Positions 1 through 64,000 of a stretch of DNA of 64,000 bases are shown here, piece by piece (positions within the stretch are counted from its first letter, which is position 1; the number at the start of each line of letters is the position of its first letter). Both the position numbers and the translations under genes were made by a program. Origin of the DNA: Embleya hyalina (GTDB taxonomy: Bacteria; Actinomycetota; Actinomycetes; Streptomycetales; Streptomycetaceae); assembly GCF_003967355.1 (NCBI RefSeq), contig NZ_BIFH01000020.1, positions 1 through 64,000 on the forward strand, read 5' to 3'. The notes below the pieces were generated by a model. The model was not told where the DNA came from. It saw only the letters and a program-made list of their open reading frames with translations, and ran no database searches.

Positions 1-583
1 CGGTGAGCAACGCACCCGTCTCGTCGGGAGCTTCGGGCCTCGGAGCCCCGCACGCCGGCGGCGGCCCACCCCACGGCCCGGACCGAGTTCGCACCGGCAG
101 GCCCGCAACCCAAGGCGCAACGCCCGCCGCGAACGCCCGACCCACTCGGAAAGGCCCCTCAGAGAACTCGACCCGAGTGCCCACCCTGCCCGCCGCTGCA
201 GGCCGATTTTCGGTGAGCAACACAGTCGTCTCGCCGCAAGCCCGGAGTCTCGAAGCCGCGCACGCCGGCAGCGGCCCACGCACCCACCCGGACCGGCCCC
301 GCGCCCGCCGGCCCGCAGCCGAAGGCGCGACGCCCGCCGCGAACGCCCGGCCCACTCGGGAAGGCCCCCGGCTGCCCCGGCCCGACCCCCTCCGGCAACA
401 CACCCGTCTCGTCGGGAACCCCAAGCCTCCGAACCCCGCACGCCGCACGCCGCAGCCGCCGCCGGCGGCCCACCCCACGCCCCAGGCCGGCCCCGCGCCG
501 GCCGGCCCGCAACCCCAGACGCAGCGCCGCAGCCGCGAGCGTCCGCGACCCAAGACACCATCCGCCGAGCCCAACCGAATCCC
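1..583. repeat. Imperfect tandem repeats of about 180-210 bp
   Basis: Three successive segments begin alike at about 1, 211 and 392 (CGGTGAGCAACGCACCCGTC, CGGTGAGCAACACAGTCGTC, CGGCAACACACCCGTCTCGT). They then share blocks such as CCGCACGCCGGC, CGGCCCAC and CGCCGCGAACGCCC in the same order. The reading frames open here simply follow the repeat and give Pro/Arg/Ala low-complexity peptides with no family signature, so I treat 1-819 as non-coding. It lies downstream of the antiporter gene, which ends at 820. Function unknown. Confidence 0.7.
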
Positions 584-768
584 AGCCCGTCCGGCGCTTG
601 AGGACAGCCCGCCGCGGGCGCCCGCCGACGGGAGCACCATCCGCCGAACGCAGCCCGACCCCAGCCCGCTCGGCGTTCGAGGACGCCGGCCCCGCCGCAG
701 GCGCCCGCCGACGGCGGGGGCGGTCACCGGGCGCGGGCGAGGACCCGGCCCGTCCGGCGTTTGAGGGC
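584..768 (+). repeat. Three copies of a short intergenic element (AGCCCGTCCGGCG-TTGAGGAC type)
   Basis: Near-identical 22-mers lie at 584-605 (GTCCGGCGCTTGAGGAC core), 663-684 (CTCGGCGTTCGAGGAC core) and 747-768 (GTCCGGCGTTTGAGGGC core), all in the same orientation and about 80 bp apart. From memory, elements of this kind are scattered between genes in many Streptomyces genomes. The GC-rich DNA between copies, CGCCCGCCGACGG, is also duplicated. Function is not known to me. Confidence 0.7.
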
Positions 769-819
769 GGGCCCGGTACGAAGTGGCCCGGCTCGGCGGG
801 GAGGGCCGCTGAGGCGGGT

Positions 820-2433
820 TCACCGTACGCTGCGGAGGTCCAGGCGTCGGAGGACGCGGTCGGCTGCCGCCGGGTCGACGCCGCGGCGGCCCCGGGCCGC
901 GATCACCTCGCGCCGCGCCGCCGCCGTCATCTCCGCCTCGATCTCGTGCAGGAGCTTGATCCGCCGCGAGCGCTCGACCACCGCGGCGGCCAACTCCTCG
1001 CCCATGCCCTCCGGCTTCAGCTCGGCCAGCAGCGCCTTCTGCCGCGCCCGCAACCGCTGCACCATCTCGTCCGGGAGGTCGCGCTGCTCGTCCAGCTCGC
1101 GCAGCCGCCGCAGCGCGGCCTTCGTCGCCGCCGCCGCGATCCGGCGCTCCTCGTGGCTCTCCGAGTCGTCCGTCTCCGAGACCCCGAGCCGGCGCACCAG
1201 CCATGGCAGGCTCACCCCCTGGAGCAGCAGCGTCACCACGATCACGCAGAACGCGATCGCGATCAGTCGTTGCCGCTCGGGGAAGGCGTCGCCGGCGTCG
1301 GTGGTCAGCGGCAGCGCCAGCGCGAGCGCGATCGTCACCACGCCGCGCATCCCGGCCCACCACACCACCACGGTCTCGCGCGGATCCGGGGTCTGGCTCT
1401 CGCCCGTGGTCGGCAGCCGTGCGTGCAGCCGGCGGGCCAGCGCCGCGACCGGGAACAACCACAGACCCCGCACCACGATCAAGGTCAGCACCACCGCGCC
1501 CGCCTCCAGGAACAACCGGCCCCGGTCGCCCCGCAGGTCGTGGAAGATCTCCCACATCTCCAGGCCGATCACCCCGAACGCGACACCGGTCACGACCAGG
1601 TCGACGACCTCCCAGAACGAGCGCCCGGTGAGCCGGCCGACCACGTTGTCCGCGTCCTCGGCGACCGAGCCCAGGTAGAACGCGGTGGTCAACACCGCGA
1701 GCACGCCGGAACCACGCAGTTCGTCGGCGACCACGTAGGCCAGGAACGGCACCAGGAGGGTGAGCAGCGTCTGCAGCGTGGGCTCGTCCAGCCGGCCGAG
1801 CAACAACCGCCCGGCCAGCCCGACCGCGAAGCCGATCCCGACGCCGACCACCGCGGACAGCGCCAACATGCCCACCGCCTCGGCGGGCGAGAACGTGCCG
1901 CCGACCACCGCCGCGACCGCGACCTGGTAGAGCACGAGCGAGGTGACGTCGTTGAACAGCCCCTCACCCTCCAGGATCGCCACCAGCCGCCGCGGCAGCC
2001 GCAGACTCCCGGCCACCGCCGTCGCCGCCACCGGATCCGGCGGCGCCACCAGCGCGCCCAGCGCGACCGCGCCGGCGAGCGGCAGCCCGGGGATCATCGC
2101 GTCCGCCACGGCCGCCACCGCCGCCGTGGTCACCAGCACGAGGGCGACCGCGAGCAGCGTGATCGGCCGGGCGTTGACCGCGAACTCGCGCCAACTCGAC
2201 CGCTGCGCCGCCGCGTACAGCAGCGGCGGCAACAGCAGCGGCAGCAGCAGGTCCGGGTCGATCCGCAGGTTGGGCACGAACGGCAACCACCCGAGCAGCA
2301 CGCCGTACAGCGTCAGCAACACCGGAAAGGGCAGCCGCAATCGGCCCGCGAGCGGCACCACCACGACCGTGCCGAACATCAACAGGAACAGCAGTGTGAG
2401 CTGACCCACTCCACCCCCAGACCGATCGACCAC
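820..2433 (-). CDS. CPA1-family Na+/H+ antiporter
   Basis: A 537-residue polytopic membrane protein. The first ~400 residues hold about 12 hydrophobic segments starting with a strongly hydrophobic helix at residues ~12-30. Conserved CPA1 stretches include the GALVAPPDPVAATAVAG region (residues ~130-145; Asp-Pro-Val-Ala, the ion-binding ND/DP helix equivalent) and EGEGLFNDVTSLVLYQVAVA (residues ~155-175), typical of NhaP/Nhx exchangers. The last ~120 residues form a charged, Arg/Glu-rich cytoplasmic tail that is probably helical. It should exchange H+ for Na+ or K+ across the cell membrane; the ion is not decidable here. GTG at 2433 is the longest start; GTG at 2409 removes eight residues and is equally possible. 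It lies 60 bp downstream of the pseudouridine synthase gene on the same strand. Confidence 0.88.
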   Translation of the reverse strand: MVDRSGGGVGQLTLLFLLMFGTVVVVPLAGRLRLPFPVLLTLYGVLLGWLPFVPNLRIDPDLLLPLLLPPLLYAAAQRSSWREFAVNARPITLLAVALVLVTTAAVAAVADAMIPGLPLAGAVALGALVAPPDPVAATAVAGSLRLPRRLVAILEGEGLFNDVTSLVLYQVAVAAVVGGTFSPAEAVGMLALSAVVGVGIGFAVGLAGRLLLGRLDEPTLQTLLTLLVPFLAYVVADELRGSGVLAVLTTAFYLGSVAEDADNVVGRLTGRSFWEVVDLVVTGVAFGVIGLEMWEIFHDLRGDRGRLFLEAGAVVLTLIVVRGLWLFPVAALARRLHARLPTTGESQTPDPRETVVVWWAGMRGVVTIALALALPLTTDAGDAFPERQRLIAIAFCVIVVTLLLQGVSLPWLVRRLGVSETDDSESHEERRIAAAATKAALRRLRELDEQRDLPDEMVQRLRARQKALLAELKPEGMGEELAAAVVERSRRIKLLHEIEAEMTAAARREVIAARGRRGVDPAAADRVLRRLDLRSVR

Positions 2434-2493
2434 GATTCGATCTTGGAGGGTTCCCCGAATCGCCGCCGAATCACCGGTCGGCGGGCAATTGCC

Positions 2494-3438
2494 TCACCTG
2501 TCGGTGACCCGCTCCAGGGTCGCGGTCAGGTCGGCCGGGTAGCCGCTCTCGTACCGCACCCACGTGCCGTCGCCGGGGTGTTCGAAGGCCAGGCTCACCG
2601 CGTGCAGCCACTGCCGCTCCAGGCCCAGCCGCTTGGACAGCGTCGGGTCCGCGCCGTAGGTCAGGTCGCCCACGCACGGGTGCCGCAGCGCCGCCATGTG
2701 CACCCGGATCTGGTGGGTGCGTCCGGTCTCCAGCTTGATCGACAGCAGACTCGCGGCGCGGAACGCCTCGATCGTGTCGTAGTGCGTGACGCTGGGCTTG
2801 CCGCCCGTCACCACGGCCCACTTGTAGTCGTGCGTGGGGTGCCGGTCGATCGGCGCGTCGATGGTGCCGGTGTGCGGGTCCGGGTGGCCCTGGACCAGCG
2901 CGTGGTAGCGCTTGTCCACCGTGCGGTCGCGGAACTGCTGCTTGAGCAGCGTGTAGGCGCGCTCCGACTTGGCCACCACCATCAGCCCCGAGGTGCCCAC
3001 GTCCAGGCGGTGCACCACGCCCTGGCGCTCGGCCGCGCCGGAGGTGGAGATCCGGTAGCCGGCCGCCGCGAGGCCGCCGACCACGGTGGTGCCGGTCCAG
3101 CCGGGGCTGGGGTGCGCGGCGACGCCGATCGGCTTGTCGATCACCACGATGTGGTCGTCGTCGTGCACGATCCGCATGCCGGGCACGGGTTCGGCGACGA
3201 GCTGCACCGGTCGGGGCGCGCCCGGCATCTCGACCTCGATCCAGGCTCCGCCGACCACCCGGTCGGACTTGCCCGCCGCCCGGCCGTCGAGCTGCACCTT
3301 CCCGGTGGCGGCCAGCTCGGCCGCCTTGGTGCGCGAGAAGCCGAACATCCGCGAGAGCGCGGCATCGACCCGCTCGCCTTCGAGGCCGTCGGGAACGGGA
3401 AGCGTGCGGATTTCGGGGGAGCCGGGATTGACAGTCAC
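2494..3438 (-). CDS. RluA-family pseudouridine synthase (RluD-like)
   Basis: A 314-residue enzyme that isomerises specific uridines to pseudouridine, most likely in 23S rRNA. An N-terminal S4-like RNA-binding segment (residues ~18-75, with [21 protein letters not shown]) precedes the catalytic domain. The active-site motif [15 protein letters not shown] (residues ~145-160) carries the family's catalytic Asp in HRLD. The motif [12 protein letters not shown] is also present near residue 235. Length is normal for RluD. It starts with GTG overlapping the TGA of lspA by 4 nt, so translation is probably coupled to lspA, an arrangement common in bacteria. The target uridine cannot be told from sequence alone. 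Confidence 0.93.
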
Positions 3439-4328
3439 GAGATACGAGTATGCCCGGCATCCGGACCGGACTCGACGACGTGGTCGCCGGCCCGGTCCCC
3501 GGCGGCCCGCTCGGCGGTCCCGGAGGACGCCGCCGCGGACGCCCGCGTGGCCCCGGCGGGCGCGTCCACGACCCCGTTCCCGGTCCCGGCGGCCCGCCCG
3601 GTCTCGGCCTTCGCCTCGCCCCCGACCTCCGCGCCGCTTCCCGCCGCGTCCGTGTCCGCGCGCTCGTCCCCGCCCGTCGGCGTCGCCTCGTCCTCGTCCC
3701 CGCCCTCGTCGTCACCCTCGCGCGTACCGTCCGGCTGCAGGCCCAGGAACGACAGCAGCACGATCAGGCAGCCACCCACCACGATCGCCGAGTCCGCCAG
3801 GTTGAAGATCGCGAAGTGCTTGGGCGCGATGAAGTCCACCACGTGGCCCTCGAACACGCTGGGCGAGCGGAAGATCCGGTCGGTGAGGTTGCCGAGCGCG
3901 CCGCCGAGCAGCAGGCCCAGGGCGATCGCCCAGGGCAGGCTGTTCAGCTTGCGGGCGAGCCGCAGGATCACCACGATCACCGCGCTGGCGATCACCGTGA
4001 GCACGATGGTCAGCCCCTGGCCCATGCCGAACGCCGCGCCCGCGTTGCGGGTGGCCCGGAACTGGAGCCAGTCGCCGAGGATGTCGATCGGGGCGTGGTA
4101 TTCGAGCTTCTTCACCACGATCAGCTTGCTGATCAGGTCCAGGGCGTAGGCGACGGCCGCGACGCCGAGCAGGACCAGGATGTAGCGACGGGTACGCGAA
4201 CCGGCGGGCGCGGTCGGCTCGTCGCCGTCCGCCCCGCCCCCGGTCGCCCCGGTGTCCGGCTCCCCCGCGGGGGCCTGCGACTCCGCGTCTTCCCGTCGTT
4301 CCGCTCCGGTGCCGATGGCATGCTCCAG
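3435..4328 (-). CDS. lspA: Lipoprotein signal peptidase (signal peptidase II)
   Basis: An inner-membrane aspartyl protease that cleaves prolipoprotein signal peptides after lipidation. Visible family features are the first helix ending in LDLISK, the [10 protein letters not shown] block, the catalytic region [11 protein letters not shown] with Asp, and [19 protein letters not shown] with the second Asp. A tail of about 80 residues rich in Asp, Glu, Ala and Gly follows the last helix. The start is a problem. The frame is open back to about 4393, but between there and GTG 4118 it contains no ATG, GTG or TTG. Starting at GTG 4118 would delete the first helix and its conserved Asp. I therefore place a tentative CTG start at 4328, giving LEHAIGTG and an acidic leader of the type seen in Streptomyces LspA. 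An ATG with AGGA seven bases upstream lies at 4322, but in another frame. Confidence 0.9.
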
Positions 4329-4359
4329 TCCTCGGACGCGCCGCCGGCGGCCGCGACGG

Positions 4360-4920
4360 CTACCGGCGCTCTTCGCGCTGCTTGCAGGTCACACACAGGG
4401 TCGCACGCGGGAACGCCTGCAGGCGCGCCTTGCCGATGGCCGAACCACACGACTCGCAGGCCCCGTATGTCCCGTCGGCGAGGCGCCGCAGCGCCTTCTC
4501 CGACTGGAGCAGCATGCCACGCGCGTTGTTGGTCAGGGACATCTCGTGCTCGCGCTCGAAGTTCTTGGTCCCGGTGTCCGCCTGATCGTCGCCCGCGCCC
4601 TCCCCCGAGTCGCGCAGCAGATCGGCGATGCCGTTCTCCGACACCGCGATCTCGGCGCGCAGCTCGTGCGCCGTCTCGATCAGGCCTTCGCGCACCTCGC
4701 GCAGCTCCGCGTCGTCCCAGGGATCCTCCCCCGGCCGGACGATGTACATCGTCGGCTCATGGAACCCGCTCGGCGGGGTCGGGAGCGTCGCGGTCGAGGT
4801 GGTCACGTGTGCAGGTGCCTTCACGGTGCGTCCCGTTCCTCCCCGTACCGAGGCTCGCGGCGCGGCCGTCGTGGTCGCACGACGCGTCCGCCCGCCACTC
4901 GCCTTCTCTGTATCCGTCAT
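4360..4920 (-). CDS. DksA/TraR-family C4-type zinc finger protein
   Basis: A 186-residue protein with a disordered, Thr/Ala/Arg-rich N-terminus (residues ~1-50), a charged helical middle (residues ~60-135, coiled-coil-like) and a C-terminal four-cysteine zinc finger, [20 protein letters not shown] then CVTC. This is the DksA/TraR zinc-finger fold. DksA proteins bind the RNA polymerase secondary channel; actinobacterial members of this length next to lspA and ileS have no settled role known to me. The gene diverges from ileS. ATG 4920 has GGGGG eight bases upstream; GTG 4926 would add two residues. The 3' end is followed at once by the open lspA frame. Confidence 0.85.
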
Positions 4921-5146
4921 GTTCACGGCCCCCTTGTTTCGCTTAGGGATGGGTCGCCCCGGACAACCGGACGCGCCGTCCCGTCACTGAGTGCGCCGGG
5001 GCGGCGACGTAAATCGGTTGTGCCCAGACGCAACCACGCTTATCCCTCTTCTACGTGTCCCGTTCGTTACCGGTTCCCGAGCGGATCGTTATGCACCTGG
5101 GGGCGGGTGAACTCGGAGGCGCCGGGGCGTGCGCGGGTCGTACAAT
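4921..5146. promoter_or_regulatory. Divergent control region between the DksA-like gene and ileS
   Basis: No gene is seen here. On the plus strand a good -10 hexamer TACAAT lies at 5141-5146, just before the T-box leader, but no clear -35 was found. The minus-strand promoter of the zinc-finger gene should lie in the A/T-richer stretch 5020-5075. Confidence 0.45.
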
Positions 5147-5450
5147 CCGCAGAGCGAGACGGTGTCGATGGGGACGAGTAGCGTCGCACGCAGCCACCAG
5201 CGACCCGGGGACGGTGTGAGCCCGGGGGTGTGCGCGAGGTGAAGATCACCCCGGAGCTGTCGGAGGAAAGGTCGGTCCGGTTGCGGAGCGACCCGTAGAA
5301 CCGGCCCTCGCGCAGACGAGAGGGTTGTGCCCGCCCGGGCACGGTTGGCGGATCGGGCGGCGCGCGGCCAAGAAGGGTGGTACCGCGGGATCGGCCGACG
5401 GCCGTCTCGTCCCTTCGGTAGGCACGCATCACAGCCCGCGGAAGGAAGCC
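5147..5450 (+). promoter_or_regulatory. T-box riboswitch leader of ileS
   Basis: The universal T-box bulge sequence AAGGGTGGTACCGCGG is at 5373-5388, about 65 nt before the ileS start. Upstream at ~5237-5255, GGTGAAGATCACCCCGG holds a candidate specifier loop with ATC, an isoleucine codon. GGAGGAAAGG at ~5271 resembles the linker seen in actinobacterial leaders. Uncharged tRNA-Ile should pair with the ATC specifier and the UGG bulge. In actinobacteria the ileS T-box is known to act on translation by hiding the Shine-Dalgarno, here GGAAGGAAG at ~5440-5448. I saw no U-tailed terminator, which agrees with translational control. Confidence 0.92.
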
Positions 5451-5452
5451 AC

Positions 5453-8400
5453 ATGTACCGCCCGGTACCGGCGCAGGTCGACCTGCCCGCCATGGAGCAC
5501 GAGGTCCTCGCGTTCTGGCGGGACAACGACATCTTCGAGCGCTCCCTCGCGCAGAACGCCGACGGCCCCCGCTGGGTCTTCTACGAGGGCCCGCCGACGG
5601 CCAACGGCATGCCGGGGGCGCACCACATCGAGGCGCGCGTGTTCAAGGACGTGTTCCCGCGCTACCGCACGATGCGCGGCTACAACGTGCCGCGCAAGGC
5701 CGGGTGGGACTGCCACGGCCTGCCCGTCGAGCTGGCCGTGGAGAAGCAGTTGGGCTTCTCCGGCAAGCCGGACATCGAGCGCTACGGGATCGCCGAGTTC
5801 AACGCGAAGTGCCGCGAGTCGGTCATGACGCACGTGGGCGCGTTCGAGGACCTGACCACCCGGATGGGCTACTGGGTCGACATGTCCAAGGCGTACCGCA
5901 CGATGGACCCGGAGTACGTCGAGTCGGTCTGGTGGTCGCTCAAGCAGATCTTCGACAAGGGCCTGCTGACCCAGGACTACCGGGTCGCGCCGTGGTGTCC
6001 GCGCTGCGGCACCGGGTTGTCCGACCACGAACTCGCGCAGGGCTACGAGACGGTCGTCGACCCCTCGGTCTACGTACGCTTCCCGCTCACCTCCGGGCCG
6101 CTGGCCGGGCAGGCGGCGCTGCTCGTGTGGACGACCACGCCGTGGACGCTGGTCTCCAACACCGCGGCCGCGGTGCACCCCGACGTCACCTACGTGGTGG
6201 CCACCGACGGCGACGAACGCCTCGTGGTCGCCGAGCCGCTCCTCGCGAAGGCGCTCGGCGAGGGCTGGGTGGCCACCGGGGAGCGCTTCACCGGCCGGGA
6301 GATGGAACGCTGGTCCTACCGGCGCCCGTTCGACCTGCTGCCGCTGGAGGACGCGAACTTCGTGGTGCTCGCGGAGTACGTCACCACCGAGGACGGCTCC
6401 GGCGTCGTGCACCAGGCGCCCGCGTTCGGCGCGGACGACCTGGAGACCTGCCGCGCGTACGGCCTGCCGGTGGTCAACCCGGTGCGCCCCGACGGCACCT
6501 TCGAGGCCGAGCTGCCGCTGGTCGGCGGACAGTTCTTCAAGAAGGCCGACGAGGTCCTGGTGGCCGATCTGCGGGCCCGGGGGCTGCTGTTCCGGCACCT
6601 GGAGTACGAGCACAGCTACCCGCACTGCTGGCGCTGCCACACCGCGCTGCTCTACTACGCGCAGCCGTCCTGGTACGTACGCACCACCGCGGTCAAGGAC
6701 GCGCTGCTGCGCGAGAACGAGCGGACCAACTGGCACCCGGACACGGTCAAGTGGGGCCGCTACGGCGACTGGCTGAACAACAACATCGACTGGGCGCTCT
6801 CGCGCAACCGCTTCTGGGGCACCCCGCTGCCCATCTGGCGGTGCGACGAGGGTCACCTGACCTGCGCCGGCTCGCTGGCCGAACTCTCCGAGCTGACCGG
6901 GCGCGACCTGTCCGGTCTGGACCCGCACCGGCCGTACATCGACGAGGTCGTCTTCGGCTGCCCGGCCAAGGCCGCCGACGGCACCGCGTGCGGCGAGCGG
7001 GCGACCCGGGTGCCCGAGGTGATCGACGCCTGGTACGACTCGGGGTCGATGCCGTTCGCCCAGTTCGGCTACCCGTATCGCAACCGCGAGTTGTTCGAGC
7101 AGTCCTACCCGGCGCAGTTCATCTCCGAGGCGATCGACCAGACCCGCGGCTGGTTCTACACGCTGATGGCGGTCGGCACGCTGGTGTTCGACAGGTCGTC
7201 CTACGAGAACGTGGTCTGCCTGGGGCACATCCTGGCCGAGGACGGCCGGAAGATGTCCAAGCACCTGGGCAACATCCTGGAGCCGATCCCGCTGATGGAC
7301 CGGCACGGCGCCGACGCGGTGCGCTGGTTCATGGCCGCGGGCGGCTCGCCGTGGTCGGCCCGTCGGGTCGGGCACGGCACCATCCAGGAGGTGGTCCGCA
7401 AGACGCTGCTGACCTACTGGAACACGGTCAGCTTCCAGGCCCTGTACGCGCGCACCGGCGGCTGGACGCCGAGCGCGAGCGACCCGGCCCCGGCCGAGCG
7501 CCCGCTGCTCGACCGGTGGCTGCTGTCCGAGCTGAACACCCTCGTGGGCGACGTGGACGCGGCCCTGGAGGCCTACGACACGCAGCGCGCGGGCAAGGCG
7601 CTCACCGCGTTCGTGGACGACCTGTCGAACTGGTACGTGCGCCGGTCCCGGCGGCGGTTCTGGAACGCGGACCCGGCCGCGCTGGCCACGCTGCACGAGG
7701 CGTTGGTCACGGTGACGAAGCTGATGGCGCCGCTGGTGCCGTTCATCACCGAGCGGGTCTGGCAGGACCTGGTGCGTCCGGTCACCGCCGACGCCCCCGC
7801 GTCGGTGCACATGGCGACCTGGCCGACCGCGGACCCGGCGCTCGTACAGCCCGAACTGGGGCGGCGGATGGCGCTGGTGCGGCGCCTGGTCGAGTTGGGC
7901 CGGGCCACCCGGGCGGACTCCGGCGTCAAGACCCGGCAGCCGCTGGGCCGGGCGCTGATCGGCGCGAGCGGCTGGGACGAGTTGTCCGACGAACTGCGCG
8001 CGCAGATCGCCGAGGAGCTGAACGTGGTCTCGGTCGCGGCGCTGTCCGAGGCGGGCGGCGACCTGGTCGAGTACAGCGCGAAGGGCAACTTCCGGGCCCT
8101 GGGCAAGCGGTTCGCCAAGCGCACCCCGGTGGTGGCCGGTGCCATCGCGGCGGCCGACGCGGCGGCCCTGGCGGCGGCGCTGCGTACCTCGGGCACCGCG
8201 GTGGTCGACGTCGAGGGCGAGCCGGTGGAGGTGGTGGCCGAGGAGGTCATCGTCACCGAAACCCCGCGCGAGGGCTGGACGGTGGCCGGCCAGGACGGCG
8301 CGACCGTGGCGCTCGACCTGACCATCACCCCCGAACTGCGGCTCGCGGGTCTGGCCCGGGACGTGGTCCGGCTGATCCAGGAGGCGCGCAAGAACAGCGG

Positions 8401-8602
8401 CCTGGAGGTGTCCGACCGGATCCTGGTGTGGTGGGCCGCGGACGAGTCGGAGGAGACCACGTCGGCGCTGCTCGCACACGGCGGTCAGGTCGCCGAGGAG
8501 GTGCTGGCGACGCAGTTCGCCCAGGGCTCCCCCGAGGACGAGGAGTTGTTCGAGCACGGCGACCCGGCGCTCGGTCTGCGTTTTTGGCTGCGCAAGGTCT
8601 GA
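5453..8602 (+). CDS. ileS: Isoleucyl-tRNA synthetase
   Basis: A 1049-residue class I aminoacyl-tRNA synthetase that charges tRNA-Ile with isoleucine. The N-terminal catalytic core has the HIGH-equivalent motif in GMPGAHHIEARV (residues ~50-62) and the KMSKS-equivalent GRKMSKHLGN at residues 598-607. Between them lies the CP1 editing domain with VWTTTPWTLVSNTA. The anticodon-binding helical domain follows (NWYVRRSRRRFWN near residue 725). KMSKH instead of KMSKS and the overall length match the long IleRS form used by actinomycetes. ATG 5453 is preceded by GGAAGGAAG; a longer in-frame reading back to 5327 would run through the T-box and is rejected. Regulation is by the T-box immediately upstream. 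Confidence 0.97.
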   Translation: MYRPVPAQVDLPAMEHEVLAFWRDNDIFERSLAQNADGPRWVFYEGPPTANGMPGAHHIEARVFKDVFPRYRTMRGYNVPRKAGWDCHGLPVELAVEKQLGFSGKPDIERYGIAEFNAKCRESVMTHVGAFEDLTTRMGYWVDMSKAYRTMDPEYVESVWWSLKQIFDKGLLTQDYRVAPWCPRCGTGLSDHELAQGYETVVDPSVYVRFPLTSGPLAGQAALLVWTTTPWTLVSNTAAAVHPDVTYVVATDGDERLVVAEPLLAKALGEGWVATGERFTGREMERWSYRRPFDLLPLEDANFVVLAEYVTTEDGSGVVHQAPAFGADDLETCRAYGLPVVNPVRPDGTFEAELPLVGGQFFKKADEVLVADLRARGLLFRHLEYEHSYPHCWRCHTALLYYAQPSWYVRTTAVKDALLRENERTNWHPDTVKWGRYGDWLNNNIDWALSRNRFWGTPLPIWRCDEGHLTCAGSLAELSELTGRDLSGLDPHRPYIDEVVFGCPAKAADGTACGERATRVPEVIDAWYDSGSMPFAQFGYPYRNRELFEQSYPAQFISEAIDQTRGWFYTLMAVGTLVFDRSSYENVVCLGHILAEDGRKMSKHLGNILEPIPLMDRHGADAVRWFMAAGGSPWSARRVGHGTIQEVVRKTLLTYWNTVSFQALYARTGGWTPSASDPAPAERPLLDRWLLSELNTLVGDVDAALEAYDTQRAGKALTAFVDDLSNWYVRRSRRRFWNADPAALATLHEALVTVTKLMAPLVPFITERVWQDLVRPVTADAPASVHMATWPTADPALVQPELGRRMALVRRLVELGRATRADSGVKTRQPLGRALIGASGWDELSDELRAQIAEELNVVSVAALSEAGGDLVEYSAKGNFRALGKRFAKRTPVVAGAIAAADAAALAAALRTSGTAVVDVEGEPVEVVAEEVIVTETPREGWTVAGQDGATVALDLTITPELRLAGLARDVVRLIQEARKNSGLEVSDRILVWWAADESEETTSALLAHGGQVAEEVLATQFAQGSPEDEELFEHGDPALGLRFWLRKV

Positions 8603-8670
8603 CCGACCGGGCGGGGCGACCGCGGTCGTCCCGCCCGAGCCTCGGCCGCGCCGTACCCGAGCCGTGAAAC

Positions 8671-8713
8671 CCGAGAAGCGCCCGTCCCCCCGAAGGGGGC
8701 GGGCGCTTCTCGG
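8671..8713. terminator. Convergent hairpin terminator between ileS and divIVA
   Basis: The arms CCGAGAAGCGCCCGTCCCCC and GGGGGCGGGCGCTTCTCGG pair over about 19 bp (one G-T pair) around a GAA-type loop. It sits between two convergent genes and can serve both strands. As is usual in high-GC actinomycetes there is no long U tract. Confidence 0.9.
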
Positions 8714-8739
8714 ATGACCGACCGACGCTCAGTGGCCGG

Positions 8740-10029
8740 TCAGTTGTCGGGGTCCTCGTCGATCAGGAACCCGCGCATCGGCGACGGCTGCTGCATCTGC
8801 TGCGGCTGCGGAGCCTGCGGACGCACCGGCGACATCTGCTGCGTCATCGCCGGGCTCATCTGCTGCCCGATCGACGGCGTCATGGCCGGCGACATCGACG
8901 ACGGCTGGGACATCGACTGGCCCATGGACGGTGCCATCGACTGCGACATCGGTACCGGCGCGGACGACATGGCCGGCGGCAGCGAGGCCGTGGCCGGGGT
9001 CCGCGGCGGCGCGAGCGAGTCGTCGGCCTGCGACTCCAGCTGACGAAGCTGGCTCTCCAGGTACGACTTCAGCCGCGTGCGGTACTCCCGCTCGAACGCG
9101 CGCAGGTCGTCGACCTTGCGCTCGAGCGTGGCGCGGGCGCTCTCCAGCGAGCCCATCGCGACGCGGTGCTTCTCCTGCGCGTCACGCTCCAGGGCGTCGG
9201 CCTTGGACCGCGCGTCGCGCTCCATGCCCTCGGCCCGGGTGCGCGCCTCGCCCACTATCTTGTTCGCCTCGGAGCGGGCCTCGGCGATCGCCTGGTCGGC
9301 CGTCTGCTGCGCCAGCGCGAGCACTCGGGCGGCGCTGTCGCCACCGGGGTTGCCCATCTGCTGCTGCGGTCCGCCCGGACCGAGCTGCGGCGGGCCGCCC
9401 TGCAGCTGGTGCTGCTGAAGCTGCTGCTGGTGCTGCGGCGGGCCCTGGAGCTGGTGCTGGCCGCTCATGCCGGGACCGCCCATGCCGGGGCCGCCCTGCA
9501 ATTGGTGCTGACCGGGCTGCAGTTGATGCTGCTGCTGACCGGGCAGCTGGTGCTGGCCGCTCGGCATGCCGGGGCCACCCTGCAGCTGATGCTGCGGCGG
9601 GCCCTGGAGCTGGTGCTGGCCGCTCATGCCGGGACCGAGCTGCTGCGGTCCCCCCATCGGGTGCTGCTGCGGTCCACCGGGACCGAGCTGCTGCGGGCCG
9701 CCCTGCATCGGATGCTGGCCGCCCTGCATTCCCTGCGGCCCACCCATCTGGGGCGGCGGGGGAACCGGGGTCGGCCCGGATATGGCTGCCGGGACGGGCG
9801 CGTCGGGGCGTTCGCGCTCCTTGCGCTGCTGGGCCTGCTGCTGACTCTGTGCGGCGGCCCTGGTCGCCGCCGCGAGTTTCGCTCGCAGATCCTCGTTTTC
9901 CCGGAGAAGTCGGGTCAGTTCGCCCTCGACCTCATCGAGGAACGCATCGACCTCGTCCTCGTCATAGCCCTCGCGGAGACGGACGGTCGTGAACTGCTTG
10001 TTACGCACGTCTTCGGGGGTCAACGGCAT
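8740..10029 (-). CDS. divIVA: DivIVA/Wag31 polar growth protein
   Basis: A 429-residue coiled-coil scaffold that marks hyphal tips and directs polar cell-wall growth. The conserved N-terminal DivIVA domain [13 protein letters not shown]...[18 protein letters not shown] (residues 1-45) carries the membrane-binding loop and the first coiled coil. Residues ~75-225 form an unusually long Gln/Gly/Pro/Met/His-rich linker with internal repeats ([18 protein letters not shown]). A second coiled coil runs from ~235 to 335 ([30 protein letters not shown] and on), followed by a Met/Ser/Pro/Gln-rich tail ending FLIDEDPDN. Family members are usually shorter, about 260-400 residues. It is the last gene of the dcw run, 45 bp from the YggT gene. 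Confidence 0.96.
9431..9637. repeat. 48-bp exact repeat inside divIVA
   Basis: A 48-bp block starting TGCTGCGGCGGGCCCTGGAG occurs at 9431-9478 and again at 9590-9637, 159 bp (53 codons) apart, in frame. It encodes the repeated [14 protein letters not shown] peptide of the low-complexity linker. Such blocks allow length change by slippage or recombination. Confidence 0.88.
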
Positions 10030-10074
10030 CTCTTCACCTCAGCGTGATCGTCGGCATCGGACAGACGGTACCGC

Positions 10075-10359
10075 TTACAGCCTGCCCACGACGGAGATCA
10101 GGATGTAGACGATGATCATCAGTACGAAGAAGGACAGGTCGAGTGCTACACCCCCGAGGCGCAGCGGAGGAATGAACCTGCGCAGCAACTTCAACGGTGG
10201 ATCGGTGATGGAGTACGTCGCCTCCAGCAGTACCACCATGGCCCCGCGCGGCTCGTACGACCGCGCGAACTGGAACACGTAGTCCATCACCAAGCGGAAG
10301 AACAACACGATCAAAAAGCAGTAGAGCACGATGCGGATGATCTCCAGCGCGATGCTCAT
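10075..10359 (-). CDS. YggT-family membrane protein (YlmG)
   Basis: A 94-residue protein with two hydrophobic segments, residues ~6-28 and ~70-92. The family block DPPLKLLRRFIPPLRLGGVALDLS lies between them. YggT/YlmG proteins sit beside sepF in Gram-positive bacteria and are linked to septum or envelope placement, though the biochemical role is unsettled. The gene lies 65 bp downstream of sepF and 45 bp upstream of divIVA on the same strand, the standard order. Confidence 0.93.
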   Translation of the reverse strand: MSIALEIIRIVLYCFLIVLFFRLVMDYVFQFARSYEPRGAMVVLLEATYSITDPPLKLLRRFIPPLRLGGVALDLSFFVLMIIVYILISVVGRL

Positions 10360-10424
10360 TTACCTGCCCCCTCGTGTGCCGTCCCTCTGGTCAGGACCGC
10401 ACCTAGCCTCAGTTTTCGCACACC

Positions 10425-11069
10425 TCAGCTCTGATTGAAGAACCCGCCCTCGGCGATGCGGGCCTTGTCCTCGGCTGTCACATCGACGTTAGCAGGCGAT
10501 AGGAGGAAGACTTTTTGGGTGACCCGCTCGATGCTGCCGTGCAGGCCGAACACGAGCCCCGCGGCGAAGTCCACCAGGCGCTTGGCGTCCGTGTCCTCCA
10601 TTTCCGTCAGGTTCATGATCACGGGCGTGCTCTCGCGAAAGTGCTCGCCGATCGTGCGGGCTTCGTTGTAGGTACGCGGGTGCAGCGTCGTGATGCGGTA
10701 GGGCTCACGTTCGCTGACGACTTTGTGTACGGTCACCGGTGTGCTGCTCTCGGGACGGCGTTCGGGCATGGCGGACACTGTTGCGCGGTGTTCTTCGAGG
10801 CGGCCTTCGTCGCGAAGGGCCCCCGCTTCGCGGAGGGCAGTAGCTCCACGAACGGGATCGTCGCGACGTTCCCGCGATTCCCCACGCGGTTCGCGTACTT
10901 CACGTGGCTCCTCACGACGCTCGTCCCGTCGCTCCTCGCGACGATCGGTGCGCTCGACCCGGTCGCGGCCGTCCTGGCCGATGTCGTCCTCATCGTAATC
11001 GTCATACTCGTAGACATCGTCCTCCACGAGGCCGAGGTAGACCGCCATCTTGCGCATTGCGCCGGCCAT
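10425..11069 (-). CDS. sepF: Cell division protein SepF
   Basis: A 214-residue Z-ring anchor. The N-terminal [18 protein letters not shown] is the amphipathic membrane-binding helix. A highly charged Arg/Glu-rich linker (residues ~30-75, repeated [15 protein letters not shown]) follows. The C-terminal SepF domain runs from about residue 115, with [26 protein letters not shown], then [23 protein letters not shown] and FLLSP. In actinobacteria, which lack FtsA, SepF tethers FtsZ to the membrane and is essential. The ATG at 11069 has GGAAGCGG upstream. Spacing to the YggS-type gene (74 bp) allows co-transcription. Confidence 0.96.
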
Positions 11070-11142
11070 GTTCCGCTTCCTCCGGTCTCACGGTGGATCG
11101 GCTCAGGTCACCGTGGGTCGTGCGATCCACTTCACGGCGACG

Positions 11143-11868
11143 CTACCGGAGGGAGGGCCGGACTCCGAGCACCGCAGTACCGATGCGTACATGTGTCGCC
11201 CCGGCCTCGATGGCCGCTTCGAGGTCGTTGCTCATCCCCGCGGAAACCATGTTCGCAGCCGGATGGGCCTCGCGTAGGCGGGTTGCGATTTCTCGCAACC
11301 GGGCGAACGCGCGGGCGGGTTCGACGCCGAGCGGGGCCACCGCCATCACGCCGCCGAGGGTCAGTCGCGGCGCCTCGGCCACGGCGTCGGCGAGTTCGGC
11401 CAGGTCGGTCGCGGACACCCCGCCTCGGGCGGGGTCTTCGTCCAGGCTGACCTGCAACAGCGCGGTGATCGAACGTTGTTGCCGCTCGGCCGCGGCGGAC
11501 AGCGCGTGTGCGAGCCGAATCCGGTCGAGCGAGTGCACCACATCGGCGTAACCGGCCACCGACTTGGCCTTGTTGGTCTGCAACTGGCCGACGTAGTGCC
11601 AACGAAGGTCGAGGTCCTTCGTGGCCGCCGCCTTCGGCGCGGCCTCCTGGTCGCGGTTCTCGCCGACGTCGCGGACGCCGAGTTCGGCGAGCAGGCGCAC
11701 GTCGCTCGCGGGGTGGGTCTTGGTCACCACGACGAGGGTGACGTCCTCGGGCGAACGGCCGGCCGCGGTGCACGCGGCGGCGATCCGGGCCCGGACGTCG
11801 GCCAGGTTGGCGGCGAGCTCGGCCCGCCGTCGGGCGGTCGTGGCGGTCGCTGAATCGGGCGTGTCCAT
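11143..11868 (-). CDS. YggS-family pyridoxal phosphate homeostasis protein
   Basis: A 241-residue protein of the YggS/PROSC (YlmE) family, which binds pyridoxal 5'-phosphate on a TIM barrel like alanine racemase but has no known enzymatic activity and helps keep PLP balanced. The PLP lysine lies in LVVVTKTHPASDV (residues ~40-52). Other family blocks are WHYVGQLQTNKAK, VNLDE-type QVSLDEDPARGGV, GGVMAVAPLG and SAGMSNDLEAAIEAGATHVRIGTAVLG. I chose ATG 11868; longer readings run into the upstream pgeF gene and have no family match. It lies between pgeF (43 bp) and sepF, as in other Gram-positive dcw clusters. Confidence 0.93.
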   Translation of the reverse strand: MDTPDSATATTARRRAELAANLADVRARIAAACTAAGRSPEDVTLVVVTKTHPASDVRLLAELGVRDVGENRDQEAAPKAAATKDLDLRWHYVGQLQTNKAKSVAGYADVVHSLDRIRLAHALSAAAERQQRSITALLQVSLDEDPARGGVSATDLAELADAVAEAPRLTLGGVMAVAPLGVEPARAFARLREIATRLREAHPAANMVSAGMSNDLEAAIEAGATHVRIGTAVLGVRPSLR

Positions 11869-11911
11869 GGGCCCATCGTCGCCGACGCCGGCCCGCCGCG
11901 CCCGGGCGGGG

Positions 11912-12643
11912 TCAGTCCTCGGCGAGCCACACGTAGCCGGCGATCCGACCCGTGGCGCGGTCGCGCCGATAGGAGAAATGGTCGGCCGACTCGCGCGTGC
12001 AGATGTGCGATTTCTCACCCGACACAACCCCCTGCGCGGCGAGTTGCGCCCACACTCCGGCCGGTATATCGAGCCCGGGCGTGCCCTGGCGGGTGCGTGC
12101 GCGGGCCGCGGGGACGAGTGCGGACACTTCGTCGCACATCGCCTCGGGAACCTCGTAGCAGGCGCCGCAGACGGCCGGTCCGGTCCACGCCTCGATCCGC
12201 GACGGGTCGGCGCCGAGGCCGCGCATCGCCTCGATCGTGGCGGGCACCACGCCCGCGGCCAGCCCCGGGCGGCCCGCGTGCGCGGCGCCGATCACGCCGG
12301 CGTACGGATCGGCGAGCAGTACCGGGGTGCAGTCGGCGACCAGCACCGCGAGCGCGAGCCCCGGGACGGCGGTGACCACGGCGTCGGTGCCGGGCACCGG
12401 CTCGGCGGTCGGACCGGTCAGCACGGCCACCGTGTCGCCGTGCACCTGGTTCATCCACACCACCCGGTCGGCCGAAAGGCCCAACGCCTCGGCGGTGCGT
12501 GCCCGGTTGGCGGCCACCACCTCCGGGTCGTCGCCCACGTGGTCGCCGAGGTTCAACTCGTCATACGGCGCGGCGCCCGTGCCGCCCCACCGGTCGGTGA
12601 AGGCGAGACGGGCGCCGCCGGAAGCGGCCCTGCGCGTGAACAC
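11912..12643 (-). CDS. pgeF: Peptidoglycan editing factor / laccase-domain protein
   Basis: A 243-residue member of the YfiH/YlmD multicopper-polyphenol-oxidase-like family. Conserved pieces include the metal-ligand motif QVHGD (residues ~65-70), VADCTPVLLADP, GAAHAGRPGLAAGV and ACYEVPEAM. In E. coli, PgeF removes wrongly built UDP-MurNAc-L-Ser during wall synthesis, and relatives act on purine nucleosides. Its place directly behind ftsZ (gap 73 bp) fits a wall quality-control job, but the substrate here is inferred. The GTG start at 12643 has GAGGTGG eight bases upstream. Confidence 0.92.
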   Translation of the reverse strand: MFTRRAASGGARLAFTDRWGGTGAAPYDELNLGDHVGDDPEVVAANRARTAEALGLSADRVVWMNQVHGDTVAVLTGPTAEPVPGTDAVVTAVPGLALAVLVADCTPVLLADPYAGVIGAAHAGRPGLAAGVVPATIEAMRGLGADPSRIEAWTGPAVCGACYEVPEAMCDEVSALVPAARARTRQGTPGLDIPAGVWAQLAAQGVVSGEKSHICTRESADHFSYRRDRATGRIAGYVWLAED

Positions 12644-12716
12644 GTTCGGGCCACCTCGTGGTCGTGTCGAAATTTTTCGAACTCTTGCGTCGCCGACTGC
12701 CGACGACGCTTTTCTT

Positions 12717-13889
12717 CTACTTCATGAACGGCGGGATGTCGAGATCCAGATCGTCCTTGATCGGTTCCGGCACCAGCGGGGTGCGCGGGCCCGGCGTGGT
12801 CGGGGTCTGGTAGGTCGTCTGCGGCGGGTCGTTGAGCACGCCCTGCCCGATGGTCGAGCCGCCCGGGCGACCGGCCGGCTCGGGGCGGGCGGGCGGCTGC
12901 GGCGCCGCCGCCGGCTTGCCCAACTCGCTCTTGGACGGCGGTTGCCCACCGTCGAACCCGGCCGCGATCACGGTGACCCGGACCTCGTCGCCGAGCGCGT
13001 CGTCGATCACCGCGCCGAAGATGATGTTGGCCTCGGGGTGCGCGGCCTCGCTGACCAGCTGCGCGGCCTCGTTGATCTCGAACAGACCGAGGTCGGAGCC
13101 GCCGGAGATGGAGAGCAGCACACCCCGGGCGCCGTCGATCGACGCCTCCAGGAGCGGGCTGGAGATGGCCATCTCGGCCGCCGCGACCGCACGATCGTCC
13201 CCGCGCGCCGAGCCGATCCCCATCAGCGCCGAACCCGCCTCCGACATCACCGACTTGACGTCGGCGAAGTCGAGGTTGATCAGGCCGGGCGTGGTGATCA
13301 GGTCGGTGATGCCCTGGACACCGGACAGCAGCACCTGGTCGGCCGAGCGGAACGCGTCCAGGACGCTGACCTGCCGGTCGGAGATGGACAGCAGTCGGTC
13401 GTTGGGGATCACGATCAGCGTGTCGACCTCGTCGCGAAGCTGCGCGATGCCGTCCTCGGCCTGGTTCGCGCGGCGCCGTCCCTCGAAGGTGAACGGGCGC
13501 GTGACCACGCCGATGGTGAGCGCGCCGAGCGAACGGGCGATGTTGGCCACCACGGGGGCGCCGCCGGTGCCGGTGCCGCCGCCCTCGCCCGCCGTGACGA
13601 AGACCATGTCGGCCCCCTTGAGGACCTCCTCGATCTCCTCGCGGTGGTCCTCGGCCGCCTTGCGCCCGACATCGGGATTCGCCCCGGCCCCCAGGCCGCG
13701 GGTGAGTTCGCGGCCGACGTCGAGCTTGACGTCGGCGTCGCTCATGAGGAGGGCTTGGGCGTCGGTGTTGATCGCGATGAACTCGACGCCCTTGAGACCG
13801 ACCTCGATCATCCGGTTGATGGCGTTGACCCCGCCACCGCCGATACCGACCACCTTGATGACTGCGAGGTAGTTCTGGGGTGCTGCCAC
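12717..13889 (-). CDS. ftsZ: Cell division GTPase FtsZ
   Basis: A 390-residue tubulin-like GTPase that forms the Z ring. Starting at GTG 13889 the protein begins [20 protein letters not shown], matching the usual actinomycete N-terminus. GAGAG occurs once, the tubulin signature GGGTGTG follows near residue 105, and [11 protein letters not shown] contains the T7 loop. The C-terminal interaction peptide is [12 protein letters not shown] Pro-rich linker of about 60 residues joins it to the core. GAGAGG eight bases upstream supports the GTG start; the frame stays open for 62 more codons but without homology. No ftsA is present, as expected for this phylum. Confidence 0.98.
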
Positions 13890-14090
13890 GTCGAAGGCCT
13901 CTCGCCTCGAGTTCCGGTCGGCGTGCCGTGGTTCCGGCATGCCGACATTTGCCGACTTGGGGAGGTCGGGACGCGATTTCCGCGAGCCACCAAAACCCTC
14001 ACCCTCAGGTATAGAGTCAGCCCCGTTCGCATCGAACGGCGCCGATCCGAACAGTGCGGATAACTGCTTTGTCAACCTGGGGCTAGGCCG

Positions 14091-14119
14091 ACACTAGGTC
14101 CCCATCGGACGCGGTTCAA
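14091..14119 (-). promoter_or_regulatory. Candidate ftsZ promoter
   Basis: Read on the minus strand, TTGAAC (14114-14119) and TAGTGT (14091-14096) are separated by exactly 17 bp, a good match to the vegetative sigma factor consensus of actinomycetes. It would give a leader of about 195 nt. The 13890-14179 gap is otherwise empty. A separate TTGACA at 14070-14075 has no good -10. In Streptomyces, ftsZ is known to have several promoters in this gap, some developmentally controlled. Confidence 0.65.
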
Positions 14120-14179
14120 CGAACACGCCGAACCTGTCCCTATTGTTTTATCGCAATGGCCGAGTGCTTCCGTCCCCGG

Positions 14180-15004
14180 TCACGGCGTGCTCGGGGTCGA
14201 AACCGCCGCGCCGGATGCCCCCGAAGCCGGCGGCTGCGCGGGCGCCGGCGGCGCGAGCGAGGGGAACGGTTGGGTTCGGGTCACCGGCGCGTCGGGCGCG
14301 CTGACGTCGTAGAACTTCGCCGGCCGCGTCAGCAGCACGGTGAGCACCAGCGCCTTGCGATCCGACGCCTCCGCCCCGCCCCACGACACGGTCTCGCCCT
14401 TGTCCAGCACCAGCACGATGTCGTCGCGCGTCCGGGCGGTGATGTCCCGTACACGCTGGGCGACCGGCGGCGGCAGCGCCGAGACCACCTGGACCACCCC
14501 CCGTAGCGTTTCCCGGCTCACCGTGTTGGCGTCGACCTTGACGATCGGCACCCCCGCGGGCGCGGCGTCCACCGTACCGAACCGTACGCCGTCCTTGTCG
14601 ATCTCCGCGTACCGGTCCGCGTCCGGCACCACCAGGGCGGTGACGCGTTCGCGGACCGTGATCCGCACCGTGTGCGGCCAGTCGCGTTCCACGTGGACCG
14701 AGGCCACGCGCGGGATCGCGGCCACCCGGGCCCGGATCGCGTCGAGGTCGATCCCGGCCAGTGGCTCGCCGACCGGCACCGCGGCGACCTTGGCGACCTG
14801 GTCCCCGGACAACACGACCGGCCCGCCCACGGACACCGTCCGGGCGTCCAGGAGCGGCGAGTGGTAGACGATCCCCCATCCGGCGCCCGCGAGCACCACG
14901 AGCACCACCAGGACGAGGAGCGGGCGCAGATTGGTCCAGCGCCGCCGCGGCGCGCGGCCGGGCCCGGCCGGACGGGCCGGCGCGCGCTCCTTCGTGTCGG
15001 GCAA
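14180..15004 (-). CDS. ftsQ: Cell division protein FtsQ
   Basis: A 274-residue bitopic membrane protein of the FtsQLB complex. A basic cytoplasmic N-terminus (residues 1-27) is followed by one transmembrane helix (LLVLVVLVVLAGAGWGIVY, ~29-47) and an extracytoplasmic POTRA domain with SPLLDARTVSVGGPVVLSGDQV. The beta domain follows (RVASVHVERDWPHTVRITVRE, with the conserved WP). A low-complexity Pro/Ala/Ser tail ends the protein. It lies between murG (21 bp) and ftsZ (290 bp), the standard actinomycete order; murC is absent, as in Streptomyces. Confidence 0.96.
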   Translation of the reverse strand: MPDTKERAPARPAGPGRAPRRRWTNLRPLLVLVVLVVLAGAGWGIVYHSPLLDARTVSVGGPVVLSGDQVAKVAAVPVGEPLAGIDLDAIRARVAAIPRVASVHVERDWPHTVRITVRERVTALVVPDADRYAEIDKDGVRFGTVDAAPAGVPIVKVDANTVSRETLRGVVQVVSALPPPVAQRVRDITARTRDDIVLVLDKGETVSWGGAEASDRKALVLTVLLTRPAKFYDVSAPDAPVTRTQPFPSLAPPAPAQPPASGASGAAVSTPSTP

Positions 15005-15025
15005 GGACGCTCCTCGGGCCGGCGG

Positions 15026-16129
15026 CTACTGGGGCAACCGCGCGGCGGCGATCGCCTCGTGGACCATCCGGACCAGTTCCTCGTCGGCGTCGCGCCGACC
15101 GAACTCGGCCGCGGCCTTGCCCATGTCGTGCAGGCGACGCGCGTCGGTGAGCACCGGCAGCACCGAGGAGCGGATCCAGTCGGGCGTCAGGTCGGCGTCG
15201 TCCACCAGCAGGCCGCCGCCCGCCTTGACCACCGGCTGGGCGTTCAGCCGCTGCTCGCCGTTGCCGATGGGCAGCGGTACGTAGGCCGCGGGCAGCCCGA
15301 CCGCGGCCAACTCGGCGCAGGTCATCGCGCCGGCCCGGCACAGCACCATGTCGGCCGCCGCGTAGGCCAGGTCCATCCGGTCGAGGTAGGGCACCACGAC
15401 GTAGGCCGGTCCACCGGGCGGCGAGTCGATCTTCAGCTCGTTGTTGGGGCCGGCCGCGTGCAGCACCTGGACCCCCTCGGCGAGCAGTTGCCGGGCGGTC
15501 GCGGCCAGCGTCTCGTTCAGCCGCCGGGCGCCCTGCGAGCCGCCGAACACGAGCAGTGTGGGCCGCATCGGGTCCAGGCCGAACATCGCCCGGGCCTCGT
15601 CGCGCAGCGCGTTGCGGTCCAGGGTGGCGATCGCGCGCCGCAGCGGGATGCCGATGTAGCGGGCCCCGCGCAGCTTGCTGTCCGGCGTGCTCACCGCGAC
15701 GAATCGGGTGTAGCGGGCACCGATCTTGTTGGCCAGGCCCGGACGGGCGTTGGCCTCGTGCACCACGGTCGGCACGCCCTGGCGTTTGGCCGCCAGGTAG
15801 CCGGGCAGCGCGACGTAGCCGCCGAAGCCGACCAGGCAGGACGCCTGGGTGCGCTCCAGCACGGCCGCGGCCTCGCGGATCGTGCCGCGCAGCCGGCCGG
15901 GCACGGTCATCAGCTCGGGCGTGGGCTTGCGCGGCAACGGCACGGCCGGGATCAACGCCAGTTCGTAGCCGCGAGCGGGAACGAGCTTGGTCTCCAGGCC
16001 CTTGGCCGTGCCGAGCGCCGTGATGCCCACGTTCGGGTTCTGGCGGCGCAGCGCGTCCGCCAAGGCCAGAGCGGGCTCGATGTGCCCGGCGGTTCCTCCG
16101 CCGGCAAGGACGACATGCACCTGATTCAC
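15026..16129 (-). CDS. murG: MurG UDP-GlcNAc transferase (lipid II synthesis)
   Basis: A 367-residue GT-B glycosyltransferase. It transfers GlcNAc from UDP-GlcNAc to lipid I on the cytoplasmic face of the membrane, making lipid II. The glycine-rich loop [18 protein letters not shown] is at residues 10-27. Further family blocks are [15 protein letters not shown] (~95-110), [25 protein letters not shown] and the UDP-GlcNAc site [32 protein letters not shown]. Length is typical. The start overlaps the end of ftsW by 4 nt, which implies translational coupling. Confidence 0.97.
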
Positions 16130-17445
16130 CCATCCCTGCGCGGCAGGATCCGCGCGAACGCTCGACGAACCGCCCCGGGCCCGCGTGCGGCGAGCGCCGC
16201 CTCGGCCTTTGGTTCACCTCGGGCGAAGGACAACAGCATGCCCACGGCGAACATGGTCGGAAGCAGGGCGGAACCTCCGTAGGACACCAATGGCAACGGC
16301 ACTCCGGCGATCGGCAGCAGGCCGAGCACCGCCCCGACGTTGATCATGACCTGGGCCATGATCCACGCGGTCGCGCCACCCGCGGCGAGCCGTACGAACT
16401 GGTCTTTCGTCCGACTCGCGACGCGGACACCTGCATAGCCTAGGGCCGCGAAGAGGGTGAGTACGGACAGCGTCCCCACGAGACCCAATTCCTCGCCGAT
16501 GACGGCGAAGATGAAGTCTGTGTGCGCCTCGGGCAAAGTGCCCCATTTGCCATAGCTGGTCCCGATTCCACTGCCGAACCAACCGCCGGTGGCCAACGAA
16601 TAGATGCCCTGGGCGGCCTGCAACGTGCTGCCGTCGGGGTCGGAGAACGGGTCCAGGAAACCCGCGAACCGGGCGGCCCGGTGCGGCTTGAGCACGATCA
16701 GCACGGTGGTCAGCACGCTCACCACGGCGATCGCCATGGCGAACAGCCGACCCGGCGCGCCGGCGATCCACAGCAGCGCCAGGACCAGCACGGTGATGAT
16801 CATCGCGGTGCCCATGTCGCCGCCGAGGAGCACCAGAAACAGGATGATCAGCGCGCCGGGCAGCAGCGGCACGAACATGTGCCGCCACTGGCCCAGCAAC
16901 CGGCGCTTGCGGGTGAGCACGTCGGCCCCCCACAACACCAGGCCCAGCTTGGCGAACTCCGAGGGCTGGATCTGGAACGAGCCGAAGCCGATCCAGTTGC
17001 GGTTGCCGTTGACCTCGATACCCAGACCGGGCACCAGCACCAGACACAGCGCGCCCACGCAGCCGAGCAGGAACGGATAGGCCAACCGGCGGTACCAGCG
17101 CAGCGGCAGACGTGACGCGATCCACATCAGCGGGAAGCCCATCGCGACCGCGATCAGCTGCTTGGTGAAGATCTCGTCGAAGGAACCGTAGATCGTCCGC
17201 GAGGTGATCTGCGACGCGGACAGCACCATCACCAGGCCGAGCACGGTGAGCAGCAGGCCGGAGCCGAGCAGCAGGTAGTAGGCGGTCAGCGGGCTGTCCA
17301 TGGCCCGGCGCAACTCCCGCCGGAACGGTCCGATCCGACGCGCCTCGGCGGCCGGACGCGGCGCGGGCAGCCGCGAGCCGCCCCGCGGCCGCCGCTCGTC
17401 GGCGGCCGCGGGGCGTGCCTCGCGAGTCTGCCGACCGGAGGACAT
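16126..17445 (-). CDS. ftsW: FtsW (SEDS peptidoglycan polymerase)
   Basis: A 439-residue SEDS-family membrane protein, the septal glycosyltransferase that works with FtsI. A basic, disordered N-terminus of about 50 residues precedes ten predicted transmembrane helices, the first being [25 protein letters not shown] motifs include [25 protein letters not shown] and the periplasmic loop [18 protein letters not shown] near residue 320, with [26 protein letters not shown] at the end. The start at 17445 lies 9 bp after the murD stop. Confidence 0.96.
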
Positions 17446-17454
17446 CGCGCCCGG

Positions 17455-18954
17455 TCAGCCCGCCGCCGGCCCGAGCCCGCGGACCGCGTCGGCGAACGCG
17501 TCGCCGCGCTTGCCGTAGTTGGCGTACATGTCCATCGAGGCGCACGCGGGCGCGAGCAGCACGGTGTCACCCGGACGCGCCAGCGCCGCCGCCTCGCCCA
17601 CGACCAGTTCCATGGCCCCAGTGTCGGTCGCGGCCACCTCCACCACGGGGACATCGGGGGCGTGTCGCGCGAGCGCGTCCCGGATCACCGCGCGGTCGGC
17701 ACCCATCAGCACCACCGCGCGCAGCCGGTTCTTCGCGCCGGAGACCAGGTCGTCGAAGGACGCGCCCTTGGCCAGGCCACCGGCGATCCACACGATGTCC
17801 CGGTAGGCGGCCAGCGAGGCCGCCGCGGCGTGTCCGTTGGTGGCCTTGGAGTCGTCCACGTAGTCGACGCCGGCCACGGTGGCCACGTGCGCGATGCGGT
17901 GCGCGTCGGGCCGGAACGCGCGCAGCCCGTCGCGCACCGCCACCGGTGGCACGCCGTAGGCGCGGGCCAGCGCGGCGGCGGCCAGCGCGTTGGCCACGTT
18001 GTGCGGCGCGGGCGGGTTCACGTCGCCCACGGTGGCCAGCTCCGCCGCGGTGCTGTGCCGGTCGGCCACGAACGCGCGATCGGCCAGCAGGTCGTCGACC
18101 ACCCCGAAGTTCGAAAGGCCCGGCGGCCCGAGCCCGAAGCCCACCGCGCGGCAGCCCTCCTCGACCTCGGCCTCGTGCACGAGCTGTTCGGTCTGCGGGT
18201 CGGCCAGGTTGTACACGCAGGCGATCTGGCAACCGCCGTAGATCCGGCCCTTGTCCGCCGCGTACGCCTCGGGCGAGCCGTGCCAGTCCAGGTGGTCCGG
18301 CGCGATGTTGAGCACCGCCGCGGCCAGCATCCGCGGCGCGCCGGCGTCGTCCTTGGGGCTTTCCTCCCAGGTCGGCAGCCAGTGCAGCTGGAAGCTGGAC
18401 AACTCCAGCGCCAGCACGTCGTACGCCGGTTCGCCGTCCCCGTCGCGGGCCAGCACCGCGTCCACCACGGGCGTGCCGACGTTGCCCGCGGCGGCGACCC
18501 GCTTGCCGGATGCCTCCAGGATCGAGGCGAGCATCCGCACCGTCGTGGTCTTGCCGTTGGTGCCGGTGATCGCCAACCAGGGCGCGGGATCCACGCGCGG
18601 CCGCAACCGCCACGCCAACTCCACGTCGCCCCACACCGGTACGCCGGCCGCGCGCGCCGCCGCGAACAGCGGCTTGGTGGGTTGCAGTCCGGGCGAGGCG
18701 ATCAGCACGTCGACGCCCGCGGGCAGCGTCTCGTCGTCGCCGAGCCGCACGTCGACGCCGAGCGCGCCCAACTCCTCGGCGCGGCGCCGCGCGTTGTCGT
18801 CGGCGCTGCCGTCGATCGCCACGACCCGGGCGCCGAGGCCGTGCAGCGCCCGCACCGCGGACGCGCCGGTGACCCCGGTGCCCGCGACGCAGAACGACAA
18901 CTCGGCCCACGGCGCACCGTGATGAGTGAAGGTGCTCAGGTCTTTCGTACTCAC
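17455..18954 (-). CDS. murD: MurD UDP-MurNAc-L-alanine:D-glutamate ligase
   Basis: A 499-residue cytoplasmic ATP-dependent Mur ligase that adds D-glutamate to UDP-MurNAc-L-Ala. The N-terminal Rossmann domain begins FCVAGTGVTGASAVRAL. The ATP P-loop is ITGTNGKTTTVRMLAS (residues ~126-142). The central-domain motif LNIAPDHLDWHGS and the C-terminal DDSKATNGHAAAASL and WIAGGLAKG are typical of MurD. GTG 18954 starts five bases after the mraY stop. The frame is open much further upstream over mraY, but the codon before the start region is GTA, so no better start exists. Confidence 0.96.
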   Translation of the reverse strand: MSTKDLSTFTHHGAPWAELSFCVAGTGVTGASAVRALHGLGARVVAIDGSADDNARRRAEELGALGVDVRLGDDETLPAGVDVLIASPGLQPTKPLFAAARAAGVPVWGDVELAWRLRPRVDPAPWLAITGTNGKTTTVRMLASILEASGKRVAAAGNVGTPVVDAVLARDGDGEPAYDVLALELSSFQLHWLPTWEESPKDDAGAPRMLAAAVLNIAPDHLDWHGSPEAYAADKGRIYGGCQIACVYNLADPQTEQLVHEAEVEEGCRAVGFGLGPPGLSNFGVVDDLLADRAFVADRHSTAAELATVGDVNPPAPHNVANALAAAALARAYGVPPVAVRDGLRAFRPDAHRIAHVATVAGVDYVDDSKATNGHAAAASLAAYRDIVWIAGGLAKGASFDDLVSGAKNRLRAVVLMGADRAVIRDALARHAPDVPVVEVAATDTGAMELVVGEAAALARPGDTVLLAPACASMDMYANYGKRGDAFADAVRGLGPAAG

Positions 18955-18959
18955 GTCTC

Positions 18960-20018
18960 TTACGTTCCCGTAACCCAGCCCGCGTAGAAGATGCCGATCC
19001 CGAGAATGGCGCACAGGCCGGCGATGATCCAGAACCGAACCACGATGAGTACTTCGGTCCACCCCTTGAGTTCGAAATGGTGCTGGAGCGGCGCCATTTT
19101 GAACACCCGTTTGCCGGTCATCTTGAAGTAGCCCACCTGGATGATCACCGACAGCGAGATGATCAGGAACAGGCCGCCGATGAGCGCGGACAACAACTCG
19201 GTGCGGGTCAGGATGGCCAACCCGGCGAGCGCACCGCCCAGGGCGAGCGAACCGGTGTCGCCCATGAAGATCTTGGCCGGCGAGGTGTTCCACCACAGGA
19301 AGCCGAAACACGAGCCCATCATCGCCGCGGACACGATCGCCAGGTCGAGCGGATCGCGCACGTCGTAACAGCCCACGCCGGGCGCGTTCAGGCACGACTG
19401 GCCGTACTGCCAGACCCCGATGAAGGTGTACGCGCCGAACACGATCACCGAGGCGCCGGTCGCCAGACCGTCCAGACCGTCGGTGAGGTTCACGCCGTTG
19501 GAGTGACCGGCGATCAGGATGTAGGCCCAGATCACGAAGAACACCGGCGTCAGGTCGAGCGCGGTGTCCTGCACGAAGGACAGGTGTGTGGACGCGGGGG
19601 TGAACCCGCGCGCGTCCTTGAACTGGATCGCGAGCAGCGCGAACGAGATGCCCACGAACGACTGTCCGGCCAGTTTGGCCTTGGCCCGCAGACCCAGGCT
19701 GCGCTGCTTGACGATCTTGATGAAGTCGTCGACGAAGCCGACCAGGCCCAGGCCCGCCATCAGGTACAGCACCAGGAGCGCGGACGCGCTCGGCGTCTCC
19801 AGGGTGATCGCCTTGGCGGCGCCGTAGCCCACGAGCGCGGCCAGGATGATCACCGCGCCGCCCATGGTGGGCGTACCGCGCTTGCTGTGGTGTCCGGCCG
19901 GACCGTCGTCCCGGATCAGCTGGCCGTAGCCGCGCTTGACCAGGATCCGGATCGCGAGCGGCGTACCGATCAGCGACAACACCAGGGCGATGCCGCCGGC
20001 GATGAGGATGGCCCTCAC
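18960..20018 (-). CDS. mraY: MraY phospho-MurNAc-pentapeptide transferase
   Basis: A 352-residue integral membrane enzyme that links phospho-MurNAc-pentapeptide to undecaprenyl phosphate, giving lipid I. About ten hydrophobic helices are visible. Signature blocks are the N-terminal [19 protein letters not shown], the catalytic [37 protein letters not shown], and [11 protein letters not shown] near the C-terminus. Its start overlaps the end of murF by 4 nt. Length and motifs are complete. Confidence 0.98.
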
Positions 20019-21436
20019 CCGTGCACCTCCGCGTTGCTCACGTCGTCCCCGGCGGCGTCCGCCAACAGCGCGTCCGCGAGCCGTTCCAGGGCGACCCCTC
20101 GGGACGCCTTCACCAGTACGACGTCGCCCGGGGCCAGTTCGCCCCGGAGTAGTTCGACGGCCGCCTCTACGTCGGGCACCAGCACCGACTCCTCACCCCA
20201 CGAACCCTCGTTCTTCGCGCCCATGTCGATCCAGGCGGCCTCCCTGCCGCCCACGGCCACCAGTCGGTGGATGTTCAGGCGTACCGCGAGTCGCCCGATC
20301 GCGTCGTGCTCGGTCAGCGACTCCTCGCCCAACTCCCGCATGGCGCCCAGCACGGCGAACGTACGATTGCCGCCCGCCATCGCGACCAGGGCCTTGAGTG
20401 CGGCCCGCATCGACTCGGGGTTGGCGTTGTACGCGTCGTTCACGACGGTCACACCGTCGTCCCTGCGGGTCACTTCCATCCGCCAGCGGGAGATCGTACC
20501 GGCCGCGCCGAGGGCGGCCGCGATCTCCTCGACGGTCATGCCCACTTCGCGTGCCACGGCGGCACACGCGAGTGCGTTCGCCACGTGGTGCTCACCGTAC
20601 AGGCGCAAGATCACCGGCGCACTGCCCTCCGGCACGCACAGCGTGAACGAGGCCCGTCCGCTCTCGTCCAGTGTCACGTTCTCGGCCCGTACGTCCGCCT
20701 CGGCGCTCTCGCCGAAGGTGACCACGCGGGCCCTGGTGCGCGCGGCCATCGCGTGCACCAACGGATCGTCCCGGTTGAGCACGGCCACGCCGTCGGCGGG
20801 CAGCGCCTCGACCAGTTCGCCCTTCGCCTTGGCGATGCCCTCGCGCCCGCCGAACTCGCCCATGTGCGCGGAGCCGACGTTGAGCACCAGACCGATCCGG
20901 GGCGGGGCGATCGTGCACAGGTAGGCGATGTCGCCGACGTGGCGCGCGCCCATCTCGGCGACCAGGTAGCGGGTTTCCTCGGTCACCCCCAGGACGGTCA
21001 TCGGCAGGCCGATGTCGGTGTTGAAGTTGCCGCTCGGGGCGATCGTGGGGCCTCGGCGGGCGAGCACCTGGCCGAGCAGGTCCTTGGTGCTCGTCTTGCC
21101 GGAGGAGCCGGTCAGCGCGATCACCGCGGTCTCGGGACGCCGGTCGAGGATCGTCCGGGAGAGTCGGCCGAGCGCCCGGACCACGTCGTCGACGAGGATC
21201 GCCGGGGTGCCGGTCTCGCGCTCGGCGAGGACCGCGACCGCGCCGGCCTCGATCGCGGCGCGCGCGTAGTCGTGCCCGTCCACGTGCGCGCCGCGCACGG
21301 CCACGAACAGCGTGCCGGGGCCGACCTTGCGGGAGTCCACGACCATTCCGGCGGTGATGTGCGCGTGCGGATCCGCGCCGCCCGCCGGCCGCCCTCCGAG
21401 AGCGGTGGCGATCTCGGCAAGAGTGGTGGAAATCAC
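20015..21436 (-). CDS. murF: MurF UDP-MurNAc-tripeptide:D-Ala-D-Ala ligase
   Basis: A 473-residue Mur ligase that completes the stem pentapeptide by adding D-Ala-D-Ala. The first domain has [22 protein letters not shown] (residues ~30-50), the ATP P-loop is [16 protein letters not shown] (~105-120), then [15 protein letters not shown] and [40 protein letters not shown] marks the C-terminal domain. GTG 21436 overlaps the TGA of murE (GTGA), so the two are probably translationally coupled. The frame is open upstream over murE without homology. Confidence 0.96.
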
Positions 21437-23151
21437 TGGTTCGTCTCCTCGGCACACGAGGTGCCGGTCGCCGGGACGCCTGGGTTCGGGGTCTCGGACG
21501 TCGGGGTGTGCGTTGATGGTGCGGGAGTCACGATCCTCGCATCGGTGGACTGCTTGGGGGACGCGGGGCCGGCGTGCATGGTTCTGGCCAACGCCGCGCG
21601 CAGTTCGACGCGGTCGTCGAAGGGGTGTTTGATCCCGTTCGCGAACTCCTGGCCCTGCTCGTGTCCCTTGCCCGCGATCACCACGGTGTCGCCCGACGCG
21701 GCCCGGTCCACCGCGAGCGCGATCGCCGCGACCCGATCCGGCTCGACCAGCACCGCGCCCCGCGAGGCGTCGGCCTCGCGGAGACCGGCGAGCATCTCGT
21801 CCAGGATCGTGTTCGGGTCCTCCGAACGCGGGTTGTCGCTGGTGAGCACGACCACGTCGGCGAACCGGGCGGCGGCCGAGGCCATCAGCGGGCGCTTGGC
21901 CCGGTCCCGGTCCCCGCCCGCGCCGAGCACGATGGTCAGCTCGCCGGAGGTCACCGGGCGCAGCGCGCGCAGCAGCGTCTCGACCGCGTCCGGGGTGTGC
22001 GCGAAGTCGACCACGGCCTCGAACGGTTGGCCGACGTCGACCCGCTCCATCCGCCCGGGCACCCCCGGCGTGCGCCCCACGCCCTCGACCGCGTCGTCGA
22101 GCGAGACGCCGCCGGCGGTCAGCGCGACGATCGCGAGCAGCGCGTTGGACACGTTGAACGGGCCGGCCAGGCACACCCGGGCCTCGGCCTTGTGCCCGTC
22201 GGGCCCGACCACCGTGAAGCGGCTGCCGTCGGGGCCGAGTTCGACGTTCTCGGCCCGCCAGTCGGCGTCCGGGTCGCCGGTCGCGGACACGGTCAGCACC
22301 GGCACGCTCGCCAGCTTCGCGAGCCGGCGGCCGTACGCGTCGTCCACGTCGATCACGCCGATCCGCGAGCGGCGCGGCGTGAACAGGTCGGCCTTGGTCC
22401 GGAAGTAGTCCTCCATCGACGGGTGGAAGTCCAGGTGGTCCTGGGACAGGTTGGTGAACAGCGCCACGTCGTAGACGGTGCCGTCGACCCGGCCGAGCGC
22501 GAGCGCGTGGCTGGAGACCTCCATCACCGCGTCGGTGACGCCGCTCTCCAGCATCGACGCGAGCAGCGCCTGCACGTCGGTGGCCTCCGGCGTGGTGCGC
22601 ACGCTGGGGACCACCTCCTCGCCGATCCGGGTCTCGACGGTGCCGATCATCCCGGTGACGCCGCCACCCGCGCGCAGCCCGCCGTCGAGCAGGTAGGCGG
22701 TGGTGGTCTTGCCGTTGGTGCCGGTGACGCCGTACATGGTCAGGTGCTCGGCGGGCCGCCCGTACACCCAGGCGGCGATCTCACCCAGTCGGCCGCGCGG
22801 ATCGGCCACCACGAGGGTGGGCAGACCGCTGTCGGCCGCCAGGGCCGCGCCCGCCGGGTCGGTGAGCAGCGCGGCCGCGCCCGCCTTCGCGGCCTGCGCG
22901 GCGAACGCGGCGCCGTGTACGTGCTCGCCCTGCAACCCCGCGTACAGATCGCCCGGGCGCACGGCCCGCGAGTCGTGGGTGACGCCGGTCAGCGTCGCCT
23001 CCGGATCGCTCGGGCCCCCGGTGAGCGGGACGGCGAGAAACCCGGCCAGGCCGGTCAGCGGTTGAGGGCGCACCTCGGCGGGGCGGCGCAGATCACGGTT
23101 GGGCACGGCGGGCAGGCTACCGCGCTTTGGGCCGTCGCCTGGTGCCGGCAC
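21433..23151 (-). CDS. murE: MurE UDP-MurNAc-dipeptide ligase (diaminopimelate type likely)
   Basis: A 572-residue Mur ligase adding the third stem residue. The ATP P-loop is GVTGTNGKTTTAYLLDGGL (residues ~135-152). Further motifs are FTNLSQDHLDFHPSMEDYF, VDFAHTPDAVETLL and the substrate-specificity block TSDNPRSEDPNTIL near residue 435. The DNPR form of that block is the one known for meso-diaminopimelate-adding enzymes; filamentous actinomycetes use LL-A2pm, so the isomer is left open. GTG 23151 starts three bases after the ftsI stop; GTG 23106 would shorten it by 15 residues. An Ala/Pro/Thr-rich tail of about 35 residues extends beyond the usual C-terminus. Confidence 0.95.
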   Translation of the reverse strand: MPAPGDGPKRGSLPAVPNRDLRRPAEVRPQPLTGLAGFLAVPLTGGPSDPEATLTGVTHDSRAVRPGDLYAGLQGEHVHGAAFAAQAAKAGAAALLTDPAGAALAADSGLPTLVVADPRGRLGEIAAWVYGRPAEHLTMYGVTGTNGKTTTAYLLDGGLRAGGGVTGMIGTVETRIGEEVVPSVRTTPEATDVQALLASMLESGVTDAVMEVSSHALALGRVDGTVYDVALFTNLSQDHLDFHPSMEDYFRTKADLFTPRRSRIGVIDVDDAYGRRLAKLASVPVLTVSATGDPDADWRAENVELGPDGSRFTVVGPDGHKAEARVCLAGPFNVSNALLAIVALTAGGVSLDDAVEGVGRTPGVPGRMERVDVGQPFEAVVDFAHTPDAVETLLRALRPVTSGELTIVLGAGGDRDRAKRPLMASAAARFADVVVLTSDNPRSEDPNTILDEMLAGLREADASRGAVLVEPDRVAAIALAVDRAASGDTVVIAGKGHEQGQEFANGIKHPFDDRVELRAALARTMHAGPASPKQSTDARIVTPAPSTHTPTSETPNPGVPATGTSCAEETNQ

Positions 23152-23154
23152 CGA

Positions 23155-26079
23155 TCACCACTCGATCGGGAGATCGAGTGGCGCGGTACCGCTCGGGGCG
23201 ATCCGACGGCTCTGCAGGGCGAACGTCATCACCTGCTGGAACACCGGCGCGCACAGGCTGCCGCCACCGCCGTCGATGCCCGGCGCCTGGAGCGTCACCG
23301 ACACCACGACCTGCGGGTTGTCCGCCGGGGCGAAGCCGATGAAGGACGTGGTGTAGCCGTTGTAGTGGCCGGTCTTGGGGTCGAACCGGTTGGCCGTGCC
23401 GGTCTTGCCCGCGACGCGGTAGCCGGGGATGCGACCGTTCTTGCCGGTGCCGCCGTCGTCGGCGACCACGGTCTCCAGCATGTCGCTCACCTGACGGGCG
23501 GTCTCCGGGCTGACCACGACGGTGGACTTGGGCGCGGCGGTGGGCTTGAACTTCCCGTCCGCGTCGGTGCTGCCCTTGACCAGGCTCGGCTCGATCCGCA
23601 CGCCGCCGTTGGCGATGGTCTGGAACACCGAGGTGGCCTGGACCGAGTTGACCGACAGGCCCTGGCCGAACGGGATGGTGTACTGCTGTGACCCGCTCCA
23701 CTTCTGCGGCTGGGCCAGGATGCCCGGCGTCTCGCCCGGGAACTTCAGCCCCGACGGTTGCCCGACGCCGAACCGGGTCAGGTACTCGTGCAGCTTGGCG
23801 TTGGCCTCGGCGCGGCCCGGGCCCAGCTGTTCCGAGGCCAGGATGGTGCCGATGTTGCTGGACTTGGCCAGGACGCCGGCCAGGGTGAGCTGCTGGGTCG
23901 GGTGGTCGTGCTCGTCCTTGAACAGTTGGTCGGCGCGGGCGAGCCGGTTGGGTACGGTCACGTGGGTGCCCGGGGTGGCCCGGCCCTCCTGGATCACCGC
24001 GGCCATGGTCATCACCTTGCCGGTGCTGCCCGGCTCGTACGCCTCCTCCACCGCCCGGTTGCCCAGGTTGTGCACGTCGTTCGGGCCGATGTGGTTGGGG
24101 TCGTAGCCGGGTGCGGTGGCCATCGCCAGGATCTGGCCGCTGCGCACGTCCTGGACCACCACGGTGCCGGACTCCGACTTGGTCTCGGCCACCTTCGCGG
24201 TGATCAACTGCTCGGCGTACCACTGGAGGTCGCGCGAGACGGTCAGCTGCACGTCGGAGCCGGCCACCGCCCGGGTGCCGGTGAGGTCGGAGGTGGGCAC
24301 CCGACGGCCGTAGACCATCTCCTGCGTGGTGCGGCCGTCCTTGCCCGCCAGTTGGCCGTCGAGGGTCATCTCCAGGCCGCCGCCGCCGTGCCCGGTGGCG
24401 TTGACGAAGCCGACCAGGTTCGCGCCGACCGGGCCGGCCGGGTAGATCCGCTTGCTGTGCTTGGTCGAGTAGATGCCGACCAGGTCGTCGCGGCGCACCT
24501 TGCCGAGGTCCTTCTGCGCCTGCCGGACGGTGTTCCACACGGCGGGATCCACCTGCGGGGCGAGCACGACGTAGCGGGACTTGGGGGTGCGCAGTTTGGC
24601 CTCGATGGCCACCGGGTCGCCGGCCACGAGCGGGGCCAGCGCCAGCGCGGTGGCGTGCGGGTCGTACTTCTGCACCTGGGTGGGGTCGGCGGTGACGTCG
24701 TAGGCGTCCACCGACTTGGCCAGGCTCACCCCGGAGGCGTCGGTGAGCGAGCCGCGCTCGGCGGGCACGGTGACGGTCTGGGTGCGCTTGGCGGCGGCCT
24801 GCGCGGCGTACGCGGGCGCGTCCAGGGCCTGGAGTTGGAGCAGTCGGCCGGCGAACAGGGTCAGCACCACGCCGAGCGCGATCAGCCCGATCCGCAGCCG
24901 CTTGCGCGGGTCGCCCATCCGGGCGGGGCGTACGGGGCGGCGCGTGGCGCGCGGGTGGGCGGGCCGGGCGGCACTCGGCCGCGCCCGTCCCGAAGCCCCG
25001 GCCCGCTCGTTCCGCGCGGCCTCCCGAACCCGCCGCCCGGCACCCTCGCCGGAGGCCGCGCGCACCGGCCGCGACCGCTCCGGCCGGGCCCGGTCACCCG
25101 AGCCGTCCACCGGCCGGGGGCGTCGGGCGGCCGAACGCTCGTCTCGCGTGGCGGCGGCGTCCCCGGCCCGCCGCACGGACCGCCCGCTCTCCTCCCCACC
25201 ACGCTCCCGCGCCCGCGACGCCCGAAGCCGCCCACGATCCTCCCCGGACCCGGCCCGGGCAGAGGCGCCCCGCGCCCGCCCGTCGGTCCGGGAGGACGCG
25301 CCGTCCACGCGCGGCCGGCCCGACGGGGCACCCTCGGCCCGCGCCCGCCCCACGTCGGCCCGCGGGACCGCGTTCTCGCCGCGCCCCGACCCCCGACGCG
25401 CCGACCCGTCCGCGCGCCGCGAACGCCCGGAGTCCGCCCGGGAAGCGCCGTCGTCGGCCCCAGCACGCTCCGATCCCCGCCGCACGACCCCGTCCGCGCT
25501 CCGAGCCCGGGGGGAGGCGCCATCGCCCCGCGACCGGCCCGAGCCGTCCCGGGAAGACGCGCCGGCCGCCCGCGAACGCCCCGAATCGTCCCGGGCGGCG
25601 TCCTCGGCCCGCGAACGCCGTGGGCGCTCCCCGGACACGGCGCCGTCGGCGCCCGACCGGCCCGCACCCGCACCGGACCCGCCGCCGGCCGGGCGCGGCA
25701 AACGCTCACCGGAGCCGGCCTCACCGGCACGCGAACGGCCCGAGCGGGACGCGTCGGGGCTCTCGGGTCGCCCGGTGCGTCGCACGGGCGAATCGGACTC
25801 GTCGCCCGGCCGGCGCGGTCGCCCGGGTCGAACGGCCCGGGCGCGGGGTTCCGCACCCTCCCCGTCGCGCGCGCCCGCACCACGCGGCGCGGCCGGGTCG
25901 CCCTGACCGCGCGGGCGGGGACGCCGCGCGTCCGGCGCGCCCGTGCGGTCCGCCGCCGGCCGGGGTCGGCGCGCCGAGGACCCGGCCGGGTCGGCACCGG
26001 CGTCGCGGCGGCCCCTTCCGGCGGAACGCGGCTCGTCGGGATCACGCGGATCACGGGGGTCACGGCGTCCGTCGGTCAA
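23155..26079 (-). CDS. ftsI: FtsI class B penicillin-binding protein with a very long N-terminal extension
   Basis: The septal transpeptidase. The last ~580 residues are a normal FtsI: a transmembrane helix (RIGLIALGVVLTLFAGRLL, ~395-413), a PBP dimerisation domain, then the transpeptidase domain. The active-site serine motif lies in EPGSTGKVMTMAAV (about residue 683), SSN in LAKSSNIGTIL (about 740) and KTG in VAGKTGTANRF (about 894). Before the helix lie about 390 residues rich in Arg, Ser, Ala, Gly and Asp, with repeated GRSR and ASSR words and no predicted fold. Streptomyces relatives usually have about 50. The first start in this frame is TTG 26079 with AAGGGA eight bases upstream; ATG 24918 would remove the whole extension but also its Pro/Arg-rich juxtamembrane part. 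The true start is uncertain. Confidence 0.93.
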   Translation of the reverse strand: MTDGRRDPRDPRDPDEPRSAGRGRRDAGADPAGSSARRPRPAADRTGAPDARRPRPRGQGDPAAPRGAGARDGEGAEPRARAVRPGRPRRPGDESDSPVRRTGRPESPDASRSGRSRAGEAGSGERLPRPAGGGSGAGAGRSGADGAVSGERPRRSRAEDAARDDSGRSRAAGASSRDGSGRSRGDGASPRARSADGVVRRGSERAGADDGASRADSGRSRRADGSARRGSGRGENAVPRADVGRARAEGAPSGRPRVDGASSRTDGRARGASARAGSGEDRGRLRASRARERGGEESGRSVRRAGDAAATRDERSAARRPRPVDGSGDRARPERSRPVRAASGEGAGRRVREAARNERAGASGRARPSAARPAHPRATRRPVRPARMGDPRKRLRIGLIALGVVLTLFAGRLLQLQALDAPAYAAQAAAKRTQTVTVPAERGSLTDASGVSLAKSVDAYDVTADPTQVQKYDPHATALALAPLVAGDPVAIEAKLRTPKSRYVVLAPQVDPAVWNTVRQAQKDLGKVRRDDLVGIYSTKHSKRIYPAGPVGANLVGFVNATGHGGGGLEMTLDGQLAGKDGRTTQEMVYGRRVPTSDLTGTRAVAGSDVQLTVSRDLQWYAEQLITAKVAETKSESGTVVVQDVRSGQILAMATAPGYDPNHIGPNDVHNLGNRAVEEAYEPGSTGKVMTMAAVIQEGRATPGTHVTVPNRLARADQLFKDEHDHPTQQLTLAGVLAKSSNIGTILASEQLGPGRAEANAKLHEYLTRFGVGQPSGLKFPGETPGILAQPQKWSGSQQYTIPFGQGLSVNSVQATSVFQTIANGGVRIEPSLVKGSTDADGKFKPTAAPKSTVVVSPETARQVSDMLETVVADDGGTGKNGRIPGYRVAGKTGTANRFDPKTGHYNGYTTSFIGFAPADNPQVVVSVTLQAPGIDGGGGSLCAPVFQQVMTFALQSRRIAPSGTAPLDLPIEW

Positions 26080-26382
26080 CGCGGGGTCCCTTCAAACCGA
26101 ATGCGGCAGCAGGCCGATGTGGCGGCAAGCCGAATGTGACAACAGGTCGAATACGACAGCGGGGCGAACGCGACAGCGCACCGCACCCGGCGGCACACCC
26201 GTACAACGAGCGGACGAACGCGCGGCGCCGGGCGAAACCCGACCCGACCCCACCGACCCGCCCGCCACCCGGACCCGACACGTCGAAGCGCGCCGCCCTC
26301 TCGCGGCGCGCGGCACCCCACGGCCCCGGCCCGCCCGTGGACCGCGCGCCCGGGCGGGCGGCACGATCGGCGGAGCCTCGGG
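26080..26382. other. Gap between ftsL and ftsI with tandem repeats
   Basis: No gene is seen in these 303 bp. The part nearest ftsI (26095-26177) holds the tandem repeats described separately. The remainder is Pro/Arg-codon-like GC-rich sequence with frames open on both strands and no family signature. A promoter for ftsI could lie here but none is obvious. Confidence 0.5.
26095..26177. repeat. Five degenerate 16-17-bp tandem repeats upstream of ftsI
   Basis: Successive units on the plus strand are AACCGAATGCGGCAGC, AGGCCGATGTGGCGGCA, AGCCGAATGTGACAAC, AGGTCGAATACGACAGC and GGGGCGAACGCGACAGC, close to AGGCCGAATGCGACAGC. The array begins 15 bp upstream of the TTG proposed as the ftsI start and is transcribed ahead of it. 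Repeats of one and a half helical turns could bind a regulator, or be a neutral microsatellite. Confidence 0.75.
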
Positions 26383-26979
26383 TCAACGAGCCGCTTCCGG
26401 CGCGGCCGGGGCCGCCGGGGTCTCGGCGACGGGCGCGGCAGAGGTCGCCGGTGTCTCGGCGGCGGGTGCCGCCGGCGGCACCGGTGCCGGAGTCCCGGCC
26501 GGGTCGACCCCGGCCTGGGCCACCGGCGCGCCCGGCCCCCCACCGGCGGGCGGCGGTGCCGTGGCGGCGGCCGGCGGCGCGCCGGCCGGTGTCGCCGGGG
26601 CCTCCGGAACCAACGGCGGCTTGGACGTGGCGGGCTTGGGCACCCCGAGCACCCGTCCGGTCGCGGGGTCGATGAAGACCGGACTGCCCCCCGGAACCAG
26701 CCCCAGCTCCTGGGCCCGCCGGGCGAGTTCGCCGGGCGCCGCCTTGGCGTCCAGCTCGCGCTGCAACGCCTCGCGGTCGTCGGTGAGCTGGTCCTGGCGC
26801 TTTTGCAACCGGCCCACCTCGAACGAGCCCTGGTTGAGCGCGGTGTTCAGCAGCAGCAGGGACAACAGGCCGCCGCCGAGCAGGGCGACCACGAGCACCA
26901 CGAACGGCGTGCGCGTCGTCCCCTTCGCCCGGCGCGCGGCCAGACGGATCCGGGTCATCGTCTTCGCCGCGCCGCTCAT
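26383..26979 (-). CDS. ftsL: Septum formation initiator / FtsL-like protein
   Basis: A 198-residue bitopic membrane protein, third partner of the FtsQLB complex. A short basic N-terminus leads to one transmembrane helix (PFVVLVVALLGGGLLSLLLLN, ~22-42). A short coiled coil follows (VGRLQKRQDQLTDDREALQRELDAKA), then ARRAQELGLVPGGSPVFIDP, the usual actinobacterial FtsL block. The last ~80 residues are Pro/Ala/Thr-rich and low in complexity. ATG 26979 has GGGGGAG five bases upstream. The position between rsmH and ftsI identifies it; sequence conservation of FtsL is low in general. Confidence 0.92.
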   Translation of the reverse strand: MSGAAKTMTRIRLAARRAKGTTRTPFVVLVVALLGGGLLSLLLLNTALNQGSFEVGRLQKRQDQLTDDREALQRELDAKAAPGELARRAQELGLVPGGSPVFIDPATGRVLGVPKPATSKPPLVPEAPATPAGAPPAAATAPPPAGGGPGAPVAQAGVDPAGTPAPVPPAAPAAETPATSAAPVAETPAAPAAPEAAR

Positions 26980-27004
26980 CGGCTCCCCCGTCCGCCGCGT
27001 CGAT

Positions 27005-27958
27005 TCACCGGTCTTCCCGCACCCGCTCCGCGGCCCGCAACCGCACCGACGCCGCACGCGGGTTCTCCTCGTTCTCCCGCTCGCTCGCCTTCTCCGAACC
27101 GCGCGTGAGCAGCGTGAACCGCGGTTGCAACTCCTCCGGCACCACCGGCAGGTCCGGCGGCGCCTTGCTCTGCGCTCCGGCCGCGAACACCCGCTTGGTC
27201 ATCCGGTCCTCCAGCGAGTGGTAGGACATCACCACGATCCGCCCGTGCACCGCGAGCGCCCGCACGGCGGCCGGCAACGCCCGCTCCAGCACCGCGAGTT
27301 CCCCGTTGACCTCGATCCGCAGGGCCTGGAAGGTACGCTTGGCGGGATTGCCGCCGGTCCGCCGGGTCGCGGCCGGGATCGCGGTGCGCACCACGTCGAC
27401 CAGCCGCGCGCTCGTGGTGAACGGCTCCTTCTCCCGCTCGCGCACGATCGCGTCGGCCACCCGGCGGGCGAACCGCTCCTCGCCGAAGTCGCGCAGGATC
27501 CGGGCCAACTCCGCGGCGGTGTAGCCGTTCAGGATGTCGGCCGCGGTGATGCCCACGGTGGGGTCCATCCGCATGTCGAGCGGCGCGTCCTGCGCGTAGG
27601 CGAAGCCGCGATCGGCCCGGTCCAGTTGCAGCGAGGACACGCCGAGGTCGAACAGGATGCCGTCGATCCGCTCGATCCCGAGCCGGTCCAGCACCTCCGG
27701 CAGTTCGTCGTAGACCGCGTGCACCAGCGTCGCCCGCTCGCCGAAACCCGCGAGCCGGGCCGCGGAGCGCTCCAGCGCCTCGGGGTCGCGGTCGAGGCCG
27801 ATCAGCCGCACCTCGGGGAAGGCGGTGAGCAGGGCCTCGCTGTGTCCGCCCATGCCGAGCGTCGCGTCCACCACGACCGCTCCGGGGGCGCGCAGCGCGG
27901 GGGCCAACAGGTCGACACACCGCTCCAACAGGACCGGAATGTGGGCGGGTGCCGTCAC
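27005..27958 (-). CDS. rsmH: 16S rRNA (cytosine-N4) methyltransferase RsmH (MraW)
   Basis: A 317-residue SAM-dependent enzyme that methylates N4 of C1402 (E. coli numbering) in 16S rRNA. It begins [18 protein letters not shown]. The SAM-binding block is [16 protein letters not shown] (residues ~28-43), then [41 protein letters not shown] and [16 protein letters not shown]. All are diagnostic of MraW. GTG 27958 is preceded by GGAGGGG. The frame is open further upstream without homology. It follows mraZ after a 281-bp gap with no gene. Confidence 0.97.
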
Positions 27959-28239
27959 GGCCCCTCCACCATCGTCGCGTTCACTCCGGGCCCTTCGTCG
28001 TGCGGAAACCCGCAGTCTAGAGGCCGAGGTGCAACCTTCTCGCGGAACATGCCGCGAACCGTGCCACCAGGTCCCCGCCCGCTCGTCTGGGGAAGTGACC
28101 TCTGGCACCGGGGAAGGAGTGCCAGAAAGCTCGGAGCGGGTGGAGACCTCGCGGCAGGTGCGCCGGGCGAGGCCACGTTCGTGAGGATGCGACTCGGGGA
28201 GTTCGAGGAGAGGCGGCGCGTCGCCGCGCTCGGATCGGC
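27959..28239. other. Gap between mraZ and rsmH
   Basis: 281 bp without a recognisable gene. I found no convincing terminator or promoter, so read-through from the mraZ promoter is likely. The open frames here belong to shadows of neighbouring genes. Confidence 0.4.
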
Positions 28240-28680
28240 TCAGATCAGGCCGGGCAGCACCTCCTCGGACAACACGGCGAAGGACCGCTCCTGCTCCGCG
28301 AGGTAGTCGTGCCAGGTCTCGGCCGCCCACAACTCGACCCGGGTGTTGGTCCCGATGACGACGCAGTCCCGACTGTCCCGGTCCAGACCCGCGTAGTCGC
28401 GCAGGGGTTGCGGCACCAGCACCCGCCCCTGCTTGTCCGGCACCGCGTCGGAGGCCCCGGCGTAGAGCACGCGCATGTAGTCGCGCGCCGCCTTCGAGGT
28501 CACCGGAGCCCGGCCCAATTGCTCGGCGATCCGGGTGAATTCCGCGATGGGCCACACATAGAGGCAGCGTTCCTGCCCCTTTGTGATCACAAGGCCCTCC
28601 GCCAACTCGTCCCGGAACCGCGCCGGCAGGATCAGCCGGCCCTTGTCGTCCAACCGGGGCTCGTACGTGCCCAGAAACAC
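28240..28680 (-). CDS. mraZ: Transcriptional regulator MraZ
   Basis: A 146-residue DNA-binding protein of the AbrB-like fold with two MraZ repeats: [26 protein letters not shown] at the start and [24 protein letters not shown] from about residue 75. Both carry the DxKGR(L/V) loop used in DNA contact. MraZ forms a ring and binds direct GTGG-type repeats upstream of its own operon, and in other bacteria represses the dcw cluster. Such repeats are present here (28725-28750). GTG 28680 follows GGAGGTG. It is the first gene of the cluster. Confidence 0.97.
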
Positions 28681-28724
28681 CGAGCACCTCCGGCCGCCGT
28701 CAGGAGCTTGTGGGCTCCATTTCT

Positions 28725-28756
28725 CGCCACTCTACTCCACCAAACCCCACGGTCAA
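28725..28756 (-). promoter_or_regulatory. mraZ promoter overlapped by a three-repeat MraZ operator
   Basis: On the minus strand three GTGGNG boxes occur at exact 10-bp steps: GTGGGG (28745-28750), GTGGAG (28735-28740) and GTGGCG (28725-28730). They overlap a promoter with -35 TTGACC (28751-28756) and -10 TAGAGT (28729-28734), spacer 16 bp. MraZ operators in other bacteria are tandem G-rich repeats with 10-bp spacing, so autorepression by blocking RNA polymerase is the simplest reading. Confidence 0.85.
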
Positions 28757-29014
28757 CCCTTTTCGGGCGCGTCACTCTGTTCCCACTGATGACAAAAGCC
28801 CAGTTCAGAAGGGGTGTCCGGGAAGAACCACCCGATTGCGCGCCCCCCGCACGCCACTCCCCCGCATCGGGCGCGGGTTTCAGCCGTTCCACCCTTGGGC
28901 TCCCGGTATGAATCTCCCATTCGGGGATTAGCACTCATAACGCAAAAAAGTGATGAATATCCGCATGTCGGGCGGTGTGACTCCCCCCACGAGGCGGATG
29001 GGGTTCGCGGTCGC
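28757..29014. other. Divergent intergenic region between mraZ and the carbonic anhydrase gene
   Basis: About 260 bp without a gene. It contains one half of a CIRCE-like element (TTAGCACTC, 28928-28936) without the second arm, and A-rich DNA at 28940-28950. The carbonic anhydrase -10 follows at 29015-29020. Confidence 0.4.
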
Positions 29015-29027
29015 TAACGTCTCGACC

Positions 29028-29552
29028 ATGGTCGATCGTCTTGTCGCAGCCAACCGCCTCTACGCGGAGCAGTACCGGAACCCCGGTATGTCCGCCGTGC
29101 CGGTCCGCCACACGGCGGTCGTCACCTGCATGGACGCCCGTCTGGACGTGCACGCGATGCTCGGTCTCGAACTGGGTGACACGCACGTGATCCGCAACGC
29201 GGGCGGCGTGGTCACCGACGACGTGGTGCGTTCGCTCACGATCAGCCAGCGGCACCTGGGCACCACGCAGGTGGTACTGATCCACCACACCCAGTGCGGC
29301 ATGCTCACCGTCACCGAGGACTTCCGCCGCGAACTCGAGGCCGACACGGGCCTGCGCCCGCAGTGGGCGGTCGAGGCGTTCGTCGATCTCGACGGCGACG
29401 TGCGCCAGTCGATGAACCGGGTGCTCCGCTCCCCGTTCCTCCCGCACCGGGAGACCGTGCGCGGTTTCGTCTACGACGTCACCACCGGCCTGCTGCGCGA
29501 GGTTTTCCCGCTCTCCGACGTGCAACCGGAAGACGCCCCCGAGCAGTCATAG
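29028..29552 (+). CDS. Beta-class carbonic anhydrase
   Basis: A 174-residue zinc enzyme interconverting CO2 and bicarbonate in the cytoplasm. The zinc ligands of the beta class are present: CMDARLD (residues ~35-41, Cys and the Asp-Arg dyad) and HHTQCGML (His and Cys, ~88-95). The block VIRNAGGVVTDDVVRSL also belongs to the family. It is of the short beta type seen in many actinobacteria. I chose ATG 29028 because the family alignment begins with MVDRLVAANRLYAEQY. A TAACGT hexamer lies seven bases upstream with no Shine-Dalgarno, suggesting a leaderless mRNA. It diverges from mraZ. Confidence 0.93.
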   Translation: MVDRLVAANRLYAEQYRNPGMSAVPVRHTAVVTCMDARLDVHAMLGLELGDTHVIRNAGGVVTDDVVRSLTISQRHLGTTQVVLIHHTQCGMLTVTEDFRRELEADTGLRPQWAVEAFVDLDGDVRQSMNRVLRSPFLPHRETVRGFVYDVTTGLLREVFPLSDVQPEDAPEQS

Positions 29553-29797
29553 GCTCCGTCGCCTCTCCCGTCGACCCGAATTCCGGATCGGCGCGGCATC
29601 ATCGAGGGGATCGACCCGTCTCGGCCGAGCCTTTTCCGCCGAGCGGATCGCCCCGCACGCCGCGTCGGCTACCGTCCGGAGTCGCATGCGCGTTGTCCGG
29701 GCCGTCCAACGGGGTGACGGCAGCGCACGCTACCGGGAGAATCGGCCTGTGGCCCTGACCCAGGGCGTGTACAACGCGGTTCCAGGGAGGGGCACGG

Positions 29798-30985
29798 GTG
29801 TCGACGTTCAACGATCAGGCCGGTCTGGGGGATCTGACGGTCACCACCGATCGGATCCGCGGGGCCATGGAGACCGTGATCGAGGGCAAGCCCGAGGTCG
29901 TCCGCCTCGCCTTGACGGTGCTGCTGGCCGAGGGCCACCTGCTCGTCGAGGACGTTCCGGGAGTCGGCAAGACGATGCTGGCCAAGGCCCTCGCGCGATC
30001 CGTCGATTGCGACATGCGACGGGTCCAGTTCACCCCGGACCTGCTGCCCTCCGACATCACCGGCGTCAGCGTCTTCGACCAGGAGAAGCGCGAGTTCGAG
30101 TTCAAGCCGGGCGCCATCTTCGCCAACATCGTGGTCGGCGACGAGATCAACCGGGCCTCGCCGAAGACCCAGTCCGCGCTCCTGGAGTGCATGGCCGAGT
30201 GCCAGGTCACCGTCGACGGCACCACCTACGAGTTGAGCGCGCCGTTCATGGTGATCGCGACGCAGAACCCGGTGGAGATGGAGGGAACGTATCCTCTGCC
30301 CGAGGCGCAGCGGGACCGCTTCATGGCCCGCGTCTCGATGGGATACCCGGCGATCGACGCCGAGTTGCGGATGATCGGCGGCCACAGCGCCGGCTCCCCG
30401 CTGACCGACCTGACCCCGGTCGCCGACGCCCGGGACCTGGTCCGCCTCGCCGACGCGGTACGCCGGGTGCACGTGTCCCCGGCCGTCGCGCGCTACGCGG
30501 TCGACCTGGTCAACGCCACCCGCCGCTCGCCCGAACTGCGCCTGGGCGCCTCGCCGCGCGCCACCCTGCACCTGGTCCGCGCGTCCCGGGCGGCGGCCGC
30601 CCTGGACAACCGCGACTACGTCCTGCCGGACGACCTGCAGACCCTGGCCGTGTCGGTGCTGGCCCACCGCCTGCTGCCCACCGCCGACGCGCAGATGGCC
30701 CGGCGCACCCCGGAGCAGATCGTCGCCGACATCGTGCGCCAGGTCCCGGTGCCCGGCGCCCCCGCCGGTCAGGCCCCGCACCCGGCCCAGGGCCGGCCGG
30801 TCGGCGCGCCGCAGATCGTGCCCGCCCCGCCGGTGCCGCCCGCCCACCAGCCCTATCCGGGCGGCGTCCCGCACCACAACGGCGGCCGGCCGTACCCGAC
30901 GCAGGCGCCGACCGCGCACGAGGGCTACGCGCCGGTGCCGTCCGACGGTCGCCTCGGCGGCACGGGCTCCGGGGCGGCGCGCTGA
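29798..30985 (+). CDS. MoxR-family AAA+ ATPase
   Basis: A 395-residue AAA+ ATPase. Walker A is VEDVPGVGKTMLAKALA (residues ~48-64) and Walker B lies in IVVGDEINRASPKTQSALLECM (~110-131). Sensor 1 follows in IATQNPVEMEGTYPLPEAQRDRFMARV, all MoxR hallmarks. The last ~75 residues are a Pro/Gly/His-rich tail. MoxR proteins are chaperone-like partners of the proteins encoded next to them, here a DUF58 protein and a transglutaminase-like membrane protein. GTG 29798 has GGGAGGGG upstream. The gene ends one base before the DUF58 start, so the three form one operon. Confidence 0.94.
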   Translation: MSTFNDQAGLGDLTVTTDRIRGAMETVIEGKPEVVRLALTVLLAEGHLLVEDVPGVGKTMLAKALARSVDCDMRRVQFTPDLLPSDITGVSVFDQEKREFEFKPGAIFANIVVGDEINRASPKTQSALLECMAECQVTVDGTTYELSAPFMVIATQNPVEMEGTYPLPEAQRDRFMARVSMGYPAIDAELRMIGGHSAGSPLTDLTPVADARDLVRLADAVRRVHVSPAVARYAVDLVNATRRSPELRLGASPRATLHLVRASRAAAALDNRDYVLPDDLQTLAVSVLAHRLLPTADAQMARRTPEQIVADIVRQVPVPGAPAGQAPHPAQGRPVGAPQIVPAPPVPPAHQPYPGGVPHHNGGRPYPTQAPTAHEGYAPVPSDGRLGGTGSGAAR

Positions 30986-30986
30986 C

Positions 30987-32396
30987 GTGCGTACCGCACT
31001 GTCGGGCCTGACCACCCGGGGGCGCTCCTTCCTCGCGGCGGGGATCGCCGCGAGCATCTGCGCGGTGGTCCTGGGCCAACGCGACCTGCTGCGGGTCGGC
31101 TTCCTGCTCACCGCGCTGCCGCTGGTGGCGGTCCTGATCGTCGCCCGCACCCGGCACCTGGTCACCAGCGCCCGGGGGTTGGAACCGCCCCGGGTCGCGG
31201 CCGGCCACGAGTCCCAGGTGCGGCTGCGCGTGGACAACGTCTCGCGCATCCCCACCGGTCTGCTGATGCTCGAGGACCACGTGCCCTATGTACTCGGCTC
31301 GCGGCCCCGCTTCGTGCTGGACCGGATCGAGCCGCACGGCAACCGGCACGTGTCCTACCGGGTGCGCTCGGATCTGCGCGGGCGTTTCCCGGTGGGGCCG
31401 CTGCGCCTGCGGATGGCCGATCCGTTCGGGATGTGCGAGTTGACCCGTTCCTTCGCCGCCCGGGACACCCTCGTGGTCACCCCGGCCGTGCAGCCGCTGC
31501 CCGCGGTGGACCTGGGCGGCGAGTGGACCGGCTACGGCGACAGCCATGCCCGCAACGTGTCCGCGTCCGGCGAGGAGGACGTGGTCCCGCGCGAGTACCG
31601 GCACGGCGACGACGTGCGCCGGGTGCACTGGCGCTCCACCGCCCGGCGCGGCGAACTGATGGTGCGCCGCGAGGAACAGGCCTGGCAGAACCGGGCCACC
31701 GTACTGATCGACACCCGCGCCGGCGCGCACGTCGGCGACGGGCCGGCCTCGTCCTTCGAATGGGTGGTCTCGGCCGCCGCGTCGGTGGGCGTACACCTGT
31801 GCCGGCGCGGCTACACCACCCGGCTGCTCGACGCCGAGGGCGACGCGCTCGCCGGGGACCTGGAGGGCATCCGGGCCGCGCCCGGCGACCTGGAGGGTTT
31901 CCTGCTCGACGCGCTCGCGGTGGTGGCGACGGTGCCGGTGAGCGCCCTGGACCAGGCCGAGCCCGCCCTGCGCGACCCGGCGGGCGGCGGGCTGACCGTC
32001 GCCGTGCTCGGCGCGCTGACCGAGGACGACGTCAAGCGGCTCGGCCGGGCCCGACACCGGTCCGGGCGCGGGGTCGCGATCGTCCTGGACGTGAGCACGT
32101 GGGGCCGGGTGCCCGGCGCGCTGCCGCACGACAGCGCGGTGGGCCTGCTCCGCCAGGCCGGCTGGCGGGTGCTCTCCGCCCGGGCCGGCTCCCGGCTTTC
32201 CGAACTGTGGCGCTCGGCCGGTCGGGTGGGCGACCCGGCCGCCGCCGGCTCGATGTCCTACGCCGGCACCGCGCGCGCCGCCGCCCCCGCGGCCCCCGCG
32301 CCCGTGACCACGCCCGCCGCCTCGGGTCCGCCGCCGCGCCCCCGTGCGGCGCCCACGATCGGGGGCTCCACCGTCGACGGAGGGGAACGGCCATGA
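30987..32396 (+). CDS. DUF58-domain membrane protein
   Basis: A 469-residue protein with two N-terminal transmembrane helices (residues ~12-50). An Ig-like beta region (LEPPRVAAGHESQVRLRVDNVS) follows, then the DUF58 signature near residue 205, PREYRHGDDVRRVHWRSTARRGELMVRREE. The part after it resembles a von Willebrand A fold, but I cannot point to a full MIDAS motif. The C-terminus is Ala/Pro-rich. DUF58 proteins accompany MoxR ATPases across bacteria; the molecular role is not established. It starts two bases after the MoxR stop codon and overlaps the next gene by 4 nt (ATGA). Confidence 0.92.
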   Translation: MRTALSGLTTRGRSFLAAGIAASICAVVLGQRDLLRVGFLLTALPLVAVLIVARTRHLVTSARGLEPPRVAAGHESQVRLRVDNVSRIPTGLLMLEDHVPYVLGSRPRFVLDRIEPHGNRHVSYRVRSDLRGRFPVGPLRLRMADPFGMCELTRSFAARDTLVVTPAVQPLPAVDLGGEWTGYGDSHARNVSASGEEDVVPREYRHGDDVRRVHWRSTARRGELMVRREEQAWQNRATVLIDTRAGAHVGDGPASSFEWVVSAAASVGVHLCRRGYTTRLLDAEGDALAGDLEGIRAAPGDLEGFLLDALAVVATVPVSALDQAEPALRDPAGGGLTVAVLGALTEDDVKRLGRARHRSGRGVAIVLDVSTWGRVPGALPHDSAVGLLRQAGWRVLSARAGSRLSELWRSAGRVGDPAAAGSMSYAGTARAAAPAAPAPVTTPAASGPPPRPRAAPTIGGSTVDGGERP

Positions 32397-34843
32397 CCGG
32401 CCGACTGCGTCTGGCCCTGGTCGCGGCCCTCGCGACCGCGCTGACCTCGTCCGCACTGCTCCCGTTGGTCGACGCGGGCGGCTGGATCGCCCAGGGACTG
32501 GGCGCGATCCTGCTGGTCGCCCTGGTCGGCGAGGGGGCCCGGCGGATCCGGGTGCCGCGCCCGATCGTGGGACTGACCCAGGTCGCCGCCCTGGTGCCCT
32601 ACCTGCTCCTGGTCTGCGTCCCCGACGCCAGCGGCCCGATCCCGACCCCGAGCAGCGTCGACGCGTTCGTGGAGTTGATGCGCACCGGCGGACAGGACAT
32701 CCGCGAGTTCAGCACACCCGCCCCCGCCACACCCGGGATCGTCGCGATCCTGCTCACGGTGATGGGCGGCGTGGCCGTGATCGTGGACATGATCGCGGTG
32801 ACCTACGCCCAGGCCGCCCCGGCGGGTCTGCCGCTGCTCGCGCTCTACAGCGTGCCGGCCGCGCTGTCCCAGTCCGGCCTCGGCTGGGCGGTCTTCCTGA
32901 TCGCGGCGCTGGCCTACGTCCTGCTGCTGCTCGCGGAGGGCCGCGAGCGGTTGCTGCGCTGGGGCCGACCACTGACCCCGCCGATACCGCCCGGCCATCC
33001 GCCGATGCGCCAGTATCGCCCGCCCGCCCGCGGCGGCGGCCGGATCGGCGTGGCCGCGCTCGCGGTGGCCGTGGCGGTGCCCGCGCTGATCCCGCTGAGC
33101 GCCAACCGGCTCCTGGACAAGAACGACAACGGACCGCAGTCGCATCGGCTGACCACGATCAACCCCGTGGTCAAGCTCTCCGACGAGCTGAACCGGGCGG
33201 AGAACCGGGAGTTGATGCGCTATCGCACCACCTCCGCCGCGCCCGGCTCGATCTATCTGCGGATCTCCTCCCTCGACCGGTTCGACGGCCGCTCCTGGCA
33301 GCCGTCGGAGCGGCAACTGACCGACGTGCCGAAGGACTTCCCCAAGCCGCCGGGCCTGGACCAGGCGGTGCGCACCACCGAGGTGATCACCCGGGTCGAG
33401 TCCGACCGGGACTACGACCAGGGTTCGCTGCCGATGCCCTACCCGGCGACGCAGGTCCAGGTGAAGGGCAGTTGGCGCTACGAGCCCGAGGGTCGCCTGC
33501 TGCTGGCCGACAACAAGCAGGGCCTGCGCGGCCTCGGCTGGACGGTGACCAGCCTCGACGTCGAACCGACCCCCGCCCAGCTCAAGGCCGCCGGCGCGCC
33601 GCCGCCCGCGCTCGCGCCCTACGTGGCGCTGAACCTGCCGACCGACATGGTGAACCGGATCCGCCAGCAGGCGCTGCGGATCGGCGGCAACGGCACCTCC
33701 TACGACCGGGCCCGGAACCTGGAGGAGTGGTTCGCCCGCTCCAACCAGTTCCGCTACGACACCAAGGTCCCGCCGGGCAACGGCACCTCGGCGCTGGAGA
33801 ACTTCCTGGAGCAGAAGGTCGGCTACTGCGAACAGTTCTCCTCCGCGATGGCGGTGATGGCCCGCACCCTGGGCATCCCGGCGCGGATCGCGGTCGGCTT
33901 CATCCCGGGCACGCAGCAGGCCGACATGAGCTACAAGGTCAGCAGCCACGACGCGCACGCGTGGCCGGAGCTGTACTTCTCCGGCGCGGGCTGGATCCGG
34001 TTCGAGCCGACCCCCTCCCGGGGCAACTCGCCCTCCTACGCCCAGCAGGACGTGGCACCGGTCGCGCCGTCGGCGACCCCGGGCAGTGCGGGCGACCTGC
34101 CCTCCAAGCAGCCGCAGACGGCGCCGAGCGCGGCGCCGTCGACCGCCACGACCACCGCGCCGGCCGCCGTCGGCGCCTCCTCGGACGGGCCGCGGTTGTC
34201 CGGCCGGGTGCTGCTGATCGGCGGCGCCGTGCTGCTGGTGGCGCTGCTCGTGGTGGCGCCGATGCTGGTCCGCTCCCGGGTACGCCGACGCCGGTTCGCG
34301 GCGCTCACCCGGGACGTGGCGGCCGACGTCGATGCCGAGGACCGCGCCGGGCCGGTGCTCGGCGGCTGGGCCGAGGTGCTGGACACCGCCCGCGACCTGG
34401 GCCACCCGGCACCGGACGCGGAGACCCCGCGCCAGGCCGCCGAACGGCTGCTCGCGGTGCTGGCGGTCGACGCTCCCGCCGCCGAGGGTGCCGGGGACGT
34501 CGACGACACCGGGCGACTCGCGGCGGGATCGGCCGTGCTCGCCGCCCGCGAGGCACTGCCCCGGATCGCGCTCGCCACCGAACGGCTGTTGTACGCGGCC
34601 GCCCCGCCGGTCCGCGAGCCGGGCCTCGGCGAGGACGTGCGGGCGGTCCGCCGGGGCCTGTTGGCCCGGGCCGGACGCGGGCGCCGGTTGCGGGCGAGCC
34701 TGCTCCCGCCGTCGTTGCGCCGCCGGGGCGGGCAGAGCCGGGGCGAGCGTCGGTACACGCTCGCCGAGCGGTTCCGGCCCCGGCTGTCGCGCCGCCGGGA
34801 CGAGGGCCCGGGCGGCACGCCCAAGCCGGCCGACCTCGGCTGA
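32393..34843 (+). CDS. Transglutaminase-like membrane protein (TgpA/DUF3488-DUF4129 type)
   Basis: An 816-residue membrane protein. Six or so N-terminal helices (residues 1-240) precede an extracytoplasmic transglutaminase-like domain. The thiol-protease triad is visible as Cys in VGYCEQFSSAMAVMARTLGIPARIAVGF (about residue 479), His in HDAHAWPELYF (about 522) and the downstream acidic position of the GWIRFEPTP block. A Ser/Thr/Pro/Ala linker, a final helix (VLLIGGAVLLVALLVVAPMLV, ~605-625) and a cytoplasmic DUF4129-like tail complete it. Members may act on cell-surface proteins or wall; the substrate is unknown. Its ATG overlaps the DUF58 stop. Confidence 0.93.
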   Translation: MTGRLRLALVAALATALTSSALLPLVDAGGWIAQGLGAILLVALVGEGARRIRVPRPIVGLTQVAALVPYLLLVCVPDASGPIPTPSSVDAFVELMRTGGQDIREFSTPAPATPGIVAILLTVMGGVAVIVDMIAVTYAQAAPAGLPLLALYSVPAALSQSGLGWAVFLIAALAYVLLLLAEGRERLLRWGRPLTPPIPPGHPPMRQYRPPARGGGRIGVAALAVAVAVPALIPLSANRLLDKNDNGPQSHRLTTINPVVKLSDELNRAENRELMRYRTTSAAPGSIYLRISSLDRFDGRSWQPSERQLTDVPKDFPKPPGLDQAVRTTEVITRVESDRDYDQGSLPMPYPATQVQVKGSWRYEPEGRLLLADNKQGLRGLGWTVTSLDVEPTPAQLKAAGAPPPALAPYVALNLPTDMVNRIRQQALRIGGNGTSYDRARNLEEWFARSNQFRYDTKVPPGNGTSALENFLEQKVGYCEQFSSAMAVMARTLGIPARIAVGFIPGTQQADMSYKVSSHDAHAWPELYFSGAGWIRFEPTPSRGNSPSYAQQDVAPVAPSATPGSAGDLPSKQPQTAPSAAPSTATTTAPAAVGASSDGPRLSGRVLLIGGAVLLVALLVVAPMLVRSRVRRRRFAALTRDVAADVDAEDRAGPVLGGWAEVLDTARDLGHPAPDAETPRQAAERLLAVLAVDAPAAEGAGDVDDTGRLAAGSAVLAAREALPRIALATERLLYAAAPPVREPGLGEDVRAVRRGLLARAGRGRRLRASLLPPSLRRRGGQSRGERRYTLAERFRPRLSRRRDEGPGGTPKPADLG

Positions 34844-34896
34844 GCGGCGGGCGGCCCCGGCCGCCCGCCCCGGGGCACCGGGACACGACGACGAAA

Positions 34897-34945
34897 CGCC
34901 GGTGGCGGTGACCTCCGATTCCCTCGGAGGTCACCGCCACCGGCG
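34897..34945. terminator. Perfect 22-bp hairpin terminator
   Basis: The arm CGCCGGTGGCGGTGACCTCC and its exact complement (34924-34945) form 22 uninterrupted base pairs with loop TTCCC. It lies between the convergent transglutaminase-like and DUF3040 genes and can end transcripts from both sides. Confidence 0.92.
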
Positions 34946-35050
34946 TGGTCGTTCGTATGCCGCCCCGTCTCGACGTCGCGCCCGGGACTCACCCGTGGCG
35001 ACCGGGTCTCCCCGGTCGCGTCGTCGACGCGGTGCGGTACGCGCCGAACG

Positions 35051-35443
35051 TCAGCCGTTCTCCTCGCGTCGACGACGCCAGCGGTCCTCGATGCGGTTCA
35101 TCACCTTGGCCTTGCGCCGCCGCGGTGCGCGACCGCGGCCCGCGCCGCCGCCCTCGCCCGCGTCGGGCGTCGCCGGTCCCCGGCGCCAACCGGTGACCGC
35201 GAGGAGCGCCCCACCGAGCATCGCCAGAAAGCCGATGACACTGACCCAGATCTGTTGGACCATCATGCCGGTCATCAACAGGACGATGCCGAGCAGGAAT
35301 CCGAGGATCGCCTGAACGGTGCGTCGCCGGGTATGCCGGCGCATGCCGGCTGCTTCGAGCGCTGTCGCGAATTTGGGATCTTCGGCGTAGAGCGCTCGCT
35401 CCATCTGCTCAAGCATGCGCTGCTCGTGCTCTGAGAGCGGCAC
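35051..35443 (-). CDS. DUF3040 small membrane protein
   Basis: A 130-residue protein starting MPLSEHEQRMLEQMERALYAEDPKFA, the diagnostic DUF3040 N-terminus. Two transmembrane helices (residues ~45-65 and ~68-88) and a basic tail rich in Arg and Gly follow. DUF3040 proteins are widespread in actinobacteria and often lie close to the dcw region; function is unknown. GTG 35443 is preceded by GGAGGACG. It is convergent with the MoxR operon and separated from dinB by 291 bp. Confidence 0.9.
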   Translation of the reverse strand: MPLSEHEQRMLEQMERALYAEDPKFATALEAAGMRRHTRRRTVQAILGFLLGIVLLMTGMMVQQIWVSVIGFLAMLGGALLAVTGWRRGPATPDAGEGGGAGRGRAPRRRKAKVMNRIEDRWRRRREENG

Positions 35444-35734
35444 GGCGTCCTCCTTCGTCGGCCGCGACGCGACCTTGCGGCCCTTTCAGGATAGGCAGGT
35501 AATCGCTGTCGTGAAAGCCACCCTCGGCACGGGCTCGACGCCCGACACCGCATGAGGGTTCACCACATCGATTCCCGCCCCTTCCAACACTCCTGCCCTG
35601 TCCGGCGCACGCTCATGTCCCCCGGTCAGGGCTTCGATGATATGCGGCCCGGGCGGGTTCGCGCTGAGGGATGGGGCCGGGCGGGTCCGCGTCGGCGGCG
35701 CGCGGGGTGCCCGGGGCCGGCGGCCGGCGGCCGT
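35444..35734. other. Gap between dinB and the DUF3040 gene
   Basis: 291 bp without a recognisable gene. The promoter of the DUF3040 gene (minus strand) should lie in the first ~120 bp. No clear hairpin or operator was seen. Confidence 0.4.
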
Positions 35735-36946
35735 TCAGCGCCCTCGCGGGCCCCGCGCCCGGGGTCCACGATCGAGCAGGGTGGCGGCGGTGAGCGCCGA
35801 ATCGCCGAATCGGCCGCGCACCGCGTCGGCCGCGCGCTCCACCTCACGCCGGCCCGGATCCCGCTCGCCGAGCACCAGTTGGCGCGGACAGCCGCCGCCG
35901 ACCAGGCCCTCCACCCGGATCCCGACCAGGCGCAGGCGGGCCCGTTCCAGGCCCAGCGCGCCGTGCAGCAGGCAGGCCACGTGGTAGATCTCGTGGCCCA
36001 CGTCGGTGGCCTCGCGCAGGGTCCTGCCGCGGGTGATGGTGCTGAAGTCGGCGAACCGGATCTTGATCGTGACGGTCCGCCCGGCCGTCTTCGCCCGGCG
36101 CAGCCGGGTCGCGGTGCGGTGCGCGAGGGCGAGCAGGGTGCGGCGGATCGCCACCGGGTCGTCCACGTCGGTGGGGAAAGTCTCCTCGGCGCCGATACTG
36201 CGTTCGGGTTCCCAGGGGATCACCGGCCGGCGGTCCCGCCCCCAGGCGAGTTCGTACAGCCCGCGCCCCGCGGCGGCACCGAGCGCGCGGCTCAGCGTCT
36301 CGACCGAAGTGTGGGCGACATCACCGATGGTGGTCAGGCCCAGATCGGTCAGCAACGCGCCGGTGCGCTCGCCGACGCCCCACAGGCGGTCCACCGGGAG
36401 CGGGTGCAGGAAGTCCACCACCTGCTCGGGGCGGATCACGCTGAGCCCGTCGGGTTTGGCCAGGGCGCCGGCCAGCTTGGCGGTGAACTTGGTGTCCGCG
36501 ATGCCGACCGAGCAGGTGATGCCCTGCTCGTCGAAGATCCGGGCGCGGATCGACTCGCCCACCGTCTCCGGCGGCCCCAGACGGCGGGTGACGCCCGCGA
36601 GGTCGAGGAACGCCTCGTCCAGGGACAGCGGCTCCACGCGCGGGGTGATCGAGCGCAGCACCTCCATGACGCCGCCGGACACGCGGGCGTAGTCGTCGTG
36701 TTCCGGGGAGAGGAAGAGCGCGTGCGGGGCGAGCCGGCGGGCCCGGGAGGTGGCCTGGCCGGCGTGCACGCCCAGCGCGCGCACGTCGTAGGTGGCGGAG
36801 AGCACCACCCCGCGCGGGCCCTGGCCGGCCACCACCAGGGGGGTGTCGCGCAGTGTCGGGTCGCGGCGGATCTCGACGGACGCGTAGAAGGCGTCCATGT
36901 CGACGTGCATGATCGCCTGCGGCGGTGCGGATCGGGCGGTGCTCAT
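35735..36946 (-). CDS. dinB: DNA polymerase IV (Y family)
   Basis: A 403-residue translesion DNA polymerase. Catalytic acidic residues are in MHVDMDAFYASVE (residues ~13-25) and PLSLDEAFLDL (~110-120). The finger/palm blocks VVAGQGPRGVVLSATYDVRALGVHAG and SVGIADTKFTAKLAG are normal, and helix-hairpin-helix residues LWGVGERTGALLTDLG lie near 190. The little-finger domain follows (PVAIRRTLLALAHRTATRLRRA). I see no clear beta-clamp-binding tail: the C-terminus is Arg/Gly-rich and ends RGPRGR. It is the last gene of the likely SOS operon that begins at 42174, 63 bp downstream of the methyltransferase gene. Confidence 0.95.
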   Translation of the reverse strand: MSTARSAPPQAIMHVDMDAFYASVEIRRDPTLRDTPLVVAGQGPRGVVLSATYDVRALGVHAGQATSRARRLAPHALFLSPEHDDYARVSGGVMEVLRSITPRVEPLSLDEAFLDLAGVTRRLGPPETVGESIRARIFDEQGITCSVGIADTKFTAKLAGALAKPDGLSVIRPEQVVDFLHPLPVDRLWGVGERTGALLTDLGLTTIGDVAHTSVETLSRALGAAAGRGLYELAWGRDRRPVIPWEPERSIGAEETFPTDVDDPVAIRRTLLALAHRTATRLRRAKTAGRTVTIKIRFADFSTITRGRTLREATDVGHEIYHVACLLHGALGLERARLRLVGIRVEGLVGGGCPRQLVLGERDPGRREVERAADAVRGRFGDSALTAATLLDRGPRARGPRGR

Positions 36947-37009
36947 CCGGCACCGCCCGTCCGGGCGTCGCGGCCGGGGCGGGAAGCGGGCCCCGGGCCG
37001 AAAGCGGGG

Positions 37010-37768
37010 CTAGTTCGCCGGCTTGCCCGCGAGCAGGTGCAGTTGGGTGGCCAGGGCGCGGTACTCGGGCTGTTCGGCCGCGGCGCGTTCGAGGTCGAGG
37101 AGGGCGTCGAACGAGCCCGGGTCGTCGACCAGGACGCCCGGGACCAGGTCGGCGAAGACCCGGATCGCGTGCACCGGGCCCGCCTCCAGGCCGGCCTTGG
37201 CGACCAGCGCGGTAAGGTCGGCGACGGTGAACCGGCGCGGCATCGGGTCGGCCGGGCCGTAGCGGCCCTCGGGATCGGCGAGCAGGTCGCGGGCCTGGTC
37301 GAAGTGCCCGGCGAGGGCGCGGGCCAGGACCGCGCCGGTGCGGTTGGCCGCGAGCAGGCTGAGCGTGCCGCCGGCGCGCAGCGCGCGGACGATCCGGCCG
37401 AGGTCGGCGGCGGGGTCGTCCACCACCTCGAGGACGCCGTGGCACAACACCACGTCGGCGGCGTCCGGCTCGACCACGTCGAACAGGTCGTGGGTGTCGC
37501 CCTGGAGGGCTCGGACCAGGTCGGTGACCCCGGCCTCGGCGGCCCGGCGCTCCAGCGCGGCGAGCGCGTCGGGGCTGGGGTCGACGACGGTGACCCGGTG
37601 TCCGAGTCGGGCGATGGGCACCGCGAGGTTGCCGGTGCCGCCGCCGGTGTCGAGCACGTCGAGGACGTCCCGTCCGGCCGCCTCGGCCCGTCGGTCCAAC
37701 GCCTCGCGCAGCACCTGCCACACGACGGCGGTGCGCATCGAGCTGCGCCTGCGCGTCTGGTCGGACAC
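37010..37768 (-). CDS. Class I SAM-dependent methyltransferase
   Basis: A 252-residue Rossmann-fold methyltransferase. The SAM-binding motif is VLDVLDTGGGTGNLAVPIARLG (residues ~35-56), followed by the acidic end of strand 2 in VTVVDPSPDALAAL and motif DVVLCHGVLEVVDDP. It begins VSDQTRRRSSMRTAVVWQVLREAL. GTG 37768 has GGAGGAGG six bases upstream, so I prefer it to the longer reading from 37801. The substrate is unknown. It sits 52 bp after dnaE2 and 63 bp before dinB on the same strand; a methyltransferase between two error-prone polymerases is a conspicuous position. Confidence 0.9.
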   Translation of the reverse strand: MSDQTRRRSSMRTAVVWQVLREALDRRAEAAGRDVLDVLDTGGGTGNLAVPIARLGHRVTVVDPSPDALAALERRAAEAGVTDLVRALQGDTHDLFDVVEPDAADVVLCHGVLEVVDDPAADLGRIVRALRAGGTLSLLAANRTGAVLARALAGHFDQARDLLADPEGRYGPADPMPRRFTVADLTALVAKAGLEAGPVHAIRVFADLVPGVLVDDPGSFDALLDLERAAAEQPEYRALATQLHLLAGKPAN

Positions 37769-37820
37769 GAACACCCTCCTCCGGAACCGGTCGGGTTCCA
37801 CCTTAGAGCGTGTGCGGAGG

Positions 37821-40800
37821 TCATCCCGCGCTCCCGGGGCTGGCGTGCCACAGCTTGCGCGGGGGCTGCTTGGCGGCGGTGCCGGCGGGACGCAGGTCGG
37901 CGTACGGGGAGACCTTGAAGCCGCTGGCGTGCACCAGGACCCGGCGCTCGGCGGGCGCGGCGGACGCCGGCCGCGTTCGGGCCATCAGCTCGTGCACCGC
38001 CGGAACGCCGCCGACGCTCCAGGCGTCGTGCAGCGCGCCCAACTCCCAGCATCCGGTGGCCCGCAGCGACACGCCGCGCGGTCCGGTGCGGCGCAGCACC
38101 CCGCGCACCACCAGCAGCCAGGAGTGGAACAGCGTGGCCGCGTACGGGTCCTGGGCGTCCTCGAAGAAGGTGGTGTCGACCGGTCCGGTGGCGTCGTCCA
38201 GGGTCAGGAAGATCACCCGGCGGCCGGAGCGGATCGGCGGCGTCTGGGTGGCCACCTTGACCCCGGCGACCAGCAATTCCTCGCGGTTGCGCCGGTTCAG
38301 CAGGTCGCGGGCGCGGGTGACGCCCAGGTCGGCCAGGAACGGCGCGTGGAAGTCGAGCACGTGCCGGCCGGCGTCCAGACCGAGCACGTCGAGTTCGGCC
38401 CGCACCCGTTCCACGTCGGTGAACTCGGGCAGGCCGGTGGCCGGCGGGATGTCGGGGGCCAGGCCCAGGTCGAGTTCGGCGCCCTCCTGGTGTCGGCCGC
38501 CCCGGCCTCGACCGGCCCGGCCGAGGCGGTTCAGGTCGGCGAGTTGCAGGAGCAGGTCGCGGCGGGTGGTCGGGGCCGGGTGCACGGCGTCGAACGCGCC
38601 GATGGTGATCAGCCGTTCGGTGGTCGGGCGGGACGCGCCGCCGCGGGCCCGGAAGTCGACGAGGGAGGTGTACGGGCGGTGCGCCAGGACGTGGGCCACC
38701 TCGTCGGCGCCGATGCCCTTGACCTCGGCCAGCGGGATCCGGATGCCGGGCGGTCCCTCGGCGAGGGGCTCGACCCGGTAGACGTCGTCGGAGCGGTTGA
38801 CGTCGACGCCCAGGATCGGCACGCCGAACTGGCGCGCGTCGTCCAGGATCAGCCGTTTGGGGTACATCCCGGGGTCGTGGGTGAGCACGCCGGCCAGGAA
38901 CGCGGCGGTGTGGTGCGTCTTGAGCCAGGCGGACTGGTACGTGGGCAGCGCGAAGGCGGCGGCGTGCGCCTTGCAGAAGCCGAACGAGGCGAAGGCCTCC
39001 AGGACGTCCCAGATCTTGTCGATCACCGGCCGGCTGTAGCCGCGGTGCGCGGCGAGTTCGTACAGCCAGCTCCGGACGGCGGGTTTTCGCTCGTGGCTGC
39101 CCAGCGCGCGGCGGGCCACGTCGGCGCGGGCGAGGTCGCAGCCGGTGGCGATGTGGATGATCCGGATCACCTGTTCGTGGAAGACCACCACGCCGCAGGT
39201 CTCGGCCAGCGCCGCGCGGAAGTCCTTGTGGATGTAGTAGGGCTCGGTCCAGCCCTGGCGGGCGGCGAGGAACGGGGTGACCATGTCGCTCTTGACCGGG
39301 CCGGGCCGGAACAGCGAGATGTCCACGATGATGTCCTCGAACGTCTCCGGGGCGAACTTGCCGATCAGCTCGCGCTGTCCGGGCGATTCGATCTGGAAGC
39401 AGCCGAGGGTGCGCGTGGAGCGGATCAGGTCGAACGTGGCCGGGTCGTCGTGCGCGATCGTGTCCAGGTCGGGGGCGGCGCCGTCGACCCGTTCGATCTC
39501 GGCCACCGCGTGCGCCATCGCGGACTGCATCCGCACCCCGAGCACGTCGAGCTTGAGCAGTCCCAGGTGTTCGACGTCCTCCTTGTCGAACTGGCTCATC
39601 GGGAAGCCCTGCGCGGAGGTCTCCACGGGGGTGCGGTCGAGGAGCGTGGGGTTGGACAGCAGTACGCCGCACGGGTGCAGGGCGAGGTGTCGGGGCAGGC
39701 CGTCGAGCCGGGCGGCGAGCGCGAACAGGCCGTCGAAGCCGCCGTCCCGGGCGAGTCGGTGGTTGCGCAGTTCGGGCAGGTCGCGCAGGGCCGGGCCGAG
39801 GTCGCGGGCGCGGATGTGCGGGAACGCCTTGGCCAGTTCGTCGATCTCGCCGGCGGCCAGGCCCAGGGCCGCGCCGACGTCGCGGATGGCGTGCCGGGCG
39901 CGGTAGGTCTCGGCCATCGACACGCAGGCGCAGCGCTCCGGGCCGAAGACCTCCATGATCCGCCGGTAGACGTCGGTACGGCGGGCGGATTCCACGTCGA
40001 CGTCGATGTCGGGCAGCGCGGTGCGCCGGTCCGAGACGAAACGCTCCATCAGCAGGCCGTGTCGGAGCGGGTCGACGCCGGAGATGCCGAGCAGGTGGTT
40101 GACCAGGCTGCCCGCGCCGGAGCCGCGGGCGGCGCAGCGCACGCCCATGTCCCGGATCAGGTCGACCACGCCGGCCACGGTCAGGAAGTAGGACGGCAGG
40201 CCGAGTCGGCCGATCAGCGCCAGCTCGTCGTCGAGGCGACCCAGCGCTTCGGTGGTGGGGGCGATGCCGCGCAGCCCCAGGCCCGCCTCGCACCGCGCGC
40301 GCAGTTCGGCGCCGGCCCGGCTCGCGGGCACGCCCAGCACCTCCGGCTCGGGGTAGAACACGCTGCCGATGCCCAGGTCCCGGGCCGGGTCCAGGACCAG
40401 TTCGTCGGCCAGCGCGCGGCCGGCGCCGAGCAGCGCGGCGGCGGTGCCCCGGCCGGCCAGGCAGGTGATCTCGGCGGCGACGGCGACCATGTCGAGGGTG
40501 GGCTTGAGGTATGCCTCGGAGCCGGTGCGGGCCAGGTGGTGCGGGCCGAGCGGGACCAGCCGGCGGGCCGAGTCGAGCACGTCGGCGACCACGGCGTCCT
40601 CGCGGTCGGCGTAGCGCACCGCGTTGGTGAGCACGGCGGGCACGCGGTGGGTGTCGGCGAGAGTGAGCGTCCGGGCCGCGTGGACGGCGGATCCGGCCCG
40701 GCCCGGCGGCGCGAGATGGCACACCAGTTCGAGGTACAGGGCGTCGTCGGCCATCACGGCGCGGGCCCGGGCGAGCAGTCGTGCGGCGAGCGCGGGCCGG

Positions 40801-41300
40801 TCGGCGGCGAGCGCCCGGCCGACCTCGGAGTCGGGTCCGGCCAGTACGACCACGGCGCCGTCGGTCGCGGCCAGCGCCTCCCAGGTGGTCACCGGGTTGA
40901 CCCGGTCGCGCCGGTGCGCGTCGCTGATCAGCCGGCACAGCGCGGCCCAGCCGGCCTTCCCCCGGGCGAGCACGGTGACCCGGGGATGCCCGGGGTCGGT
41001 GAACGCGCCGCCGCGCGCGGGGGTGCGCCGGACCCGGGCCGGCGCGACGGGATCCGGCTCGGCGGGCAGCACCGCCAGCTCGGCGCCCAGGATCGGCCGA
41101 ATGCCCGCCGCGAGGCAGCCGCGCGCGAAGGCGACCGCGCCGTACACCCCGTCCCGGTCGGTCAGCGCGAGGGTGTCCAGGCCGTGTTCGACCGCGCGCT
41201 CGATCAGGGTGTTCGGGTGCGAGACGCCGTAGCGCATCGAATGCCCCGACGCGACGTGCAGGTGGGCGAAGGGGCGGTTCGATCGATTCGGTCGGTTCAT
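37821..41300 (-). CDS. dnaE2: Error-prone DNA polymerase III alpha subunit DnaE2
   Basis: A 1159-residue C-family polymerase. The N-terminal PHP domain starts FAHLHVASGHSMRYGVSHPN and continues LALTDRDGVYGAVAFA. The polymerase core has the two-aspartate motif ALPDIDVDVESARRTDVY (about residue 425), the third carboxylate region PGPVKSDMVTPFLAARQG, and FDKEDVEHLGLLKLDVLGVRM. An HhH segment and an OB-fold region (VFLTLDDATG near 1025) follow. No beta-clamp motif of the replicative type is obvious at the C-terminus. Sequence character and a LexA-linked operon with dinB mark it as DnaE2 (ImuC), the SOS mutagenesis polymerase, rather than the replicative DnaE1. Confidence 0.93.
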   Translation of the reverse strand: MNRPNRSNRPFAHLHVASGHSMRYGVSHPNTLIERAVEHGLDTLALTDRDGVYGAVAFARGCLAAGIRPILGAELAVLPAEPDPVAPARVRRTPARGGAFTDPGHPRVTVLARGKAGWAALCRLISDAHRRDRVNPVTTWEALAATDGAVVVLAGPDSEVGRALAADRPALAARLLARARAVMADDALYLELVCHLAPPGRAGSAVHAARTLTLADTHRVPAVLTNAVRYADREDAVVADVLDSARRLVPLGPHHLARTGSEAYLKPTLDMVAVAAEITCLAGRGTAAALLGAGRALADELVLDPARDLGIGSVFYPEPEVLGVPASRAGAELRARCEAGLGLRGIAPTTEALGRLDDELALIGRLGLPSYFLTVAGVVDLIRDMGVRCAARGSGAGSLVNHLLGISGVDPLRHGLLMERFVSDRRTALPDIDVDVESARRTDVYRRIMEVFGPERCACVSMAETYRARHAIRDVGAALGLAAGEIDELAKAFPHIRARDLGPALRDLPELRNHRLARDGGFDGLFALAARLDGLPRHLALHPCGVLLSNPTLLDRTPVETSAQGFPMSQFDKEDVEHLGLLKLDVLGVRMQSAMAHAVAEIERVDGAAPDLDTIAHDDPATFDLIRSTRTLGCFQIESPGQRELIGKFAPETFEDIIVDISLFRPGPVKSDMVTPFLAARQGWTEPYYIHKDFRAALAETCGVVVFHEQVIRIIHIATGCDLARADVARRALGSHERKPAVRSWLYELAAHRGYSRPVIDKIWDVLEAFASFGFCKAHAAAFALPTYQSAWLKTHHTAAFLAGVLTHDPGMYPKRLILDDARQFGVPILGVDVNRSDDVYRVEPLAEGPPGIRIPLAEVKGIGADEVAHVLAHRPYTSLVDFRARGGASRPTTERLITIGAFDAVHPAPTTRRDLLLQLADLNRLGRAGRGRGGRHQEGAELDLGLAPDIPPATGLPEFTDVERVRAELDVLGLDAGRHVLDFHAPFLADLGVTRARDLLNRRNREELLVAGVKVATQTPPIRSGRRVIFLTLDDATGPVDTTFFEDAQDPYAATLFHSWLLVVRGVLRRTGPRGVSLRATGCWELGALHDAWSVGGVPAVHELMARTRPASAAPAERRVLVHASGFKVSPYADLRPAGTAAKQPPRKLWHASPGSAG

Positions 41301-41358
41301 GGGTGGTGCCGGTTCTCGGGTGGGGGCGTGCGGTGGCGGGGCGTTCGAGGGAGGGCGT

Positions 41359-41874
41359 TCAGTCGACGGGAGGGGGCGGGGCCGGGATCGGGGGCAGCGC
41401 GAGCAGGCGCACCACCAGGCGGAAGAAGGTCTCGACGTCGCGGATCAGGTCGTCGGCCTCGCGGCCGGTGACCGCGCCGGGCAGGCCCGCCTCGGCGGCG
41501 GCGCGCTTGCGGGCACCGGACGCGAAGAAGGCGGCCCACTCGACCAGCTCGGGCGCCACCTTCGGCAGCAGCTCCCACGCGCTGCGCGGGGCCCGCCGGC
41601 GCCGGCCCGGGCGCTGCTCGTCGGCCTGTGCCCGGGCGGCGAGCACGGCCGCGGCCACCCGCAGCGCGGCCAGGTGGGCGGTGGCGTAGCGCTCCGCCGC
41701 GTCGGGGTTGACGGCGGCCTCCGTGAGCCCGCGCCGAGCCTGGGCCAGCAGGTCGAGCGCCCCGCGCGGGGCGGACGACCAGCGCACCGGCGCTCGTCGG
41801 ATCGGCGGCGGCTCGGGTATGTGGGCGGACTGGTTCACACTCGTGCGCACACTCGCGCTCGCGCTCGCGCTCAC
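41359..41874 (-). CDS. SAV_6107-type HEPN-domain protein
   Basis: A 171-residue, mainly helical protein. Its segment APRGALDLLAQARRGLTEAAVNPDAAERYATAHLAALRVAAAVLAARAQ matches, from memory, the actinobacterial SAV_6107-like HEPN family. No clear RxxxxH ribonuclease motif is visible, so it may be a non-catalytic HEPN. The tail ends in a Pro-rich stretch. GTG 41874 follows GGAGGTGA and comes 12 bases after the DUF6504 stop. The first codons (SASASAS) come from a GCGCTC microsatellite. It is the second gene of the LexA-box operon; function unknown. Confidence 0.82.
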   Translation of the reverse strand: MSASASASVRTSVNQSAHIPEPPPIRRAPVRWSSAPRGALDLLAQARRGLTEAAVNPDAAERYATAHLAALRVAAAVLAARAQADEQRPGRRRRAPRSAWELLPKVAPELVEWAAFFASGARKRAAAEAGLPGAVTGREADDLIRDVETFFRLVVRLLALPPIPAPPPPVD

Positions 41875-41886
41875 GGAGTCACCTCC

Positions 41887-42174
41887 TCAATCGGCGGTCC
41901 GAGCCAGCGTCCAGGTACCGGCGCCGGCGTCCAGGCTGAGGTCGTAGACGCCCAGGGGCGCGCTGCGACCGGCCCCGGCCTCCACACGCCACACCTCGCG
42001 CTCCCCCGTCGTCACGACGGCGGCCCGCGAACGCGCGTGCTGCCACCACTCGCCGGTCTCGACCCAGTGGCCGAGCACTTCCCGGACCACGTAGAGCCGG
42101 TCGTGCCACAGGAACCGCGCGGGGTCCCCACCACTGCGCAGCACCTCCACCGGATCGGTGTGCAGACGCGTCAT
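41887..42174 (-). CDS. DUF6504 family protein
   Basis: A 95-residue soluble protein: MTRLHTDPVEVLRSGGDPAR, then FLWHDRLYVVREVLGHWVETGEWWQ, then REVWRVEAG and GVYDLSLD. It is rich in Trp and beta-strand-like, and resembles a small family found beside Y-family or DnaE2 polymerases in actinobacteria (DUF6504, from memory). ATG 42174 has GGAGG six bases upstream. It is the first gene after the LexA box, about 105 bp downstream of it, and therefore the leading gene of the SOS operon. No catalytic motif seen. Confidence 0.82.
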   Translation of the reverse strand: MTRLHTDPVEVLRSGGDPARFLWHDRLYVVREVLGHWVETGEWWQHARSRAAVVTTGEREVWRVEAGAGRSAPLGVYDLSLDAGAGTWTLARTAD

Positions 42175-42259
42175 ACGGCTCCTCCTCCGCCGAGGCCCGG
42201 GCCGCGATGCGCTTCCCCACGCACCGCGACCCCGGCCGCCCATCCGTTTGCCCCGTGCC

Positions 42260-42401
42260 GTTCGAGTCGAACTTTTTTCTCGAACAAAAGTTCGATCCCG
42301 TTTGCCAGTAAAGCTCTCTCCCCCACCCACGTCAACGTCATTGCCGCAGTACCGGGCGAACCGTCGTGTTCGATCGATGTTCGAGCATGTTCGAGTCGAA
42401 C
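42260..42401. repeat. TGTTCGA array and duplicated GTTCGAGTCGAAC palindrome
   Basis: The 13-bp palindrome GTTCGAGTCGAAC occurs at 42260-42272 and again at 42389-42401. TGTTCGA occurs in direct repeat at 42367, 42378 and 42388, 10-11 bp apart. None has the N4 spacing of a true LexA box. The cluster flanks the LexA box in the divergent control region, so degenerate LexA sites or a second regulator are possible. Confidence 0.7.
42280..42295. promoter_or_regulatory. LexA (SOS) box
   Basis: TCGAACAAAAGTTCGA is a perfect inverted repeat of the form CGAAC-N4-GTTCG, the LexA operator of actinobacteria and Bacillus. It lies about 105 bp upstream of the DUF6504-HEPN-dnaE2-methyltransferase-dinB operon and 188 bp upstream of the divergent PLP-enzyme gene. 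It predicts induction of the mutagenesis cassette by DNA damage. Confidence 0.93.
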
Positions 42402-42482
42402 CGCCCCCGTCCCGTCCACCGTGACAGGCCACTCCGACAGCCGACGCCGCCGACGAGCCGGCCGACGTGCGACCCTGCCCGG

Positions 42483-43349
42483 GTGCGACCACGTCTGCCC
42501 TCGCCGCTGTGCGAGCTGTCCGATCCCCGCCTGACCACCCTCGGCCTGCGCCTGCGCCTCAAACGGGACGACCTGATCCATCCCGAGGTGCCGGGCAACA
42601 AGTGGCGCAAGCTGAAGTACAACCTGGTGGCGGCCCGCGAGCGGGGCGAGCACACCCTGCTGACCTTCGGCGGCGCCTACTCGAACCACCTCCGGGCCAC
42701 CGCCGCCGCCGGCCGCGCGCTCGGCCTGGCCACCGTCGGCGTGGTGCGCGGCGAGGAGCTCGCCGACCGCCCGCTCAACCCGTCGCTCGCCTTCGCGGCC
42801 GAACGCGGCATGCGGCTGGTGTTCGTGGACCGCGCCACCTACCGGGCCAAGCACACGCCGAAGGTGCTGGAGCGGCTGCTCGCCGCACACGGGCCGGCGT
42901 ACGTACTGCCCGAGGGCGGCAGCAACGAGGCCGCCGTGCGCGGGTGCGCGGAGCTGCCCGCCGAACTCGGCGACGACGTCGACACGGTCTGCGTCGCGGT
43001 GGGCACCGGCGGCACGCTGGCCGGGATCGCGGCGGGACTGCCCGCCGGGCGGCACGCGATCGGCTTCGCGGTGCTCGGGGGCGGCTTCCTCGCCGACGAG
43101 GTGGCCGACCTCCAGCGCCGCACCTACGGCGCCCCGACCGACAACTGGCACGTGGAGAACGACTTCCACCACGGCGGCTACGCCCGGCGCGGCCCGGAAC
43201 TGGACACCTTCCTCGCCGACTTCGCGGCCCGACACGGCTTCGCGCCCGAACCGGTCTACGTGGGCAAGATGTTGTTCGGGCTGTTCGCCCTCGCCGAGCG
43301 CGGCGCCTTCGCCCCGGGCACCCGGCTGGTCGCGGTGGTCACCGGCTGA
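42483..43349 (+). CDS. PLP-dependent ACC deaminase / D-cysteine desulfhydrase family protein
   Basis: A 288-residue fold-type II PLP enzyme. The Schiff-base lysine is in LKRDDLIHPEVPGNKWRKLKYNL (residues ~20-42). FGGAYSNHLRATAAAGRALG and the phosphate-binding VGTGGTLAGIAAGL follow, then EPVYVGKMLFGLF. Members deaminate 1-aminocyclopropane-1-carboxylate or release H2S from D-cysteine; the residues that tell them apart I cannot judge safely, and D-cysteine desulfhydrase is the commoner bacterial activity. I chose GTG 42483; ATG 42366 would add 39 residues of low-complexity sequence overlapping the operator-like repeats. Confidence 0.85.
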   Translation: MRPRLPSPLCELSDPRLTTLGLRLRLKRDDLIHPEVPGNKWRKLKYNLVAARERGEHTLLTFGGAYSNHLRATAAAGRALGLATVGVVRGEELADRPLNPSLAFAAERGMRLVFVDRATYRAKHTPKVLERLLAAHGPAYVLPEGGSNEAAVRGCAELPAELGDDVDTVCVAVGTGGTLAGIAAGLPAGRHAIGFAVLGGGFLADEVADLQRRTYGAPTDNWHVENDFHHGGYARRGPELDTFLADFAARHGFAPEPVYVGKMLFGLFALAERGAFAPGTRLVAVVTG

Positions 43350-43417
43350 CCCGGTCGCGCGACGCGCTCGAACCGGGGCCGCGCCGGCGCGGGCGGTCCG
43401 GGCCGCACGACGCGAAA

Positions 43418-43454
43418 AGCGGTGGTCCGCCGTCCCCACGACCGGACCACCGCT
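43418..43454. terminator. Hairpin terminator after the PLP-enzyme gene
   Basis: AGCGGTGGTCCG (43418-43429) pairs perfectly with CGGACCACCGCT (43443-43454) across a 13-nt loop, 69 bp downstream of the stop codon. Confidence 0.85.
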
Positions 43455-43825
43455 CCGAACGACCCGCCGCCCCCCGCCGGCCGTCGTTCCCGTCCATCCG
43501 TTCCGTCGCCCCGTGTCGCCGGTCCCGATGTCGTCGCCCGCCTCCGCCGTCCCCCTCGAACGGCCCTCCCCGAGGCTCCCCCTGGGCTCTCCCCGTGCCG
43601 ACAACTCTGGCGCTCGGCCCGGGGGCGCGACATCCGTACGGATACTCAGAAGCGCACCGAGTACCGGGGCCATATCCCCGTCGATCATCGTTTCGGGGCA
43701 CCGCGGATCCGTGGAAAGAAATCTTCCCCGCGCGTACAACCCTGGACGGGGGTCGCGAGTCTTACCAATCGTGACCCGCTGGGGGGTGGGCCCGTAGACC
43801 GTGGGGAGCGGTCGCGGGACGGAGC
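43455..43825. other. Gene-free stretch
   Basis: No gene with family resemblance or plausible start was found in this interval; all open frames are Arg/Pro-rich shadows. The part after 43690 is less GC-rich (GAAAGAAATCTTCC) and may hold upstream control elements of the CrtI-like gene. Confidence 0.45.
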
Positions 43826-43860
43826 GGGGGACCAGGCCCGGGGGGCGGGCCTGGTCCCCC
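43826..43860. terminator. Strong hairpin just upstream of the CrtI-like gene
   Basis: GGGGGACCAGGCCCG pairs perfectly with CGGGCCTGGTCCCCC over 15 bp with a GGGGG loop. It ends 25 bp before the GTG start at 43886, directly in front of the -10-like TACGCT. It is far from the previous gene, so it may insulate this promoter from read-through or act as a regulatory structure. Confidence 0.75.
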
Positions 43861-43885
43861 GCTTCCGCATATACGCTCTACCGAC

Positions 43886-45376
43886 GTGGCTCGCATTGTG
43901 ATCGTCGGCGCAGGTATCGGTGGATTGGCGGTGGCCGCTCGGCTGGCCACGCTTCGACACGAGGTGACGATCTGCGAACGGTCGTCCTCGACCGGCGGGG
44001 CCTCCGGGTCGATCGTCCGCGACGGCTTCACCTTCACCACCGGCCCCGGGCTGCTCACCCTGCCGGCCGTCTACCGCGACCTGTTCCTCAAGACCGGCGC
44101 GGCGATCGAGGACGTGGTGGACCTGGTCCCGCTCGCCTCCCCCACCCGCGAGTCGTTCGCCGCCGCGACCGGGGCGCGTACCGTCGTCGACCTCCCCAAC
44201 GCCTCCCGGTCCGGGATCCACGACGCGTTCGAGGCGGGCTTCGGGGCGGGTGCGGGCGACGATTGGCAGCGGCTGCTGCACCGGGCCGGCGAGATGTGGG
44301 GGATCACCCGGAAGAGCTTCATCGAGGCGCCGCTCCTGGCCGACCCGGCCCGGCGGGCCGAGCGGCTGCGCAGCGCCGGGAGCGGGCGGGCCGACCTGCG
44401 CGTCACCGCCCCGTGGCGCTCGTTGCGCTCGCTCGGCCGGGCCACGCTGAGCGATCCCCGGCTGCGCGCCCACCTGGAGCGCTTCGCCGCCGAGGCGGGC
44501 TGCCATCCGGGCAAGGCGCCCGCGACGCTGGCCACGCTGCCCTACCTGGAGGAGACCTTCGGGGTGTGGTGGGTGCGCGGCGGCCTGCACCGGATGACCG
44601 AGGCGCTGCACGCGCGCTGCCTGCAGCGGAAGGTGCGGGTGCGCACCGACACCGAGGTCGTGGCGATCGAACGCGAGGGCGATCGGGTCGGCGGCGTGCG
44701 CCTGGCCGACGGCGGGCGCCTGACCGCCGACATCGTGATCACCGACCTGCCCACCGACCCGCACGCGGCCGGGCTGCTGTCCGGCCCGGGGGCCGCCGGG
44801 GCGCGACGGGTGCCGGCCGCCTCCGCGACGCTCGAACTGCATCTCGCGCTGCGCGGGCACACCCCCGGGACGCCGCACCGCACCTATCTGTTCGCGGACG
44901 ATCCGGATCGGGAGCCGGACGCGCTGTTCGCCCGACGCCCCGCGCCGCCGAGCGATCCGACGTTGTGCGTGCTCGCCCCCGACGACCCGGCGCTGGCCCC
45001 CGAGGGGCACAGCGCGTGGACGGTACAGCTGCGCGTGCCGCCGCACGGCGTCGTGGACTGGGCCTCGGCCGCCGTCCGGGACACCTGCTCCGCGACCCTG
45101 CTCGACCTGCTGGCCCGGCGCGGCCTCGACGTGCGCGACCGGGTCCTGTGGTCCGAGTTGCGCACCCCCGCCGACGTGGCGGCGGCCACCGGGGCTCCGG
45201 GCGGCGCGGTGCCGGGCGCGGGCGCCGACGGTCCGCGCAGCGCGCCGCGCCGGGTGCCGAACCGGTCGGCCGTACCGGGTCTGTTCTCGGTCGGCGCGAG
45301 TGCCCATCCGGGCGGCGGGCTGCCCCGGGTCGGCATGTCGGCGGCGCTGGTGGCGGAGCTGATCGGGCGCGCGTAG
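43886..45376 (+). CDS. CrtI/phytoene desaturase-like FAD-dependent oxidoreductase
   Basis: A 496-residue flavoprotein. It begins with the dinucleotide-binding motif IVIVGAGIGGLAVAARLA (residues 4-21), then ERSSSTGGASGSIV, GFTFTTGPGLLTLP and, in the middle, LPYLEETFGVWWVRGGLHRMTEALH. The C-terminal block VPGLFSVGASAHPGGGLPRVGMSAALVAELIGRA is the typical CrtI-family flavin-binding end. It probably dehydrogenates or isomerises a polyprenoid chain; the polyprenyl diphosphate synthase gene 1.5 kb away agrees with an isoprenoid role. No phytoene synthase is in the window, so carotenoid synthesis is not established. GTG 43886 has no Shine-Dalgarno and a TACGCT hexamer eight bases upstream. Confidence 0.88.
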   Translation: MARIVIVGAGIGGLAVAARLATLRHEVTICERSSSTGGASGSIVRDGFTFTTGPGLLTLPAVYRDLFLKTGAAIEDVVDLVPLASPTRESFAAATGARTVVDLPNASRSGIHDAFEAGFGAGAGDDWQRLLHRAGEMWGITRKSFIEAPLLADPARRAERLRSAGSGRADLRVTAPWRSLRSLGRATLSDPRLRAHLERFAAEAGCHPGKAPATLATLPYLEETFGVWWVRGGLHRMTEALHARCLQRKVRVRTDTEVVAIEREGDRVGGVRLADGGRLTADIVITDLPTDPHAAGLLSGPGAAGARRVPAASATLELHLALRGHTPGTPHRTYLFADDPDREPDALFARRPAPPSDPTLCVLAPDDPALAPEGHSAWTVQLRVPPHGVVDWASAAVRDTCSATLLDLLARRGLDVRDRVLWSELRTPADVAAATGAPGGAVPGAGADGPRSAPRRVPNRSAVPGLFSVGASAHPGGGLPRVGMSAALVAELIGRA

Positions 45377-45427
45377 GGCCTGGCTCGCGGTGTCCGGCCG
45401 GGTTCGGGGTTTCCGGTCGGGCCGGGT

Positions 45428-45721
45428 TCAGCGGGCCTTGGCCCGGCGGCCCTTCGGGCGGCGACCGCTGACCGTCCAGCCGTGGTGGTAGGCCTTGCGC
45501 ACATAGCGGGTGGTCAGGAACTGGCCGACCGCGAAGCAGAACGCGCCGATGCCGACCACCACCGGGTTCTTGATGCCGACACCGGCGGCCACGCCGACGA
45601 AGCCGACGAAGGCCAGCACGCGGTAGCGGAACGGGGCGCCGTGTTGCCACAGCACCTCGGTCAGCAGCCACAGTCCGATCGGCACGAACAGGATGTAGAG
45701 CACCACCAGGCCGAACTGCAC
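45428..45721 (-). CDS. Small membrane protein of unknown function
   Basis: A 97-residue protein with three hydrophobic segments: residues ~3-23 (FGLVVLYILFVPIGLWLLTEV), ~32-47 (RVLAFVGFVGVAAGVG) and ~53-66. A strongly basic C-terminus (SGRRPKGRRAKAR) should stay in the cytoplasm. I recognise no family with a known function. Codon use is normal for the genome and the gene is convergent with the CrtI-like gene, 51 bp away, and runs in the same direction as metF upstream (70 bp). Confidence 0.75.
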   Translation of the reverse strand: MQFGLVVLYILFVPIGLWLLTEVLWQHGAPFRYRVLAFVGFVGVAAGVGIKNPVVVGIGAFCFAVGQFLTTRYVRKAYHHGWTVSGRRPKGRRAKAR

Positions 45722-45791
45722 GGTCGATCCCTCCGTTACCGGTTCGTGGCCTCACCCTAGAGGGTGAACCGGTCGTCGGGAGGAAAGCGCG

Positions 45792-46745
45792 TCAGCCGAC
45801 TTCGGTCGAACCGGCGCCCCGTGCCGCGCCGGCGTCCCCGTCCAGCCCGAGGTTCTGGTAGATCTCGGTGGTCGCGGTCGACCGGTTCAAGGTGATGAAG
45901 TGCAGGCCCGGCGCGCCCTCGGCGAGCAGCCGCTCGGACATCCGGGTGGCGTACTCCACCCCGATCGCGCGCACCGCCGCCCGGTCGTCGCCGACCGCCT
46001 CGACCGCCGCCGACAGGTCGGCCGGCACCGAGCAGCCGCTCAGCTCGTCGGCCCGCACCAGCGTGGTCGGGCTGGTCACCGGCATCACCTCGGGGATGAT
46101 CGGGATGTCGCACCCGGCCGCCGCGACCCGGTCGCGCAGGCGCAGGTAGTCCTCGACGTCGAAGAACATCTGGGTGATCGCGTAGTCGGCGCCCGCGCGG
46201 CACTTGGCCACGAAGTGCCGGATGTCCTCGTCCCAGTCGCTCGACCGCGGGTGCATCTCCGGGAACGCGGCGATGCCCACGCAGAAGTCGCCCGACGCGC
46301 GCAGCAGTTCGACCAGTTCGACGGCGTAGGTGAAGCCGTCGGGGTGGGCGACCCACTCGCCCTTCGGGTCGCCCGGCGGGTCGCCGCGCAGCGCGAGCAC
46401 GTTGCGCACGCCCGCGTTGGCGTACTGCCCGATGATGTTGCGCAGCTCGGCGCGCGAGTGGCCGACCGCGGTGAGGTGCCCCACGGGGGTGAGCGTGGTC
46501 TCGGTGGCGATCCGCTCGGTCGTGTCGACGGTCAGGCCCCGGCTGGAGCCGCCCGCGCCGTAGGTGACCGAGACGAAGGTCGGCGCCAGTGCCTCGACGC
46601 GGCGGATGGCCTCCCACAGGGTGCGGGTGCCCGCCTCCGTGCGTGGGGGCATGAACTCGAAGGAGAAGGACCGGGTGCCGTCCGCGAGGAGATCGCGAAT
46701 GGCCGGAGTTCGACTGATTCGGGTGGCTGCCGCACCGAGAGACAT
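45792..46745 (-). CDS. metF: 5,10-methylenetetrahydrofolate reductase
   Basis: A 317-residue flavoenzyme reducing methylene-tetrahydrofolate to methyl-tetrahydrofolate for methionine synthesis. It forms a TIM barrel. Family blocks are [12 protein letters not shown] (residues ~29-40, with the catalytic Glu), [39 protein letters not shown] and [13 protein letters not shown], then [14 protein letters not shown] and [10 protein letters not shown]. Length is normal. TAACCT lies six bases before ATG 46745 with no ribosome-binding site, so the mRNA is probably leaderless. It diverges from the polyprenyl synthase gene. Confidence 0.95.
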
Positions 46746-46909
46746 GCACGCAGGTTATCGGGCGTTCCGCGCGGTGAGGTAGACCTTCCACTCCGCGAGA
46801 CGACCGGGCGACCCGGGCTTCACGGCGGGCGACCAGGGGACTCGCACCCGGCGCAAGTTAGGCTGCCCCGTATTTCCTGTTCGTTTCCCCGCCTTCGACG
46901 GAAGACTCC

Positions 46910-48001
46910 ATGGCTGCCGAATCCTTCCCCGTACACCCCCTGGACCGGGGCGGCCTCCGGCAGCGGATCAATGCCGCGCTGGGCGATTTCATGGACCGAC
47001 AGGCGCGGGTGCTCGCCGACGTGGGCGAGGGCATGGTCCCGGTCACCGCGGCGCTGAACGACTTCGTGCTCGACGGCGGCAAGCGGCTGCGCCCCGGCTT
47101 CTGCTACTGGGGGTGGCGCGGGATCGCCGGTCCGGGGCGGGCGGACGAGGCCATCGTGCGGGCGGCCACCGCGCTGGAGCTGCTCCAGGCCAGCGCGCTG
47201 ATCCACGACGACCTGATGGACAGCAGCGACACCCGGCGCGGCAAGCCGGCCGTGCACCGCCGATTCGAGGGGTTGCACGGAGAAAATCGCTGGGTCGGCT
47301 CGGGCGAGTCGTTCGGCTCGGCGGCGGCGATCCTGCTCGGTGACCTGTGCCTGTCCTGGTGCGACGAGATGTTCGGCGCCAGCGGGGTGGACGACCGGGC
47401 GCTGCGCGCGGCCAAGCCGCTGTTCGACGTGATGCGCACCGAGGTGATGGCGGGCCAGTATCTCGACGTGCTGGAGCAGGCGATGGGCGGCGGCTCGGTC
47501 GAGCGGTCACGACGGGTGATGCGGTTCAAGTCCGCCAAGTACACGATCGAGCGCCCCCTGCACGTGGGGGCCGCCCTGGCCGGCGCCGACCCGGCCGCCT
47601 TCGCCGCCTACTCCGCCTACGGGCTGCCCCTCGGTGAGGCCTTCCAGCTGCGCGACGACGTGCTCGGCGTCTTCGGCGACCCCGAGCGGACCGGCAAGCC
47701 CGCCGGGGACGACCTGCGCGAGGGCAAGCGCACCGTGCTGCTCGCGCTGGCCGGCGAGCGGGCCGACGCCGCCCAGAACGAGGTGCTCACCGCGCTGGTC
47801 GGCGATCCGGCGCTGAGCGACACCGGGGTCAAGGAGCTGCGCGCGGTGATCGAGGACACCGGGGCGCTCGCCGACGTCGAGACGATGATCACCGACCTGA
47901 CGGAGCGGGCCCTGACCGCCCTGGCCGGCGCGCCGATCGCCGAGGACGCGCGCGAAGTCCTGCGCGAGCTGGTCGACGCCGCCACGGTACGCAGCGTCTA
48001 G
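46910..48001 (+). CDS. Polyprenyl (geranylgeranyl-type) diphosphate synthase
   Basis: A 363-residue all-helical prenyltransferase that condenses isopentenyl diphosphate with an allylic diphosphate. The first Asp-rich motif is in LIHDDLMDSSDTRRGKPAVHR (residues ~97-117), preceded by GGKRLRPGFCYWG. The second is in FQLRDDVLGVFGDPERTGKPAGDDLREGKRT (~245-275). The KxR motif of substrate binding (GGKRLRP) is intact. Small residues before the first motif are compatible with C20 or longer products; chain length cannot be fixed by eye. It could supply the nearby CrtI-like enzyme or respiratory quinones. ATG 46910 chosen as the first homologous start. Confidence 0.93.
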   Translation: MAAESFPVHPLDRGGLRQRINAALGDFMDRQARVLADVGEGMVPVTAALNDFVLDGGKRLRPGFCYWGWRGIAGPGRADEAIVRAATALELLQASALIHDDLMDSSDTRRGKPAVHRRFEGLHGENRWVGSGESFGSAAAILLGDLCLSWCDEMFGASGVDDRALRAAKPLFDVMRTEVMAGQYLDVLEQAMGGGSVERSRRVMRFKSAKYTIERPLHVGAALAGADPAAFAAYSAYGLPLGEAFQLRDDVLGVFGDPERTGKPAGDDLREGKRTVLLALAGERADAAQNEVLTALVGDPALSDTGVKELRAVIEDTGALADVETMITDLTERALTALAGAPIAEDAREVLRELVDAATVRSV

Positions 48002-48391
48002 GACCGGGCGGACGGGGGTGCGCGGACCGAGCGCGAACGGCGCGCCGAGGGCCGCGGGCCGGTGGTGTTCCGGCTCGGCCACCCGCCCCCGGTGCGGGTG
48101 CGCGGTGTGCTCGTCGCGGTCCTCGGACAGCGCCTGCGGCGGATTGCGGCCGACCAGGTAGATCCCGCCGATCACGGCGCCGAGTACGAGCAGCGGGAAC
48201 AGCAGCGCGCCCCCGTTGTCCGGTGTCGCGCTCGGGCGGGACGCCGGGATCCCTGGTGCGCCGGCCGCGAGCCGCGGGTTCGGGATCCGGGATCGGCCGG
48301 GCGTCGTGGCGGGTGTCGCGGGGTGCGGCAGGTCGTGGGCGCGGGCATCCTCTGCGGACCCCGGACGGAAGGAGACGTCGGGTGTGTCCAT
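47507..48391 (-). CDS. Possible small membrane protein whose frame runs on antisense to the prenyl synthase
   Basis: From ATG 48391 the frame reads MDTPDVSFRPGSAEDARAHD, a Pro/Ala-rich stretch, one clear transmembrane helix (LLFPLLVLGAVIGGIYLVG, residues ~66-84) and a charged tail. Third positions are strongly GC down to about 48010, which suggests real coding for about 125 residues. The frame then continues 495 bp antisense to the polyprenyl synthase gene before a stop at 47507. Either the stop was lost by a recent change or sequence error, or the whole frame is fortuitous. No family recognised and no good ribosome-binding site. Confidence 0.35.
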   Translation of the reverse strand: MDTPDVSFRPGSAEDARAHDLPHPATPATTPGRSRIPNPRLAAGAPGIPASRPSATPDNGGALLFPLLVLGAVIGGIYLVGRNPPQALSEDRDEHTAHPHRGRVAEPEHHRPAALGAPFALGPRTPVRPVLDAAYRGGVDQLAQDFARVLGDRRAGQGGQGPLRQVGDHRLDVGERPGVLDHRAQLLDPGVAQRRIADQRGEHLVLGGVGPLAGQREQHGALALAQVVPGGLAGPLGVAEDAEHVVAQLEGLTEGQPVGGVGGEGGRVGAGQGGPHVQGALDRVLGGLEPHHPS

Positions 48392-48481
48392 CTCGGCAGT
48401 CTGGCCGCCGGATCGATCCGACTCGGCCGGAATGCGCCATCCTCCGGCCCAACCACCCGATCGGCGCACACCGGGCGCGGG

Positions 48482-48997
48482 TCAGGGCAGGACGGCCGCG
48501 AAGCTCGCGTAGTGGTCGTCGCTGTAGAAGCGCTCGGTGTTCCTTCCGGTGACGATCCGCCGTGCGCCGCGATCGGCGGACCCGGGGGTGCGGACCGTGT
48601 ACTCGCGGTAGTAGCCGTCGGGCCTGCCGGGGAGCAGCTTCTCCCGGTTGCCGAAGACGATGCCGTCGCGGGAGTACGGGAACGGGCCGCCGGCCGCGAT
48701 CAGGGCCAGCGTCTCGCGGGCCTCGGCGGGCAGGTCGCCGGCGGCGACGGTACGCATCCGGGCGGGCACCCAGGTGGGACGCGCGGACGCGGTGTCGCCG
48801 CGCCCCGACATCGACGCGGTACCGACGGACGTGCCGGCCGCGGTGGACGCCGCCGGCGTCCGGTTCGCCCCGGTGCCGGGACGCGCCCCGTCGCCGTCGC
48901 CGCGCGTGAACGCGAGGACCAACGCGAGTGCCGCGACGAGCGCGAGCACCGTGACGACGACCAGATTGCGCCGCTGGGCACCGGACATGTCCCGCAT
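48482..48997 (-). CDS. Guanyl-specific ribonuclease (RNase Sa/barnase superfamily)
   Basis: A 171-residue exported ribonuclease. Residues 10-32 form a hydrophobic signal or anchor ([20 protein letters not shown]). A Thr/Ala/Gly-rich linker leads to the catalytic domain, [24 protein letters not shown]...[23 protein letters not shown]...[11 protein letters not shown]. Compared with Streptomyces RNase Sa, the catalytic Glu (YREY), the Arg of RGARRI and the His of DHYASF are kept, while the two disulfide cysteines are absent. No lipobox is seen, so release versus membrane anchoring is open. No barstar-like inhibitor gene is in the window. Confidence 0.9.
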
Positions 48998-49102
48998 CGT
49001 GCCGGCCCGCCCGCCGCACCGGGCCGATCCCGGAGCCGTACGCGCCGAACGACACCCGAACCGCGTACACGGCCGCTCGGGTGCGAATCCGTCGGCCCGG
49101 GG

Positions 49103-49747
49103 TCAGCCCGAGGTCAGCCGTTCGACGAACCGGGCCGTCGCCTCGGCCGGGTCCGCGGCCTCGGTGATCGCGCGGACCACCACCACCCGGGTCGCGCCGG
49201 CGGCCAGCACCTCGTCGAGGTTGCCGAGGTCGATGCCGCCGATCGCGAACCACGGCCGGGTCGGCCGCAGTGCGGCGGTGTACCGCACCAGGTCCAGGCC
49301 CGGGGCGGGTCGGCCCGGCTTGGTCGGGGTCGGCCACACCGGTCCGGTGCAGAAGTAGTCCACCCCCGGCTCCACGAGCGCCGCGTCCACCTCGGCCTCG
49401 GCGTGCGTGGAGCGCCCGATCAGCACGTCGCCGCCGATGATCGCCCGCGCCGCGGGGACCGGCAGGTCGTCCTGTCCCAGGTGCAGCACGTCGGGGCCGA
49501 TCGTGTGCGCGACGTCGGCCCGGTCGTTGACCGCGAGCAGCTTCCCGTGTCGGCGGCAGGCGTCCCGGAACACCTCCAGGTATTCCAGCTCCGGTCGGGC
49601 CTCCAGGCCCTTCTGCCGCAACTGCACGATGTCCACGCCCGCGCCGAGCACCGCGTCCAGGAACGCGGGCAGGTCACCCTGCCGCTCCCGCGCGTCGGTG
49701 CACAGGTACAGGCGCGCGTCGGCCAACCGTTCCTGACGGCTCGTCAT
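49103..49747 (-). CDS. thiE: Thiamine-phosphate synthase
   Basis: A 214-residue TIM-barrel enzyme that couples hydroxymethylpyrimidine diphosphate to the thiazole phosphate. Motifs are [20 protein letters not shown] (residues ~38-57), [26 protein letters not shown] (diphosphate and Mg2+ binding), [15 protein letters not shown] and [26 protein letters not shown], then [28 protein letters not shown]. It is encoded opposite the thiO-thiS-thiG operon, at the end of a three-gene minus-strand run. ATG 49747 lies ten bases after the Rv2175c-like stop. Confidence 0.95.
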
Positions 49748-49757
49748 CGGCCCGGCC

Positions 49758-50123
49758 TCAGATCGCCAGCGCCTGGGCGCGTCGCCGCACCTCGGTCATC
49801 CGGTTCTCCTGCAGCGCCTGCACCGGCGTGCCCGGCAACGTGTCGTCGGCGGTGAACAGCCACTCCAGCGCCTCCTCGTCGGAGAAGTTCGAGTCGGAGA
49901 GCAGGGTCAGCGTGCCGACGAGGCCCTTGACGATGTTGCCGTCCTGGAAGAAGTCGGCGGGCACCTGGAGCGCCCGGTGCTCGCCGCGGCGCACCGCGAG
50001 GAACTTGCGCTCCTTGAGCTGCTGCCGGACCTTGAGGATGTCCACACCGAGGATCTCGGCGATCTCGGGGAGGGTCACCCAGGCGGGGACGAGGGCTTCG
50101 GTTTTCGGGTCGATCTCGCTCAT
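49758..50123 (-). CDS. Rv2175c-family DNA-binding protein
   Basis: A 121-residue small DNA-binding protein. [45 protein letters not shown] is a winged helix-turn-helix of the MerR-like type. The C-terminal [42 protein letters not shown] is the known Rv2175c C-terminal domain. The Mycobacterium tuberculosis protein is a substrate of a PASTA Ser/Thr kinase; here such a kinase is encoded 3.8 kb away. TAGACT lies seven bases before ATG 50123 and there is no ribosome-binding site, so the mRNA is likely leaderless and shared with thiE. Confidence 0.9.
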
Positions 50124-50169
50124 CCGGCCAAGTCTAGGTTCCGCGGCCGGCCGCGCCCGCCGGCGCCGG

Positions 50170-51354
50170 TCACCGGACCGTCGACTTGAGCGGGTTCTCC
50201 GGGTCGGCGAAGCGTTCCCGGTCCACCGGGGTGCCCAGTTGCACGAGCTTGCGGCCCTGGGCGAGGTCGCGCGGACGGGCCACCGCGAGCAGCGCCACGA
50301 GCCGGTCGCCGGCGAACCAGCCCGCGGACCACTTGCCGTCCTCGCCGGCGTCGCGGAACACCAGTTCGTCGCCTTCGCCGTGCCGGCCGACGTACTGCAC
50401 CATGCGGCCGAACTGGTCGGACCAGAAGTACGGGACCGGGTCGTAGGCCTGCTCGCCGCCGAGCAGGTTGGCCACGAGCACGCGCGGCGCCTGGAGCGCG
50501 TTGTCCCAGTGCTCGACGTGCATCCGGGTGCCGTAGCGGGCGGATGGGAACTCGACGCAGTCGCCGACCGCGTGCACCCCGGGCATCGAGGTGGCCAGGT
50601 GCTCGTCCACCTCGACGAAGCCCCGCGCGGTGCGGGCGACGGCCGATCCCGCCAGCCAGTCGGTGGCCGGGCGTACACCGATGCCGACCACGATCGCGTC
50701 GGCGCGCAGCCGGCGGCCGTCGGTCAGGTGTACCGCGCCCGGCTCCAGGCGATCCACCCGCGCGCCGAGCAGCAGTTCCACGCCGGCCTCGGCGTACCAG
50801 GGCACGAAGCGCTCGCCGATCGGGTCGGGGAAGGGTCCGGCGAGCGGGGTGTGCAGCGCCTCGACCACGGTGGTCGGGCAGCCCGCGGCGACCGCGGCGG
50901 TGGCCACCTCGGCGCCGATCCAGCCGGCGCCGACGATCACCACGTGCGCGCCGGGCACGAGCGCGGCGCGCAGCGCGCGGGCGTCGTCGATGGTGCGCAG
51001 CACGTGGACGCCGGGCACCTCGGCGGCGCCGGGCAGGTGCAGCACGCGCGATCCGGTGGCGATCACCAGGCGGTCGTATTCGATCGTTCCCGCGTCGGTG
51101 TCCACCACACCCTCGCGCAGCCCCGTGGCGGTGCGGCCGAACAGCACCTCGGTGTCGAGCGCGGCCCAGTCCGCCTCGAAGGAGGTGTCGTCGGTCTTGC
51201 CGGCCAGGACCTCCTTCGACAGCGGCGGGCGGTCGTACGGCGCGTGCGCCTCGGCGCCGAGCAGGGTGACGCGTCCGGCGTACCCCTGTTCCCGCAGCGC
51301 CACCACGGTTTGCAGGCCGGCCATGCCGGCACCCACGACGAGCACGTTGTCCAT
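50170..51354 (-). CDS. FAD-dependent ferredoxin/rubredoxin-reductase-like oxidoreductase
   Basis: A 394-residue two-dinucleotide flavoprotein. FAD binding: VLVVGAGMAGLQTVVALRE at the N-terminus, AHAPYDRPPLSKEVLAG, and IATGSRVLHLPG. NAD(P)H binding: VVIVGAGWIGAEVATAAVAAG (residues ~145-165). The late FAD block GVHAVGDCVEFPS is present, followed by the C-terminal reductase domain with EHWDNAL. Such enzymes feed electrons to ferredoxins of P450 or Rieske systems; no partner is adjacent, so the acceptor is unknown. TAGGCT lies seven bases upstream of ATG 51354, with no ribosome-binding site. It diverges from the thiamine riboswitch. Confidence 0.9.
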   Translation of the reverse strand: MDNVLVVGAGMAGLQTVVALREQGYAGRVTLLGAEAHAPYDRPPLSKEVLAGKTDDTSFEADWAALDTEVLFGRTATGLREGVVDTDAGTIEYDRLVIATGSRVLHLPGAAEVPGVHVLRTIDDARALRAALVPGAHVVIVGAGWIGAEVATAAVAAGCPTTVVEALHTPLAGPFPDPIGERFVPWYAEAGVELLLGARVDRLEPGAVHLTDGRRLRADAIVVGIGVRPATDWLAGSAVARTARGFVEVDEHLATSMPGVHAVGDCVEFPSARYGTRMHVEHWDNALQAPRVLVANLLGGEQAYDPVPYFWSDQFGRMVQYVGRHGEGDELVFRDAGEDGKWSAGWFAGDRLVALLAVARPRDLAQGRKLVQLGTPVDRERFADPENPLKSTVR

Positions 51355-51473
51355 GCGGGGCAGCCTATGACGCGCGCCCCGGTCGCCGACGAGCAGGGTC
51401 TTGACTCAGTCAAGGAGATCGGCGGGCGCCGCTCGGGTGCCCCGGATGGCGCCCGGGGCGTGTCGTAGTGTGG

Positions 51474-51566
51474 AGAGGTCACGGGAGCCCGGTGAGACCG
51501 GGCTGAGAGGGGGGCTGCGAGCCCCCGACCGTCCGAACCTGATCCGGGTCATACCGGCGAAGGGAG
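51474..51566 (+). promoter_or_regulatory. TPP riboswitch (THI element)
   Basis: The two conserved sensor arms are present: CCGGGCTGAGAGGGGGGCTG (51499-51518) with the pyrimidine-sensing CTGAGAG, and CCGAACCTGATCCGGGTCAT (51532-51551) followed by ACCGGCGAAGGGAG. The AGGGAG end lies 12 nt before the thiO ATG, so bound thiamine diphosphate can hide the ribosome-binding site. No separate terminator stem with a U-run was seen, pointing to translational control. Confidence 0.96.
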
Positions 51567-51577
51567 TTCTGCTCATC

Positions 51578-53804
<2,227 letters not shown>

Positions 53805-53883
53805 ACCGCGTCGGCCCGGCGACGGGGGAACCATGGGGAAGACCGTCGGCGTCCACGAGGCAGTGGACCCTACACTCCTGAAC

Positions 53884-55917
53884 ATGGACACGACCTTGAA
53901 TGATCCGCTCGTCGGGCGGCTGCTCGACGGTCGATACCGGGTCGATGCCCGAGTTGCCGCAGGTGGCATGGCCACGGTGTACCGGGCGCTCGACACTCGA
54001 CTCGATCGCGTCGTCGCCCTCAAGGTGATGCACGCCGGGCTCGCCCAGGACCCCGAGTCCACCCGCCGCTTCATCCTGGAGGCGAAGGCCGCCGCGCGGC
54101 TGTCGCATCCCAACGTGGTCAACGTCTTCGACCAGGGCACCGACGGCACCGTCGCCTATCTCGCGATGGAATACGTCGAGGGCCGCACGCTGCGCGAACT
54201 GCTGCAGGACCTGGGCAACATGACCCCGCGCGAGGCGTTCGGGGTGCTGGAGCCGATGCTCGCCGCGCTGTCCGCCGCACACCGGGCGGGCTTCGTGCAC
54301 CGCGACGTCAAGCCGGAGAACGTCCTGATCTCCGACGACGGCGGGATCAAGCTCGGCGACTTCGGCCTGGCCCGCGCGACCACCACGACCGCGACCGCGG
54401 CGACCGGCAAGGTCCTGGTCGGCACGGTCGCCTACCTCGCGCCCGAGCAGGTCGAACGCGGCGAGTCCACCCCGCGCTCCGACGTGTACGCGGCGGGCGT
54501 GGTGCTCTACGAGATGCTGACCGGCCGTCAACCGCACCACGGCGCGACCGCGGTCGAGGTCATCTACAAGCACGTGCACGCCGACGTGCCGCCGCCCTCG
54601 CACGCGGTGCCGGGCCTGTCCACCACGCTGGACACGCTGGTCCGCGCGGCCACCGTGCGCGATCCGGAGCAGCGGCCGGGCGACGCGGAGGAGCTGCTCG
54701 GTCTGGTGCGCCGGACCCGGCACGCGATGCCCGACGCGGAGTTGGACTTCGGCGCGGCGCTGCGCCTGCCGCCGCCGCCCGAGCCGATCAACGACAACGC
54801 CACCAGCGTGTTCCGGGCGGGCGAGGTGATGCTGCCGCCGCATCTGGCGCCGCTCGGGTTGAGCGTCGACTCGATGGACGACGAGCAGGCGCGCTACGGC
54901 GGCTACGGGGAGCCCTACTCCGAGGAGCAGCAGGTCTACGCGCCGGCCGCCGCCCCGGGGGTGCCGGCCCAGGCCCCCGGCGGCGGGTATCCCAACCAGC
55001 CGGCGCTGCCCGGCCGACGGCGCCGGCGCGGGCCGTCGCGGGGCGTGCTCGTGCTGGCGATCGTGCTGCTCGTGGCGGCCGCGATCGGCGGCGGCGCGTG
55101 GTGGTACGGCTCGGGCCGCTACGCCGACGTACCCGGGGTGCTGAACATGACCCGGGCCGACGCGGAGAAGCGCATCAAGAACGCCGGCCTCAAGGTGGAG
55201 TACATCGGCGACGGGGAGTTCAACGAGATCGTCGCCAAGGACTCGGTGATCTCCACCGACCCGGCCCCCGGCAAGAACGTGTCGAGCGGATCGACCGTCA
55301 AGGTCAAGCTGTCCAAGGGCCCGGAGCGGCACGTGGTGCCGGCGCTGGCGAACCTGAAGCTGGAGGACGCGAAGAAGGCGCTCGCCGACGCGGCCCTCAA
55401 GCCGGGCACCGAGACCAAGGTGGCCAGCCCCAAGCCGCCGGGCACGGTGGTGGGCAGCACGCCGGCCGCCGGCGAGCAGTTGCAGCGGGACAGCGTGGTC
55501 GCCCTGACGGTCAGCCGGGGCCCCGACACCCAGGTGCCGGACCTGACCGGGCTGAGCCTGGACGAGGCCAAGGCCCGGTTCCAGCCCACGAGCGGGGTCA
55601 CCGTCGAGGCGGACCCGACCGCGCAGTTCTCGGACACCGTGCCGCAGGGTCGGATCATGTCGTTCGTGCCGGGCGTCAACGCCAACGTGCAGTACGGGAC
55701 GAAGATCGTGGTGGTGCTGTCCAAGGGGCCGGACCTGGTCCAGGTACCGCCGGTGACGGGGATGAGCCCCGACGACGCGGGTCGCACCCTCCAGGCCGCG
55801 GGGTTGCGGGTCAACAACCGGATGATCCCGCTGATCCCGGCCAACGTCGGCAAGCAGGATCCGGCGGCCGGCTCGATGGTCAAGCGCAACAGCGAGGTCT
55901 TCATCTCGAACTTCTAG
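53884..55917 (+). CDS. PASTA-domain Ser/Thr protein kinase (PknB type)
   Basis: A 677-residue membrane kinase. The N-terminal kinase domain has VAAGGMATVYRALD (glycine loop), VVALKVMHAG (ATP lysine), FVHRDVKPENVLI (catalytic loop) and LGDFGLARA (metal Asp). A Pro/Tyr-rich juxtamembrane part, one transmembrane helix (VLVLAIVLLVAAAIGGGAWWYG, ~390-411) and four PASTA repeats of about 68 residues follow, starting DVPGVLNMTRADAEKRI, VVPALANLKLEDAKKAL, QVPDLTGLSLDEAKARF and QVPPVTGMSPDDAGRTL. PASTA domains sense wall fragments or lipid II, matching the neighbouring wall genes. I chose ATG 53884 (homologous start; TACACT seven bases upstream, no Shine-Dalgarno) over ATG 53833. Confidence 0.95.
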   Translation: MDTTLNDPLVGRLLDGRYRVDARVAAGGMATVYRALDTRLDRVVALKVMHAGLAQDPESTRRFILEAKAAARLSHPNVVNVFDQGTDGTVAYLAMEYVEGRTLRELLQDLGNMTPREAFGVLEPMLAALSAAHRAGFVHRDVKPENVLISDDGGIKLGDFGLARATTTTATAATGKVLVGTVAYLAPEQVERGESTPRSDVYAAGVVLYEMLTGRQPHHGATAVEVIYKHVHADVPPPSHAVPGLSTTLDTLVRAATVRDPEQRPGDAEELLGLVRRTRHAMPDAELDFGAALRLPPPPEPINDNATSVFRAGEVMLPPHLAPLGLSVDSMDDEQARYGGYGEPYSEEQQVYAPAAAPGVPAQAPGGGYPNQPALPGRRRRRGPSRGVLVLAIVLLVAAAIGGGAWWYGSGRYADVPGVLNMTRADAEKRIKNAGLKVEYIGDGEFNEIVAKDSVISTDPAPGKNVSSGSTVKVKLSKGPERHVVPALANLKLEDAKKALADAALKPGTETKVASPKPPGTVVGSTPAAGEQLQRDSVVALTVSRGPDTQVPDLTGLSLDEAKARFQPTSGVTVEADPTAQFSDTVPQGRIMSFVPGVNANVQYGTKIVVVLSKGPDLVQVPPVTGMSPDDAGRTLQAAGLRVNNRMIPLIPANVGKQDPAAGSMVKRNSEVFISNF

Positions 55918-55925
55918 TCGCGCCC

Positions 55926-55957
55926 CGTCCCGCCGGGCCCTCGGGTCCGGCGGGACG
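55926..55957. terminator. First hairpin after the kinase gene
   Basis: CGTCCCGCCGG (55926-55936) pairs with CCGGCGGGACG (55947-55957) around a ten-base loop, nine bases after the stop codon. Confidence 0.85.
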
Positions 55958-55964
55958 ACCCGTA

Positions 55965-56003
55965 CGAAGGCCCCGCTCCGACTCGCGTCGGGCGGGGCCT
56001 TCG
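55965..56003. terminator. Second, tandem hairpin terminator
   Basis: CGAAGGCCCCGC (55965-55976) pairs perfectly with GCGGGGCCTTCG (55992-56003); the loop itself can fold further (TCCGACTCGCGTCGG). It separates the kinase gene from the convergent molybdoenzyme gene. Confidence 0.88.
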
Positions 56004-56085
56004 GGTGTGCCGGGACGTGTCTTCGAACCCCCGTCGGGCTCCGCGGCGTCCGGTGCCGTGCATCGTGGGTCCGGGCGGGCGCGGC

Positions 56086-56730
56086 TCAGGTCAGCGCGGG
56101 GCCCTCGCCGGTCTCCTCCTGGTAGGAGTAGCGCTGCTCCTGCCACGGGTCACCGATGTTGTGGTAGCCCCGCTCCTCCCAGAAGCCGCGCTTGTCGGCG
56201 ACCATGTACTCGATCCCGCGCACCCACTTGGGGCCCTTCCAGGCGTACAGGTGCGGCACGATCAGCCGGACCGGGAAGCCGTGCTCCGCGGTCAGCGGCT
56301 CGCCGTTGTGGTGGGTGGCCAGGATCGTCTGGTCGCTCGCGAAGTCGAACATGCGCAGGTTCGAGCTGAAGCCGTACTCCGCCCACACCATCGCGTGGGT
56401 GACCTCGGGCGCGGGCGGGGCGATCTCCATCAGCTTGGCTATGGTCAGCCCGGTCCACTCGTTGCCCAGCATGCTGAACTTGGTCACACAGTGGAAGTCG
56501 GCGACCACGGTCTCGTGCGGCAGCGCCGAGAACTCGTCGTGGTTCCAGCAGTGCTTCTCCCCCGAGGCGGTCGCGCCGAAGACGCGGAAGTCCCATATCT
56601 CGGGCTTGAACCGCGGGACGGGTCCGTAGTGCAGAACGGGCCAGCCGCGCTGGATCCGCTGGCCCGGCGGAAGTCGCGGATCGCGGTCCGGAGCCTCGGT
56701 CCCACCTTGTGCCGCTTCCGTATGCCCCAT
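56086..56730 (-). CDS. Molybdopterin-dependent (sulfite oxidase-fold) oxidoreductase
   Basis: A 214-residue protein of the sulfite oxidase / MsrP molybdenum-cofactor fold. The cofactor cysteine is in VVADFHCVTKFSMLGNEWTGL (about residue 84). GFSSNLRMFDF, the active-site stretch ATHHNGEPLTAEHGFPVRLIVPHLYAWKGPKWVRGIEYM and GFWEERGYHNIGDPW match the family. It lacks the dimerisation and heme domains of true sulfite oxidases and shows no twin-arginine signal, so it is probably cytoplasmic. The substrate is unknown. It is convergent with the kinase and diverges from bacterioferritin. Confidence 0.92.
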   Translation of the reverse strand: MGHTEAAQGGTEAPDRDPRLPPGQRIQRGWPVLHYGPVPRFKPEIWDFRVFGATASGEKHCWNHDEFSALPHETVVADFHCVTKFSMLGNEWTGLTIAKLMEIAPPAPEVTHAMVWAEYGFSSNLRMFDFASDQTILATHHNGEPLTAEHGFPVRLIVPHLYAWKGPKWVRGIEYMVADKRGFWEERGYHNIGDPWQEQRYSYQEETGEGPALT

Positions 56731-57002
56731 ACCTCACATGGTCCCAGACGCCCCGACCGACTATCGACCGCCCCTGCCGGCGCCGAAGCCGCGGACCGAC
56801 CCGTTTTCGCGGCGCCGCCCGGGACGGGCGGGCGGTCGGCGCGCGGCGGGACATGTTCGACATTGGAAGGCAAGGCTGCCCTTCGTGGCGGAAGTGCTAC
56901 CAAAAGTGACAGGATTCGAAGGAACTCCCGCCTCATGTGTGCCCGGGGTTCCCCCACGTCTTTCATGTTCACAGCCCGTCCCACACCGGAAGGTGCGTCG
57001 CG

Positions 57003-57485
57003 ATGCACAGTGACCCGCAGATCATCGAGCTCCTGAACGAACAGCTCACGGCGGAACTCACCGCGATCAACCAGTACTTCCTGCACGCGAAGATGCAGGA
57101 GCACCGGGGTTACATCAAGCTCGCGGCCTGGACCCGCCACGAGTCGATCGACGAGATGAAGCACGCCGAACGGCTCACCGACCGCATCCTGATGCTGGAG
57201 GGCCTGCCGAACTACCAGCGCCTGAACGCGCTGCGCATCGGCCAGAACCTGGAGGAGATGTTCCGCGCCGACCTGGCGGTGGAGATGGAGGCCGTGGAGC
57301 GGCTGCGGCGCGGGATCCCGCTGATGCGCGAGAAGGGCGACGTGACGTCGGCCAACATCTTCGAGGAGATCCTGGCCGACGAGGAAGAGCACGTCGACTA
57401 CCTGGAGACGCAGCTCGGCCTGCTCTCCGAGGTGGGCGAGCAGCTCTACATCGCGGGCCTGCTCAAGCAGCCGAACGAGAGCTGA
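57003..57485 (+). CDS. bfr: Bacterioferritin
   Basis: A 160-residue iron-storage protein forming a 24-subunit cage with bridging heme. The four-helix bundle carries the ferroxidase ligands in LTAELTAINQYFLHAKMQEHRG (Glu), HESIDEMKHAERLTDRIL (Glu and His; the heme-ligand Met in DEMKH) and FEEILADEEEHVDYLETQL (Glu and His). Length is standard. ATG 57003 is preceded by GGAAGGTG. The iron box lies downstream, before bfd, not in front of this gene. Confidence 0.97.
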   Translation: MHSDPQIIELLNEQLTAELTAINQYFLHAKMQEHRGYIKLAAWTRHESIDEMKHAERLTDRILMLEGLPNYQRLNALRIGQNLEEMFRADLAVEMEAVERLRRGIPLMREKGDVTSANIFEEILADEEEHVDYLETQLGLLSEVGEQLYIAGLLKQPNES

Positions 57486-57549
57486 CCGAAAGCACACGAT
57501 CGATCGGGGCTTGTGTCACCGATCACCCGGTATTCCCCCCGGCGAACCC

Positions 57550-57568
57550 TGAGGTTACCCTTACCTAA
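57550..57568. promoter_or_regulatory. Iron box for an IdeR/DmdR-type repressor
   Basis: TGAGGTTACCCTTACCTAA matches the known actinobacterial consensus TTAGGTTAGGCTAACCTAA at 15 of 19 positions, keeping both half-sites. It is centred about 38 bp before the bfd start, in promoter position. It predicts that bfd is repressed when iron is plentiful and expressed when stored iron must be released. Confidence 0.88.
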
Positions 57569-57596
57569 GTAACCTCGCCGCTGGGGGGAAATCTCC

Positions 57597-57923
57597 GTGT
57601 ATGTCTGCATGTGCTTCGGCGTCACCGACCGTCAGGTCAACGACCGGATAGCCGACGGCGCCCGCACCATGCGCGAAATCGCCCAGTCCTGCGGCGGCGC
57701 GGGCACCGACTGCGGCCGGTGCGTCAAGAGCATCACCGCGATGTTGCCCCGCGACGAGTCCCGACGCCGGCGGCGCGAGTCGTGCGGCGAGGCGGACACC
57801 TGCGCGACCGCCTGCGAGGGCACCGCCCCGACCGTCGAGCCCGTCGCGCTGCCGATGCCGACCGTCGTCGCCGCGGCCCTGCCCGACAACGTGGTCCCGC
57901 TGCGCCGGCACTCCGCCGCCTGA
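57597..57923 (+). CDS. bfd: Bacterioferritin-associated ferredoxin
   Basis: A 108-residue [2Fe-2S] protein that delivers electrons to bacterioferritin to release iron. The BFD-type cluster cysteines are in YVCMCFGVT at the start and CGGAGTDCGRCVKSI (residues ~32-46). An extra 50-residue tail contains three more cysteines (ESCGEADTCATAC), which is unusual. GTG 57597 follows GGGGGGAA. An iron box lies upstream. The gene ends exactly where the convergent threonine aldolase gene ends (shared TGATCA). Confidence 0.94.
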   Translation: MYVCMCFGVTDRQVNDRIADGARTMREIAQSCGGAGTDCGRCVKSITAMLPRDESRRRRRESCGEADTCATACEGTAPTVEPVALPMPTVVAAALPDNVVPLRRHSAA

Positions 57924-58949
57924 TCAGCCCTTCGCCGCCTGCGCGATCGCGCTCGCGGCCCGCGCGCAACCGGCCGCGTCCACGTCCATGTGCGTGACCA
58001 GGCGCACCAACCTCGGCCCGAACGCCGACACCAGCACCCCCTCCGCCCGGCAGCGCTCGGCGACCGCGGCCGCGTCCGGCTGCCGCTCCCCCAGCTCGAC
58101 CAGCACGATGTTGGTCTCCGGGTCGACCACCGCGAAGCCCGCGTCGCGCAGCAGCACGGCCAGCTCCCGCGCGTGCTCGTGGTCCTCGGCCAACCGCTCG
58201 ACGTGGTGCTCCAGGGCGTACCGTCCGCCCGCCGCGAGGATGCCCGCCTGGCGCATGCCGCCGCCCATCCGGTGCCGCATCCGCCGCGCCTCGGCCTCGT
58301 ACTCGGCGGGCATCATCAGCACCGACCCGGCCGGTGCGCCGAGCCCCTTGGACAGGCACACGCCGAGCGAGTCGAACAGCGCCCCATAGGTGCGCAGCGG
58401 GGTTCCGGTGGCCACGTGCGCGTTCCAGATCCGCGCGCCGTCGCAGTGCAGCGGCAGCCCGTATCCGCTCACCAGCTCGCGGATCGCGGTCAGCCGCTCC
58501 AGCGGGTACACCGAGCCGCCGCCCCGGTTGTGCGTCTGCTCGACGGCGACCAGGTCGGTGCCCACCGTGTACGGGTTCCCGACCCGGATCAACCGGGCCA
58601 GGTCGGCCGGGTCGAGCAGGCCGCGCGGGCTGAGCGTGGTCCGGGTCTGGACGCCGCCCTGCGCCGCCGCCGCGCCGTCCTCGTGCGCGACGATGTGCGC
58701 GTCGGCGTCCAGGACCAGCTCGCCGCCCGCCGGGACGGTCAGCCGCACGGCCAGCTGGTTGGCCATCACGCCGGTCGGCGTGAACAGCGCGAACGGCTGC
58801 CCGAACAGGTCGGCGACGTACTCCTCCAGGTCCCGGACGGTCGGGTCCTCGGCGTAGACGTCGTCGCCCACCTCGGCGGCGGCCATCGCCGCGCGCATCG
58901 CGGGGCCGGGCTTGGTGACGGTATCGCTGCGCAGGTCGATGAAGGTCAT
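57924..58949 (-). CDS. ltaE: Low-specificity L-threonine aldolase
   Basis: A 341-residue fold-type I PLP enzyme that splits threonine or allo-threonine to glycine and acetaldehyde. It begins MTFIDLRSDTVTKPGPAMR. Then come VGDDVYAEDPTVRDLEEYVADLFG, PTGVMANQLAVRLT, LHCDGARIWNA and the PLP lysine in DSLGVCLSKGLGAPAGSVL (about residue 203). C-terminal block ERCRAEGVLVSAFGPRLVRLVTHMDV is present. ATG 58949 matches the family start; upstream codons in the same frame have no homology. Confidence 0.93.
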   Translation of the reverse strand: MTFIDLRSDTVTKPGPAMRAAMAAAEVGDDVYAEDPTVRDLEEYVADLFGQPFALFTPTGVMANQLAVRLTVPAGGELVLDADAHIVAHEDGAAAAQGGVQTRTTLSPRGLLDPADLARLIRVGNPYTVGTDLVAVEQTHNRGGGSVYPLERLTAIRELVSGYGLPLHCDGARIWNAHVATGTPLRTYGALFDSLGVCLSKGLGAPAGSVLMMPAEYEAEARRMRHRMGGGMRQAGILAAGGRYALEHHVERLAEDHEHARELAVLLRDAGFAVVDPETNIVLVELGERQPDAAAVAERCRAEGVLVSAFGPRLVRLVTHMDVDAAGCARAASAIAQAAKG

Positions 58950-58971
58950 GGCGGCAGCATTACAGACGCCG

Positions 58972-59009
58972 CCGAGGGCGGATCCTCCGGTGGGAGGGTC
59001 CGCCCTCGG
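58972..59009. terminator. Hairpin terminator after the DAHP synthase gene
   Basis: CCGAGGGCGGA (58972-58982) pairs perfectly with TCCGCCCTCGG (58999-59009). It lies between the end of the DAHP synthase gene and the start of the threonine aldolase gene, both on the minus strand, so the two are separate transcripts. Confidence 0.85.
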
Positions 59010-59029
59010 GGCGCGTCGGTCGGGCCGGA

Positions 59030-60367
<1,338 letters not shown>

Positions 60368-60504
60368 TCAAGACTAAGCGGAGTGGCAACCCGATTGAGG
60401 CCGGCGCCCGGAGAGCGAGACGCGGAACACGGGTGCCGGCTCCACCGACGCCCGGCGAGCGCGGCGCGAAACCCCCGGGATCCGGCGAACCCCGCCGGAA
60501 AGCG

Positions 60505-60533
60505 GTGACCCCGCGCGGTCGAGGGGATAGGAT
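60505..60533 (+). promoter_or_regulatory. Promoter of the trp leader
   Basis: GTGACC (60505-60510) and TAGGAT (60528-60533) are spaced by 17 bp, a good vegetative promoter. The -10 ends seven bases before the leader GTG at 60541, so the transcript probably starts at or beside that codon. Confidence 0.7.
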
Positions 60534-60540
60534 TCCGGGC

Positions 60541-60600
60541 GTGATCGCGATCAGTTTCCATCGACACTCCTGGTGGCCCGTCCCTGCGGCGGCCCACTGA
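60541..60600 (+). CDS. trpL: trp operon leader peptide
   Basis: GTG 60541 opens a 19-codon peptide (VIAISFHRHSWWPVPAAAH, then TGA) with two adjacent tryptophan codons, TGG TGG, at 60571-60576. It is followed by a terminator hairpin and then an anthranilate synthase gene. This is the classical arrangement for ribosome-mediated attenuation: stalling at the Trp codons when charged tRNA-Trp is scarce prevents terminator formation. Confidence 0.93.
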   Translation: MIAISFHRHSWWPVPAAAH

Positions 60601-60655
60601 ATTCGCGATCACCCCACGATCCGACGGCCGCCCGGCAGGGCGGCCCTTTGTTTGT
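60588..60655 (+). terminator. trp attenuator (terminator with competing antiterminator)
   Basis: GGCCGCCC (60626-60633) and GGGCGGCC (60638-60645) form an 8-bp stem with a GGCA loop, followed by CTTTGTTTGT, a rare U-rich tail for this genome. GGCGGCC at 60588-60594, near the end of the leader peptide, is complementary to GGCCGCC (60626-60632) and can form the competing antiterminator. Confidence 0.9.
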
Positions 60656-60745
60656 CCCGGACCCGGCGGCGCACCCGCCCGGACCGGACGGACAACCGGC
60701 GGATCGCCCGGTCGGGAGGGCGTCTCTTCCGACCGAGGAGCACCC

Positions 60746-62611
60746 ATGCGCACCGCCGACGCCCTGTCCCCGCTGTTCTCCGCCGCCCCGCCGCCGTTCG
60801 CGCTGATCCGGCGCGAGCACTCGCCCGTGGTCGAACTCCTGACCGGCGAGATCGTCGACGCGCCCGGCCTCGACGCGCTGCCGCTGCCGGCCGCCGGCGA
60901 CGGGCCCGGGCACGAACTGCTCGCCCTGGTGCCGTACGGGCAGATCCGCGAGCGCGGGTTCGAGTACCGCGAGGACGGCACGCCGCTGCGCTGCCTGCGG
61001 GTCACCGAGCAGCACGAGCTGCCCCTGGCCGAGGTGCTGGCCGCGCTGCCGCAGGTGCCGGTCGCGCTGCGCGGCGGCGGCTTCGACGTGGACGACGAGA
61101 GCTACGCCGTGATCGTCAAGCGGGTGATCGAGGAGGAGATCGGCCGGGGCGAGGGCGCCAACTTCGTCATCCGGCGCGACTACCGCGACCACATCGAGGA
61201 CTACACGCCCGCCTCGGCGGGCACCCTGCTGCACCGGCTGCTGACCCGGGAGAGCGGCGCGTACTGGACCTACCTGATCCACACCGGCGAGCTGACCCTG
61301 GTCGGCGCCAGCCCCGAGCGGCACGTGAGCTCGATCGGCGGCGAGGTGGTGATGAATCCGATCAGCGGAACCTATCGGCATCCCGCCGAGGGTCCCTCGC
61401 GCGAGGGGTTGCTGGCCTTCCTGCGCGATCCGAAGGAGATCGACGAGCTGTTCATGGTCGTCGACGAGGAACTGAAGATGATGAGCGAGGTGTGCGACCT
61501 CGGCGGCGCGGTGGAGGGCCCCTTCCTCAAGCCGATGGGCCACCTCACGCACACCGAATACCTGCTGCGCGGGGTGACCTCGCAAGACGTGGGCACCGTG
61601 CTGCGCGGCACCATGTTCGCGCCCACGGTGACCGGCAGCCCGCTGGAGAACGCGTGCCGCGTGATCCGCCGGCACGAGCCGACCGGGCGCGGCTACTACT
61701 CGGGGGTGCTCGCGCTGATCGGGCGCGACGGGGAGGGGCGACGCACGCTGGACGCGCCGATCCTGATCCGGACCGCGTACATCACCCCCGACGGCGGCCT
61801 GCGGGTGCCCGCGGGCGCGACCCTGGTCCGGCACTCCACCCCCGAGCACGAGGTGGCCGAGACGCACGCAAAGGCGGCCGGGGTGCTGGCCGCGCTCGGC
61901 GTGGTGCCGGCCGCCGGGGCCGCCGGGAACACGACGCTCGCGGCCGATCCCGACGTGCTAGCGGTACTGGCGGAGCGTAATGCCGCGCTCGCCCCGTTCT
62001 GGCTGCGGCCGCGGGACGGGCACGCGCTGCGCGCGCCGGAGCTGGCGGGGCGGCATGTTCTGGTGGTGGACGGCGAGGACACCTTCACCGCGATGCTCGC
62101 GCACGTGTTGCGCACGCTGGGCCTGCGGGTCGAGGTCAGGTCGCACGACGACGTCACCTCGCGGCGGGTGCGCACCGCCGACCTGGTGGTGCTCGGCCCC
62201 GGACCGGGCGACCCCCGCGACACCGCGCACCGCAAGATCCGACTGATGGGCGCGTTGTTGCGGACCCGGCTCGACGCGGGCGGCCCGCTGCTCGCGGTCT
62301 GCCTGGGACACCAGTTGTTGTCCCACGAGCTGGGCCTGGAACTGATCCGCGAAGAGCGGCCGTACCAGGGCAAGCAGGAGACCATCGACCTGTTCGGCCG
62401 GCCGGAACGGGTCGGCTTCTACAACGCGTTCACCGCGCTGCGGCCGACCGCCGGGGTGCCCAACGTGGAGTTCGCCGCCGACCCGTTCAGCGGCCGGGTG
62501 CACGCGTTGCGGTCGAGCCGGATGCGGCTGGCGGGCGTGCAGTTCCACCCCGAGTCGGTACTCACCCACAACGGCCTGGCCATCGTGCGGGAGCTGCTCG
62601 CCGGGTTGTGA
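60746..62611 (+). CDS. Fused anthranilate synthase (TrpE-TrpG type)
   Basis: A 621-residue protein joining both anthranilate synthase components. Residues ~1-390 are the chorismate-utilising TrpE-like part: GEGANFVIRRDY, GELTLVGASPERHV, MNPISGTYRHP, DEELKMMSEVCDLGG and RGYYSGVLALIGRDG. Residues ~425-621 are a class I glutamine amidotransferase: VVLGPGPGDP, the nucleophile in LLAVCLGHQLLS, and the His-x-Glu in GVQFHPESVLTHNG. The order and length also fit PhzE-type enzymes, but the trp attenuator upstream argues for tryptophan synthesis. ATG 60746 follows GAGGAG. No other trp gene follows directly. Confidence 0.93.
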   Translation: MRTADALSPLFSAAPPPFALIRREHSPVVELLTGEIVDAPGLDALPLPAAGDGPGHELLALVPYGQIRERGFEYREDGTPLRCLRVTEQHELPLAEVLAALPQVPVALRGGGFDVDDESYAVIVKRVIEEEIGRGEGANFVIRRDYRDHIEDYTPASAGTLLHRLLTRESGAYWTYLIHTGELTLVGASPERHVSSIGGEVVMNPISGTYRHPAEGPSREGLLAFLRDPKEIDELFMVVDEELKMMSEVCDLGGAVEGPFLKPMGHLTHTEYLLRGVTSQDVGTVLRGTMFAPTVTGSPLENACRVIRRHEPTGRGYYSGVLALIGRDGEGRRTLDAPILIRTAYITPDGGLRVPAGATLVRHSTPEHEVAETHAKAAGVLAALGVVPAAGAAGNTTLAADPDVLAVLAERNAALAPFWLRPRDGHALRAPELAGRHVLVVDGEDTFTAMLAHVLRTLGLRVEVRSHDDVTSRRVRTADLVVLGPGPGDPRDTAHRKIRLMGALLRTRLDAGGPLLAVCLGHQLLSHELGLELIREERPYQGKQETIDLFGRPERVGFYNAFTALRPTAGVPNVEFAADPFSGRVHALRSSRMRLAGVQFHPESVLTHNGLAIVRELLAGL

Positions 62612-62825
62612 GCGCCGCGGGTGGGCGCCGGCGGGCGCGGGCCGGGTGGGCACCCGGTCCGCGCCCGGCGCGGCGCGGCCGCGCCGGGTCGCCCGCGGGG
62701 GCGCGGATCCGCCGGGAGCGCATCCGGCGTCGCACCGGCGTGCGACCATAATCGCGTTGCTCGCCGCGGTACGACGGAGGATGCTCGACCCCGTTCGTTG
62801 GCCGATCCCAGTGGAGGGGGTTCCC

Positions 62826-62951
62826 GTGGGCTCCGATTGTCCGCCGCACGACCCCGTCGACTGGAGCGGTCGCAAGCGCTGTCGCAAGTGTGGAGTCACC
62901 TTCGGCGGACCGCGCCCGCTGCCCCCCTCGCCACCGGACGCAGATGGCTGA
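62826..62951 (+). CDS. 41-residue Cys-containing small protein
   Basis: GTG 62826, preceded by GGAGGGGG six bases upstream, opens a short frame (VGSDCPPHDPVDWSGRKRCR, then KCGVTFGGPRPLPPSPPDAD and a final Gly). CxxC (CRKC) plus an upstream Cys and His could bind one metal as half of a zinc ribbon. Its stop overlaps the start of the phosphotransferase gene by 8 nt, which suggests coupling. I know no named family. Confidence 0.6.
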   Translation: MGSDCPPHDPVDWSGRKRCRKCGVTFGGPRPLPPSPPDADG

Positions 62952-63837
62952 TTCGCCGCCCCCGCCGCCGAACTTCCATACGGCGCCGCGCACTCCGTGG
63001 GACGCACTGCCCACCGACGCGCGCGCCGCGGTCGAACGGTGTGCGGGGCGCGTGCTGGGGGTCGCCACGGTGTGGGCCGGATTCAACTGCGAGTTCGCCG
63101 CCACGGTGACCACCGAACGATCACGCTTCTTCGTCAAGGGTGTTCCGCGCGATCATCCGGCCGCCCGCCAGCAGCGGGTCGAGGTCCGGCTCGCGCCGCA
63201 CGTGCACACCGTCGCGCCCCGGCTGCGCTGGGAGGTGCGGCTGGACGACTGGGTGTTGCTCGGCTTCGACCACATCACCGGCCGGCACGCCGACTTCGCG
63301 CCGGGCACCGCCGATCTGCCGCTGGTCGCCGACGCGCTGCGCCGACTCGGCCGGGTCGCCGTACGAGACCTGCCGCTGCCGCGGATCGAGGAGCGCTGGC
63401 GTTCGCTGTTGACCCACCGTCAGCTCGAACTGCTGCGTGGGGAAAGCCTGTTGCACACCGATCTGCACCCGCACAACGTGCTGATCGGCGGCCGGGGGCC
63501 GCGCGCCTACCTGGTCGACTGGGCGCAACCGGCCCGCGGCCCGGCCTGGATCGAGGTCACCATGGTCGCCGGCCGGCTGATGGACGAGGGCCACACCGCC
63601 GAACAGGCGGCCTCCTGGGCGGACCGCTTCGCGTGCTGGCGCACCGTCTCGCGGGAGGCGATGGAGACCTTCGTGTTCGCCGCCACCAACCAGTGCTCGC
63701 GCGGCATCGGCGCCGCCGACGCCGCACCCTGGAACGCCCGCCTGACCGCCCTGGCCGAGGCCCGCGCCGCCCGAACCCACCGCCGCGCCTGCCCCACCCG
63801 CCCCGTCGGTTCGCGCCGCCGCTCGACACTGGACTGA
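62944..63837 (+). CDS. Aminoglycoside phosphotransferase (APH)-family protein
   Basis: A 297-residue kinase-like protein. The catalytic loop is LLHTDLHPHNVLIGG (residues ~168-182, Asp as base and Asn for metal) and the metal motif is YLVDWAQPARGP (~190-201). A lysine equivalent to the ATP lysine lies in RFFVKGVPRDH. The long Pro-rich start and Arg-rich end are atypical. APH-fold proteins phosphorylate antibiotics, sugars or choline, and most actinomycete members have unknown substrates; resistance is not shown by the sequence. ATG 62944 overlaps the preceding small gene. Confidence 0.85.
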   Translation: MADSPPPPPNFHTAPRTPWDALPTDARAAVERCAGRVLGVATVWAGFNCEFAATVTTERSRFFVKGVPRDHPAARQQRVEVRLAPHVHTVAPRLRWEVRLDDWVLLGFDHITGRHADFAPGTADLPLVADALRRLGRVAVRDLPLPRIEERWRSLLTHRQLELLRGESLLHTDLHPHNVLIGGRGPRAYLVDWAQPARGPAWIEVTMVAGRLMDEGHTAEQAASWADRFACWRTVSREAMETFVFAATNQCSRGIGAADAAPWNARLTALAEARAARTHRRACPTRPVGSRRRSTLD

Positions 63838-64000
63838 CCCTCGCCCCCCGAGGTTTCGCACGGGCCGCCCGCGAAGCCGCCCGCCGGGCTGCCCGAATAT
63901 CCCCTGGGGCCCACGGTGTACCGCCCGGTAGGCTCCGGCCGTTCGCACATTCGGTCGAACGGGCTCCTTCCTACGACGGGTACTCCGCATGCGTCTGCGT
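63838..64000 (+). other. Intergenic end of window, possible start of another gene
   Basis: No complete gene. An ATG at 63989 (MRLR, cut by the window edge) may begin the next plus-strand gene; a -10-like TAGGCT lies at 63929-63934. Too little is present to name it. Confidence 0.25.

Follow-up and report, generated by a model that had tools for sequence, protein, structure and literature searches.

A putative LexA-repressed mutagenesis operon of Embleya hyalina with a DnaE2B-type polymerase core, a HEPN protein and a predicted leader RNA hairpin

We analysed a 64,000-nucleotide stretch of the Embleya hyalina genome (contig NZ_BIFH01000020.1, positions 1 to 64,000; hereafter the window). An open reading frame listing of the window, combined with Pfam and NCBIfam profile searches, confirmed the five minus-strand genes of the original prediction, and the profile matches agree with the domains it had named. 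The locus comprises the following features, in the order of transcription:

42307..42335, minus strand: predicted promoter, TTGACG-N17-TTTACT, with conserved hexamers and spacing
42280..42295, minus strand: LexA box TCGAACTTTTGTTCGA, 11 nt downstream of the -10 hexamer; zero-mismatch pattern match
42199..42232, minus strand: predicted leader RNA hairpin HP2, loop UGGGGAAG; model match, folding energy and covariation
41887..42174, minus strand: DUF6504 protein, 95 aa, a standalone ImuB-C domain; PF20114, 69.3 bits
41359..41874, minus strand: HEPN_SAV_6107 protein, 171 aa; PF18726, 121.9 bits, HEPN fold by model
37821..41300, minus strand: DnaE2 (DnaE2B type), 1159 aa; Pfam domains, invariant polymerase aspartates and tree
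37010..37801 (alternative start 37768), minus strand: class I SAM methyltransferase; Methyltransf_11, 60.7 bits
35735..36946, minus strand: DinB-type Y-family polymerase, 403 aa, with a RecA-NT-like tail; profile matches, HVDMDAFY and SLDEAF
35051..35443, minus strand: SCO2097-family protein, a conserved neighbour outside the operon; NF058603, 165.3 bits

Gaps of 12, 58 and 63 bp separate genes of the operon, as first reported. The 52 bp given for the gap between DnaE2 and the methyltransferase holds if the latter starts at the GTG at 37768, and shrinks to 19 bp if the GTG at 37801 is used. Linkage in related genomes, on which the original prediction had staked its operon, was found: a survey of related loci recovered the order DUF6504-HEPN-DnaE2-(methyltransferase)-DinB repeatedly across many families. 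The five-gene arrangement is common among actinomycetes and not unusual. The idea that it departs from normal actinobacterial SOS mutagenesis is accordingly not supported, its core having been proposed in the pertinent section of PMC12926913.

The LexA box (TCGAAC-AAAA-GTTCGA) is the sole zero-mismatch match in the window and lies where it had been placed. Genome-wide, the perfect 16-mer occurs at 3 places in 12.05 Mb, and a backward-read control pattern at 0. Perfect boxes lie upstream in 45 of 47 loci that carry both HEPN and DnaE2B, spanning 21 families; because the box density within these same loci predicts 0.014 per locus, this frequency is beyond chance. A named set of loci, partly overlapping the 47, yielded an upstream box in 44 of 49. 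Within this genome, recA carries a perfect LexA box and lexA a box with one mismatch that shares 14 identical letters with the lexA-2 box described as bound by S. venezuelae LexA. LexA control of the operon is supported on these sequence grounds. In the mitomycin C results of PMC9380542, the related dnaE2 and dinP of S. venezuelae are up 30.6-fold and 13.7-fold.

Ahead of the box, the hexamers and 17-nt spacing of the predicted promoter recur unchanged in one congener and in a second genus of the same family. Across 90 distinct upstream sequences, TTGAC 38-42 nt and TAnnnT 15-17 nt upstream of the box are enriched, with the pair present in 39 of 90 versus a shuffled mean of 0.075. A generic promoter scan reported none, and 42307-42335 was not listed by it. 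From the promoter position, the transcript 5' end is predicted near 42300 rather than near 42200, as had been suggested earlier. Neither the promoter nor the leader RNA featured in the original prediction.

Profile evidence identifies DUF6504 as the ImuB-C domain, here standalone. In a Pfam scan, PF20114 scored above cut-off at the C-termini of two proteobacterial ImuB proteins; it gave no match in the two actinobacterial ImuB scanned, and hhalign produced no alignment between DUF6504 and 16 ImuB C-termini. Being ImuB-C, DUF6504 is supported as a real part of the translesion module, and an unnamed Pfam domain can now be tied to ImuB-C. The polymerase aspartates of DnaE2 are invariant (alignment A2). 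A FastTree phylogeny of 159 rows grouped this DnaE2 with those of Streptomyces and Tessaracoccus antarcticus in one 100* clade, to which we applied the group name DnaE2B, adopted from PMC12926913; five ImuB-linked DnaE2 fall outside it. DinB keeps both catalytic motifs and is apparently active, and its tail, ERAADAVRGRFGDSALTAATLLD, looks like the genome's own RecA, ENALAQIERQFGKGSVMRLGD, as judged by eye. No protein of this genome matches ImuB at E<=1e-20, only two carry PF00817, and a PF00154 search found one RecA. The earlier proposal of a full-length DinB in ImuB's place is borne out by the intact motifs and by the lack of an ImuB match at that threshold.

DnaE2 and DinB might instead be two SOS polymerases that work independently and have nothing but the operon in common, with DUF6504 serving just one of them. 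Such independence would fit those families with DUF6504-DnaE2 but no nearby DinB, those with HEPN-methyltransferase-DinB but no DnaE2, and an apparently active DinB that need not be a scaffold. Yet DUF6504 lies within 3 kb of DnaE2B at 89 of 137 places among the matches listed, and the section of PMC12926913 concerned proposes the same composition as one complex. We consider independence unlikely and favour a joint complex.

The HEPN protein and the methyltransferase had been offered, together with DUF6504, as accessory parts of a translesion complex. For DUF6504 the suggestion stands; for the other two it is doubtful, because both persist without polymerase genes and the lone HEPN gene has a LexA box. 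HEPN would also be dispensable for DnaE2B, since at 42 of 137 DnaE2B places the genome lacks HEPN (like all our co-location counts, among the matches listed for HEPN and DnaE2). It is somewhat unlikely that both genes are passengers of a conserved neighbourhood with no role in damage tolerance. An SCO2097-family gene adjoins the operon in most loci surveyed, in many loci with DnaE2B and HEPN no methyltransferase was detected, and 20 of 20 Streptomyces-type loci keep HEPN and methyltransferase together without a perfect box, as passengers might. For HEPN, however, other families place the gene outside this neighbourhood, without polymerases, and a perfect LexA box still precedes it in 10 of the 16 loci where HEPN is alone (among the 16 is L055, where DUF6504 is beside HEPN and DnaE2 is 8 kb away). 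Loci L074, L075 and L088 have the start of this box 34 nt ahead of the HEPN open reading frame. HEPN is also retained with two different mutasome types, five loci having an ImuB-DnaE2A cassette inside the same HEPN frame. We infer that HEPN is a further SOS product that accompanies the mutasome and is not a fixed polymerase part, which marks it as a likely conserved SOS gene.

The predicted structure of the HEPN_SAV_6107 protein adopts the HEPN fold. Membership of this superfamily, together with a conserved R62-x4-H67, could suggest a checkpoint effector, an RNase induced in the SOS response to slow the cell. In HEPN toxins, however, the R-x4-6-H motif is expected in a late helix, and R62-x4-H67 sits in helix 2 of the model. 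Moreover, the entry for HEPN-M SAV_6107 in the survey of PMC3710099 reads 'No' for the conserved motif. An RNase effector is very unlikely in our estimation; its most likely role in the response to damage is to bind RNA or a partner protein, not to cut. The best NCBIfam match of the methyltransferase is CmoM, an identity that we rejected at 105.8 bits, far under the cut-off of 366. In PADLOC, the methyltransferase matches part of mad2 (E 6.4e-19) and HEPN matches PDC-M05B (best E 1.9e-5).

Many operon leaders contain one or both of two hairpins with covarying stems, HP1 and HP2. Their loops are nearly invariant while their stems vary with compensation, and substitutions favour G-U over A-C. 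Pair counts come from selected rows of alignments A7 (HP1, 30 of 39 candidates) and A8 (HP2, 19 of 27), which leave out shifted or poorer stems and near-duplicates. In the window, HP2 scores 43.7 bits in our own HP2 model, whose training set included this row, and folds at -27.6 kcal/mol (z -5.89); a model search found no HP1 (loop ACCUCGACCCC) there. HP1 is nearly operon-specific, with 26 of 31 model matches at the operon, 12 of those 26 being outside the training rows of model R1. For HP2 (model R2), 6 of 19 HEPN-linked matches lie outside the training rows. Rfam 15 gave 0 matches at the gathering score in seven loci, and permissive scans of five stretches gave matches below gathering only. 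Covariation and folding argue that the hairpin in the leader is a genuine RNA element within the operon transcript; most likely it tunes the translation or stability of that transcript once LexA has left.

Stems rich in GC commonly protect mRNA or attenuate it, and the hairpins may do no more than this, stabilising or attenuating the message without a specific partner. The occurrence of HP2 elsewhere (between nrdR and nrdJ, after recA, and ahead of an NlpC/P60 gene and a nuclease-like gene) agrees with such a general role. Near-invariant loops on compensating stems argue against it, as does HP2 in the window, where no U-tract follows. We hold this plainer account to be a real contender, if at somewhat less than even odds. 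A bolder proposal, which we regard as a long shot, is a post-transcriptional SOS layer in actinomycetes. Some RNA-binding protein, for which the LexA-boxed HEPN is the leading candidate, would recognise the invariant loops UGGGGAAG and ACCUCGACCCC in the mutagenesis-operon leader and, for UGGGGAAG, at further genes linked to damage or to nucleotides, nrdJ and recA among them. The loops would perhaps kiss via GGGG/CCCC where both are present, and error-prone synthesis would be gated twice. A conserved RNA element placed after the LexA operator and ahead of the first gene would mean that the level of mutagenic polymerase is not set by LexA release alone.

Together, the box, promoter spacing, gene order, domain identity, catalytic residues and conservation read from the DNA point to a LexA-repressed mutagenesis operon with a DnaE2B-type mutasome, an explanation to which we assign a probability of roughly 0.72. 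LexA would occupy the box at the transcription start and repress the operon, and damage would lead to LexA cleavage and expression. The core products would then assemble as a DnaE2B-type mutasome, in which a DinB with intact catalytic motifs and a RecA-binding-like tail fills ImuB's place, DUF6504 supplies the ImuB-C part that holds DnaE2, and DnaE2 copies past lesions. HEPN would travel with the mutasome as an additional SOS product, and the leader hairpin would adjust translation or stability once LexA is released. Damage induction, complex formation, RecA contact and a mutagenic function of the products are what we infer from these sequences. For actinomycetes without ImuB, the locus would supply a concrete set of genes for damage-induced mutation.

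Among known systems, the closest in composition is the putative DnaE2B-PolY-[ImuB-C]-RecA mutasome, the fourth DnaE2B group, represented by Tessaracoccus lapidicaptus (PMC12926913). As set out in that paper's section on the group, both have a DnaE2B-type polymerase, an apparently active PolY, a standalone ImuB-C and no ImuB in the genome. We compared T. lapidicaptus by description; its congener T. antarcticus (L295) carries DUF6504-HEPN-DnaE2-DinB and a perfect box. HEPN, the methyltransferase and the leader RNA are present here but go unmentioned in the same section. The Streptomyces DnaE2B-iPolY system (scDinB2) likewise sets DnaE2B beside a Y-family gene and is SOS-regulated in S. venezuelae (relevant parts of PMC6511836 and PMC12926913). 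As described there, its PolY is inactive and it has no ImuB-C, whereas the window operon has an intact DinB and DUF6504. In our survey, 13 of 13 Streptomyces-type DinB adjoining DnaE2B lack the first motif, full open frame included; we rejected this system for the window, whose DinB keeps both motifs. The canonical ImuA'-ImuB-DnaE2 mutasome, likewise SOS-type with DnaE2 and ImuB-C, was rejected because this genome has no ImuB match at E<=1e-20. The window protein shares its PF18726 match and HEPN fold with the HEPN-M (SAV_6107) family, whose entry in PMC3710099 describes it as actinobacterial and lacking the conserved motif and supplies no context; here we see LexA boxes. The polymerase core is of a known actinobacterial kind, its composition already proposed in the cited section of PMC12926913. 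To that known kind of mutasome are added a LexA-boxed HEPN partner and a new leader RNA without an Rfam match.

The five genes lie where the original prediction had placed them, and domain searches returned the domains that it had assigned. Its LexA box also stands: TCGAACAAAAGTTCGA at 42280-42295 is the sole perfect CGAAC-N4-GTTCG in the window. Perfect 16-mers number three in the 12.05-Mb Embleya hyalina genome, and a control pattern yields none. The remaining two, L126 (contig position C35:73621) and L127 (C38:147617), were also located; small ORFs adjoining the L126 box appear phage-like by eye (HNH, terminase-like). The recA gene of this genome has a perfect LexA box upstream, and its lexA carries a one-mismatch site, TCGAACGTGTGTTT, every letter of which is the same as in the lexA-2 box that Streptomyces venezuelae LexA binds, as given in the available part of PMC9380542. 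The host genus differs from Streptomyces and belongs to the same family.

Head of the operon, in the direction of transcription
42335-42307, minus strand: predicted promoter TTGACG-N17-TTTACT, with the LexA box 11 nt on
42232-42199, minus strand: leader hairpin HP2 (43.7 bits, its row being in the model training set; folding z -5.89)
42174, minus strand: start codon, 105 nt from the LexA box
After the leader, minus strand: DUF6504, HEPN, DnaE2, methyltransferase and DinB genes, in that order

A congener and a further genus of the family share both promoter hexamers and their spacing; a generic scan that accepts only A as the second base of the second hexamer returned nothing in this region of the window. 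Among 90 distinct upstream sequences, each with a perfect box, TTGAC is most frequent 38-42 nt ahead of the box and TAnnnT 15-17 nt ahead of it, and the strict pair occurs in 39 (shuffled mean 0.075, maximum 1). Given this spacing, bound LexA would cover the transcription start. TCGAAC/GTTCG half-sites cluster at 42360-42405, between the operon and a divergent pyridoxal-phosphate enzyme ORF (42366-43349, start uncertain); the cluster is retained in the congener and mostly gone in another genus.

The HEPN gene is probably more than a passenger. We surveyed 121 loci (60 centred on HEPN, 60 on the DnaE2 group DnaE2B, and the window), with 0.014 perfect boxes expected per locus. A perfect box lies upstream in 45 of 47 loci joining HEPN and DnaE2B, drawn from 21 families, and in 10 of 16 with HEPN alone. 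Other HEPN combinations carry it in 2/3 (methyltransferase and DinB), 1/1 (DinB), 1/5 (ImuB and the ImuB-linked group DnaE2A) and 1/21 (methyltransferase) loci. Where HEPN is lacking, the box occurs in 1/15 DnaE2B-DinB, 1/6 DUF6504-DnaE2B, 1/4 DnaE2B and 2/3 DUF6504-DnaE2B-DinB loci. At L074, L075 and L088 it starts 34 nt ahead of the HEPN ORF. One locus from another genus of the family (L343) retains box, DUF6504, HEPN and methyltransferase, with no dnaE2 or dinB within the 9.3 kb examined. Twenty Streptomyces-type loci retain HEPN and methyltransferase without a perfect box; nine of them (L038, L042, L043, L045, L047, L048, L050, L051 and L054) have CGAAC-N4-GATCG 220-232 bp before the HEPN match. 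This site fits the S. venezuelae LexA consensus CGAAC-N4-GNNCG (PMC9380542), a paper whose available part makes no mention of the HEPN gene. Five loci of two families, f18 and f37 (L058, L070, L071, L072 and L091), run HEPN, small ORF, imuB, dnaE2A; the methyltransferase was detected in four of them and DinB also in four. Pfam gave no match for the small ORF, which is labelled imuA' by place and size. In these loci the ImuB-DnaE2A cassette sits within a HEPN...methyltransferase/DinB frame, as though a single operon had exchanged one mutasome type for another.

The neighbourhood of HEPN and DUF6504 with DnaE2 recurs among relatives. Searching 296 genomes of the class, we found HEPN_SAV_6107 in 197, DUF6504 in 121 and, among the matches listed, DnaE2B (defined by at least 47% identity) at 137 places in 136 genomes. 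Of these 137 places, 89 have DUF6504 and at least 48 have HEPN no more than 3 kb away; 42 sit in genomes without HEPN. HEPN and DnaE2 occur together in 49 of 80 named loci, 44 of them with a perfect box, including Geodermatophilus, Blastococcus, Nocardioides, Janibacter, Humibacillus, Tessaracoccus, Micropruina and Streptacidiphilus; these counts are not summed with those of the 121-locus survey because some loci occur in both. Within the family of the window, 20 of 200 genomes, from 6 of 17 genera, carry DUF6504. In the same search it was absent from genus g2, which we equate with Streptomyces because the DnaE2 proteins of g2 cluster with those of named Streptomyces. The operon also appears in records titled Bifidobacterium breve and Rubrivirga (L254, L273, L290 and L282), which fall among Nanopelagicales-type rows when DnaE2 is placed in the tree and are probably mislabelled metagenome bins.

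Many leaders, from box to first gene, contain hairpins whose loops are near-invariant and whose stems vary by compensation. HP1 has the loop ACCUCGACCCC, and 14 of 14 pairs are changed on both sides (30 rows selected from 39 candidates), with covariation of 0.660, compared with 0.239 after shuffling and no more than 0.331 after sliding. HP2 has the loop UGGGGAAG, in some cases AGGGGAAG, with 12 of 13 pairs so changed (19 rows from 27) and covariation of 0.690 versus 0.224 and at most 0.298. G-U exceeds A-C by 37:11 in HP1 stems and 22:6 in HP2 stems, as needed for RNA of the operon strand. The whole window leader folds at z -4.71; a covariance search found no HP1 in the window. Across 87 sources (1.56 Mb), 23 HP2 matches were obtained at E<=1. 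Twenty were measured and precede a DUF6504 or HEPN match by 71-460 nt, with L085 the distant and weak case; three (window, L341 and L342) lie within their leaders. Eleven of the 23 loci fall outside the model-building set, nine of these having HEPN without nearby DnaE2. From a second set of 85 sources came 11 matches, including the weaker L295, L296 and L258.

Genome-wide, HP1 gave 31 matches at E<=0.1 in the 296 genomes, 26 in the operon leader and 5 elsewhere; all 20 with E<=0.02 belong to the leader. HP2 is less exclusive: at least 19 of its 43 matches at E<=0.01 lie just upstream of HEPN, and translation revealed HEPN downstream of one further match. Ten further places were read among the non-HEPN matches. 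In family f26, HP2 separates nrdR from a class II ribonucleotide reductase gene at L355 and L364 (by Pfam) and at L350 (by eye). At L357 it follows the end of a reductase gene of this class, and at L361 it comes directly after recA. It precedes an NlpC/P60 gene at L363, with L356 looking alike by eye, and a nuclease-like gene at L358. L357 and L358 are near-identical copies in one genome, G105 (positions ~1250 and ~1259), with a palindrome of the TCACA-TGTGA type ahead of each, and look like a repeated element. At L359 and L360, HP2 follows a perfect LexA box by about 80-125 nt with no HEPN gene within the 3 kb examined, possibly an orphan leader or an SOS small RNA. Rfam 15 gave no match at gathering in seven loci; permissive scans returned weak matches only, the best being Ms_AS-8 (24.9 bits versus 48) in one locus and not in two others.

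The window DnaE2 retains the polymerase aspartates in PDIDVDVE and GLLKLDVLG, motifs invariant across an eight-row alignment except at I/V positions. Several PHP metal-site residues of the genome's own DnaE1, at what we take to be the site positions, are replaced in it. In a 159-row FastTree it joins the DnaE2 of Tessaracoccus and Streptomyces, separately from the five DnaE2A linked to ImuB. Both catalytic motifs are present in the window DinB. A quick tree places this DinB with four more from its family, Streptacidiphilus pinicola among them (99*), as expected for vertical descent. The first motif is missing from 13 of 13 Streptomyces-type DinB adjoining DnaE2B, full open frames included, which agrees with the published view that they are inactive (PMC6511836, available part).

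By sequence comparison, DUF6504 corresponds to ImuB-C, via proteobacterial ImuB. PF20114 matches the 95-aa operon protein. Above its cut-off of 24.2 bits it also matches the C-terminus of ImuB in Caulobacter sp. FWC26 (32.2 bits, residues 415-488) and in Sphingobium herbicidovorans (29.0 bits, residues 527-598), whose record names its ImuB 'DUF6504 family protein'. The structure model is small and beta-rich (six strands, pLDDT 81.9), like ImuB-C as described in the available part of PMC6511836. Counting against this identity, PF20114 found no match in two actinobacterial ImuB, and hhalign no alignment with 16 ImuB C-termini. The operon HEPN protein is modelled with a HEPN fold. Binding is likelier than cutting, because the conserved R62-x4-H67 lies in helix 2 and the SAV_6107 family is listed without the conserved motif (PMC3710099, available part).

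The box at a conserved promoter, the gene order, the catalytic residues and the conserved hairpin are established at the sequence level. DNA damage would release LexA from the operon box, and a DinB-DUF6504-DnaE2 complex would be recruited by RecA; HEPN may be an SOS protein binding RNA or a partner, and the leader hairpin may set operon yield after derepression. Our literature search, which missed most subscription papers, found no publication joining HEPN to the DnaE2B-PolY-[ImuB-C]-RecA system, none on DUF6504 by that name, and no HEPN in the work found on dnaE2, dinB, LexA or methyltransferase operons. That system has been proposed for actinobacteria (PMC12926913, available part); the operon core matches it, and the operon therefore belongs to a known kind, its core being a putative DnaE2B-PolY-[ImuB-C]-RecA system already known as a proposal.
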